Of a DNA stretch of 39,412 nt, positions 1-39,412 are shown piece by piece. The stretch is from the NCBI GenBank assembly GCA_003176045.1, contig PSRM01000028.1, forward strand, positions 1 to 39,412, in the 5' to 3' direction. The notes beneath the pieces were generated by a model. It worked only from the letters and a program-made list of their open reading frames with translations. It did no database searches and had not been told where the DNA came from. This DNA is from Verrucomicrobiota bacterium (lineage in GTDB: Bacteria > Verrucomicrobiota > Verrucomicrobiia > Limisphaerales > UBA8199). Positions within the stretch are counted from its first letter, which is position 1. Every line of letters begins with the position of its first letter. Made by a program: the position numbers and the translations under genes.

Positions 1-110
1 CCTACAAGGACTCCTCACGTCGTCCCCTACAAGGACTCCTCACGTCGTCTCCTACAAGGACTCCTCACGTCGTCTCCTACAAGGACTCCTCACGTCGTCC
101 CCTACAAGTA
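1..110. repeat. 25-nt tandem repeat array, four full units plus a partial one
   Basis: Units start at 1, 26, 51, 76 and 101; only the last base of the unit varies (C, T, T, C), and the fifth copy stops after about 8 bases. The array begins at the window edge, so it probably extends upstream. The core (GACTCCTCACGTCGTC then CTACAAG) resembles the dispersed element found at 1441-1462, 11398-11484 and 21806-21830 (GAGCCTC..TTACGTCGGCTGCT). Confidence 0.9.
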
Positions 111-114
111 ATTT

Positions 115-136
115 GTGCGACAGTCGCACGTTTTTT
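115..136 (+). terminator. Rho-independent terminator of an upstream gene
   Basis: A 6-bp stem (GTGCGA / TCGCAC) with a 3-base loop is followed directly by G and six T. It points in the + direction and lies about 56 bases before the pseudopilin start, so it probably ends a gene outside the window. Confidence 0.5.
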
Positions 137-140
137 AGGA

Positions 141-170
141 TTGACGTTCGCAAGCAACGTGGAGTAAGCT
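141..170 (+). promoter_or_regulatory. possible sigma70-type promoter of the pseudopilin gene
   Basis: TTGACG at 141-146 is close to the -35 consensus. TAAGCT at 165-170, 18 bases downstream, is a poor -10. The placement between the terminator and the ATG at 192 is sensible, but the -10 match is weak. Confidence 0.25.
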
Positions 171-191
171 GGATAGTGGCGGTGATAAATT

Positions 192-1034
192 ATGAATCAT
201 GCTTATGACGAAAATGGCGGCCCGCAGCGGGCTTTTACCCTGATCGAACTGCTGGTTGTGATAGCCATTATCGCCATTTTGGCCGCGATGCTGCTTCCTG
301 CACTGGCGAGGGCGAAACAAAAAGCAATGAGGACGGCGTGCATCAATAACCTGCACGAGCTCGCCATTTGTTGGAGGATCTATGCCGACGATAACAACGG
401 CAGAATCGTTTCGTCTTACCCCGATTATAACGGATTCACCAGCGGCTGGGTCCCCGGCAACGCGCAGACCGGTGGCCAACCGGGTTCTTACCAATTCGGA
501 GGAGCAGACCCGGCTGGTGTCACCAACGGCTTCCTCTGGTCTTGCAATAAAAACCTGGGCATTTATCACTGTCCAACGGATCACCGGTACGCCGATCCGA
601 ATGCGCCATTCCCCGGCAAGCCCATTCTGCGCACCTATTCCATGAACTCTTTCATGTATGGCACCGGCCTGGGGACCAGTACAGGTTGGGTGGTCACCAG
701 TCCCAATGGACCGCAGGACCCGAACTATCCGGTTTACGTCAAAGAAACCGAGATTAAATCGCCGGCGCAAACTTTTGTGTTCATAGACGAAGATCAAGCC
801 AGCATTGACGACGGCTTGTTTTTGATGGACGTTGGGGGTGGCTATCGGCTTATCAATCTTCCGTCTCGCAACCATGGGGGCAGTAGCTGCATTGCCTGCG
901 CAGATGGCCACGGCGAACTTTTTCCGATGCGTGAACAGCAGAGTCTAAGTTGGCCCGGTCTCGGCGGTCCCTATCCCAAGGGCGGATACAACGATTGGCT
1001 GAGACTCAAGGAACTGACGACACATCCTTACTAA
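192..1034 (+). CDS. pseudopilin-like protein with prepilin N-terminus and H-X9-DG tail
   Basis: This 280-aa protein has a short leader ending in Arg-Ala, then the type IV pilin/type II secretion pseudopilin signature [18 protein letters not shown] at about residues 15-34, the site normally cut and methylated by prepilin peptidase. The middle is a globular domain. Near the C-terminus, a His in [12 protein letters not shown] is followed by exactly nine residues and Asp-Gly, the H-X9-DG signature common in Planctomycetes and Verrucomicrobia. Such proteins are abundant paralogs in these phyla; their role (surface fibre, secretion pseudopilus or cell-envelope subunit) is not settled. The stop overlaps the start of the next gene by one base (TAATG). 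A second family member lies at 5321-6226. Confidence 0.9.
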
Positions 1035-1381
1035 TGCGCTTTTCAGTTTGGTTACCTGTTTGCGCCATCATGGCCGCCGCGGTGCTCCTGGGTGGCTGTT
1101 CGAAACAGGCACCGTCGGCCTCGGATGCGCCGCCCAAGTCGGTGGATCTCGGCGTGGTGGAACTGACAGCTAATACCCCCAGCCGGCAGGATTTGGGTGG
1201 GGGGACAGTATGCGTAATCACGGCCGTGCCCCTCGGTCCTGCGGGCATCGAGCTAACCGTGGTTCTCGAACAGAATGGCAAGAACGGTCCGACTGCCCAT
1301 GCCGCGCCAGCGACCCCGGACCAACCTCAGCGGTTAGCTCTGGGAAACATTGCGCTGCAATTCACGCCCCACATGAAGTGA
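1034..1381 (+). CDS. small putative lipoprotein, translationally coupled to the pseudopilin
   Basis: The protein is 115 aa from the ATG at 1034, which shares one base with the preceding stop. The frame stays open upstream to 950, but the overlap and the signal peptide fix 1034 as the better start. The N-terminus [22 protein letters not shown] is a lipoprotein signal with lipobox LGGC, so the mature protein would begin at Cys22 and be membrane anchored. The rest is Ser/Pro/Gly rich with alternating hydrophobic stretches (GTVCVITAVPLG, GIELTVVLEQ) suggesting beta strands. I do not recognise a family. The tight coupling suggests the two proteins act at the same envelope site. Confidence 0.75.
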   Translation: MRFSVWLPVCAIMAAAVLLGGCSKQAPSASDAPPKSVDLGVVELTANTPSRQDLGGGTVCVITAVPLGPAGIELTVVLEQNGKNGPTAHAAPATPDQPQRLALGNIALQFTPHMK

Positions 1382-1395
1382 GGAGGCGCTAATCA

Positions 1396-1462
1396 CTTCG
1401 GGTTTCGAAGTTCGGGTTTCGGATTTCGGATTTGAATTCAGAGCCTCCTTACGTCGGCTGCT
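1396..1462. repeat. short TTCGGGTTTCG / TTCGGATTTCG repeat plus dispersed GAGCCTCCTTACGTCGGCTG element
   Basis: Between two convergent genes. A run of near-identical 7- to 8-base units (TTCGGGTTTCGAAG, TTCGGGTTTCGGATTTCGG) is followed at 1441-1462 by one copy of the dispersed element that also forms the dyad at 11398-11484. Confidence 0.7.
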
Positions 1463-1469
1463 GAGCGCT

Positions 1470-4400
1470 TCATTTATGCCTCAAACGGTACAGCCGGATA
1501 GGCCCGTTTTGAGGGTAGGAGACCTGGAACGCACCGGTGCTCAACTGCGTAAAGGTCGCTGCCGGGCTCACATCGCTCCAGGCCTGTGGATTGACTGCGG
1601 CGCTGCTCTGCAAAGCAAACGAGGCGGTGGTATCGTCCCCATCCGAGGTCACAAAATTGAAAATGACGTTTCCACCACTTGCACTCCATTGCGTGAAAAT
1701 GGGCGGGGTGATCCTCACGACCCTGAGGTTTGAATAATAAACTGCGCCGTCCGGCTGGCCCGTGGATGAGAAGGGGTCTTCGTAACCAAGCATGATCATC
1801 CCGCTGCTGAACTGCGCGTTGGTATTCGGGTAGGTGAACATCGCGATCTTATCAATCGAGAAGGTCACCTGGTTCTGCACTTGTTTCATCTCGACATCGC
1901 ACCAACTACCGAGCGTGGGGACGTCCACGCTGCTGGCGTTTGCCGGGACGCCTGAGACCGGAACTAGATTTGCGTCGGTCACAGAAAACACGGCTGGCGC
2001 TTTGAACACATTGGCAAAGGTCGGATAGGTTTGAGTGAGGAGTTTTTTCCACCAAAGCGTTTTGGTAGCCTGGCCGGCCGGCAGGCCTGTGATAAAAACG
2101 TCATCGCCAAACCCAGCTCCGCCCGGGTCCGACGAGATCCAACACCACACTCCGTCACAGTTCCATCCGTTGGGATATATATTCGTGGAGCTTTTCAGGG
2201 TTTCCGTCAGCCACCAGTTGGTTTGCACGCCGCTGTGGTTGATGCCGAACATCGCTCCTTCGGTGGCCAGGGTGAGCGAACTTCCTTTGACGAGGTACAT
2301 GTTGAAGCGAACGGCGTAGTCGCCGCTGAAGGTCTGGTTCGTCAGATAAAGGTTTACCGCCCCGCTGCATAACGCCGTCTTGTTATAAGTCACGTGCAGG
2401 CCAGTGGTGGCGCCGCTGGGGGGCAGCGGGGTGGACCCATTAGGCCCCGTGCTGGTCAGGTCATAGCCAAAATCCACCACGCCGTCATACCCAATGACTT
2501 GCAAGTCCCGGTTCGCCCACGTGAGACCCCAATTCATGGCGTCACCGGCATCGGTCAGCGGGTTTGAGTAGAGAGAAGTGGCTGGCGGCGTCGCATTGTC
2601 AATAATGGTCAGAGTGACATTGTTGCCGCCCACGATGTAGCCGCTCCCGGCCGTCTCCCCAACAACAATTGTTTTGTTGCCAGTGTAGGAGGAAGTGGGA
2701 TCCAGCGGTGAAACGGTGGCAGTGGCTGTGGTGGTCCCGGGGGGCAAAGGAATGTTATTTGTGGTCACGAAGTCAGTGCCGGGAATGGCTGTGCCCCCGT
2801 AAGTAATGGTCGAGACGGTCAGGTTTGCGTTGGTATTCCCCCAGCGAGTAAGAATGAAGGAGGCGAAATCATTCGAGAAACTTTTGTACATGGATGTAGC
2901 GCCGCCGGAGAGAAAGATCTGGGGCGTGTTGGTGTTCTGGATCGTGACCGTGTCGGTGATCTGCGCGCCCAGGTTGTAGCCGGCGCCGGAAGTCAGAGTG
3001 AGCACCACGGTTTGAGATGGCCGTGCCTTTCCGTCGTTGACTGGCACTATTGAAATATTGGTGCTGGTTGCGCCGGCGGCAAAGGTGATCGTGCCGGGTC
3101 CAGGGCCGCTGCCAGTTGAGCCTGGGGCAGACACGGTGTAAGTGCCATTGGTGGCGGTGCCGCTGAGGGCAAAGTTGACAGTCAGGGCGCTGGTCTGGCC
3201 GGTGCGAGTGACCGTAAAGACGCCGGGCGTGGGCCCGTTTTGTGAGGCGTTTGGCGCCGTGGCGGAGACAGAGATTGTAGTCGAAGGCAGGATGAAAGCG
3301 AACGAACCATTTGTCCCGGTCCAATCGTTGCTGGTCACGCAAGTGGTGGTCAGGCCCAGCGAGAAGATGCGGAGTTGGTCGCTGCCACCGCTGACCTCGT
3401 ATACGTTGTCGGCAGCATCAAAAGCAATTTGGCGCGCCGTGCCCGAAGCGCCGGCAGGGACGATAGGATTGTTGGCAGGCAATCGGCTCAGGTTGTTTGT
3501 GACATAATTTGGAACGCCGCTGGCCAATGGGGTGATGGCAATTCGCTCCGAAGTAATGAGCGTGGCCATGAATTGGTCGTCGGGCGAGATTGCGATCGAG
3601 TACTCGAAATTGTAGGGGTCGGCGTTTCCGTTAGCCGCCGGATTGGCGTTGTTCCAGGAATCCCATAAAAGCGTGCTGCCGTCCGGCGAAAGGACCCTGA
3701 TGAAAGGGTCTGTCGGGCCGCCGGCCTGGACGCTGTTTTGGAGTGTGAAAATCTTTCCGTCCGGAGCAATGTCCATATCCATGATCACTTCGGGCCCAGT
3801 AGCGGCGATACCACTGGCTGGCGGGACCAGGATCGTGCCTGGAGTGTTTGCAGGCCAGGGCAGGGCGGAACTGCCAATGTTGAATTGCAGGACGTTATTA
3901 AAGCCGCTGGGCGCATTGGTCCAATCGGTGGAGATCAAAGTCAGCACCAGGCTGCCGGCTGCGTACGAGCCGCTCACTACCGGTTTGCTGATCACTCCAC
4001 CCGCCGAACTGAAATCCCAGGGAGTGCGAGTGGATTGCGGGAACAGCGCGGCGCTGGTGGACAGGTCCGGCTTCACCATCCAGACACCGTAGCCAAGGGG
4101 TGAGGCGTTGTTGCCCGGCCCGTTGCCGTCCCCCACGTATAGCATGTCGTCAGGACCTACACTCAGCTTCCATGGAGAATAGGTGGTGCTGCCGCCGATG
4201 CTCATTCCGGCCAACTGCGCTGTGTTCCCGAATCCCAGGGCATCCGTAGCGTCCGCATTGATAACGTACAAGCCTCGCCCGGTCGTGCGCCCGTTGCCTG
4301 TCCCGGCATTGGCATTGGAAACATAGATGCGCCCGAAGTTGGTTCCGTTTTGGGGGTTCCTGTTCACCGCCACGCCGCGGGGACCGAAGTAGTACAAAGG

Positions 4401-4742
4401 ATTATTGGCGTTCGGCCCGTTGGTGACGCTGATCTGGCTGGCCGTTCCGGAGCCGACATTGTTCACGATGATCGCAAAGCTGGTGTGCGCACCCAGCGCG
4501 AAGGTTTGGGTCCCTTTGCTGAGCGCGCCCAGATCATTGGTTTTGCCGGGTCCGCCGCCATCGAACACCACTGTAACGTCCGTGGCGTTCTCGTTCAGGA
4601 TGAACGCGACGCCTCCCGCGCCATTGGTGCTCACGTGGGTGGCATAAGGATGGGCCGGCGCAGTGCAGCGGCCCAGCAACAGCACGGTCAGCAATACACA
4701 ATGATGGGTTGAAAGAGTCCAGATGTGATGCAGCTTTTTCAT
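1470..4742 (-). CDS. giant secreted protein with beta-propeller-like N-half and Calx-beta-like repeats
   Basis: This 1090-aa protein starts with an export signal (charged MKKLHH, hydrophobic VLLTVLLLG, then CTAPAHPYA). Residues about 45-470 contain repeated blocks such as GRIYVSNANAG, SVGPDDMLYVGDG and DMDIAPDGKIFTLQ, which look like beta-propeller (NHL/SMP-type) blades. Two Calx-beta-like segments follow at about 490-605 and 622-718 (FTVTRTG..., FILTRWGNTNANLTV...IPGTDF). The C-terminal third looks like a beta-sandwich. It ends in IRLYRLRHK, a tail resembling those of the two other large secreted proteins here. The first ~130 residues (HPYATHVSTNGAGGVAFILNENATDVTVVF) align by eye with the 6440-11194 protein, so the two are paralogs. 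Substrate and role are unknown; an extracellular adhesive or scaffold role is a guess. Confidence 0.85.
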   Translation of the reverse strand: MKKLHHIWTLSTHHCVLLTVLLLGRCTAPAHPYATHVSTNGAGGVAFILNENATDVTVVFDGGGPGKTNDLGALSKGTQTFALGAHTSFAIIVNNVGSGTASQISVTNGPNANNPLYYFGPRGVAVNRNPQNGTNFGRIYVSNANAGTGNGRTTGRGLYVINADATDALGFGNTAQLAGMSIGGSTTYSPWKLSVGPDDMLYVGDGNGPGNNASPLGYGVWMVKPDLSTSAALFPQSTRTPWDFSSAGGVISKPVVSGSYAAGSLVLTLISTDWTNAPSGFNNVLQFNIGSSALPWPANTPGTILVPPASGIAATGPEVIMDMDIAPDGKIFTLQNSVQAGGPTDPFIRVLSPDGSTLLWDSWNNANPAANGNADPYNFEYSIAISPDDQFMATLITSERIAITPLASGVPNYVTNNLSRLPANNPIVPAGASGTARQIAFDAADNVYEVSGGSDQLRIFSLGLTTTCVTSNDWTGTNGSFAFILPSTTISVSATAPNASQNGPTPGVFTVTRTGQTSALTVNFALSGTATNGTYTVSAPGSTGSGPGPGTITFAAGATSTNISIVPVNDGKARPSQTVVLTLTSGAGYNLGAQITDTVTIQNTNTPQIFLSGGATSMYKSFSNDFASFILTRWGNTNANLTVSTITYGGTAIPGTDFVTTNNIPLPPGTTTATATVSPLDPTSSYTGNKTIVVGETAGSGYIVGGNNVTLTIIDNATPPATSLYSNPLTDAGDAMNWGLTWANRDLQVIGYDGVVDFGYDLTSTGPNGSTPLPPSGATTGLHVTYNKTALCSGAVNLYLTNQTFSGDYAVRFNMYLVKGSSLTLATEGAMFGINHSGVQTNWWLTETLKSSTNIYPNGWNCDGVWCWISSDPGGAGFGDDVFITGLPAGQATKTLWWKKLLTQTYPTFANVFKAPAVFSVTDANLVPVSGVPANASSVDVPTLGSWCDVEMKQVQNQVTFSIDKIAMFTYPNTNAQFSSGMIMLGYEDPFSSTGQPDGAVYYSNLRVVRITPPIFTQWSASGGNVIFNFVTSDGDDTTASFALQSSAAVNPQAWSDVSPAATFTQLSTGAFQVSYPQNGPIRLYRLRHK

Positions 4743-5320
4743 AGGTCTTATTTGTCAATCACCCACTCGATCCGCGGTCCGAACTTAGTCGCAAACTTAA
4801 TCACAAACTTAGTCGAACATTGCGTCGCCTCGTCGCCTCAAGCTTACTTCCGATACCGGAGCGCCAGAAACCGAAGCGCGGCCAAATGGGTGAACAGGGT
4901 CTTGATTGCTTTAACTCCAGTGTATAGGCAAAAAAGCCCAAGCCGTCAAGCGATAAACTGGAAAAATGTGCAACCGGTCAGTGACGGGCCAAATGCCGGA
5001 GCGCGGCTGTCCTCAGTCGGAGCGGCTCCGCATGGAAAGAGACGGCCAGTCCAGACGCGCCCATCGCCAGAAAAGGAATTTGTTGCAATATGTGATACGG
5101 AAAAGCATGCGCTGATGTTTCAAAGAAGGCGATCTTTTTCCCTCTCTTCCGCTTTAGTCACGGAACCCGGCTATTCCGCTAGGGGCTTGTAGCGGGAAAG
5201 AGCATTTACAAGGGAAGGTGCTGCGCGCTTGGTCACGCGCACGGCTGAACTGCTCCGCAAGGCGATTTCCACACGTCCAGCCTGAAATGCCCCAAGCCCC
5301 TCCGGAAGCAGGCGGTCAAC
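4743..5320. other. 578-bp gene-free spacer with a 12-nt tandem repeat
   Basis: It lies upstream of the 1090-aa gene and downstream of the second pseudopilin, both on the minus strand. At 4782-4817 there are three 12-nt units (AACTTAGTCGCA, AACTTAATCACA, AACTTAGTCGAA). A small dyad (TGCGCG/CGCGCA) lies near 5224-5244, without a clear T-run. I see no convincing gene; the open + frame through here has no family signature. Confidence 0.6.
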
Positions 5321-6226
5321 TCAAGGCCCGGTCGAAGTGATCTGGCAGGACGTATGGTCCCTGAGCCACTTCCAGTCGTTGTCGAGACCCGATGAGTTCT
5401 GGGTAGGATTCCTCATGGCCGTACGATTGTACATATAAGGGGCATTACGAATTCCCGTGTCGGGATCATTTGTTTTGTAAACCCACTTTTTGTACTCGAC
5501 ATGGCCGTCCCCGAAGGAAGGGCAGTTGCCGAAATCATGATACGCGGCGGGGCAATCTGGATATTTTGGGATCGTCAGGTTACATTCCAAATAGCCGTCA
5601 TTAAGGCTCCACATGGTTTCGTCCATGAAAATCCAAACGTTCGCTGGACCACCCAGGCAATTGAAGTCTCCGGTATGGTAGAACATCTTCCAGTTGTTTC
5701 CAAGCATGTCCATCATGGCCTTGGCCGCTCCAGGAACGCGCGACAGGTCCCCCATGCAGGCGGGATTCATGGAAATGCTGCGAATCCGCTGGCCGTTATC
5801 CGAAGGGATGCTGTCAGCCGGGCACTTGTAAACCTTTACGTTGCTCACATAAGGCCCCAGGACAACCTGTTTGTAAGCATCCGCATCAATATTCACGGAA
5901 TTATTACCCCAGTTTTCCTGGCCGGGGCACCAACCAACATTGAGGTCCAATTGTGCACTCTGAGCTTGAGAGGGAGCATTGGGAACCAGCCACTCCGAGT
6001 AATCGCCGCTGTACATAGCGCAAGCGCGGGTGATTTGCCCCTTGTTGCTCATGCAATTGGTCCGCAGCGCCTTGTCCTTGGCTTTCCGGAGCGCCGGCAA
6101 AAGCATGGCGGCGAGGATGGCGATGATAGCGATAACGACCAGCAATTCGATCAGGGTGAAAGCCCGGGCAGGGCTTGCGTATGAACAGCGGACTTTTACT
6201 TGTCGCTTACAGCTAAGCTTTTCCAT
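5321..6226 (-). CDS. pseudopilin-like protein with prepilin N-terminus and H-X9-DG tail
   Basis: This 301-aa protein is a paralog of the gene at 192. The leader MEKLSCKRQVKVRCSYASPARA is longer than usual, then comes [24 protein letters not shown] at about residues 23-46. The processing site is Ala-Phe rather than the usual Gly-Phe, as in the first paralog. The globular part has several Cys and aromatic residues, and HDFGNCPSFGDGHVEY gives a perfect H-X9-DG match near residue 230. It sits between two giant secreted-protein genes on the same strand, consistent with a shared envelope or secretion function, though the hairpin at 6363-6394 separates it from the gene upstream. No clear Shine-Dalgarno precedes the ATG. 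Confidence 0.9.
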   Translation of the reverse strand: MEKLSCKRQVKVRCSYASPARAFTLIELLVVIAIIAILAAMLLPALRKAKDKALRTNCMSNKGQITRACAMYSGDYSEWLVPNAPSQAQSAQLDLNVGWCPGQENWGNNSVNIDADAYKQVVLGPYVSNVKVYKCPADSIPSDNGQRIRSISMNPACMGDLSRVPGAAKAMMDMLGNNWKMFYHTGDFNCLGGPANVWIFMDETMWSLNDGYLECNLTIPKYPDCPAAYHDFGNCPSFGDGHVEYKKWVYKTNDPDTGIRNAPYMYNRTAMRNPTQNSSGLDNDWKWLRDHTSCQITSTGP

Positions 6227-6362
6227 AGTTAATCCGATTCAGTTGAAAAATCTAGCATCTCGCTTCGGTCAGCACAAGGCCCATCTGAAGTCCAGCGGTT
6301 CGCCGGGAGAGATGCCCTGCCGGCCTGACGGGACTTGGGTGCATCCTTTTTTCAAGGTAATT

Positions 6363-6394
6363 CCCCGCACGTGCGCTCGCGCGCACGTGCGGGG
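6363..6394 (-). terminator. perfect 14-bp hairpin after the 1584-aa secreted protein gene
   Basis: Arms 6363-6376 (CCCCGCACGTGCGC) and 6381-6394 are perfectly complementary around a TCGC loop. It lies 46 bases after the minus-strand stop at 6440. A T-rich stretch does not follow directly, so it may be an RNA 3' stabiliser or a bidirectional roadblock rather than a classical intrinsic terminator. Confidence 0.55.
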
Positions 6395-6439
6395 ATTGAA
6401 TTTTGCTATATTCTCTGATTCATGCGCAGGATGCGGCCC

Positions 6440-9400
6440 TTAATGCCTTGTGTCCTCGATACGGTAGTACCGATCCGGCTCGCTCGGGTTCTGAGGCACA
6501 ACCACCTGGAATGAGCCGCTGCTGCCGGTGAAGACGCCGCCGGGATAATTGGTGAACGCGCCCAGCGAGTTGTTGGTGGATGAGCCGAACTGCAAAGCGA
6601 CGGTGCTAAGCAGCGCGAAGGCACTCGACGGCGCGGAAAGGTCCGCGCTGGTGAAGTGGATCGTAACGTTCCCGCCACCTACTGAAGCGACGAGGTTTGT
6701 GGGTGCCGGCGGCGGCAGGACCGTGAGCGTAGCCGCCGGCGAGTTGCTGGCGACGACGGGATACGTGCTGCCATTGGCCCTGTTAGTGTAAGTCTTGCTG
6801 CAGGTTACCAGGCAGGTGTAAGGCCCGGAGTCAGCCGGTGTGCCCTGGTTGAGGGTCAGCGTGGCTGTCGTCACGTTCAAGTAGTGAGAGCTGGCGACCA
6901 GGTTGGTGCCGGCGAACATCCACTGAAAGGCAGTGGGCGGCGAATTGCCCGAGGCCACAACTGCCAGGGTATTGGTGGTGCCATAGTTCACAGTCTTGTT
7001 CGTGTTAACCCAGACAACTTCAACAATGGCCTGGAAGTTGGTCAGCGAGCCTGCCTGGTCGCTCCACACGGACATATAATTCGTGCCGGTTTGCAGGCTC
7101 TGGGTCAGATTGGCGGTGCCGTTTGTGGCCGCGAACGTGTTTGTGACAATCGCCCCTCCGTTGAGCAATTGTATCGTCCCATTCTCCGCGCAATGCTGCA
7201 CACCATTCAAGCCGGTTGGGCCGTTGGTATTGGAGAAGAACCACATATTTGTCAGCGGATTGGAGGCGAACAGAGCCGCCGAGCTGAGCGTGAAGCTCTG
7301 CCCCTGGGTCACGACCATCAGGTTCGGTGGCTGATTGGTCCACGGAGTGAACGGTGAAAGTTCGACCACGCGCAGATTGGAATAATAGACGAACGCGCTG
7401 AAATCAGTGATGTCCTTATTCGGATCGAGATAGCCCAGCATGGGCACACCGCCGAATGGAGCAATCGGATTGGCGGTGCCGAAGATGGGATTGATAATAC
7501 TGGAGTTCATGACCGGTTGCTGCGCGACATAGAGCGTCAGATTAGTTTGGCGGGTCAATTCCAGGCTCACATCAACCCATTGATTGTCCGGGGCGCCGCC
7601 AAGCGAGTTGATGCCGAGGAACGGCGGACTCTTGATGACTCCCTGCTCCGGGGATGGGCTGGTGGTGGGGGAATTGTTGTTTTGGCTAAACTGGTCATTG
7701 GGAACGCCCGCGTTGGCGAAGTAGTTCGTCCCAACGTAGTTCGTGAATGTGAAGTCGAAACAGGCCAGTTCCTTGTTTGTGTATGGGGAGAACGACGGGG
7801 ATGCACTCTGGCTGGTGAAGGTGCCAGTGTTGTAGGGAATGTTTTGGGCGATGGGCACACCGGTTCCGGCGTTGAACTGGGCAAAGGCCGGCGAGATGAA
7901 CATGTCATAATCAGCCGGGGTGATCGAACCACTGCCGGCGTCTATGCAACACCATTCGCCGTCTGCGTTGATGGGGTAGGAACCAGTGCCCTGGACTCGC
8001 GGGTTGAGGTCCAGGCGCCAGTTGGCGTTGGTGCCCCGATGGTTGATGCCGAAAGCAGCGAATTCCCTCGGGAAAGTCCCCGCGCTGGCCCCCTGGCCGA
8101 CGGTGAAGTCGGCAAGTGAGAGATACATGTCAAAGCGCAGGGCGTAGTTGCCTTCGAACCTCATACCCTGCGGATACAAGTTAAGGCCAGCTTCACCGGC
8201 GTTGCCCGGGTCCTTGTTGGCCGATAGTCTCAAGGCTGTCGTCCAGCCGTTGGCGGCCATGGCGGCCGATTGCGGCACGCTTATACCGCTAGTCCCGGCC
8301 TCGGTTGCTACTGGTTCACCGAACACCGCGCTGTATGCGCCGCTCGGGTCTTGCGCGTCGTTGTTGTAATTCGGACGGACCAAGGGCAGAACCGGGGTGC
8401 CCGAATAGTTGCCGCAGGCCTGGTTTATGTTCGCAAAGACCAGGGTCCAATTCGAGCTGTCAGCCGCGTTGGTCAGCGGGTTAGACCAGAGCACCGTTTC
8501 GCCGCCATTGGCATTGTCGAATTCGTTCAACGTTTGGGCGGTGGTGGTGACTGCGTACTGGAGCAATTCTGAGCTGAGCAGGTTTGTGTTGCAGCCCGGG
8601 GTGGTCACAGTATTGCAGATATTGGTCAGGTTAATGACGACCGCTTCGTTGGTTCTGCGAAGGTTGGTGTTGGTGTGCTTGACCGGATTGCCGATCGCGA
8701 CAGGGACCGTGCTGACGCCAGGGTTGATGACGATTCCGGGCGAGCCATCGGAGAGGACGGCATTATTGAAATTCTGCACCCCGGCAGTGTAATCCGTTCC
8801 CAGAACTGCCATTGGGGTTGCCGCCGAGGCGGGGGGATAATAGTTGATGTTGGTAACCGTGTACGAGCGTTGCACAATGGGATTGATGGCGTCATTGCCA
8901 GGGCCATTGGTGTCGCCAAGGCGGGTAATGACAAACCTGGCCATATCGTGCAGGATGCCGCGGTTCATTCCTGCCAAACTGCCTGGCGAGGGAGCTGTCA
9001 ATTGTAGCACTTGCGGGCCAGTGTTGATGATGGAAAGCGTGGTGGCAAGCAGCGGGACAGCGGTGAAGTTTGTGCCGCTGGGAATCCGGAAGTTAATAGC
9101 TGTTTCCGGTCCGCTCACAGGAAGCGCCGTCGGAATCATCTGGACGTCCACATTCCAATTCGGGCCATTGGAGCCGGAGAAGGCGGTTCCCGGGAAGATC
9201 ACGCCATTATTCAGGATAGTCACGCCATTGGGAGTTTGACTAGTGTTCAGGAGAAAATTTGTAGGTTTGCCAGTGTTCCACATTACAGCACCTGCAGTCG
9301 CCCCACTGCCTCCGCCGCCCGAGATGGTGACCGTCGGAAGACTGGTGTACCCATTTCCCGGGTTTATGATGTTCACAGAAGAGACTACATGGGTGGTGGT

Positions 9401-11194
9401 GTTGATGGACGCCGTGGCGGCTGCCCCATTGCCGCCCCCACCGCTAACCGTAACAGTGGGCGCACTGGTATAGCCGGATCCGGCGTTGGTGACCACGAAG
9501 GACGTAACCTGGCCGCTTGGCCCGATACTGGTGCCGGAGAGATATATGGGAATGAGAGTCGGGCCGACCGCTGTCAGATCGCTTGTGTTCAGAGTGATGC
9601 GAACCACGGCGGGGACCGGAGTGCCGGCATTGACCAAGTTGTTGACGTAATTTTGAGTGCCTATGGCGTTGACGACGGACAAAGAGGCGTGGGTGCCCGG
9701 GAAGGTCACTGCGAAAGCGCCATTGGTGCCGGTCCAGTCGTTGCTGCTGACGCAGGTGGTGGTCAGGCCCAGTGAGAAGCAGCGCAGGTTGCCAGCGCCG
9801 GAACTGGAGATCCAAATGTTGTCCGCGGCATCCCAGTCCATTCCGCGAGAATTACCGCCGCCGGAGGGGGCATCAGATATTCCAAAGATAGTGCGGTCGT
9901 CAGGAATGCGGCCATTCATATAAGCAATAGTTGCGCCGTTGAGCACGTCAACCGAGGCGAGAAACTGACCGTCGGGCGAAACGCGCACACCTGCGTAGGT
10001 TCCGACCGCACCACCCGCACCGCTGTTGACGCCATTCCAGGGATCGGCAGCCGGGGCCGAATTGAAGGGCGGATTGATACCGCTGGTGTAAAGCCAGTTG
10101 GTCGTGCTCTGCGCGCCAATTATAATGGCCCTGTTGGCTGGGTCGCCGGTAATGCCGTTGGTGGTTTGGACTGGCGCCAGGATCTGGATGTCCGGGTTGG
10201 AGAGATTGGCGCGTCCAAAACCGGCCACGATCGTGCCATCGGCTTCGATGTCAAGTTCGGGGCGCAATTGCGCGATGCCATTCAAACCGACTGAATAGGA
10301 GTAGTCGGGCCGCTTGGTCCAGGGGAGGCCACCGGCGCCTGAGCCGATGTTATATCTCATCACGCAATTGAAATCGCCTGCGGCAGTCAGTGGTCCGAGG
10401 ATGGCGTTGGTGTCGCCAGGCGTAGCAGGAGGAGCGCCCGCGCCTGTGCCTGCCTGAGGAACGTAAAGCACAAGGTTGCCGGCGGCCAGAGAACCGACCG
10501 CGCAGGGTGTCCCGAAAACGTCGCCGGCTCCTGCGGCGCGCGAGGCTCCCAGCAGGGGGTACGCGCTGCTCAAATCCGGTGCGAACGCGTAAATCATGTT
10601 TTGGTCGCCCACACCCTTTCCGTCCGCCACCATCAGGGTATTATCCGGGGCCACGCGCATGCGGCCAGGGCCCTTAAAGTTTGAGTTGATCGAGCCAGGC
10701 CACGTGTTGGTGCCGGGACTGCCGGCAAATGCCACCGAACTCTGGTCGGCGTTCATGGCATAGACTCCTTGCGCATGCTCGCCAGTCAGGCTACTAGCCA
10801 TATAGAGACGACCGAACAGGGCGCCGATTTTGGGATTTTTATTAGCCGCCACACCGCTGGCGTTGGCCCAAATTGAGTTGGGATTGCTGTCCGAGGAAAT
10901 CTGAGTGGGTGTGCCGTTGCCCGGTTTGAAGCAACTGATTGACCAACTGGTGTGAGCGCCAACGGAAAAGTTGGTCGGCCCGGCTGGAAGATAACCCATG
11001 TTCAAGGTGGAACTATCTTCGAACGTGACCGTGACGACAGCGCCGGTTTCGTTCATGTAGAACGAGACCTGACCGGACCCATTAGTGCCGGTGATACCGG
11101 AGGCGAACGGGTGGGCGTGGAGGGTTAATGAAATGCTCGTAAGAGCGGTTGCGACAATCAGGGAACGGATGAGGGGGACCGAGTTGATTCTCAT
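6440..11194 (-). CDS. giant secreted protein with Ig-like domain, paralog of the 1470-4742 protein
   Basis: I place the start at 11194 (1584 aa). The frame opens 35 codons earlier at 11299, but only from 11194 is there a clean signal peptide (MRINSVPLIRSLIVATALTSISLTLHA, then HPFASG). Residues about 30-520 match the first part of the 1090-aa paralog: HPFASGITGTNGSGQVSFYMNE, then propeller-like blades such as MRVAPDNTLMVADG. At about 570-630 there are two copies of a glycine-rich unit (GSGYTSAPTVTVSGGGG and GNGYTSLPTVTISGGGG). A Calx-beta-like stretch and a LamG-like sandwich follow. At about 1400-1490 there is an Ig-like domain with the typical DSGPYTCLV Cys strand. It ends PDRYYRIEDTRH. Likely extracellular; function unknown. 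Confidence 0.85.
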   Translation of the reverse strand: MRINSVPLIRSLIVATALTSISLTLHAHPFASGITGTNGSGQVSFYMNETGAVVTVTFEDSSTLNMGYLPAGPTNFSVGAHTSWSISCFKPGNGTPTQISSDSNPNSIWANASGVAANKNPKIGALFGRLYMASSLTGEHAQGVYAMNADQSSVAFAGSPGTNTWPGSINSNFKGPGRMRVAPDNTLMVADGKGVGDQNMIYAFAPDLSSAYPLLGASRAAGAGDVFGTPCAVGSLAAGNLVLYVPQAGTGAGAPPATPGDTNAILGPLTAAGDFNCVMRYNIGSGAGGLPWTKRPDYSYSVGLNGIAQLRPELDIEADGTIVAGFGRANLSNPDIQILAPVQTTNGITGDPANRAIIIGAQSTTNWLYTSGINPPFNSAPAADPWNGVNSGAGGAVGTYAGVRVSPDGQFLASVDVLNGATIAYMNGRIPDDRTIFGISDAPSGGGNSRGMDWDAADNIWISSSGAGNLRCFSLGLTTTCVSSNDWTGTNGAFAVTFPGTHASLSVVNAIGTQNYVNNLVNAGTPVPAVVRITLNTSDLTAVGPTLIPIYLSGTSIGPSGQVTSFVVTNAGSGYTSAPTVTVSGGGGNGAAATASINTTTHVVSSVNIINPGNGYTSLPTVTISGGGGSGATAGAVMWNTGKPTNFLLNTSQTPNGVTILNNGVIFPGTAFSGSNGPNWNVDVQMIPTALPVSGPETAINFRIPSGTNFTAVPLLATTLSIINTGPQVLQLTAPSPGSLAGMNRGILHDMARFVITRLGDTNGPGNDAINPIVQRSYTVTNINYYPPASAATPMAVLGTDYTAGVQNFNNAVLSDGSPGIVINPGVSTVPVAIGNPVKHTNTNLRRTNEAVVINLTNICNTVTTPGCNTNLLSSELLQYAVTTTAQTLNEFDNANGGETVLWSNPLTNAADSSNWTLVFANINQACGNYSGTPVLPLVRPNYNNDAQDPSGAYSAVFGEPVATEAGTSGISVPQSAAMAANGWTTALRLSANKDPGNAGEAGLNLYPQGMRFEGNYALRFDMYLSLADFTVGQGASAGTFPREFAAFGINHRGTNANWRLDLNPRVQGTGSYPINADGEWCCIDAGSGSITPADYDMFISPAFAQFNAGTGVPIAQNIPYNTGTFTSQSASPSFSPYTNKELACFDFTFTNYVGTNYFANAGVPNDQFSQNNNSPTTSPSPEQGVIKSPPFLGINSLGGAPDNQWVDVSLELTRQTNLTLYVAQQPVMNSSIINPIFGTANPIAPFGGVPMLGYLDPNKDITDFSAFVYYSNLRVVELSPFTPWTNQPPNLMVVTQGQSFTLSSAALFASNPLTNMWFFSNTNGPTGLNGVQHCAENGTIQLLNGGAIVTNTFAATNGTANLTQSLQTGTNYMSVWSDQAGSLTNFQAIVEVVWVNTNKTVNYGTTNTLAVVASGNSPPTAFQWMFAGTNLVASSHYLNVTTATLTLNQGTPADSGPYTCLVTCSKTYTNRANGSTYPVVASNSPAATLTVLPPPAPTNLVASVGGGNVTIHFTSADLSAPSSAFALLSTVALQFGSSTNNSLGAFTNYPGGVFTGSSGSFQVVVPQNPSEPDRYYRIEDTRH

Positions 11195-11397
11195 AGGAGG
11201 ATTGGTATTTCTGCCCGGCAAAGTGTGCGCAACGGGGCGCGCACGCACACGGCACCGGACGTTTCTTAAGCTTGTTGGCGTCCATCTTAGGGCAAACACC
11301 GCAAGGCTGTCAATGAAGAAAATTAAAAAATATTATGACTGACAAGATACTTTCCACGAGTCATTGACTACCAAGCTGTGAAGAAATCCAAAACCCA

Positions 11398-11484
11398 TGT
11401 AGCAGCCGAGGTAACGAGACTCTGAAATCCTTGTGCACGAGCAGGTTACAAAAAAATTAGAGCCTCGTCACCTCGGCTGCTACA
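11398..11484. repeat. 26-bp inverted repeat of the dispersed GTAGCAGCCGAGGTAACGAG element
   Basis: Left arm 11398-11423 and right arm 11459-11484 are complementary at 24 of 26 positions around a 35-base loop. Single copies of the same element are at 1441-1462 and 21806-21830, and the array at 1-110 looks like a tandem derivative. Confidence 0.85.
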
Positions 11485-11518
11485 ATTATTTCACACCGTC
11501 TACGTAACCGCTGTCCAT

Positions 11519-11576
11519 AGACCACAAGACCACGGATCACAGACCACAGACCACAGACCACGAGACCACAGACCGC
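11519..11576. repeat. degenerate GACCACAG/GACCACGG short tandem repeat
   Basis: Seven-base units (ACCACAG, ACCACGG, ATCACAG and similar) are repeated about seven times. The same family appears at 15783-15866, 16675-16745 (inside a gene), 21777-21800 and 35515-35605. Confidence 0.8.
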
Positions 11577-11605
11577 AACACCTGAGCTAATGGCTGCCGG
11601 AGAAA

Positions 11606-11634
11606 CGGGGCCGGATCGGTGAGATCCGGCCCCG
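11606..11634 (-). terminator. Rho-independent terminator of the 1294-aa secreted protein gene
   Basis: A perfect 12-bp stem (CGGGGCCGGATC / GATCCGGCCCCG) with a 5-base loop sits 48 bases after the minus-strand stop. Read on the minus strand it is followed by TTTCTCC, a short T-rich run. Confidence 0.65.
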
Positions 11635-11681
11635 CTTGAATTTTGGTTGCGCGCGCGGACGAGGCCGTCCGCGCCTCCATT

Positions 11682-14600
11682 TTACTGGCTTTGGATGCGG
11701 TAGTACTTCGCGGCGCCTGGACTGCCGATTGCCGGGATCGAGAACGAGCCGGGTGTGACCGTGTTGGTGGCGACGCGTGTCCAGCTTGCGCCGGGCGTGG
11801 TGGCGACGGTGGTGCTGAGCAGCACGAACTGCGAACCCGCGCCGCCGCTGTAGCTCAAGGTTGTGGCGCCCATAGCAGGGATGGCGATGGTGACCGGAGC
11901 CAGCGGCAGGGCCGCGAAACTCACGCTATTGCTTGAGCCTGCCAGATAGATGCCGCTGACTTCGAGCGAACTCAAGGTGCGGGTCCATACCCCAAGGTCA
12001 TCTACGTATGCGTCTGCAGTCAGGCCCGGGAAATAAGCGCCGGTCGGATCCTGCCCGATGACTGCCGGGTTGTTGTTGTTGACGTTCACGATGAACGAGA
12101 TGGCTTCGGAGTCAACCTGCGAGCCGTCCAGGTAAGTTGTGACGTTTGCAGGCCGGCTAAACACATGCGTCAGCAGATGCCAGTTGCCGTCGTCAATGAG
12201 GTTGGCGTCAGGGAAGGTTGTGAACTGGCTGGGCGTGGTCATGGCATGTGTGCCGTCACTCAAAGACACCTGCCAGCCGCCAGTTGTGGAGGCGGTCTGA
12301 TAAGGAGCCAGCGAAAAGCCTGTGCCAGCCAGGCTTGTCGAACCGACAGCGTCGCCGAAGAACGGCAGATTTGTGGATCCGGCCGTTTGTTTGACCCAAT
12401 AGGATACTGAGAAGTCAATGTTCGAAGTGAACTTCAAGTCCTGCACCACGCCCAGGGTCACGTAGTTGGTGCTGCCTGGCGTGGTCGAGTAGTGCAACGA
12501 GCCGGAGCCAATAGCGGCGGGCGTCGAGAACGTCGGCGCGCCGACCGCGGTTCCGTCGTGCCCACGGCCCGAGATGTCTTTGTAGTCGCCGTCGAATGGC
12601 AGGTGCAGTACCAGGCCATTGGTGAGGTGGAGTTGGGCTGCGCTGGTCGGTATAGGCAGCACGGTGAGGGTAGAGGTAGGACTGTTGCTGTTGCCGGCAG
12701 GATTACTTACGTTGCAATAATAGCTGCCCGCATCGCTCTGGTGGAGTGGCGAGATCGTCAGCGTCTGGTCGGTCTTTCCGCCGAGCAGGCCGGTACCGAT
12801 CTTGTACCATTGGTAACTTAAGGCCGTGCCGGCGGCGTTCTCAGTCAGCGCGGCCGAAAGGCTCACGTAATTTGTCGGCGGTTGGACTACCGGCGCGGTG
12901 GGGATGGGCACTTGCAAGCTGCCATAGCGGGCGTTGAAATGATTGGTGACCTGCAACTGCGTCAATGCGTAGTTGTAAAATGCGGCTTCATCTATGCGCC
13001 CATAGACTTGCTCCGCTCCACCATCCGAACCGCCGGTAACGTATGCGGATGGATTGGCGCCCAATTGCAAGGTGCCTGACGTCCCGTTAACGGCGTGGCC
13101 AGTAATTGCGACCTGGCCGACCAGCGCGCCATTGACGTAAAAATTGTAATCGGAACCGTCGTAGGCGCAAACCAGGTGATACCAGGTCTTGCCATCGGCT
13201 ATGAGGGCCGTGCTGAGGTTGACGTCATTGTCGGCCACCGCGCCAGCCGTGAACTCCAGGGCTGTCCCTCCAGGCAGCACGCCGAAGGCGTATCCATTTG
13301 GATTGGCCAGGCTCAGGGTCGAGAACAAGCGTCCTTTGGTGGTCAGGTTTGTAAATGTGGCCCAGGCCTCCAATGTAAATAGCGTGCCTGCCCCGGAGAG
13401 GACGAAGGGCGCTCCATTATTTACCTTCATGTAGCCTCGAGGCGAACCGGAGTTGGGCACGCCCATGCAGGCATCGGTATCTATTGGAGCCGCGTAACCG
13501 TTGTTATCATTAATCGTCGCGTTATTGTAAGTGCCGTTGTTGCCACCCACATAGTCATTGGCCGTCGTTCCACTGGCTTCGTCCAGGCGCCAGTAGGCAA
13601 TCGGGCCGTCACCCAGGATGGTTTCCGTGTAAACGTTGGTCGCCAGGACGGTCAGAATGCCGGTCGTGTTCAGTGTGTTGGTGTTTCCGAAGTTGTTGTG
13701 AATGAAGCAGGTGTAAGTGCCCGCGTCGCCGGCGTAAGCGTTGGTGGACCAGGCGCTGGTGGTTGCGCCGGAAATGGCGGTGCCATTCAAACTCCACTGA
13801 TAGGTGAATGAGGGATCGCCGATGACGCTGACACTAAAGGTCACATTGGTGGTAGGATATGTCGTAACCGATGCGGGTTCCTGCACAATGACCGGCGAGC
13901 CGAGGACGTTAAGTTTGCCGCTTCCGGTCGCGAAGGTCAGCGTGGTGCCCGCGCCGGAGCCCGACGCCCCGTAGGAACCCGACGGCTGAAGCGTTCCGTC
14001 AATGATCAGGGCTGCAATATTTTGAGTGCCCGAGAAATTCAGGTTGATCGTGCCGCCGCTGGATAGGGAGACGGCAGCGCTTGAGGCAAGTGCAGTGGTG
14101 CTGTCGAGTTGGAGGGTGGCGCCCGCGTTGTTGGTAACGTTTCCGGCAATTGATCCGGACACTTCCAGGCTCCCCTGGTTGACGGTCGTACCGCCGGTGT
14201 AGCTGTTGGCCGCAGTCAGCACCCACTTGCCTGCTTGAGCTTTAACAACCGAAGTTTTGTTCGCGCCGGAGTTGTCCACGATAGTGCCGATGCTGTTGTT
14301 CCCCGTGTTCGAACCTTGCAACGTCAGCGTCTTGGACGCGGCGCCCGACGCAGTGTTAACCGCTGTCAAAACAAGCGCCCCCGTGCCGTCGGCCTCGATT
14401 GTCGGACTGCCAACCGGCGAACCGCTGCCGCTCAGATCAATAACGCGGTTGCAAGTGTCGCCCGCGCCTTGATAAACCAGTGCGGCGTTCACGCTGGCGT
14501 TGCCCAGCCCAATTGTTCCCGCTGCGGTGGTGGTGGGTGCGCCGAGGCTGCAACTGGTGCTCAGGTTTTTGAGCGAATTGATGATCAGGGTTACTGTCGA

Positions 14601-15566
14601 GCCGGAAGCACCGCCACCACCTAGAGTGGTCTGGCCGGTGTAGGTGTTGTTGCCGCTCAGCGTGATCGAGCTGCTGTTATTGGCCGTGAGGTTCAAATTT
14701 CCGGTCCCGGCGATTGTGCCGGAAAGTGTCAGAGGCGCCGTGCCGCCCCCGCCGTTATTTCTCAGGTTCAAATTGGCAAACAGGAAATATGGCCCGGTGA
14801 GGGTCACTGGAACACCTGCATCAGCGGCATAATTCACGCCAAAAGTGCTCGCGCTGGTGGCCGTGCCGTTAGTCCAATTGTTGGCGATGGTAATCGGGTT
14901 GCCGCCCGTGCCAAGGATCGGAGCGAACGTGGTCCCGTTAATGACGATCGGACCTGTGCCAAACGAGTTGTTGTTATTGAAGTAGGTCAAAGTGCCGCTC
15001 GAGTTGAACACTGTCCCGCCGCTATAGCTGTTGTTGCCCAGCAGTTCGAAGTTGCCCCCGCCGGCCGATTCCGAGACGCCGCCCGTGCCGGTGATCGGCG
15101 CGGTGATGAGCAAATTCCCGCCCCCGGTAAAGAACCCCTGCACAGGCAATCCTCCGGTTAGAGTGGCGTTGGGAACGACGTTGAGGTTGCCGCCGCCAGC
15201 CGCAGCAATGGTGATCGTTACACCAGACGCCCCAAACATTCCAGCCATCGCTTCCGAGTTGTTGACCGTCACGGTATAGGGAGTGGCACTACTATTAAAT
15301 CTTGGGAAAACGCCGCCTGCTGCTGTGCTGGCAGCTACTGCTGTGGGATAGTCGCTTGTCGGAGCGCCAGTCGAGGTGGTCGCCCAGAACGTACCGTCCC
15401 ATGAATCATTGTCATTCGCATTTATCCCATAAGCCGTGGCCGTGCCGTTGAGATGGTAATAATACGAATTTGCAGCCTGTGTGCTCCCAGCGAAACCGCA
15501 AAACAGCAAGCAGAGGCTCAGCGAAATGAAGTTCAATTTTTTCGAGACGAGTTTTTTCATGTTCAT
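11682..15566 (-). CDS. giant secreted protein: autotransporter-type beta repeats, two Ig-like and two LamG-like domains
   Basis: This 1294-aa protein has a signal peptide ending near FAGSTQAA. Three autotransporter-associated beta-strand repeats are visible at about residues 179 (NSYSGGTVFNSSGTLTY), 309 (NTYTGQTTLGGGG) and 455 (NSYTGGTTVNQGSLEVSG). An Ig-like domain is at about 565-635 (YQWSLNGTAISG, DAGTYTCFIHN), a LamG/concanavalin-like domain at 655-880 (DGPIAYWRLDEASG, WYHLVCAYDGSDYNFYVNG), a second Ig-like at 900-970 (QWYKIGTGLLGG, DAGSYYCNVSN) and a second LamG-like at 990-1200 (NGLVLHLPFDGDYKDISG). It ends AKYYRIQSQ. There is no outer-membrane barrel, so it is not a classical autotransporter. 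The LamG domains suggest polysaccharide binding or surface adhesion. MNMKKL or MKKL are both possible starts, two codons apart. Confidence 0.88.
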   Translation of the reverse strand: MNMKKLVSKKLNFISLSLCLLFCGFAGSTQAANSYYYHLNGTATAYGINANDNDSWDGTFWATTSTGAPTSDYPTAVAASTAAGGVFPRFNSSATPYTVTVNNSEAMAGMFGASGVTITIAAAGGGNLNVVPNATLTGGLPVQGFFTGGGNLLITAPITGTGGVSESAGGGNFELLGNNSYSGGTVFNSSGTLTYFNNNNSFGTGPIVINGTTFAPILGTGGNPITIANNWTNGTATSASTFGVNYAADAGVPVTLTGPYFLFANLNLRNNGGGGTAPLTLSGTIAGTGNLNLTANNSSSITLSGNNTYTGQTTLGGGGASGSTVTLIINSLKNLSTSCSLGAPTTTAAGTIGLGNASVNAALVYQGAGDTCNRVIDLSGSGSPVGSPTIEADGTGALVLTAVNTASGAASKTLTLQGSNTGNNSIGTIVDNSGANKTSVVKAQAGKWVLTAANSYTGGTTVNQGSLEVSGSIAGNVTNNAGATLQLDSTTALASSAAVSLSSGGTINLNFSGTQNIAALIIDGTLQPSGSYGASGSGAGTTLTFATGSGKLNVLGSPVIVQEPASVTTYPTTNVTFSVSVIGDPSFTYQWSLNGTAISGATTSAWSTNAYAGDAGTYTCFIHNNFGNTNTLNTTGILTVLATNVYTETILGDGPIAYWRLDEASGTTANDYVGGNNGTYNNATINDNNGYAAPIDTDACMGVPNSGSPRGYMKVNNGAPFVLSGAGTLFTLEAWATFTNLTTKGRLFSTLSLANPNGYAFGVLPGGTALEFTAGAVADNDVNLSTALIADGKTWYHLVCAYDGSDYNFYVNGALVGQVAITGHAVNGTSGTLQLGANPSAYVTGGSDGGAEQVYGRIDEAAFYNYALTQLQVTNHFNARYGSLQVPIPTAPVVQPPTNYVSLSAALTENAAGTALSYQWYKIGTGLLGGKTDQTLTISPLHQSDAGSYYCNVSNPAGNSNSPTSTLTVLPIPTSAAQLHLTNGLVLHLPFDGDYKDISGRGHDGTAVGAPTFSTPAAIGSGSLHYSTTPGSTNYVTLGVVQDLKFTSNIDFSVSYWVKQTAGSTNLPFFGDAVGSTSLAGTGFSLAPYQTASTTGGWQVSLSDGTHAMTTPSQFTTFPDANLIDDGNWHLLTHVFSRPANVTTYLDGSQVDSEAISFIVNVNNNNPAVIGQDPTGAYFPGLTADAYVDDLGVWTRTLSSLEVSGIYLAGSSNSVSFAALPLAPVTIAIPAMGATTLSYSGGAGSQFVLLSTTVATTPGASWTRVATNTVTPGSFSIPAIGSPGAAKYYRIQSQ

Positions 15567-15848
15567 AGATTTGCTTTGATCGCTTAAGCAGCGAACGAAA
15601 GCCAGGGATTCATTTGGTGGTTGTACTGCTGCACTTGTGTCCGGCGCATCCCAAGCGCTGACCCGCGCGGGCTGCGGGACACATCAATTAGGTTATCGGC
15701 AGCCACTTTAGCAGGAATGTCAGAAAGTGTCAAAATAAAAAATAAGTGACGGTCAAGATACATATTCATGTGGGGGCAGCAGGCTACAGGACCACAGGAC
15801 CACGGACCACAGACTACGGACTGCTGATCACCGACCGCAGACTACGGA
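15567..15848. repeat. spacer ending in GGACCACGGACCACAGACTACGG repeats
   Basis: From 15783 to 15866 there are about ten degenerate 7-base units of the GACCACAG family; the last units overlap the 3' end of the glycosyltransferase gene. Upstream, 15567-15780 carries no recognisable gene and would hold the promoter of the 1294-aa gene; AAAATAAAAAATAAG near 15732-15746 is AT-rich. Confidence 0.6.
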
Positions 15849-17501
15849 CTACTGACTACAGACAAGCGTGCCGTCGCGATTCATCTGGAACTTCTGTCCG
15901 CGCCATTCGATGCGGTTGCCGAGGAAGGCCAACAGCCACACGAAAACCTGGAGCAGATCTTTCAATGGAACAAGCCAGGCCAGGCGGAGGGGGAGGCCGT
16001 TTATTCGATCATTGAGCATTGAGCATTGAGCATTGAGCATTGAGCATTGCACCTCGACCCTCGACCCTCGACCCTCGACCCTCCCCTGAACCCTGAACTC
16101 TGCGCGTGCCGAGGACGAGTCTGCGATCCTGCCGTAAAGGTCCCGCGCCGTGAAGACGCGGAAAAGCAGGAGAACCGCCGTCACCGCGAGGCTCAGCCAG
16201 GACCGCGAAATCGCCAGCCACAGTAGAGGCCAGAGTGTTGCGTTGCCGAGAATACTAATAAAATAAGGCACGGGCTGGCAGACTCGAATGGTGCGGGCCC
16301 AACGCAATTGATGTTTCCACACGGCACGCCAGCCCAGAGGCTCGTCCCAACACTCGACAACCACTGGACAAATCTCGAGCCGATGGCCCCGCTGGGCGAT
16401 GCGATGGCCCAATTGGTAGTCGTCGGCCAGGCAATTCACCAGCGCGCCAAAGCCGCCGATCTCCTGGAGTGCGCCGCGGCGGACTGCCATGACCGCTCCG
16501 AGGGCGAAGTCCAAGGGTTTGAGCGAGATTCCTTGCAGCACCTGGCTCCAAAAATCCGCATTAATCGAGATTGCCTCCCACTGCATCGCGAGGTTGGACG
16601 GGTTGGCAAGGCGATAGAAACAGGTGACTAATTGCGGACCGGGACCAGCAGGTACTGGATGCTGGATGCTGCCAAGGTCCGTAGTCCGTAGTCCGTGGTC
16701 CGTGGTCCGTGATCCGTGGTCTGTGGTCTGTGGTCCGTGAATTGTGGTCTTTCTCCGGTCCATTTCAAACGTCTGGACGATATTTGAGACTAACTCCGGA
16801 GGCACTCGCACGTCGGCGTCGCTGATGATGAGGATGTCATGTTTGGCCAGAGGTTCGAGTTGGGCCAGTTTTGAGACTTTGGAATTTGGGCCGGCTAGGG
16901 GGCCGGAGACGACCAACTGGGCATCCGCGTCCGGGAACTCGCGCAGCAGTCGCTCCACGATTTCGCAAGCAGGGTCGGGGGAAAGGTGAGGGGCGAGGGG
17001 CGAGCCGCCTGCGCTGCGCTCCGGCGCGCCAAGGGGGCGAGGGGAGGCTTGAGCAGAGCCGTCCCGCTGAGGGGGATGAGGGAGCGTATTGGAGATACTG
17101 GATACTGGATGCTGGAAACTGGATAATGCGTGCTCGATGTTGGAAACTGGATCCTGGTTGCTGGTTACTGAATATTGATTACTGGTTTCCGAGCCTGCGA
17201 CAGCAAATAGGATTTGCAAGGGCCCAGCATATTTCTGCGTGAACCAGCTTCGCAGGCAGTCCTCGGTGGCGGCGTCGGCTCCTTTGAGCGGTTTAAGAAC
17301 TGTGACGCCTGGAAAACGATCCGACGTATTGTTTTCCGCGGAGGCCGAACCTTGAACTTTGAACCTTGAACTTTGAACCTTGAACTCTGGACCATGCGCC
17401 CGGCTTCTGGCCCTATCCCATCTACTTCCAACCCACCATTGCCAAAGGGTAAGAAGAAAGCTGAGAACGACCAGGACGCCTGCGATTAGGTCTAAATGCA
17501 C
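15849..17501 (-). CDS. hpnI: HpnI / ceramide-glucosyltransferase-like GT21 glycosyltransferase with in-frame repeat insertions
   Basis: The family transfers a sugar from a nucleotide donor to a lipid (hopanoid or ceramide) at the inner membrane. Visible landmarks: N-terminal membrane anchor (LIAGVLVVLSFLLTLWQWW), VTVLKPLKGADA at about 75-86, PNSKVSKLAQL, acidic motif ISDADVRV, then CFYRLANPSNLAMQWE, LGAVMAVRRGALQEIGGF, acidic motif LADDYQLGHRIA, the product-site motif QLRWAR, and two C-terminal membrane spans. The family is normally about 380-390 aa; this one is 550. The excess consists of blocks that are plainly repeat DNA read in frame: residues ~40-53 (FKVQSSRFKVQG), ~104-176 (SNQDPVSN.. 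SSFQHPVSS), ~247-287 (TTDHGSRTTDHGLRTTD) and ~464-497 (QCSMLNAQCSMLND). All catalytic motifs are intact and the frame is open. The specific symbol is tentative; no other hopanoid gene is nearby. Confidence 0.8.
   Translation of the reverse strand: MHLDLIAGVLVVLSFLLTLWQWWVGSRWDRARSRAHGPEFKVQSSRFKVQGSASAENNTSDRFPGVTVLKPLKGADAATEDCLRSWFTQKYAGPLQILFAVAGSETSNQYSVTSNQDPVSNIEHALSSFQHPVSSISNTLPHPPQRDGSAQASPRPLGAPERSAGGSPLAPHLSPDPACEIVERLLREFPDADAQLVVSGPLAGPNSKVSKLAQLEPLAKHDILIISDADVRVPPELVSNIVQTFEMDRRKTTIHGPQTTDHGSRTTDHGLRTTDLGSIQHPVPAGPGPQLVTCFYRLANPSNLAMQWEAISINADFWSQVLQGISLKPLDFALGAVMAVRRGALQEIGGFGALVNCLADDYQLGHRIAQRGHRLEICPVVVECWDEPLGWRAVWKHQLRWARTIRVCQPVPYFISILGNATLWPLLWLAISRSWLSLAVTAVLLLFRVFTARDLYGRIADSSSARAEFRVQGRVEGRGSRVEVQCSMLNAQCSMLNDRINGLPLRLAWLVPLKDLLQVFVWLLAFLGNRIEWRGQKFQMNRDGTLVCSQ
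16010..16110. repeat. GAGCATT and CTCGACC 7-nt tandem repeats inside the glycosyltransferase gene
   Basis: Five near-perfect GAGCATT units are followed by about five CTCGACC units. They encode the Gln-Cys-Ser-Met-Leu-Asn and Gly-Arg-Gly-Ser-Arg-Val-Glu blocks near residues 464-497. Confidence 0.9.
16640..16760. repeat. GGATGCT and GTCCGTG 7-nt tandem repeats inside the glycosyltransferase gene
   Basis: About ten degenerate units of GTCCGTG/GTCCGTA/GTCTGTG, preceded by GGATGCT units. This is the same family, in the opposite sense, as the GACCACG runs between genes. Encodes the Thr-Thr-Asp-His-Gly repeats. Confidence 0.9.
16975..17190. repeat. ACTGGAT/ACTGGTT 7-nt repeats and a GGGGCGAGGGG block inside the glycosyltransferase gene
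   Basis: 17095-17190 contains many degenerate ACTGGAT, GGATGCT and TTACTGA units; 16975-17075 is a purine-rich block (AGGGGCGAGGGGCGAG). Both are read in frame. Confidence 0.8.
17345..17392. repeat. GAACCTT/GAACTTT 7-nt tandem repeat inside the glycosyltransferase gene
   Basis: Six to seven alternating units of TTGAACC and TTGAACT. It encodes Phe-Lys-Val-Gln-Ser/Gly repeats. The same family abuts the PafA-like start codon at 21738 and lies inside the gene at 35655. Confidence 0.9.
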
Positions 17502-17846
17502 CGGCGCTTAGTGTGAAATCCCGCGACGTAAAGCGCAATAAGATGCTCGAAGCTATTCTTGGGACGACGTAAGAATTCGCCGGACCTTGCCGCGCATCGC
17601 CCCCTCCGGAACGTGCCTTTGCAGGACAACCGGCCGACAATTCTCCCTCCCCCTTCGGAAGGGGAGAGGGCCGGGGTGAGGGGGCTTTGCAAGAAGAACC
17701 GCTCCCGAGAAGGAGCCTCCGTTCGAACTAAAGAAAAGCGCCAGAGGACTGGCGCACTCCAAGACGCTGGCGCGACGTCGCACGCCCCTTTCACGTTTCA
17801 CGTTTTACGAAACACGCAACACGCAATACGCAATACGCAACACATT
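17502..17846. repeat. 345-bp gene-free spacer built of dispersed repeats
   Basis: 17640-17685 is the CT-rich dyad CCTCCCCCTTCGGAAGG with flanking GGGAGAGGGCCGGGGTGAGG; 17738-17775 carries the CGCCAGAGGACTGGCGCAC dyad with the GCGCACTCCAAG motif also present near 28930-29130; 17795-17850 has CGTTTCACGTTT and ACACGCAATACGCA short repeats. Open frames here come from the repeats. Confidence 0.7.
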
Positions 17847-18440
17847 TCACTTCCAGGCGTAATAAACCAGCGCCGGCGGTATGTTGAGCAGGACCGGAAC
17901 GGTACGCAGGCGCCAAAACTTAGCTTTAATTTTCTCGCGATCCACCAGCGCATACTGAAATTGGATGTACATCCCGCGTTTGCGTAGCGCGCCGTGAATG
18001 GTGTCAATCAGCTCGAAAGTATCGGGGCGCGTAAGGTTGGCAAGGGGGATTCCAGAAATGATAAAGTCGGCCGGCGGAACACCGCGCCGGATGCGGTCGT
18101 TGAGCAGGTTCTGCGCGGAATCGGAGATGACTTCGACCCGATGCTCCAGGCCGGCGGCCGCCAGGTTGGTGCGGGTGCGGCGGGCCAGGGCGGGATTGAT
18201 CTCACAGGCAACGATGCGGGCGTTCGGGCATTTGGCAGCCAACCGGACCGTGAGCGTGCCGTTGCCCGGGCCAAGCTCGATGATTTCGCCGGAGTAATTC
18301 TGCGGCACTGGCCTGATCATCCGGGCTACCAGCGCGCGCCCGCTGGGAACAACCGAACCGGTTTGTTTATGGTTCAACAGGTAGGCCCACAAAAATTGCA
18401 AGCCTCCGATTGGCCTCGGCACTGCTGTTTTTCCATTCAT
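17847..18440 (-). CDS. PmtA-like SAM-dependent phospholipid N-methyltransferase
   Basis: This 197-aa protein has the layout of the PmtA/rRNA-dimethylase-like class I methyltransferases. The N-terminal part FLWAYLLNHKQTGSVVPSGRALVARM matches the family pattern of Thr-Gly-x-x-x-Pro-Ser before motif I. The SAM-binding motif is IIELGPGNGTLTVRL at about 53-67, then acidic motif IVACEINPALA at about 76-86. Motif IV is ADFIISGIPLANL, and the C-terminal part ends with YIQFQYALVD and LLNIPPALVYYAWK, typical of PmtA proteins. Expected reaction: methylation of phosphatidylethanolamine toward phosphatidylcholine or a related lipid at the inner membrane. It lies upstream of the lipid glycosyltransferase on the same strand, which fits a lipid role, but 345 bp of repeats separate them. 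Confidence 0.75.
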   Translation of the reverse strand: MNGKTAVPRPIGGLQFLWAYLLNHKQTGSVVPSGRALVARMIRPVPQNYSGEIIELGPGNGTLTVRLAAKCPNARIVACEINPALARRTRTNLAAAGLEHRVEVISDSAQNLLNDRIRRGVPPADFIISGIPLANLTRPDTFELIDTIHGALRKRGMYIQFQYALVDREKIKAKFWRLRTVPVLLNIPPALVYYAWK

Positions 18441-18676
18441 AGCGATTTCTGGGCTTTATTTTGACCGATCAGAAGTTGAGCAAAGTGATTCAAAAGCGTC
18501 GAACTCAGGCCAGCAAATCGCAAACACCAAACACCAAACACCAAACACCAAACAAGCTCCAAACATCAAATCTCAACAGGAAACACCGCACACAGTTGGT
18601 GTTTGGGATTTGGTGTTTCTCTGGTTTTTGGTTTTTGGTTTTTGGTGTTTGCATCATCCTAATGGGTTCGCGTGCT
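18441..18676. repeat. AAACACC / GGTTTTT tandem repeats forming an imperfect dyad
   Basis: Four perfect AAACACC units (18522-18553) are mirrored by GGTGTTT/GGTTTTT units (18597-18652) in the opposite sense, so the transcript could fold back. It lies downstream of the small exported protein on the minus strand and may act as its 3' end. Confidence 0.8.
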
Positions 18677-19240
18677 TCAATTCTTCACCTCCGCTCCTAT
18701 CGCTCTCACATCATCCGCGACCTTGACGGCGTTCTTCCTTGCCGCGCCGTTTTCCTGAAAAATGGCCTGCACATCGGCGAAAATGGCGTCCCACTTTGCC
18801 TGAGGATATTTTGTGGGGTTAAGGACCGCCTCGAGGTCGCGCAGCAATCGGCTGGAGTCGGATAGAGGCTTTTCACTATAGGCGGCGCAAAGGCTTTCGG
18901 CCAGTTTTGCAGCAGAAGCCTGGGAAGGTTTGGCGGTACCGCTGGCCAGGGCAATAATGTCCGCCGTGATTTTCTGTTTTTGCTGAGCTGTGACTTGAGA
19001 GCCCGCCTGAATTGCCGCTAGGTCGGATTTCAGCCGGCCGAGGGCAGGATTCGGTTGGGGAGTGGCTGCCGGCTTGGTTGCCGGCGTTGCGGGGGTGGGC
19101 TCCACGGGCGCAGCGGCACCCTGGCGCACGTTATTCTGGTTGCTCAGCTCTCTGGCGCGCTGCTTGATAATGTAATCCTGTCCCCAAGCTTTGGTAGCAA
19201 GGCAGAGAGAAACCACAATAAGGGCCAATGTTAACTTCAT
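18677..19240 (-). CDS. small exported alpha-helical protein of unknown function
   Basis: The start at 19240 gives 187 aa with a clean signal peptide (MKLTLALIVVSLCLATKAWG, cleavage before QDY); the frame opens further upstream from a GTG at 19513, but that would overlap the PafA-like gene by over 200 bases. A GGAG lies about 10 bases before the ATG. After an Ala/Pro/Thr-rich linker at about 45-65, the rest is predicted helical (LGRLKSDLAAIQAGSQVTAQQKQKITADIIAL, then LLRDLEAVLN and DAIFADVQAIFQENG). I do not recognise the family. It follows the PafA-like gene by 64 bases on the same strand, so it could share its transcript, but as an exported protein it is probably unrelated to the conjugation locus. 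Confidence 0.75.
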   Translation of the reverse strand: MKLTLALIVVSLCLATKAWGQDYIIKQRARELSNQNNVRQGAAAPVEPTPATPATKPAATPQPNPALGRLKSDLAAIQAGSQVTAQQKQKITADIIALASGTAKPSQASAAKLAESLCAAYSEKPLSDSSRLLRDLEAVLNPTKYPQAKWDAIFADVQAIFQENGAARKNAVKVADDVRAIGAEVKN

Positions 19241-19304
19241 CACGAACAACTCCGATCTGACTGGTATAGTGCAATTTCCGAGGGGGGTTGTCAACAGCCG
19301 AGAC

Positions 19305-21737
19305 TCACACCCACCAAAACGCATCCGTTCCCCCATTCGGATCCGTCGCTCCGGTAGTCCACGCATCCCAGTGGTCCAGAATCTTGCCGAGCATCTTGCA
19401 CTGCGAAAGGGCAGGGCGGAGGCCGCGCAGTTCGTGGAGGCGGACGTTGAGGGGCGCGGCCAGAGAGCTGTTCCGCAGGAGTCGGGCTTCCAGCACGAGT
19501 GACCGGGCTTCACCTATGATATTTCGCTGGCGCAATTGAATTGACTTGGCCTGTTTCAGCGCATCGAGCGCCCGGGCGGGATCAGTTTCGAGCTTGGCGC
19601 GATACGTGAGCACGAAATCGGAGCGGTCGCCATCCAATTGATGGGATACCTGGATGTCCTCGGCTTCCCGGAGCGCTGCCATCGCGTCAGCGCGGTGATT
19701 GAGGGCGCGGCAGGCATCGGCATAATCGGCCAGGGCGCGGGCGATGGCGCCGGGATTGGAGGACCCGCGCCGCGCAGGCAGGCAGGCATCCTGCAACCGC
19801 TGGAGGGCCTTCTCGGGCCGGCCCGTGCGCAAACATGAGTAACCCCAATGATCCAGAAAAGGCAATGCTGCGCCGTCCGATGGATCGGGCTCGGCTGCCA
19901 GGAGCTGGCGTCCGCGCGCGATCCATTCCGCGATGGCGGGAGGCGGCATTAGGCCCTGGTACCGATAGCAGCAAACGTAGCAATTGATCAGCGACAAGTT
20001 CTGTGGCTCGCACAGTGCCATTTGATCCAGCGCGATTCGGCCATCGAGAAAGCCTCGGCGGCTTTGGATCCAGGCGCGCAGGCGTAGAAGATCTTCATGA
20101 TATTGCAGTTCGGCCGCGTTTGGGAGGCTGCTGAGCATTTCGAGCAAATCGGCGGCAGCTTCATGATCGCCTCGCTCATGGTAGGCCCGGACCTGGCCGA
20201 GCATCCGGTGCACGTACGGCTCCATCGAGATGTCCGCGTCGAAGAAACCCGCAGGCGGGGAGCGCCATTTTTCCTCGGCGGCAAACGGATCGGACAAATC
20301 GAGCATGAGCCGTTTCTCGTGATCGAAAACCTGTTGCCAGCCGCAAGCGTAGCGGTGGCCGGTTCCGGCAAATCGCTGGACGCACCGCCCGCGCAACCGG
20401 GCCCGGCCAATGTCGGGCGGGTTGGCCAAGGCATGTTCGATATTGTTCACGCCGGGGAAACGGCTATCGGCGATCAGGCCCGCGCGATCGAGTGTTGAAA
20501 AAATTCCAGCGCCGCCGAGTTGGCCGAAACGGGTGTCTATCTCGCAGAGTTCCTGGTAGAGTTTAGAAAGGGCAGGGGAGGAGACAGCGGGGCGAGTGCC
20601 TGGAGCAGATTTGAGCGCCGCGATAATTTCGGGGCCGCTGTGGCTCGGAGAGCCGCGCTCCACAGCGCCATTGGCGTGATGCCAACAGTCGGGGGTGAGG
20701 CGATGATGTTCGGTGCGCTGCAAAAACAAGGCGAACTTCATCGCCCAGTCGAGCGTGCTGGCGACGGATGCGGGCGCGCCGTTTTCCAATTGGTCGAGCA
20801 TCCTGCGCCATTCGGCGCAAACTTCCCGCCTCCAGGGCGGCATAAAAGGATCGTCCAGATGCGCCTCGGCTGCCTCCAGGTAACGGCGCTGGATCTGGAG
20901 TGCACTCATGAGCTCGCCATTGGCCAAGGGCGCGCGGACCTGGCAGGTTGGATCAAACGCAAAGAGGCGCATGGCGGCCAAAGCATCGTGCAGGCGCATC
21001 CCGTATCCCGGGCGCAGACCGGCTTCAATCATGGCCACAATGATCGCGGTCGTGCCCATCGTCAGCCAAAGAGCCTTTTCGGAGCAAAGGCTTTCTCCGC
21101 AGATGATGTGGAGCCGATGGTAACCGTCCTTGGCCAGTGCTTCGTCTTTGGTGTGAAAGATCCCGCGATTGTTGGTACTGCTTTCTGAAATCTCGTGCTC
21201 CAGAAACGCCACGCGCGGCGACAGTGTAAAACTCAGCCGGCCATCGGGTCCAAGATCCAAACCGCCCGCCCCCGAGTAGATGATCCGGCTGACCAGGTGC
21301 GGAATGATTTGAGACGGCAGCCGTTCCGGGCTGGTGCGGTGCATGAATGAGGTGTGGCAACCCCAGGTCGAAGCGGTGCCGCTATGATCTACGTTGGTTT
21401 TGAATAAGAGGACCTCCGCAAGGCTGGGATCAGTGCGCACCATCTCCGCGCCGATCCTCGCCAACATCCTTTCCCCCGCCTGCATGTACCGAACGACGTC
21501 CCAGGGATTGGCGCACTCGGGCGTGGTCATTTCCGGATGCGAACAATCCACGTACAGGCGCGCCCCGTTTTCTAAAAAAATCCCGGCCCCTTCCATACAC
21601 GGCAAGTGCGGCAATTGAGCGCAGGCGATTTTCAGGAATCGGTCCGGCCAATTGCCGTCGCGAGTCGAGCGCCGCCCCTCGCGGTAACGCGGCGCGCAAC
21701 CGTATTCGATTTCCATTCCGAAAAGCCGCTCGGCCAT
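19305..21737 (-). CDS. pafA: PafA-like Pup ligase with C-terminal TPR-like extension
   Basis: PafA joins the C-terminal Glu of Pup to substrate lysines using ATP. From the ATG at 21737 (810 aa) the protein begins MAERLFGMEIEYG, with Glu9 and Glu11 in the nucleotide/Mg-binding strand, and has the catalytic-type Asp64 in RLYVDCSHPE; as I recall, Glu9 and Asp64 are also the numbers in M. tuberculosis PafA. The segment FKTNVDHSGTASTWGCH matches the family's NNTDxxGxSYGCHENY region, the Gly-Cys-His favouring PafA over Dop. TKDEALAKDGYHRLHIICGES continues the family pattern. PafA is about 450 aa; here residues ~500-810 are an added helical region with repeated Tyr/Ala/Leu spacing (AYHERGDHEAAADLLEM, HWGYSCLRTGRPEKALQRL, ALADYADACRALNHRADAM) that looks like TPRs. 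It follows the Pup-like gene. The start directly follows a TTTGAAC repeat and has no Shine-Dalgarno. Confidence 0.85.
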   Translation of the reverse strand: MAERLFGMEIEYGCAPRYREGRRSTRDGNWPDRFLKIACAQLPHLPCMEGAGIFLENGARLYVDCSHPEMTTPECANPWDVVRYMQAGERMLARIGAEMVRTDPSLAEVLLFKTNVDHSGTASTWGCHTSFMHRTSPERLPSQIIPHLVSRIIYSGAGGLDLGPDGRLSFTLSPRVAFLEHEISESSTNNRGIFHTKDEALAKDGYHRLHIICGESLCSEKALWLTMGTTAIIVAMIEAGLRPGYGMRLHDALAAMRLFAFDPTCQVRAPLANGELMSALQIQRRYLEAAEAHLDDPFMPPWRREVCAEWRRMLDQLENGAPASVASTLDWAMKFALFLQRTEHHRLTPDCWHHANGAVERGSPSHSGPEIIAALKSAPGTRPAVSSPALSKLYQELCEIDTRFGQLGGAGIFSTLDRAGLIADSRFPGVNNIEHALANPPDIGRARLRGRCVQRFAGTGHRYACGWQQVFDHEKRLMLDLSDPFAAEEKWRSPPAGFFDADISMEPYVHRMLGQVRAYHERGDHEAAADLLEMLSSLPNAAELQYHEDLLRLRAWIQSRRGFLDGRIALDQMALCEPQNLSLINCYVCCYRYQGLMPPPAIAEWIARGRQLLAAEPDPSDGAALPFLDHWGYSCLRTGRPEKALQRLQDACLPARRGSSNPGAIARALADYADACRALNHRADAMAALREAEDIQVSHQLDGDRSDFVLTYRAKLETDPARALDALKQAKSIQLRQRNIIGEARSLVLEARLLRNSSLAAPLNVRLHELRGLRPALSQCKMLGKILDHWDAWTTGATDPNGGTDAFWWV

Positions 21738-21830
21738 GTTCAAAGTTCAAAGTTCAAAGTCCAAAGTTCAAAGTCCGAAGTCCGTGGTCCACAGTCCACA
21801 GCCTCGTAGCAGCCGAGGTAACGAGGCTCT
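21738..21830. repeat. GTTCAAA 7-nt repeats, GTCCGTGGTCCACAG units and one GTAGCAGCCGAGG element
   Basis: Five GTTCAAA/GTCCAAA units directly abut the PafA-like ATG, followed (away from the gene) by GTCCGTG/GTCCACA units and, at 21806-21830, a copy of the element that forms the dyad at 11398-11484. This whole stretch is the leader of the ligase gene. Confidence 0.85.
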
Positions 21831-21875
21831 GTTCTTTCTGTCCTCTGACCTCTTCTCCCCCACTCGCCGACCAAG

Positions 21876-22079
21876 CTACTGCGCCGGCGGCTGTTTCACC
21901 GACTGATTAAAGGACTGGCTGTCCATCGAGAGGGCGCTGACGAGCATGCTCTCACTGAATTGAAGCATGCCCGCGGCCTGCTGGCGGATGGCGTTCAAGT
22001 TTGCGCCAGTCGGACCGCCAGCGGAGCCGGGTGATTGGCTGGGTTGATTTTCGGGTCTCGGACGTTCGTGTTGATCCAT
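21876..22079 (-). CDS. Pup/UBact-like protein modifier candidate, 67 aa, C-terminal Gln
   Basis: The ATG at 22079 gives 67 aa. The frame is open upstream to 22271, but that part is the translated hairpin repeat. The N-terminal ~25 residues are Pro/Gln/Asn/Gly rich and presumably disordered (MDQHERPRPENQPSQSPG); residues ~27-61 could form a helix (NLNAIRQQAAGMLQFSESML). It ends SFNQSVKQPPAQ, with its only lysine at position 62, five residues before the end. Pup is about 64 aa, disordered, has a helical C-half and ends Lys-Gly-Gly-Gln or -Glu; the Gln form is deamidated by Dop before ligation. This protein has the size, composition, C-terminal Gln and, above all, the position between Dop-like and PafA-like genes expected of Pup or of UBact, the relative described in Gram-negative phyla. 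It lacks the Gly-Gly. Identity is inferred chiefly from context. Confidence 0.7.
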   Translation of the reverse strand: MDQHERPRPENQPSQSPGSAGGPTGANLNAIRQQAAGMLQFSESMLVSALSMDSQSFNQSVKQPPAQ

Positions 22080-22196
22080 AATGCTCTTTAATTTTGGGGT
22101 TGAGTGTGATTTCGTTAGGTTCGTTTTAGGTTGAAATTGGATGGGAAATCCAAGACAGGAAGATTTAAGACAGGAAAATGCAAATTGGAATTGAAA

Positions 22197-22258
22197 GCAG
22201 GAAAATTTTGCGGCAGGAAGATTTTGAATTCCATTTTCCTGCCGCAAAATTTTCCTGC
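22197..22258. repeat. perfect 23-bp hairpin in the leader of the Pup-like gene
   Basis: Arms 22197-22219 and 22236-22258 are perfectly complementary (core GCAGGAAAATTTTGCGG) around a 16-base loop. Additional GACAGGAA units lie at 22153-22180. A near copy (22/24 in its own arms) is at 24139-24202, and a half-copy at 34571-34640. It lies in the ~214-base gap between the Dop-like stop and the Pup-like start. Confidence 0.9.
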
Positions 22259-22293
22259 ATTTCTTTTTCATTTTTTGTCTTCAATATTTGTCT

Positions 22294-23964
22294 TCATACT
22301 TGTCTATGCGTGGTTGATGGCTCCGCCTTAACGGCGATGGGAGATTGCACCGGGCTCGCATCCGCGCCAAGATTTACGAGCACCTCTTCCAGAGTGGCCC
22401 CCCCTTGAAATGCGCTTTCGCAGGCGGTCTTGGTGAATCCGAGCGGGTCCGTCAGTTTGATGGTTTTGTCGCGCGTCCAGTAACCGTCTCGCTCCACTGA
22501 AAACGTCATCGAGTCCCAATCCACGCGCTCGACCTGCCGCGGCTCGGCCAAACGCAGCAACATGCCGCGCGTCCAGGCGCGGGTGTTCTCAGGAGGCTCG
22601 GTACAAAAGCGCTCTACTTGCTCATCCGTAACTAGCTTGTCCACCTGCCCGTTTTTCTCCAAAGCCCAGAATAGTCCGTTCTCGTCGAGACTGGCATACA
22701 GAAAATCCAAATGTTTCAATTCTGGTGACGACCAGTCGAGGCCGGCGCGGTGCTCGCGCGCTCTCTCCAGGAGCTGGAGTTTGAGCACCCAATCCAGGCG
22801 GCGAGCCAGCATCGCGAAATCGCGCTGGCGCAATTTGTGGAGCGTGTCCGACCAAAGCTCCAGGATGAGTGGCGCTTCGGGCACGACACCGTCGCAGCCG
22901 CCAGCAGCTACAAACCGGTGGGCTTCTTCGTAGAGCAACAACTGCAACTCGACGGCGGTAAGGCTGCGCCCCGAGGTCAACCGGGCGCGGCTGCGGAGAG
23001 TTGGGTCGTGGCTCCAGAGGCAAAGGGCCTCGACAGGGTCGTCGAGCAGAAGATGCGTACGAACTCGCCCGGCCTCGATCATGGCCAGAATGATTTGCAT
23101 CACGCCGATCTTCAAGAAACTAGCGGTGTCGCAGAGGGTATGATCGTAGAAAATGACGTGTAAGCGCGCTTTGCTGGTGGAATCCGCGCTCCGATCGTAC
23201 CAGGAACCGCACAGCGCCTCGTCGCGGCTATTGACCAAAGGCCGGGTGAAGGTGGTTTGCGAGCCCATCAACATGTCCATGAAATCCGCTCGCTGCGAAA
23301 TTTGATAATCAACCGATGGCCGGTTGTTTTCGGAGCCCACTTTCCCCTGCCCGGTGAAAATGATGCTGGAGGCCTGGTAGGCGGCCAGGAAAAGCAAATG
23401 ATGCAAGCGTCGCTCGAACAGATCAGTCCAGGCGCTGCGGGTGACCAGGAAGTTGATGTGGCTGCCGTAGGAATGGCCCTGGCCGTCGGAGTTGTTCGCC
23501 AGCACCACGATCCGTTTTCCTTCAGGCAATCGGGCGTTGGCCATTTTCATAGCCGCCCGGGCCAGGAGCAGCATGGCGCGAGAGGCCGCCACGTGGTCCT
23601 TCGCGCTCAGCACTTCAGCAATACACAGTTCGAGGTGCGAGAGATCAATATATGCGCAGCCGCCATTCCACAGGAATTTTCGCGCCCAGTCCTGGGCGTT
23701 GTAAGTCGAGCCCGACTTGCTCAACAAGCACTCTTCTGAGAGAGCCTCTGTGGTGGTGTAACCGTTCTCCAGCGCCTGGCGCCGCGCCACACACGCCCGG
23801 CAATAACATAACGAAAGGCTCTTCCGGGCCAACGGAAGCCCGTCGAATTCGCGCAGGAGCAGATGTGACGCAAGCGCGGCCGTTCCGGACGGCATCTCGA
23901 GCCCGAGAATGAAGTTGGCCAATTCGAAGTCACCCCCGCAGAGTTTAGGCAAACGAGTTTTCAT
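22294..23964 (-). CDS. dop: Dop-like Pup deamidase/depupylase
   Basis: Dop converts the C-terminal Gln of Pup to Glu and removes Pup from substrates. This 556-aa protein shares the PafA/Dop carboxylate-amine ligase fold. ILGLEMPSG (Glu23) replaces the family's GIETEYG, with the second Glu lost. NGGCAYIDLSHLE carries the invariant Asp (Asp107). The Glu-to-Asp spacing is 84 residues, close to Dop with its extra loop, while the neighbouring PafA-like protein has 55. NNSDGQGHSYGSHINFL has the Gly-Ser-His form of Dop. YQISQRADFM, TRPLVNSRDEA, RLHVIFYDHTLC and LKIGVMQIILAMIEAG follow the family pattern, and VDWDSMTFS with KLTDPLGFTK forms the C-terminal domain. Two Cys pairs in the loop (CYCRAC) are unusual. 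It lies 367 bases after the ATPase gene and 214 before the Pup-like gene. The role split between the two paralogs is inference. Confidence 0.85.
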   Translation of the reverse strand: MKTRLPKLCGGDFELANFILGLEMPSGTAALASHLLLREFDGLPLARKSLSLCYCRACVARRQALENGYTTTEALSEECLLSKSGSTYNAQDWARKFLWNGGCAYIDLSHLELCIAEVLSAKDHVAASRAMLLLARAAMKMANARLPEGKRIVVLANNSDGQGHSYGSHINFLVTRSAWTDLFERRLHHLLFLAAYQASSIIFTGQGKVGSENNRPSVDYQISQRADFMDMLMGSQTTFTRPLVNSRDEALCGSWYDRSADSTSKARLHVIFYDHTLCDTASFLKIGVMQIILAMIEAGRVRTHLLLDDPVEALCLWSHDPTLRSRARLTSGRSLTAVELQLLLYEEAHRFVAAGGCDGVVPEAPLILELWSDTLHKLRQRDFAMLARRLDWVLKLQLLERAREHRAGLDWSSPELKHLDFLYASLDENGLFWALEKNGQVDKLVTDEQVERFCTEPPENTRAWTRGMLLRLAEPRQVERVDWDSMTFSVERDGYWTRDKTIKLTDPLGFTKTACESAFQGGATLEEVLVNLGADASPVQSPIAVKAEPSTTHRQV

Positions 23965-24331
23965 TTAGTCCAATTTTTTAACCACGGATGCACACAGATG
24001 AACACGGATCCGGTGAAGCCGGACCCGGAGCAATGTCCGATCGCCGGAGCGGCAAATTTCTTCCTAAAAACGCGCGAATTCTCATAGTTCTGTACGGATG
24101 AAGACAGGAAAATTGAAGACAAGAAAATGAGAAAGAAAGGCAGGAAAATTTTGCGGCAGGAATATGGAATTTAAAATCTTCTTGCCGCATAATTTTCCTG
24201 CCTTCAATTCCGTGTGCATTTTCCTGTCTTAAATTTTCCTGTCTTGGATTTCTCATCCGTGTCTATTCCGTGTTCATCCGTGGTTAAGTTCATCCGTGGT
24301 TAAAGATTTCAGATGTCGTTGGTCACATTGG
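23965..24331. repeat. nested inverted repeat filling the gap between ATPase and Dop-like genes
   Basis: The outer arms are the dispersed AACCACGGATGCACACAGAT / CATCCGTGGTTAA element (23976-24008 against 24253-24304). The inner arms 24139-24162 and 24179-24202 match at 22 of 24 positions and belong to the same family as the hairpin at 22197-22258. GAAGACAGGAAAATT units lie between. No gene is visible; open frames here are made of the repeats. Confidence 0.8.
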
Positions 24332-25993
24332 CTAATTCAGATACCGATGTTGGTTTTTCACTTTCCTCACGATCGGCTCCACGCTGACCACGTCCACGTC
24401 CTGGGGTAAATCGTGGAGGTAGCTTCGAGCGTTGTTGATCGTCAGGATGCGGCGCATGCGCTGGAGGGTTTCGCTGACGGCATCCTGCATGTCCACCAAC
24501 TGGACCCCTGCCGTCCCACCGTTGACATGACGCAGGAACGCGGCCCGCCGCGCGGTCCGGCAGACGTTCTCGAACAACCGGCCACTGGCCAATTCGCGGG
24601 CCACGATGGTCCGCTCCTTGCCGTCGCGGAATCGCATGGTGCAAAGTTCATTGCCCGCGTTGGGGCTGTAAAACTGCGAGACCGCATGTTCAATCAGTTC
24701 GTCCCGCGTGGACACAGCGAGTGCGCCGTTTGGATGAAATGGCACATTTTCCGGCAGGTGAATCCGGAAAATGGCGCGCGCGCCTTTCATGTCAGGCCGA
24801 CCTACGCTGATCTCCAAATCGGAGAGGCGTTCATATAATGCGCTATCCAATAAATCTTTACGGTTTGTGGCGCAGATGATCGCCACGTTTTTGCGTTCGG
24901 CGAAGCCATCCAGTTCGGTCAACAAAGCGCCCAGGAATTTGTCCGAGTGGTGCGAGACCGCTCCGCCCCGGATGCGGCCAATGGTTTCGACCTCATCCAT
25001 GAAGATGAGCGCGTAGCCATCCTCGCCGGCTTCGCGCAGGGCCTGGAAACATTGGCGGATGTTTTCCTGTGTCTGGCCGACCCAGGGCGATTCCCATTCC
25101 GAAGGTTTCACGATGGCAATCCGGCATTTCTTGCCCGTGATCCGGCTGATTTCGCTGGCGGCCACGCGGGCCATCAACGTCTTGCCGCAACCCGGCGGGC
25201 CAACCATGAGAATCGAGTTGCGGCCACTCAAATAATAGGAAGCGGCCAGCGCCGGTTCGACCAGGATGACCGTCAGCACGGCCAAGAGCTTCTCGAGGTT
25301 CTCCCGCTGGCCGCCCACTGAATTCACCGAAAGGTTCGGAACTTCGTCGAGCAGGTACCGGCGCCCAAGTTCCAATTCGATTTTCTCATAGACCATCCAG
25401 GTGGTCCGATCAAAGCGCACGGCGTCCCCGGCTTTAAGGCCGGTTTTGATCAGCCTGCCCGAGACATCCATCACGAAGGGATCATCGTGATGGCGCACGA
25501 TCATGCGCCCATCAGCCAGCCAGCGCTCGAAAATCCCCGTCTCGCCGCAAGCGGAGCAACCATTAGGCGATACCGCCACGATCAGGTTTTGTTCGCTGTT
25601 CAGGAATACTTCGTCTCCACGGACCAGGGTGGAAAAATCAATTCCCTCGCCCGGGGAAACGGTGCGGCGGGCGCCAGAAATTTGCACCAGCGCCATAGCC
25701 TTGCCGCCGGCCTGAATGACCTTGTGAAAAATGGCCGGGTAAAGTGGCGGGGCTGAGAGCTTTTCCAGCAGAGCTCGGCACTCTTTGATTTGGTTCTGAG
25801 TGGTTCGCAGGGTGCGGCGGTAAACCGCAAGGATGTCCAGCACCAACCGGTCCACTGCCATACCGGCTTCGGGTGATTTTCCACGCAACTGCTGGATGCT
25901 CGTGAGGGTTGCGTCAATGTCCATCGGCCCTTCGTTGTTCAGGAGGGCGCGGACCTGGTCGGGGGTTATTTCATCGGGAACAGGCTTTCTCAT
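24332..25993 (-). CDS. arc: ARC/Mpa-type proteasomal AAA ATPase
   Basis: ARC/Mpa rings unfold Pup-tagged proteins and thread them into the 20S proteasome. I choose the ATG at 25993 (553 aa) because GGAG lies 9 bases before it; the frame also has ATG at 26002 and TTG at 26008. Residues ~30-95 are helical and could form the N-terminal coiled coil. An OB-like domain follows with an unusual Cys pair (GCSACGETG). The AAA module has Walker A GPPGCGKT (about 263), pore-loop motif SPWVGQTQ (aromatic-hydrophobic-Gly), Walker B ALIFMDEVE (about 330) and sensor CATNR. The tail NELCTMRFRDGKER..ELASGRLFENVCRTARRAAFL matches the ARC C-domain. The protein ends HRYLN; Mpa/ARC ends in Gln-Tyr-Leu, which docks on the 20S core, so a Tyr close to the terminus is suggestive. 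It overlaps the JAMM peptidase gene by 23 bases. Confidence 0.87.
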   Translation of the reverse strand: MRKPVPDEITPDQVRALLNNEGPMDIDATLTSIQQLRGKSPEAGMAVDRLVLDILAVYRRTLRTTQNQIKECRALLEKLSAPPLYPAIFHKVIQAGGKAMALVQISGARRTVSPGEGIDFSTLVRGDEVFLNSEQNLIVAVSPNGCSACGETGIFERWLADGRMIVRHHDDPFVMDVSGRLIKTGLKAGDAVRFDRTTWMVYEKIELELGRRYLLDEVPNLSVNSVGGQRENLEKLLAVLTVILVEPALAASYYLSGRNSILMVGPPGCGKTLMARVAASEISRITGKKCRIAIVKPSEWESPWVGQTQENIRQCFQALREAGEDGYALIFMDEVETIGRIRGGAVSHHSDKFLGALLTELDGFAERKNVAIICATNRKDLLDSALYERLSDLEISVGRPDMKGARAIFRIHLPENVPFHPNGALAVSTRDELIEHAVSQFYSPNAGNELCTMRFRDGKERTIVARELASGRLFENVCRTARRAAFLRHVNGGTAGVQLVDMQDAVSETLQRMRRILTINNARSYLHDLPQDVDVVSVEPIVRKVKNQHRYLN

Positions 25994-27077
25994 CTTGGTC
26001 ATCTCCAATTGTGGCCGTCGCGTCAGGCACGAGGGCCGGGTTTAGTTCTCCGTTAGTTGCAAGAATGTGGAATCCGCGCTGGACGATCAGGCCGTTGCGC
26101 CAGGAGAACATCGCGTGGCGCAGACCCGCGTCCGTGCTGGTAATCAGCAGCGCGACTTGAAAGGCTTTGGGAAAAACTGTCCGGTGAACGTCGCAGTCAT
26201 CGGAACTAAAAAAAGACCGTTGCAACGGGCACTTGGCGCGCTCCTCGGGAGCGCATTTCGGATTGCACCATGCGCTTGACGGATGCAGATGCCACCAGCC
26301 GAGCCACTGTTCATTTTTGCCCCGGAGAGCGAGTGCATGGCTGACGGCGTCCCAGGTTTCGGGGCCGAAGCTCACTTTTGTGGCGGTGGCCTCTGCGTAA
26401 CGCGCGTGGATTTGCGCTGTCACCTCCAGAAACAACTCGCCGCCTGGATCGCGGTGAACGTGGCCGACCAAAATCGAGGCAGTCTCAAGCCCACCGGCGG
26501 CCCTGGCTAATTGTTCCGTCTCGGCCACAACCTGCTTCGAGACGAACACACGGATATCCGACTCGTTTTGTTCGCCGACGGCGGAGGAGCGCTTATTAAA
26601 ATCATTTAGCGAAGCGGCCCGGATCGGGAGTGGTTCAGAGACTTCTTCGATCTGGAAGCGAGGTTTGCGCTGCGGATTCATGGGCGGTTCCGGCGGGTTC
26701 GCAAAGGCGGCGATCCGGTAATTGAAATATTCTCCCGACTTAAGGAGACCTTTCCCCACGAACGGAGCGCTGGCCGCCCCTGCGAAGGATTTGAAATAAG
26801 TCGTCGGCACCTGGCAGGAGACTTCCCCAACGCCTGGCAACTGAAGCGCAACCTCGACTGCGCCCACGAAGGGCGCACCGAGGTCTGTGTGCCAGACGGG
26901 CCGCAGCTCGGCCACGGCTCCAGGCCCGATGGTGGCGATGGGAAACCGGCGCAGCGCCGCAAATCGCGCTGTCTCCCAGGCCGGTTCCCAATCCGCCACC
27001 ACCGGCACTTGGCCCAGCGCGGCGCCATTCCGTTTGAACAGCTCCATCACGTAACGGTGTGGCTGCCGGGTGGTCAT
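25971..27077 (-). CDS. JAMM (JAB/MPN+) isopeptidase with N-terminal domain
   Basis: JAMM enzymes are zinc peptidases that remove ubiquitin-like proteins. From the ATG at 27077, four bases after the Ubl stop, the protein is 368 aa; the longer frame to 27221 would overlap the Ubl gene. Residues 1-~160 form an unrecognised domain of mostly beta pattern. The JAMM domain begins near residue 180: Glu in GLETASILVGHVHRD, the metal His pair in GWWHLHPSS (about 258-266) and the Ser-x-x-Asp of FFSSDDCDVH (about 290). Between His pair and Ser there is a Cys-rich insert (CNPKCAPEERAKC) that could bind a second metal. As the only isopeptidase in the Ubl half of the locus, it would process or deconjugate the Ubl. 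Its overlap with the proteasomal ATPase gene recalls the Rpn11-Rpt pairing in the eukaryotic 19S particle; that parallel is inference. Confidence 0.85.
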   Translation of the reverse strand: MTTRQPHRYVMELFKRNGAALGQVPVVADWEPAWETARFAALRRFPIATIGPGAVAELRPVWHTDLGAPFVGAVEVALQLPGVGEVSCQVPTTYFKSFAGAASAPFVGKGLLKSGEYFNYRIAAFANPPEPPMNPQRKPRFQIEEVSEPLPIRAASLNDFNKRSSAVGEQNESDIRVFVSKQVVAETEQLARAAGGLETASILVGHVHRDPGGELFLEVTAQIHARYAEATATKVSFGPETWDAVSHALALRGKNEQWLGWWHLHPSSAWCNPKCAPEERAKCPLQRSFFSSDDCDVHRTVFPKAFQVALLITSTDAGLRHAMFSWRNGLIVQRGFHILATNGELNPALVPDATATIGDDQDEKACSR

Positions 27078-27081
27078 AAGC

Positions 27082-27357
27082 TTAACCCGCTTGAATCGAG
27101 GGCTGCACCGTGATGCGGTCCTCGTCCTCGAGCCCGGTATCGGCCAACAATTGGCTGGCATGGAGATGTTGACCCGTCCTGTCGTGCCTGGCGTGATACG
27201 TGATTCGACGTCCGTTCCCAAGGACGGGCAGCCTCATCTTAGGGACGAGGCTGTCCAACAATTCCCCGACGCTCATCTCGCGATCGAGCCGGCTGACGTT
27301 AACGACATTCTGGCCGCTGACGTCAACGGCAGAAATGTCGAGTGTTTTGTTCTTCAT
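27082..27357 (-). CDS. beta-grasp ubiquitin-like modifier ending in Ala-Gly
   Basis: This 91-aa protein has the pattern of a ubiquitin/YukD-like beta-grasp fold: strand MKNKTLDISAVDVSG, strand QNVVNVSRL, helix SVGELLDSLVPKM, strands NGRRITYHARHD, then SQLLADTGLEDEDRITVQPSIQAG, where the Leu-x-x-x-Gly-Leu-x-x-x-Asp turn before the last strand is typical of ubiquitin-like proteins. The C-terminus ends in a single exposed Gly (QAG) with no extra tail, so it would not need prior trimming for E1 activation. Genes for E1, E2, RING-like and JAMM proteins are adjacent. The start overlaps the previous stop by four bases (ATGA), with AAGGA about 10 bases upstream. Established: YukD-like Ubls occur in bacterial E1/E2/JAB/RING operons; conjugation by this one is inferred. 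Confidence 0.8.
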   Translation of the reverse strand: MKNKTLDISAVDVSGQNVVNVSRLDREMSVGELLDSLVPKMRLPVLGNGRRITYHARHDRTGQHLHASQLLADTGLEDEDRITVQPSIQAG

Positions 27358-28355
27358 TGTGTGTCTGTCCTTTCGTTGGCCCGATTCGCAGGGGTTGCAT
27401 CCCAGCCGCGCATGGCCAGGTAGCGCTCCGCAATTTCGGGCGTTTGCAGCGCTTTTATTTCCGCCTCGCCGCTCATGCTGCAGATCAGCGACAGGCAGTC
27501 CAGTGCACTGGAAATTTCGATGGCAGCCGGGGCCGACGCGAAGACCACTTCGAACTGCGCAATCTGAGCGCTGGAGGCCTCTCCGGCCCCGGCCTCTGTT
27601 TCGGCGCGAATCGCGGGGCTTTCATCCGCACGCAGCGAACCTCGCGCCATCCGCACCACACCGGAAGCAGCGAGCAATAAGCCGGCCACCGCCCTTTGGC
27701 AGGTTTCGGTCAGTGAATCGAGCCGGGCCAGTTCACAGGTAATGCGAACGCCCTCCCCGGCAGGAGCGAGAAGAGCCTGGTTAAAGCTGCCGGGGGTCTC
27801 CAACTCGACCGCAAGCAATCGGCCGCCTCGTTCCGTGAATGGCCAGCCTGCTTCGGTGCACAGGGTTTGGAGGTTCGCGGTGGCTGGCTCCGGCTCACTC
27901 GCAGCGGCGGAGCGCGGCTCTCCTGAGCCGCAGCGGCTGGATTCGGGTTTGGGTTCCGAAATCCCCACCGCCCGCTCGTCTGCGGATCGACTGCTACCGA
28001 GCCCTATCCACGCCTTTTCAAAACCGAGCCGCGTCTCCAGAACCCGGCGTTCCAAATCAATACCATCGAACAGCGGCAGGTCAGCCCGAAGTTGAAGGAA
28101 GCCCTCCTTGGCTAGAACAAATCTTGCCAGACCAGGTATTCTTGAGTTCAACTGCAGTGCAGCCCACAGTCCAGGCGGCGTTGGACCAGAGTTAAGTTGT
28201 ATCAGGATTCTGAGCCAATCACTATCGGCTTCGGCCATGACCTTGTGAGGCGCTCCGTTGTGCCAGGTGAATTGCCACGAGTTGGCTAAACAGGCAGCAA
28301 AGTCCGAAGCAGAACTCTTGATGGCGGCGCCTATTGAATCAACTGTAATATTCAT
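27354..28355 (-). CDS. unrecognised two-lobed protein of the ubiquitin-like operon
   Basis: This 333-aa protein is cytosolic by composition, without signal or membrane spans. It seems to have two alpha/beta lobes: residues ~1-120 (NSWQFTWHNG, WLRILIQL, GLARFVLAKEGFLQLRADLPLFDGIDLERRVLETRLGFEKA) and ~160-320 (AGWPFTERGGRLLAVEL, GVRITCELARL, FEVVFASAPAAIEISSALDCL, PEIAERYLAMRGW). The order of strands and helices recalls the CesT/YbjN-type chaperone fold, but that is only an impression. The linker at ~135-155 contains a Glu/Pro/Ser block from the dispersed GGAGCGCGGCTCTCCTGAGC repeat read in frame. Both ends overlap the neighbours by four bases (ATGA), and a strong GGGAGGAG precedes the start, so it is made in step with the E2 and Ubl. 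It could be a chaperone, adaptor or scaffold for the cascade. Confidence 0.75.
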   Translation of the reverse strand: MNITVDSIGAAIKSSASDFAACLANSWQFTWHNGAPHKVMAEADSDWLRILIQLNSGPTPPGLWAALQLNSRIPGLARFVLAKEGFLQLRADLPLFDGIDLERRVLETRLGFEKAWIGLGSSRSADERAVGISEPKPESSRCGSGEPRSAAASEPEPATANLQTLCTEAGWPFTERGGRLLAVELETPGSFNQALLAPAGEGVRITCELARLDSLTETCQRAVAGLLLAASGVVRMARGSLRADESPAIRAETEAGAGEASSAQIAQFEVVFASAPAAIEISSALDCLSLICSMSGEAEIKALQTPEIAERYLAMRGWDATPANRANERTDTQ

Positions 28356-28885
28356 TCCATCTCCTCCCGTTTGGCCGGGGCCACGCCGGTGCGGACAGAG
28401 CGGCGTTTCAAGGGGCGGTTATCGATCGGGAAGCGAAAACTTTTCTGGTTGCGCGCCCATTGCGAGGCGGCCGGATTTAGCCCATCGTCATGAGTCGCAA
28501 AGAGCCTCCAAGTCCAGAGTTCATAACAGACATAGATAAGGTCAACCAATGGCGTGCCAGGGGCGATGTGCGCGCACAAAAATGGGTTACGAATGTTCGG
28601 CGCCCACGGAAAACGGTGGGGTCCGAGATAAGTCAGGCTCTGGGCAACATTCGCGTATCTCAAGTAGTCCGGGGTGAACCAGATACCCACCCGAAACTGG
28701 TCGAACTCGACAATTTTACCCCGGCCATCCCGCACCAGACCCCGGCAGGAAAAATGTGCTAGATAACGCGACGGCGGGTCCGAGTCTGTCAAAGGCGTAA
28801 GGTCGAATATGTCACTCTCCGCAGCGAGTGCCATGCCTTCTTTGTATTGTCGGCGCAAAAATGCTTCGCGGATGTGGTCGCTCAT
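28352..28885 (-). CDS. E2-like ubiquitin-conjugating enzyme
   Basis: The start at 28885 gives 177 aa and forms an ATGA overlap with the E1 stop; the longer frame to 28999 is repeat-derived. The core reads FSCRGLVRDGRGKIVEFDQFRVGIWFTPDYL (two strands of the E2 sheet), then YLGPHRFPWAPNIRNPFLCAHI. The Pro-Asn-Ile followed by Cys104 seven residues after Asn97 corresponds to the eukaryotic His-Pro-Asn...Cys active site, with Ala in place of the His and the oxyanion Asn kept. PLVDLIYVCYELWTWRL then supplies the helix after the catalytic Cys. The C-terminal ~25 residues are basic. Known family: E2s of bacterial Ubl operons accept the Ubl from the E1 as a thioester and pass it to a lysine. The gene stop overlaps the next start by four bases. 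Confidence 0.8.
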   Translation of the reverse strand: MSDHIREAFLRRQYKEGMALAAESDIFDLTPLTDSDPPSRYLAHFSCRGLVRDGRGKIVEFDQFRVGIWFTPDYLRYANVAQSLTYLGPHRFPWAPNIRNPFLCAHIAPGTPLVDLIYVCYELWTWRLFATHDDGLNPAASQWARNQKSFRFPIDNRPLKRRSVRTGVAPAKREEME

Positions 28886-30534
28886 GGGGTGGTTCTTGGG
28901 TGGAAGGGTGAAACCGAACGCGCGGGAAGGTAGCGCACTCCAGAGGCGTTGCGTGCCTGGACACGGGCACCACCTTGCGAAGCTTTTGGAGTGCGGCACT
29001 CCTGTGCCGCTTTGGCTTTTTGTCCGGAACCAACCAAACCGCTCCCGATGGATCGGGAGCGCACTCCAAGGCGCTCGCCCCGCAGTGCGCGCGCCGGGAC
29101 TCGCGAAGCGTTTGGAGTGCGGCGTATTCCGCCGCTTTCGTTTGCGTTTTTCCGCGATGCCCCAGCCAGTTCAAGAAATTTTTCACTCTTCCCCTCCCGC
29201 AGCGAAATAATATCCCCTCCTCTCAGCCCCAGACTCTCAAGTGTCCGCTCAGCCTCGCCGGGCCCCAGGTCGGCGCGGCTGAGGCGCGATTTCATGTGAA
29301 AACCCGCTGCCAGCATCTCCGCCCCGCAGCGGTCACATAACCGCTCCCGGTCACGCAGACGATGCTGCAAGCGGAAGACGCTCCTACCGAAACCGCAGGC
29401 CGGGCAATCAAGCCTTTTAGCGACTGCGTGGCCGCCGAAGCCAAGCTCTGTATGCATACCGCCCACTGGAGGCCTCTTAAGGATCGAGCCGAGGGGGCTT
29501 GGCAGCAGATTCGGTCGGCCAGGGGCAATCGTCCAAATTCGATGATCAAAGCGGCAATCAGGATTACGGCAAAAACTCGTGGTAATCGCGCGGTGCGTCG
29601 TGGTGTCCAAAACCAACTGCCGCCCAATCAATGCGGTTTCAGATTTCCCAAATAGAAGTTTCTGGCATTCCAGCACCGCCAACGCCGCGCAATAGGCGCC
29701 AAGGCATGACGGCGCGTTCGTACTAGACGTTTTCGGCGTCCCCTGGTCGCAAGGATACAACGTGGTCAGATTATCATATTCACTTTCGCTCCAGGCACAC
29801 TCCAGGCAGGGCTGGTCTTTGCCCGGCCGGTAAACATTCACCCGCGCCAGCATTAGGCTGGGCTCCACGCCAGCGTCAATCCAGATCATCCCCAACCGCC
29901 ACGCGATTTCGTTGAGACCGCGCCGACTTTCCAGCGAATCAAGGCATCCCAGCGCCAAATTACCTCGTAGCCAGCCGCGCGGAATATTTTCCAGGCGGTC
30001 CACAATCGGCATAACCGCGAGTTTCGGATTGATTCGTTTAGCCACGCGGGCTTGAACTTGAGCTTTCGGCTGTCCGAAATCGGCTGGGGTAATTGCCTGC
30101 GACCTCAAATTCTCCGCCTCGTACCGGTCATGATCTATCAGCGTCAGGTGCGACACGCCTGGGAGCCTTGCCAGCAAGGGAATAACGTAGGAGCCGATAT
30201 TTCCAAGCCCGCAGACCACTAGGTGCGCCAGGCGCGTCGCGAAACCAGCCGGTGGCAGCAGACGCTCGGCAGAGGCGGGAGCGTGGTCTTTAGACCGCTT
30301 CACGCGGGAAATACAAAGCCGGGGCCGATTTTTCGTAACTGATTCTTTGGGCCGGACGTGAAACTGGCCGGCCCGCGGTAGCCCAGCCGCAGCCGGAGCG
30401 CGGCCTTCAGGCCGCTTCACCGCGGAAATGGTCAACCGCGGCGGATTCTTCATGGCCGATTCCCTTGCGAGCAACCGGGACTCCGAACCATTTAACGATT
30501 TAACCCTTTTAACCCATTTAACTTGCTTTCTCAT
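28882..30534 (-). CDS. ThiF/E1-like ubiquitin-activating enzyme with zinc ribbon and repeat-derived tails
   Basis: E1 enzymes adenylate the C-terminus of a Ubl and carry it as a thioester. The frame opens at 30681; I place the start at 30534 (550 aa), four bases after the upstream stop, with 30453 (purine-rich AAGGGA before it) a good alternative. The Rossmann core has VVCGLGNIGSYVIPLL (about 105-120), LIDHDRYEAENLRSQ, GQPKAQVQ and LGCLDSLESRRGLNEIA. Zinc-type pairs are PCLEC and CRNPDC; candidate thioester Cys are in LYPCDQG and NAPSCLGAYC. A C-terminal zinc ribbon (CPACG...CDRCG) follows. The ~80 residues before the core contain two copies of one repeat unit (KNPPRLTISAVKRPEG, KNRPRLCISRVKRSKD) and the last ~85 are GC-rich repeat DNA in frame. 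The stop overlaps the E2 start (ATGA). Confidence 0.83.
   Translation of the reverse strand: MRKQVKWVKRVKSLNGSESRLLARESAMKNPPRLTISAVKRPEGRAPAAAGLPRAGQFHVRPKESVTKNRPRLCISRVKRSKDHAPASAERLLPPAGFATRLAHLVVCGLGNIGSYVIPLLARLPGVSHLTLIDHDRYEAENLRSQAITPADFGQPKAQVQARVAKRINPKLAVMPIVDRLENIPRGWLRGNLALGCLDSLESRRGLNEIAWRLGMIWIDAGVEPSLMLARVNVYRPGKDQPCLECAWSESEYDNLTTLYPCDQGTPKTSSTNAPSCLGAYCAALAVLECQKLLFGKSETALIGRQLVLDTTTHRAITTSFCRNPDCRFDHRIWTIAPGRPNLLPSPLGSILKRPPVGGMHTELGFGGHAVAKRLDCPACGFGRSVFRLQHRLRDRERLCDRCGAEMLAAGFHMKSRLSRADLGPGEAERTLESLGLRGGDIISLREGKSEKFLELAGASRKNANESGGIRRTPNASRVPARALRGERLGVRSRSIGSGLVGSGQKAKAAQECRTPKASQGGARVQARNASGVRYLPARSVSPFHPRTTP
28925..29135. repeat. GGAGTGCGGC / GCGCACTCCA dispersed repeats inside the 3' end of the E1 gene
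   Basis: At least three alternating copies of a GCGCACTCCAAG / TTTGGAGTGCGGC element, plus the dyad CTCCCGATGGATCGGGAG at about 29042-29060. The same motif is at 17738-17775. It supplies most of the last 80 codons of the E1. Confidence 0.8.
30240..30530. repeat. two divergent copies of a GCGGCCTTCAGGCCGCTTCAC element and a TTTAACGATTTAACC repeat at the E1 5' end
   Basis: A block with GACCGCTTCACGCGGGAAAT (about 30290-30312) recurs at 30408-30430 with GCCGCTTCACCGCGGAAATG, each followed by ACAAAGCCGG or GTCAACCGCGG. At 30488-30524 there are four AACNNTTTAAC units. Together they encode the extra N-terminal residues of the E1. Confidence 0.75.
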
Positions 30535-30538
30535 ACGT

Positions 30539-31072
30539 CTAAAGCATCTCAGGGGTCCAGGAGTAACCCGCGTCCAGTTCGGTGGATTGCTGACCGCACA
30601 CCGCGCATGTCGGCGCGTATGTCCAGCAGGGAAATCTTTCGCTTTGATGATGGTAAGCTCCACAATTAGGGCACCGCACACAAAGGTCCCCGGGCTCTAT
30701 TTTTTCTTTACACCGCGGGCAAAAAACGGGCTGAGCAAGGCCCTCAAACGCGATCACCTTGGCCAGCTCTTCCGTCGAGAAATAGCAGCGCTGCCCGCCA
30801 ATTCGGATCTCGTCCTTGTGCCGGAGCACCCGCAGCCCAAGCTGCAGCGGTTCGCCGTTGAGATGGAGCCGAACCTGTTGACCTGCGACCAGCACCCATT
30901 CAGGACTGCCTGCCCCTTTAGCCACCGGCAGGACTCGAACGTCCTCAGCGGCGAGTTGGCCATAGGGCGGCGTCAGGCGAGCCTCTACGCCATCGCCCAA
31001 ACGCACACAGCACTCGCCCGTGGGCGTTTGGATGGCCCAGTCACGTTCGGCAGCTTCAATCCAAAAGTGCAT
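30539..31072 (-). CDS. FHA-like plus RING-like zinc-finger protein, E3 ligase candidate
   Basis: This 177-aa protein is the first gene of the conjugation operon. Residues ~1-105 are all-beta; QQVRLHLNGEPLQL followed by VLRHKDEIRIGGQRCYF matches the end of an FHA-type domain, which binds phosphothreonine in known cases. The rest is a zinc module: CPRCKEKIEPGDLC, then VRCPNCGAYHH, FPCW and CAVCG, i.e. Cys-x2-Cys, Cys-x2-Cys-x2-Cys, His-His, Cys, Cys-x2-Cys, enough for two zinc ions in a RING/treble-clef arrangement. Prokaryotic RING-like fingers have been described in operons with E1, E2, JAB and YukD-like Ubl genes, and here all of these follow directly. A role as the substrate-choosing E3, perhaps recruited to phosphorylated targets, is inferred. 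The stop lies four bases before the proposed E1 start. Confidence 0.78.
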   Translation of the reverse strand: MHFWIEAAERDWAIQTPTGECCVRLGDGVEARLTPPYGQLAAEDVRVLPVAKGAGSPEWVLVAGQQVRLHLNGEPLQLGLRVLRHKDEIRIGGQRCYFSTEELAKVIAFEGLAQPVFCPRCKEKIEPGDLCVRCPNCGAYHHQSERFPCWTYAPTCAVCGQQSTELDAGYSWTPEML

Positions 31073-31195
31073 AAAAAAATCTTTCGCCTGAGATGATACG
31101 CTTCAGGATGGACTTTATATATGAAGCCAATCTCATTTTTTACTGCTGCTCGCGCCGCGCTGGTTTAACCGGCGGATTCGGCGCCTTTTTGCGGC

Positions 31196-31933
31196 TCAAG
31201 AATCAGCCTCCCCTGAACCTCCGCGCTTGCGAAGCTGTGAATTGAACATGGCGCTCCAGTACTTTTCAGGGAGTCCGGCGTCTTTGAGGATGATCTGGTT
31301 GATTCGGGGAGAAAGCCGGTAGCCAGCGGGTCTCGGCCCAGTTTCAATCAAATTGGAGTTTGTTTTTAAAAGGCCCCGCAATTCGCCAATGCTGCGGTGA
31401 ACATCCACATCCATGGGATAGCGCCATCGTCGGCCAGGCATCGGCCCATCCGCGGTTGTCAACTTGTCCAGGATTTCTGCGATGACTTTGGCCCGGATGA
31501 ACAAAGGAAGCGATTTTCTGTCCGCTGGCGACGCCGCTGCCAACCATTTCGCAAACCGGGCCAGAACCAAAAACACCAACCTCTCACGGCCCTGGAGGAC
31601 GATTATCGGCGCTTTGTTAATCCGGACTTCGCACTGGTCACCGATTCCAGGCCTTCCGCGAATCTCCAGCGTGGCGGGTTTGTGGCGCGCGGGAAACGGC
31701 TGTAAGAATCTCAGAAGCCATAGAAGGTGGCGCACCGCCTTGGCGTGATTGGGCGCGGTCTGCTTAAAAAGCCGCGGTTTGCGTCGCCGGCGTTTTGTGG
31801 TATGTTGCCGGGCTCGGTTGGGTGTCTTCTTAGGTGTTGGTTGGCTATGCTCCGGTGTTTCAGATCGGGGTGCGGTGCTTTCTGGCTGGCCGTTCCGGCC
31901 AGGGTCCGGTGGAATGAATGATAGTGGGGTCAT
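31196..31933 (-). CDS. probable winged-helix DNA-binding regulator
   Basis: This 245-aa protein has a long Pro/Arg/Lys-rich, presumably disordered N-terminus (about 1-70, including KRRRRKPR), then a domain with ATLEIRGRPGIGDQCEVRINKAP (beta strands), RERLVFLVLARFAKWLA, and DVDVHRSIGELRGLLKTNSNLIETGPRPAGYRLSP. The last segment resembles the recognition helix and wing of OmpR/PhoB-type effector domains (pattern Val-x-Val-His-x-x-x-x-x-LR..L, IeT..GYRL). No receiver or sensor domain is attached. It lies 123 bases upstream of the FHA-RING gene on the same strand and is divergent from the SorC-like gene, so it could control the ubiquitin-like operon. The family assignment is tentative. Confidence 0.65.
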   Translation of the reverse strand: MTPLSFIPPDPGRNGQPESTAPRSETPEHSQPTPKKTPNRARQHTTKRRRRKPRLFKQTAPNHAKAVRHLLWLLRFLQPFPARHKPATLEIRGRPGIGDQCEVRINKAPIIVLQGRERLVFLVLARFAKWLAAASPADRKSLPLFIRAKVIAEILDKLTTADGPMPGRRWRYPMDVDVHRSIGELRGLLKTNSNLIETGPRPAGYRLSPRINQIILKDAGLPEKYWSAMFNSQLRKRGGSGEADS

Positions 31934-31989
31934 AGGTCGCTCGGGAGTGGATCAAGCACGCCACGAGGAGACCAGGTCGCCTCCGGGGT

Positions 31990-32032
31990 GAATAGTGTGC
32001 GCGGCGTGTCATAGGGTAATTCCACACTATTC
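31990..32032. promoter_or_regulatory. 10-bp inverted repeat between divergent regulators
   Basis: GAATAGTGTG (31990-31999) and CACACTATTC (32023-32032) are perfectly complementary, 23 bases apart. They lie 57 bases upstream of the minus-strand regulator start and could be an operator. Confidence 0.45.
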
Positions 32033-32076
32033 CGGGGCAAGCTTCAACAAAAACCATTCAAAACTACTCATTTTGA

Positions 32077-32092
32077 TGAATATTTATATTCA
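32077..32092. promoter_or_regulatory. 16-bp palindrome, operator candidate for the SorC-like regulator
   Basis: TGAATAT-TT-ATATTCA is a perfect 7-bp dyad in an AT-rich island about 98 bases before the ATG at 32190. ATTATATTCAAG at 32109-32120 repeats one half. SorC-type proteins bind such AT-rich dyads near their own promoters. Confidence 0.45.
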
Positions 32093-32189
32093 TGCCACAT
32101 CTTGCAATTATATTCAAGCTTCCTTTTCATTGCCGGCTTGCGACCGCCTTTAGCCGCAGATAGTCTGCCTGCCGACTCAGGTCTCACTT

Positions 32190-33404
32190 ATGTCCAAACG
32201 CGTCAAAAATCCCGAGGATGAACATCTTATTCTGGTCGCAGCCGCCGCGCGCATGCGGGGGGATGGAAAGACACAGGCCCAAATCGCCAAAAAGCTGATA
32301 AAGAGCCAGCCCGAGGTTTCGCGCCTGATCGCCGATGCGGTCGAACACGATTTTCTGGCGCGCTCGCCGGCCTTTCTCTCCTGGAATGTGAAGCAGTCGA
32401 TTCGCGATGAGGTTGACCGCCGGTACTACGTGCCGGAGAAGCTGCGCAATAAGCTCCGAGACCTGGCGCCTGCGAAACTTTATCTGGATGTGCACCTTCT
32501 GCCTGACGGCGACGACGCCTTTGCCGAGGCCGCCGCTGAGTGCGTGGTGGATTTGTTGCGCCATTCGCAAGTGGCGGGGATCATGTACGGACGAACTCTG
32601 GAAAGAATGGTTTCGAGGGTCAAAGGTTGTGTGGCAGGACGGTCCAAACGCGAATCCCATGAGATTCAGTGCATTCCCTTGTGCGGTGATCCGGTTCACC
32701 TGATGAATCGGGGCCAGGTCAATTTTTCGGCCTCCCACCTCGCGGCTCAACTCGGCAACGCGGTGCGTAACGAAGATAGCGACGGCGCGAGCCAGCCGGC
32801 GCTGGTGCTCGAGCCTGCCCTGGCCGGGGTGCCGGCATACTTCGGCCGAAAATTCTACGAGAAAGACAAAGCCGCCGCAGGTTGGCGCAAGTTTGTCGAG
32901 GAAATCCCGGGCTACCGCGCCATTTTCGGCCGCGGCGATGGCCGCGAACGGGCCTGGATAGCCCGCCTGGATACCGTCATCAGCGGCGCCGGCATCATCG
33001 CAAAAAACAATCCAAAGCAGACTCAGAACGAACCGCCAGACGGCAAAGCCGCTCTCGAGAAGACGGGCGACTTCATCATCGAACGTCTAAAGCAGGAGGA
33101 AGACCTGGTCTCAGAATCCGGATTGGCAAAGCTGATCTACGGTGATATGGGAGGCTGGCTGATCGCCAGGCCCAATCTTAAGGCGTCGGACCAGAGCATT
33201 GTCGAGCAACTCAACAAAGGCTGGACAGGCATTGACGGCAAGGCTTTGGGCGAGGTCGCAAAAAGCGCCAGGTCGGGCGGCGCTCCCGGCGTGATCCTCG
33301 TCGCCGCCGGCAAGGCCAAGGCCGACATGGTCCGGGAAATCGTCCGCCAGGGCCTTGTCAATGTGCTCCTGATCGACCTCTCCCTCGGCACCGCTCTCTC
33401 ATAG
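32190..33404 (+). CDS. SorC/DeoR-type sugar-binding transcriptional regulator
   Basis: This 404-aa protein has an N-terminal helix-turn-helix (MRGDGKTQAQIAKKLIKSQPEVSRLIADAV, about residues 22-52), in the Crp/SorC style, followed by an effector domain. The GIMYGRTLERMVSRV segment near 140 and VNFSASHLAAQLGNAV, then EPALAGVPAYFG, correspond to the sugar-phosphate-binding SorC domain. The C-terminal part after ~290 (PGVILVAAGKAKADMVREIVRQGLVNVLLIDLSLGTAL) matches the conserved GGxxKxxaIrAAlxgglinvLITDextA region. SorC members are usually about 315-330 aa; the extra length is spread over the middle. No sugar genes are nearby. It is divergent from the winged-helix gene, with two dyads in between. 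Confidence 0.75.
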   Translation: MSKRVKNPEDEHLILVAAAARMRGDGKTQAQIAKKLIKSQPEVSRLIADAVEHDFLARSPAFLSWNVKQSIRDEVDRRYYVPEKLRNKLRDLAPAKLYLDVHLLPDGDDAFAEAAAECVVDLLRHSQVAGIMYGRTLERMVSRVKGCVAGRSKRESHEIQCIPLCGDPVHLMNRGQVNFSASHLAAQLGNAVRNEDSDGASQPALVLEPALAGVPAYFGRKFYEKDKAAAGWRKFVEEIPGYRAIFGRGDGRERAWIARLDTVISGAGIIAKNNPKQTQNEPPDGKAALEKTGDFIIERLKQEEDLVSESGLAKLIYGDMGGWLIARPNLKASDQSIVEQLNKGWTGIDGKALGEVAKSARSGGAPGVILVAAGKAKADMVREIVRQGLVNVLLIDLSLGTALS

Positions 33405-33434
33405 CGCAAATCAACACAATAACTCATTCACTGA

Positions 33435-34529
33435 CTAATTGGTGCACCCCAAAACCCGCGCCGCCTGCACCATCAGATAAGCCATCACCCCAGTCGCAGG
33501 AATCGTCAGCACCCACGTCCATAAAATCCGCTCGATCAACGTCCAGTTCAACGCGCTGAACCGCCGCGCCGCCCCCACCCCCATGATCGCTGTCGAAATC
33601 GCGTGAGTGGTGGAGACCGGCATACCCAGCCGCCCCGTGGTGAGCAGCAGACTGGCGCCAGTCACTTCCGCAGCGAACCCGTGCACCGGGCGCAGGTGCA
33701 CCAATTTGCGTCCTAATGTCTGAATGATTCGCCACCCGCCGATGTAAGTGCCCATTGCCAGCGCCAGCGCGCAGACAAATTTGACCCACGTTTTGATTTG
33801 AAAATCCGGGGTATGAAGGAAGCTCAGCCACGACGGCAGATTGTTCAGGTCGCCGTGTTTCGTAGCCGCATAGCACGCCAGGGCCATGACTCCCATGGTT
33901 TTTTGGCCGTCCGCCAGTCCGTGCGCCCAGCCCATATAAGACGCGCTGACGATTTGGAGCCGGCCAAAGACGCGATCCACCATCTTCGGGGTCATGGACC
34001 GGATGATCGCATAAAGGATACCCATCACTATCATTCCCACAACAAAGCCCGCAATCGGTGAACCGAACATCGGCACGATAACCTTTGGATACAGCCCGTC
34101 CATCGCCACATGGCCGGTCTTCGGGTCGGCTTTTGCCACGTTCCATTGGATGACGCCCCAGTGGTTGTGCGCCGAAGCCAGCGCCGCGCCCAGCAATCCA
34201 CCAATCAGCGCATGACTCGAACTGGATGGAAACCCGTAGTACCAGGTCAGAATGTTCCAGGCGATGCCCGAGATCATCGCACACAGAATCGTCATCGTGG
34301 TGATGTATTGTGTATCCACCAGCCCCGCGCCGATGGTCTTTGCCACCGCCGTTCCGCACAACGCTCCCAGCAAATTCATCGCCGCCGCCAGCACCACCGC
34401 CTGCCTGGCCGTGAGGACGCGCGTTGCTACCACCGTGGCAATCGCGTTCGCAGCATCGTGAAACCCGTTCGTGTAATCAAAAATCAGCACGATCAGGCAC
34501 ACCAGCAGCAGAAAGCCGATCAATGTCAT
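33435..34529 (-). CDS. pit: PiT-family inorganic phosphate transporter
   Basis: This 364-aa integral membrane protein imports phosphate by ion symport at the inner membrane. The first membrane span runs into FDYTNGFHDAANAIATVVATRVLT, the PiT signature (GxxDxANA type), repeated in the second half as GMPVSTTHAISTAIMGVGAARR. About ten hydrophobic segments are visible, and YGFPSSSSHALIGGLLGAAL is the inner repeat typical of the family. It follows the DUF47 gene on the same strand; that pair is a standard phosphate-uptake arrangement. The 189-base gap between them holds repeats (34566-34716). Confidence 0.93.
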   Translation of the reverse strand: MTLIGFLLLVCLIVLIFDYTNGFHDAANAIATVVATRVLTARQAVVLAAAMNLLGALCGTAVAKTIGAGLVDTQYITTMTILCAMISGIAWNILTWYYGFPSSSSHALIGGLLGAALASAHNHWGVIQWNVAKADPKTGHVAMDGLYPKVIVPMFGSPIAGFVVGMIVMGILYAIIRSMTPKMVDRVFGRLQIVSASYMGWAHGLADGQKTMGVMALACYAATKHGDLNNLPSWLSFLHTPDFQIKTWVKFVCALALAMGTYIGGWRIIQTLGRKLVHLRPVHGFAAEVTGASLLLTTGRLGMPVSTTHAISTAIMGVGAARRFSALNWTLIERILWTWVLTIPATGVMAYLMVQAARVLGCTN

Positions 34530-34565
34530 TGGCTAATGTTCGCCTTCAATGGATTGGGTTTTGAA

Positions 34566-34716
34566 GTTTGAAATCCTGCCGCCTAATTTTCCTGCCTTCA
34601 ATTTTCCTGCCAAAAATCTTCTTGCCCACAGTTTCCTGTTGCGTCAGCAAACGTTCCGAAAGCATCTCCGTTTTAACGTTTTAACGTTTTAACTTTTTAA
34701 CGATTTAACCCCTTTC
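34566..34716. repeat. TTTTCCTGCC and GTTTTAAC short repeats between phosphate genes
   Basis: 34571-34640 has CCTGCCGCCTAATTTTCCTG-type units of the hairpin family at 22197-22258, here as a half-element. 34673-34710 has five GTTTTAAC/TTTTTAACG units, also found at 30488-30524. Confidence 0.8.
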
Positions 34717-34717
34717 A

Positions 34718-35344
34718 CTACGAGTGTTTCAACACCACGTTCGCCACCACATTCCCCACATCCCGGCACCGGTCCACCACCTTCTCCAACAATTCGTACA
34801 TATCCCGGACAATGACCATTTTGATCGCAGGATATTTTTCGCTGTAAAGCTCCTTGAGCAACTCGAGCATCAGATCATCCGCCTCGCTCTCGGTCTGCTG
34901 CAGCTTCTCATTGTATTGGTTCACTTCTTCAAAATGCGACTTCTCCAACTCCCCAATCATCGCCGCAACCGTGTCGGTCGCCTGTTCCATCAAGTGCAGT
35001 TGCCGTGAGAAATCAATGTCCCGCAGCTTGTCCGCTGCAATCAGGTAACGTTCCGCAAATTTTTCGACCGTCTTGGGAATCCGATACAGCACGTGCGAAA
35101 TGGCCTCGATGTCCTCGCGATCGAGCGTCGTGACGGACGTCTTGGCCAGCAATTCCCGAATTTGAGTGGTAATCTCCTTGTCCTTGCTGCGCAGCGCGGC
35201 AAATTGATCCAGGCTGGAGCTGGCCTTCGCCCCGCCCAGCACTTGCTTTAGCGCCCGCACACTGGCCCGGCTATCTTCCGCGCTGGCCTCCAACAGCTTA
35301 AAAAACTCATCATCCCGCGCAAACAGCTTTTGCAACGAAAACAT
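34718..35344 (-). CDS. DUF47/PhoU-like accessory protein of the phosphate transporter
   Basis: From the ATG at 35344 the protein is 208 aa, the usual length; the frame opens 15 codons earlier but lacks family similarity there. It begins MFSLQKLFARDDEFFKLLEASAEDSRASVRAL, the standard N-terminus of the DUF47 family, and is helical throughout (PKTVEKFAERYLIAADKLRDIDF, DTVAAMIGELEKSHFEEVNQYNEKLQQTESEADDLMLELL). It ends VVDRCRDVGNVVANVVLKHS, the conserved DxxedvAdxvexivlKhs tail. These proteins partner with PiT transporters and are thought to tune phosphate uptake. It is the upstream gene of the pair. Confidence 0.93.
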   Translation of the reverse strand: MFSLQKLFARDDEFFKLLEASAEDSRASVRALKQVLGGAKASSSLDQFAALRSKDKEITTQIRELLAKTSVTTLDREDIEAISHVLYRIPKTVEKFAERYLIAADKLRDIDFSRQLHLMEQATDTVAAMIGELEKSHFEEVNQYNEKLQQTESEADDLMLELLKELYSEKYPAIKMVIVRDMYELLEKVVDRCRDVGNVVANVVLKHS

Positions 35345-35654
35345 AATGCAGGGGTTGTAGCCGTCGAACGCCCGAGTGGCAAGCGACAAGTGGCTGGCTC
35401 CAATACCAAGGCCCTTCTCGTCCTCGTCCTCGATCTTCCGTGGTTGTCGTTTCGTGGCCTCTTTTGGCTATTTGGCTATTTGGCTAACGGGAATGCCTGA
35501 ACCGTGAACCCGCTCCCCGTCCGTAGTCCGTGGTCCGTGGTCCGTGGTCCGTGGTCTGTCGTCCGGTGGTCCGCGGTCTGTGGTCTTGTGGTCCGTTTTA
35601 ATAAAGCTGCCCGTTGGGTAAGTAACCTGATACTTTGCCTGAGCAATTCTGCTC
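35345..35654. repeat. 310-bp spacer with TTTGGCTA and GTCCGTG tandem repeats
   Basis: Three TTTGGCTA units at about 35463-35485, then some ten degenerate GTCCGTG/GTCTGTG units at 35518-35605. It separates divergent genes, so both promoters must lie around or inside the repeats; I cannot identify them. Confidence 0.75.
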
Positions 35655-37610
35655 ATGGCTAAAGCCCGGTTACCCATAAGGCCACCCCGGAGGCCCACTC
35701 TCGTTAGAATCCAAAAACGGATTCCCTTTGGGCGATTGGCCGGTGGGTCGCTGTTCCTCGGCGCGCTTGCGCTTGGAACCTTTGTGCTTCCGTGGCATTG
35801 GCCCATTTCGCACCGCACCTTGTCGCTTTCTCACATTTATGGTTTCAACAATTTCGTGGCCTGGTTGTGGGTTGGGCTGATGCTGGTTTTGCTGACAGCC
35901 TATGGGCTGGTCTTTGGAAAGGGAGGCCAGCCCAGCCGATTGCAGAGCGGTTTATGGGAGATTCTGCCTGATGGAGGGAAGATAGGTGTCAACAAGCGGT
36001 TGCGGGCAGCTTGTTGCGCCATGGCGGTCCTTACACTGGTCGTGGTGACTGGTTGGTTCGCTTACCTGCCGAACGCGTATTTCGGCGAGGCCGCGCTGTT
36101 CATCTCGCGCATTGAGGCCATGTTGCTGGGCCTGCAGCCGTACCGGGACTTCGACTTCAATTTCGGCCCGGCGATGCTTTACCCTTCCTATTGGGGATGC
36201 CTGCTATTCCACCGTTATTTTTCAGTTGAGCAAATCTATGGCGCAACCTTGGCCTTGCATTGGGTCTTCGGGCTGTACCTCTTCTATTTCATCGTGAGCC
36301 GGCTTGCGGGCAATTTCGCGCGAACGGCGGTCTTCTTGCTTCTGGCCGTGCCTTCTCTAAACATCAGCCTTGGCCTCAATTATACGTTGTTGCGGTTCAC
36401 GCTTCCGATAGCCTCATTGATTGCTCTGCATCGCTTTGTTTTGTTCAAAGTTCAAAGTTCAAGGTTCAATATTCAAGGTTGCCACTCTTCAGGTCAGAGG
36501 TCAGAGGTCAGAGGTCAGTGGTCATTGCTGGTTGCGCTTGCGGCCTTTTTGGCGCCGTTGATCAACTTTGCTTTTTCCCCTGAGATGGGCGTGGTGACCT
36601 GGCTGGGCTCCGCGGCCTACTTTGCGCATTTATGGATTACCCCGCTCCGGTCTTTAACCGTCTGCCTGGCGTCCGTCGCCGCGGCTCTGCCTGCTGTGGT
36701 GCTTTTGTTCTCGCGCAGTTATTTCGATTCGATTGTCCTTTATTCAGGCGGCGGACACAACCTGCCCATCTTCCCCGCAGCGCACGTCCTTTTGCTGCTT
36801 GCAGCGTTGTTTGCAGTTACGCCTTTGCTCGCCAGGATCGCAGTGCAACATCGTGACTCTCGAGGGGCGCTGGCCCTGGCGCTCTGCATGGCCACCGGGC
36901 TGCTCGTCGTGCCTGCACTGGGAAGGTGCGACCCGGGCCATGTCCTCTATAACGGCTTTGGCGTTCTTCTCCTTTTCCTGGCAGCTCTGGCCCAGGCTCA
37001 ACGTGGCTTGTTCAAGGCCGTTGGTGTGATATACGCAGCCGTTTGGACAGGCCTCGGCTTTATGAGCATGTGGCATATTTATGGCCCGCTGGTTGACCAG
37101 GAGATCGCCATGCGCAAAACCGCCTCCTCAGCCTCCCCTACCGCTACCAGCGGCTTGCTCCATTGCAGCAAAATGCTTCCCATCCCTTCAGGCTACGAGC
37201 AGTTGCTCCAGTTTAAAAATATCGGCGTTCCCATCCCCATTGGCGAAGACCTCGAACGCTTCCTTAAACTCAATGGCATGTTTGCTCCCAACCATCGTTT
37301 CTGCCCCTTCCGCGAAATTTGCACTCGGCCGCAGCTTGAGGAGCGGCTGGCGGACCTCCGTACAATGGACCTGGTGATCCTGCCCACCGCGACGGCGAAT
37401 CTCTCCGCGGGCCTGGATCCGGTAACCGCCGCCAAAGGAGATTCCGCCGCGCTCTCTGGCATTCTGCTCTTTCCGGTCAGGTTGACTCCACATAAACCGG
37501 CGTTTGATCCTCTGCGCGAGATCGTCACGGAACTGAATGAGGCCCATTTTTCGCTTATTGGCAACGCGACTGAGAGTTATCTGATCCTTCAAAGGGAAAC
37601 GGGACCTTAA
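35655..37610 (+). CDS. multi-span membrane protein, possibly GT-C glycosyltransferase-like
   Basis: This 651-aa protein has about ten hydrophobic segments in its first 460 residues (for example LAGGSLFLGALALGTFVLP, FVAWLWVGLMLVLLTAYGLV, FGVLLLFLAALAQAQ) and a soluble C-terminal domain. The segment EAALFISRIEAMLLGLQPYRDFDFNFGPAMLYPSY after the early spans resembles the first periplasmic loop of GT-C (PMT/ArnT-type) enzymes, where an Asp near the start of the loop is catalytic and a YxDfxxxxGPxxY pattern is common. Donor and acceptor cannot be told. The loop at about residues 262-290 (FKVQSSRFNIQG, then RSEVRGQWS) is repeat DNA read in frame. It stands alone on the + strand. Confidence 0.65.
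   Translation: MAKARLPIRPPRRPTLVRIQKRIPFGRLAGGSLFLGALALGTFVLPWHWPISHRTLSLSHIYGFNNFVAWLWVGLMLVLLTAYGLVFGKGGQPSRLQSGLWEILPDGGKIGVNKRLRAACCAMAVLTLVVVTGWFAYLPNAYFGEAALFISRIEAMLLGLQPYRDFDFNFGPAMLYPSYWGCLLFHRYFSVEQIYGATLALHWVFGLYLFYFIVSRLAGNFARTAVFLLLAVPSLNISLGLNYTLLRFTLPIASLIALHRFVLFKVQSSRFNIQGCHSSGQRSEVRGQWSLLVALAAFLAPLINFAFSPEMGVVTWLGSAAYFAHLWITPLRSLTVCLASVAAALPAVVLLFSRSYFDSIVLYSGGGHNLPIFPAAHVLLLLAALFAVTPLLARIAVQHRDSRGALALALCMATGLLVVPALGRCDPGHVLYNGFGVLLLFLAALAQAQRGLFKAVGVIYAAVWTGLGFMSMWHIYGPLVDQEIAMRKTASSASPTATSGLLHCSKMLPIPSGYEQLLQFKNIGVPIPIGEDLERFLKLNGMFAPNHRFCPFREICTRPQLEERLADLRTMDLVILPTATANLSAGLDPVTAAKGDSAALSGILLFPVRLTPHKPAFDPLREIVTELNEAHFSLIGNATESYLILQRETGP
36442..36525. repeat. GTTCAAA and AGAGGTC 7-nt tandem repeats inside the membrane-protein gene
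   Basis: Four GTTCAAA/GTTCAAG/ATTCAAG units are followed by four perfect AGAGGTC units. They encode an extra hydrophilic loop between two hydrophobic segments. Confidence 0.9.
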
Positions 37611-37730
37611 AGCAAAACGTCAGGCCGGAGTGGCGGCATGGTATCCACACAGCTCGCTCCGCCGACCTGCTGCGCCTACTTGTCGCGCCGACGAATGGCG
37701 AAGGCGGGAGGAACGCGAAGGTGGGCGCCA

Positions 37731-37770
37731 TTATTCCATCATTCCACTATCCCTTTATTCCATCATTCCA
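37731..37770. repeat. TTATTCCATCATTCCA repeat at the end of the methyltransferase gene
   Basis: Two copies of TTATTCCATCATTCCA separated by CTATCCCT. The second copy overlaps the stop codon of the minus-strand gene. Confidence 0.75.
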
Positions 37771-38635
37771 ACTCCACCACGAAGCAACTCGCCATCGTTT
37801 GAAACCGTTTCACCGGAATGTTCAGCCTGGCGAATAGATCTTTAATCGCAGTTTGATCTCTATAGGGCAGCGCTTCCGGGGCCGAGTTAATCAGCAGTTC
37901 GGCCGTCTCGAGATTTCGAAAGATCCTTCTCATTTTGAACGCCGTAATTTTATCCCGCAGCGGTGTCTGAGCGGCCATTGCGAGCAACGAAAGAGCGGCG
38001 CGGAAGCAACCCATGGTTGTGCGCTTTGACATCAACACCACTGTCTCCGCAGGACCAAGCAAATGAAGTCGCAAAATTTCTTTGTGCATAAGGACATTAT
38101 TCCTGAGAAAACCTGCTCTGGATAAAAACTTTTCCTGCGCTGCGTGCAATCTATAGAAAGCGACAAATATTTTTCCGTCATCACCTGCAACTCGCCTGCC
38201 TTCCTGAAAAATGGAGCCAATTGCGCCTTCGTCAGCCATGAAGTCAATCACACCAGTAGCGTAGATGATTGTCCCGTAACTTCCTTTCCTGAATGGCAGC
38301 GCCCGGGCATCTGCATGGATCAATGTCAATCCACGCCGTTGCTTCGCGTGCCGTATCATCTCCTGGCTCAGATCAACTCCATCGCATCGAATTCCTTTGC
38401 GCTGCAGCTCAGCGACGATCAGACCCTGCCCCGCGCCTACAATTAAAACGGGCGGCCTCAGTTCGTCCAGCATCCGGCGCACGCTCGGCACATTGAAAAA
38501 ATTATTCTCGAGCCCCGAATGATGCGGCGCCAGCGCATCCCAAAAATCGGAGCCAGCCGGCGGCGGTAAGGACAAGTTGGGCTCAGGACGAGTCATCGGC
38601 GAGTTCATAACGCTTTGGCGATGATCATTCGACAT
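37763..38635 (-). CDS. class I SAM-dependent methyltransferase
   Basis: This 290-aa protein has the Rossmann-type methyltransferase core: motif I VLIVGAGQGLIVAELQRKG (about residues 59-77), acidic residue and helix in CDGVDLSQEMIRHAKQR, motif IHADARALPFRKGSYGTIIYATGVIDFM (the Asp-Ala and Leu-Pro-Phe pattern of ubiquinone/menaquinone-type methyltransferases), then GKIFVAFYRLHA. The C-terminal third is helical and may bind substrate. There are alternative starts at the Met codons of MNSPMTRPEP, 10-13 codons downstream. The substrate cannot be inferred; its neighbours are a membrane protein and repeats. Confidence 0.8.
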   Translation of the reverse strand: MSNDHRQSVMNSPMTRPEPNLSLPPPAGSDFWDALAPHHSGLENNFFNVPSVRRMLDELRPPVLIVGAGQGLIVAELQRKGIRCDGVDLSQEMIRHAKQRRGLTLIHADARALPFRKGSYGTIIYATGVIDFMADEGAIGSIFQEGRRVAGDDGKIFVAFYRLHAAQEKFLSRAGFLRNNVLMHKEILRLHLLGPAETVVLMSKRTTMGCFRAALSLLAMAAQTPLRDKITAFKMRRIFRNLETAELLINSAPEALPYRDQTAIKDLFARLNIPVKRFQTMASCFVVELE

Positions 38636-38687
38636 GCCCGTAAAAGCAACTCGGGCTTAACTGTTACCTGCGCAACGCACATCCCCG

Positions 38688-38762
38688 AAGCGCCGGGTGA
38701 GGCACCCGGCTTACAAGAGTATTGGTGCAGACAGTGTAGGCCGGGTGCCCTCTCCCGGCGCG
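38688..38762. repeat. GCGCCGGGTGAGGCACCCGG inverted repeat
   Basis: Left arm 38689-38714 and right arm 38736-38762 (GTAGGCCGGGTGCC...CCCGGCGCG) are complementary with a few mismatches around a ~21-base loop. Each arm also contains an internal CCGGGTG/CACCCGG dyad. It lies in the spacer 38636-38882, where I see no gene. Confidence 0.8.
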
Positions 38763-38882
38763 TTCGGAGGGAAATGTCCGGGAAAAGGTTAATGTCAACA
38801 CGCGCCTGCTTATCCCCTTCCTTCCGATTTTAAAAAATACCCATTGACTCTCCCCTTACTGGAAGGCGTAAAAGTTGCGAAT

Positions 38883-39053
38883 ATGAAAACTACATACAGT
38901 ATCGGCGAGTTCTCGCAAATCACCGGGCTATCCGCAAAAACGCTCAGGCTTTATCATGAGAAAGCAATTCTTGTCCCCAGTTCGGTGGACGAAGCCACTG
39001 GCTACCGCTTCTATGTACCGGCTAATTGTTTAGCTCCTTTACACCTCCTATAG
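38883..39053 (+). pseudogene. truncated MerR-type regulator, DNA-binding part only
   Basis: From the ATG at 38883 the frame reads MKTTYSIGEFSQITGLSAKTLRLYHEKAILVPSSV then ATGYRFYVPA, the complete MerR helix-turn-helix and start of the wing. After YRFYVPA a MerR protein should continue with the second wing helices and a dimerisation helix, but here the frame runs into NCLAPLHLL and a stop at residue 57. The motif residues are intact, so the loss appears to be at the 3' side, by deletion or replacement. It could still be a short DNA-binding peptide, but it has no dimerisation helix. The frame also opens earlier, at 38844. Confidence 0.65.
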
Positions 39054-39073
39054 GCGGAGCCAACATCCCGTTG

Positions 39074-39412
39074 ATGAACACAGCAGCTTCATCAGCTTTC
39101 CATTTGCGCGGTTTCGAGCAAATCAGGACCGAGCACATTCAAACTCAGAGGGAGTTGGGCTCACCAGCGCCCAACCCGCAGGCTGCAGTGAACGGGAGGC
39201 AGCCCTTCTTGCGCGGATACGTTACCGTTTTGCTGTTTTTTTGCTTTTTGGTCGCCGCGGCACGCGCAGAGGTGCCGCAGGTAAAGGTTATCGCTGGTGG
39301 AGAGTCGAAGACGAATGCGGATGCTTGTCTCGGGATTCTGGTTGGGCCGGGTGTGAATCAGCCGGATCCGTTTCCGGGGTATGGCGGATTTGTGGGATGG
39401 GAATCGCCGATT
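39074..39412 (+). CDS. exported protein, 3' end outside the window
   Basis: An open frame runs from ATG 39074 to the window end (113 codons). Residues ~39-64 form a good signal peptide (GRQPFLRGYVTVLLFFCFLVAAARA, then EVPQVKV). The 40 residues before it are polar and atypical, so a GTG at 39188 may be the true start. The mature part (VIAGGESKTNADACLGILVGPGVNQPDPFPGYGGFVGWESP) is Gly/Pro rich and unrecognised. It starts 20 bases after the MerR fragment. Confidence 0.55.
   Translation, partial: MNTAASSAFHLRGFEQIRTEHIQTQRELGSPAPNPQAAVNGRQPFLRGYVTVLLFFCFLVAAARAEVPQVKVIAGGESKTNADACLGILVGPGVNQPDPFPGYGGFVGWESPI

Follow-up and report, generated by a model that had tools for sequence, protein, structure and literature searches.

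A recurrent bacterial gene block combines a ubiquitin-like and a Pup-like tagging cascade with an ARC/Mpa-type ATPase

We found ten bacterial genes in which a ubiquitin-like (Ubl) cascade, a Pup-like cascade and an ARC/Mpa-type ring ATPase are combined in one block, present in 15 genomes with labels of several phyla. Ubiquitination and pupylation are textbook cases of convergent, separate inventions. The ten genes likely form one functional system. Since bacteria that are only distantly related carry this same block, its two tags probably act in concert.

Gene order and junctions

The window (the whole stretch of DNA analysed, 39,412 nucleotides) carried on its minus strand, from position 31072 down to 19305, genes for a RING protein, E1, E2, a protein referred to here as gene 4, Ubl, JAMM, ARC/Mpa-type ATPase, Dop-like, Pup-like and PafA-like proteins. 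Ten same-strand genes in this order had been named in the initial annotation, and all ten ORFs were indeed open. With start codons picked by hand, E1/E2, E2/gene 4 and gene 4/Ubl each overlapped by 4 bases and JAMM/ATPase by 38 bases, while 4 bases separated Ubl and JAMM. RING and E1 overlapped or were 85 bases apart, according to the E1 start. The JAMM-ATPase overlap pointed out earlier held in 11 of 12 loci.

Gaps of 367, 214 and 132 bases lay upstream of the Dop-like, Pup-like and PafA-like genes, respectively. The first (23965..24331, unstranded) was an interspersed repeat within the operon, found genome-wide with 82 matches (self-matches and both-strand duplicates counted) and in none of the other loci. 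A further copy lay in the second gap (22139-22297), and the third contained short tandem repeats. The repeats announced for these gaps were present, but gaps of such width are a particularity of this genome: in 11 other loci, 93 of 95 junctions were 97 bases or shorter. The gaps, being repeat insertions of this genome, were rejected as a mark of separate operons.

The Ubl half

The first gene (30539..31072, minus strand) encoded a candidate E3 of 177 aa, with an FHA-like domain and a RING-like zinc finger. Its Pfam match to Prok-RING_1 (7.2e-6) was below the family cut-off, and the same family was matched by 9 of 11 orthologues (E up to 1). Seven Cys were invariant in all 11, with no fixed eighth ligand. 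A profile search against the PDB gave the RING of EL5 as top match (E 0.024) and other RING E3s at 0.13–0.36, interspersed with other zinc proteins. The FHA part was presumed from a sequence motif; a second basis is a related operon that also contains an FHA gene.

The E1-like activating enzyme (28882..30681, minus strand, ORF of 599 aa) matched ThiF in Pfam (2e-29). A Cys that follows the adenylation domain was conserved, as were CxxC pairs (6/6). Its start is probably near 30453, and the C-terminal tail of the window copy was unconserved.

The E2-like conjugating enzyme (28352..28885, minus strand) had 177 aa from the Met at 28885, in an ORF opening at 28999. In its HPN-Cys motif the Cys and Asn were invariant (12/12), and HPN was found in all sequences except that of the window, which had APN. 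Four of 12 orthologues matched UQ_con at E up to 1 (best 2.9e-4). The initial annotation had left room for another fold here; the AlphaFold model (pLDDT 86) supports an E2 fold, as all 50 among the Foldseek matches listed against the PDB were E2s or E2 fusions (best among those listed E 1.1e-3; TM-score 0.37–0.55, by query).

Gene 4 (27354..28355, minus strand, 333 aa) probably comprises two tandem type-III-secretion-chaperone/YbjN-like domains, judging from its AlphaFold model (pLDDT 79). Foldseek gave Arp2/3 chain D first (1.5e-4, rmsd about 20), and then SpcU, SigE, SycE, ExsC and PA14_16140 at E 0.06–1, with better rmsd. YbjN was matched in one orthologue (0.046).

The Ubl, a beta-grasp-like modifier of 91 aa ending in AG (27082..27357, minus strand), gave weak profile matches. 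Its C-terminal Gly was invariant (10/10), with 0–7 residues following it. The SAMP1 family was matched at 0.02, SAMP1 structures at E 0.65–0.84, behind one designed protein, and YukD and ThiS weakly by one member each, amid unrelated families. The JAMM metallopeptidase (25971..27077, minus strand, ORF opening at 27221) had an N-terminal extension. JAB/Prok-JAB was matched by all 11 orthologues (E up to 1), and the Glu, HxH, Ser and Asp of the JAMM motif were invariant (11/11), as in a predicted peptidase.

Taken singly, the window's JAMM, Ubl, E2 and Pup-like proteins were weakly matched or unmatched in Pfam. The family assignments of the initial annotation agreed with the profile matches, which for the Ubl fold were weak.

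The ring ATPase and the Pup half

The ARC/Mpa-type ATPase (24332..26008, minus strand, 558 aa) matched AAA (2.8e-26) and the proteasomal-ATPase OB domain (2.7e-8) in Pfam, and had a Walker A and a pore-loop pattern. The pup_AAA model matched residues 65-520, nearly the full length, with 239.5 bits, below the equivalog cut-off of 504.75. Canonical ATPases mostly end in V. The hybrid ones did so in 3 of 12 cases, so that the tails do not settle docking.

The Dop-like enzyme (22294..23964, minus strand, 556 aa) matched Pup_ligase at 1.5e-97, and the Dop model with 276 bits, below the equivalog cut-off. The PafA-like ligase (19305..21743, minus strand, 812 aa) matched Pup_ligase at 1.5e-83 and carried a C-terminal TPR-like region (TPR_12 0.0038, below cut-off). 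Both retained the catalytic Asp, with deviations in the Dop-like enzyme (GxDxE) and in the PafA-like copies, which had HxS (HTS in the window) in place of the canonical PafA HxN. The Pup-half proteins formed clades on long branches outside the canonical UBact-type clades: one of 11 hybrid Dop-like copies (support 100/100) and one of 15 PafA-like rows (support 100/99). PafA-like proteins without a Ubl half were found in G451, G493, G408 and G617.

The Pup-like tag (21876..22079, minus strand) had 67 aa from the Met at 22079. In an alignment of 11 sequences, all ended in Q or E, preceded by GG in nine, SG in one and PA in the window, whose tag ends in PPAQ and not in GGQ/GGE as previously claimed. 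Pfam detected Pup in 1 of 11 orthologues at E up to 1 (0.0069), and gave no Pup match in the window's own genome because the tag is too divergent.

Recurrence and linkage of the two halves

The combined block was present in 8 of 320 Limisphaerales (the order of the window), 5 of 398 Acidobacteriaceae sampled and two other genomes. In nine of the 15, all ten genes lay on a single strand; a further two differed by an inverted PafA-like gene, one had broken frames and three were cut by contig ends. The order recurred where the proteins shared only about 20–57% identity with those of the window, a recurrence that exceeds chance.

Seven of these genomes were the window's own or were found by the PafA-like protein. 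The other eight (G705-G709, G445, G917, G929) were found through E2 alone, and Pup-half genes were present in all of them. E2 scores were at least 222 bits in block loci and at most 67.2 bits in weakly matching E2 loci; high scores are expected, since 12 of the 15 block copies were in the E2 profile itself. Dop/PafA genes were absent from the stretches read of seven weakly matching loci in Limisphaerales and from three loci read of 30 in Acidobacteriaceae; the genomes of these loci had no Pup ligase either.

Over nine loci, distances agreed between E2 and Dop (r 0.76) and between JAMM and Dop (r 0.84), each with p 1e-4, an agreement which is partly shared species history. ATPase distances fitted those of E2, JAMM, Dop-like and PafA-like proteins more weakly (r 0.39–0.54), and RING distances were not significant with any partner (r 0.20–0.29).

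The flanks of 12 loci mostly differed, with extra genes shared between relatives only, apart from one upstream gene common to G669, G432 and G434. A similarity comparison found no peptidase common to the flanks. Fifteen genomes, several phylum labels and mostly different flanks thus uphold the proposal that the two halves belong together. An accident of one strain was rejected, as the same block is in all of these genomes.

Search for a proteasome core

Canonical loci have 20S genes before PafA; the block had none. 20S was not found anywhere in 13 of the 15 hybrid genomes, some of which are incomplete MAGs from which it could escape (G646 97%, G669 and G453 90%, window 86%). PF00227 had zero matches in G646, G669, G453, G432, G434 and G705. 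The remaining two, G468 and G445, encoded 20S and a canonical-type Dop alongside the hybrid block.

Apparent 20S matches (L138-L140, L199, L200, L141, L203, L204, L001, L201) were examined one by one. L201, from G445, was a 20S subunit with 65% identity to that of G468. Rejected were L138-L140, which are HslV; L199 and L200, with 80–82% identity to L138; L141 and L203, weak Ntn-type proteins that we take to be Anbu-like from a sequence motif; and L001 from the window's own genome, an Ntn-like protein matched by no NCBIfam model. The check yielded no identification for L204. HslV was encoded in five of seven hybrid genomes outside Limisphaerales, in three of them next to an ORF that is presumably HslU-like (sequence motif).

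Proteasomal degradation of both kinds of tagged protein through a shared unfoldase, as initially suggested, is unsupported because 20S is absent from the block and from 13 genomes, and the other two have a canonical-type Dop. It ceased to be our default reading once each of the 15 hybrid genomes had been searched for 20S.

Proposed function and alternatives

We give an even chance to the block encoding a two-tag unfolding or disassembly machine, with JAMM and the Dop-like enzyme stripping the tags. Attachment of the Ubl would be the task of E1, E2 and the FHA/RING protein. The Dop-like enzyme would deamidate the terminal Gln of the Pup-like peptide where needed, and the PafA-like enzyme would couple the peptide via its terminal Glu. 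The ARC/Mpa-type ring would capture the tagged protein, probably through contact of its N-terminal coil with the Pup-like tag, and thread it, with JAMM at the ring taking off the Ubl and the Dop-like enzyme the Pup-like tag. Both tags may meet on one substrate or complex. Lacking its own 20S chamber, the ring would most likely unfold or dismantle the target, as Cdc48/p97 does, rather than feed a proteasome. An ARC-like ring can accompany a lone Ubl cascade, because the G437 locus has RING-E1-E2-x-Ubl plus an ARC-like ATPase in a genome with neither Pup ligase nor 20S.

Some observations count against this model. The 20S of G468 and G445 could serve there, the window has one odd residue each in its E2 (APN) and Pup-like tag (PPAQ), the PafA-like HxS deviates, PafA-like proteins occur without the Ubl half, and the tree fit of ATPase and RING is weaker. 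More tentatively, and with some doubt on our part, the block may represent a third type of tagging machine in prokaryotes, in which ubiquitin-type and Pup-type tags of unrelated chemistry would mark the same targets for one proteasome-type ring that would have lost its protease and act as unfoldase or disassembler, with one de-tagging enzyme per tag.

The ring might instead pass proteins with either tag to HslV, ClpP, Lon or a 20S encoded elsewhere. The two genomes having hybrid block, canonical-type Dop and 20S agree with such degradation, as do the five with HslV, but three of these HslV adjoin the presumed HslU-like ORF, PF00227 was unmatched in the six genomes named above and the flanks lack a common peptidase by similarity comparison; we regard this as unlikely. 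One tag could also control the other if the Ubl cascade modified the ATPase or one of two Pup-half proteins, the tag itself or the PafA-like ligase, and so switched pupylation-like tagging on or off. This would suit a single tightly packed block with the Ubl half first and a Pup-like protein having its own Dop-like and PafA-like enzymes, yet the present data separate no regulator from a parallel tag, and such control seems quite unlikely.

We think it very unlikely that the block is a Bil- or Bub-like conflict system (stress or anti-phage) with acquired Pup parts: PADLOC models matched only E1, JAMM and ATPase, via general families, against which stand the sporadic distribution (8/320 and 5/398 genomes), the changing flanks, the FHA-like domain and the proposal of Bub operons as stress or immune pathways in the available sections of PMC13373217. 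PafA-like genes occur alone, and so do other Ubl loci and Pup systems of the canonical type, as two independent, merely adjacent systems would. That explanation is nevertheless highly improbable, given the Pup-half genes in 8/8 genomes found through E2 alone and the overlapping or nearly touching genes at the junction of the halves.

If the unfolding or disassembly model holds, a conserved operon joining both tags to a proteasomal ATPase without proteasome would show that a single pathway can draw on both chemistries, and that ARC/Mpa rings can be of use where no proteolysis follows. Its ten genes, including E1, E2, RING, JAMM and the ring ATPase, are a compact set for an in vitro tag-and-unfold machine, and the block is a way into the origin of the 19S-like pairing of JAMM and AAA ring.

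Comparison with known systems

We found no description of a combined Ubl and Pup-like locus in the open literature searched; an earlier mention may exist elsewhere. It was undescribed in the available sections of PMC2588565, PMC11354881, PMC1779556, PMC7947786 and PMC13373217, and those of PMC7203096 gave no match.

With UBact/Pup-proteasome loci (Verrucomicrobia and others) the block shares the ARC/Mpa-type ATPase, Dop/PafA-family enzymes and a small Q/E-ending tag, in the same relative order as in G522. The canonical order itself varies, ARC following PafA in G700. The block differs by the absent 20S core genes, its long-branch proteins, a different tag sequence and the attached Ubl cascade.

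Bacterial E1-E2-JAB-Ubl operons, some with RING, were reportedly also treated by Burroughs in 2011. The block has the features of such operons: an E1 with its Cys, a predicted E2 fold with Cys, the JAMM motif and a RING finger. Those operons, some with RING, share E1, E2, JAMM, RING and, for the block, a candidate Ubl in the available part of Iyer 2006; their gene order is different, and the ones examined lack Dop, Pup and PafA. Distant kin occur within Limisphaerales, including the window's own genome. In G437 the Ubl half has the same order and is followed by an ARC/Mpa-like ATPase without 20S; unlike the block, this locus has no Pup ligase and no convincing JAMM, and its ATPase is only about 25% identical.

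In Plesiocystis and Rhodopirellula, Pup and Pup ligase loci are unlinked to 20S genes, as in the block, and come with membrane insertions and a membrane partner (Iyer 2008, PMC2588565); the available part of that paper describes no Ubl cascade there. Bil (BilABCD) is a four-gene operon with a two-domain BilA-like Ubl (PMC11354881, available sections). In contrast, the block has ten genes and a Ubl of single-domain size (91 aa), and the BilD model matched only the E1 domain (3.5e-6). In eukaryotes, an AAA ring handles Ubl conjugates either together with a JAMM enzyme, as Rpn11 in 19S, or with no 20S, as in Cdc48. By analogy, the block resembles 19S and Cdc48/p97 in pairing an AAA ring with predicted Ubl conjugates, and in its JAMM (19S) or missing 20S (Cdc48), and it adds a second, Pup-type tag.

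Gene content of the block

As listed in the initial annotation, ten genes (RING, E1, E2, gene 4, Ubl, JAMM, ARC/Mpa-type ATPase, Dop-like, Pup-like and PafA-like) follow each other on the minus strand, read from 31072 to 19305. The window makes up a single contig (C136) in a genome of 7.7 Mb that is 86% complete. The proposed families were only partly recovered by profile naming (Pfam, NCBIfam): E1, the ATPase and the two proteins of the Pup-ligase family were certain and the RING was weak; the window's Ubl and JAMM alone gave weak matches, and its E2, gene 4 and Pup-like protein had none as single sequences. Therefore, orthologues were gathered. An interspersed, partly palindromic repeat was inserted twice in the operon (23965-24331 and 22139-22297), and had 82 matches across the genome, self and both-strand duplicates counted.

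Distribution and completeness

Of the 320 genomes in the window's taxonomic order ("the order"), 96 carried Pup_ligase; for 84 of these the best match was below 1e-100 (canonical type). The PafA-like protein, as query against 22 selected genomes, recovered divergent loci: all ten genes, arranged as in the window, were found in G669, G468, G646, G432 and G453, and with broken frames in G434. An E2 alignment scan of 84,980 species gave 11 loci, these six and five new ones, all with the hybrid block: L105 (labelled Planctomycetota), L108, L109, L110 (Acidobacteria) and L111 (bacterium).

The E2 profile, built with 12 of the 15 hybrid copies (G445, G917 and G929 outside it), matched 13 of the 320 genomes of the order. 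The eight at 222 bits or more were all hybrid (the window's genome, G669, G468, G646, G432, G434, G453 and G445). Weak matches (67.2 bits or less) occurred in the window's own genome (G000), G425, G475 (two), G575, G437 and G438; these were other Ubl-type loci, and the parts that were read contained neither Dop nor PafA. Among 398 sampled Acidobacteriaceae genomes 35 matched, five strongly (G706, G707, G708, G929, G917) and 30 weakly. Each of the seven hybrid genomes that do not belong to the order had Pup-ligase genes, and none were found in three genomes with weak E2 matches. In a phylum sample of 387 genomes, Pup ligase occurred in 11: one was hybrid (the window's), nine had a full-length pair that scored as canonical, and one had a fragment. 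The survey for co-occurrence proposed initially thus extends the linkage beyond one strain, to 15 genomes.

Nine copies had all ten genes consecutively and on the same strand: the window, G669, G468, G646, G432, G453 (gene 4 as two ORFs), G705, G708 (Ubl interrupted by unread bases) and G709. G706 (Dop-like gene broken near unread bases) and G929 had all ten genes but with the PafA-like gene inverted, and G434 had ten genes with the broken frames. G707 had nine genes in the block and the PafA-like gene on a separate contig (G707:C80, L182). Contig ends followed eight genes in G445 and six in G917, the latter with Pup-ligase genes on other contigs. G425 was left out of the 15; close to the end of a contig it has a PafA-like gene that shares 57% identity with that of the window. 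A second PafA-like gene, with an 802-aa frame, was seen in G708:C329 (L187).

Evolution of the block

The 11 hybrid Dop-like copies formed one clade (support 100/100), as did the 11 PafA-like copies together with four lone relatives (100/99). Hybrid and canonical ATPases lay on either side of a branch with a length of 3.55 changes per site. Pairwise distances were compared at nine loci for six block genes (RING, E2, JAMM, ATPase, Dop-like and PafA-like). They were concordant between E2, JAMM, Dop-like and PafA-like (r 0.71-0.90), less so between these and the ATPase (r 0.39-0.54), and without significant agreement between the RING and any other compared gene. The ATPases fell into two subtypes, discordant with the other block-gene trees. 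Among 101 flanking ORFs from 12 loci, likeness was found between the close relatives G432/G434 and L109/L110, and one upstream gene was alike in G432/G434 and G669. These patterns are compatible with a unit moving whole.

PafA-like genes without the Ubl half were found in L093 (297-2446), L092 (2933-5737), L090 (1-3614) and L062 (988-3252). Directly upstream of those in L090, L092 and L093 was a small ORF with a GE end, a candidate tag. A short contig of G451 carried gene-4-like, Pup-like and PafA-like genes, without other block genes.

Proteins of the two halves

The E2 Cys and Asn were invariant (12/12 copies), in an APN motif in the window versus HPN in the others. The E2 fold held up in a structure model (pLDDT 86), for which all 50 Foldseek matches listed were E2s or E2 fusions, with a best E of 1.1e-3 and TM-scores of about 0.5. 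The JAMM Glu, HxH, Ser and Asp were invariant (11/11). The Ubl, tentatively beta-grasp-like from weak matches, kept its C-terminal Gly in 10/10 copies, as final residue in four and followed by 1-7 residues in six, which suggests tail trimming. Gene 4 was modelled as two tandem domains. Its highest-ranked Foldseek matches were to an Arp2/3 subunit, at a poor rmsd; from smaller, better-superposed matches (E 0.06-1) we read it as probably secretion-chaperone/YbjN-like. In L111 (6372-7859) the E1 appeared circularly permuted, its C-terminal half preceding the nucleotide-binding half in a single ORF.

The Pup-like protein ended in Q or E (11/11), preceded by GG in nine copies, SG in one and PA in the window. 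The window's tag (21876-22079) ends in PPAQ; nine of ten aligned orthologues end in GGQ/GGE and one in SGE. Dop-like and PafA-like proteins retained most of the carboxylate-amine-ligase motifs set out in PMC2588565, deviating in GxDxE (Dop-like) and HxS (PafA-like).

The noted overlap of the JAMM and ATPase genes recurred in 11 of 12 loci. Ring ATPases had Walker A in 12/12 and the pore-loop pattern in 11/12, with variable C-terminal tails. In the arginine-finger region, the RPGR stretch was reduced to ER in the hybrid ATPases of the window, L086 and L142; the L111 ATPase, of the same subtype, did not match the pattern.

A proposed two-tag unfoldase and its relation to known systems

Searching all 15 hybrid genomes with PF00227 revealed 20S in two, MAG incompleteness being the main caveat on absence: G468 and G445 (subunit 65% identical to that of G468), both with canonical-type Dop. 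HslV was found in G707, G708, G709, G917 and G929, only weak Ntn-type matches in G706 and the window's genome, and no match in six. All six canonical-locus genomes searched (G493, G700, G404, G468, G408, G522) were positive, therefore the search works. Given the lack of 20S genes in the block, its parts, the JAMM/ATPase overlap and the ring motifs, we favour an unfoldase that acts on two tags and does no proteolysis itself. Two writers and two erasers would serve one ring and, judging from gene linkage, both tags may be placed on one substrate.

In G437 (L149, 266-6056), RING, E1, E2, gene x and Ubl precede an ARC/Mpa-like ATPase (pup_AAA 1.5e-33); in G438 (L148) the same five genes run to the contig end. 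Neither Pup ligase nor 20S was found in these two genomes, whose locus is possibly a sister system. Judging from the G437 locus, it may have been a Ubl half to which the ring was first added. Another Ubl operon, with Ubl, E1, JAMM and E2, is present in the window's own genome (G000:C64, L147, 4188-9652), with no Pup genes in the stretch read.

In the open literature searched, which excludes key subscription papers, we found no description of a conserved union of both halves without 20S. The canonical loci read ARC, Dop, UBact-like, two ORFs at the 20S position and PafA in G522, and ARC, Dop, 20S subunit, second ORF and PafA in G468, with ARC after PafA in G700. All three have a 20S match before PafA, whereas the hybrid block is without such genes; its Ubl half and Pup half are each of a known kind.
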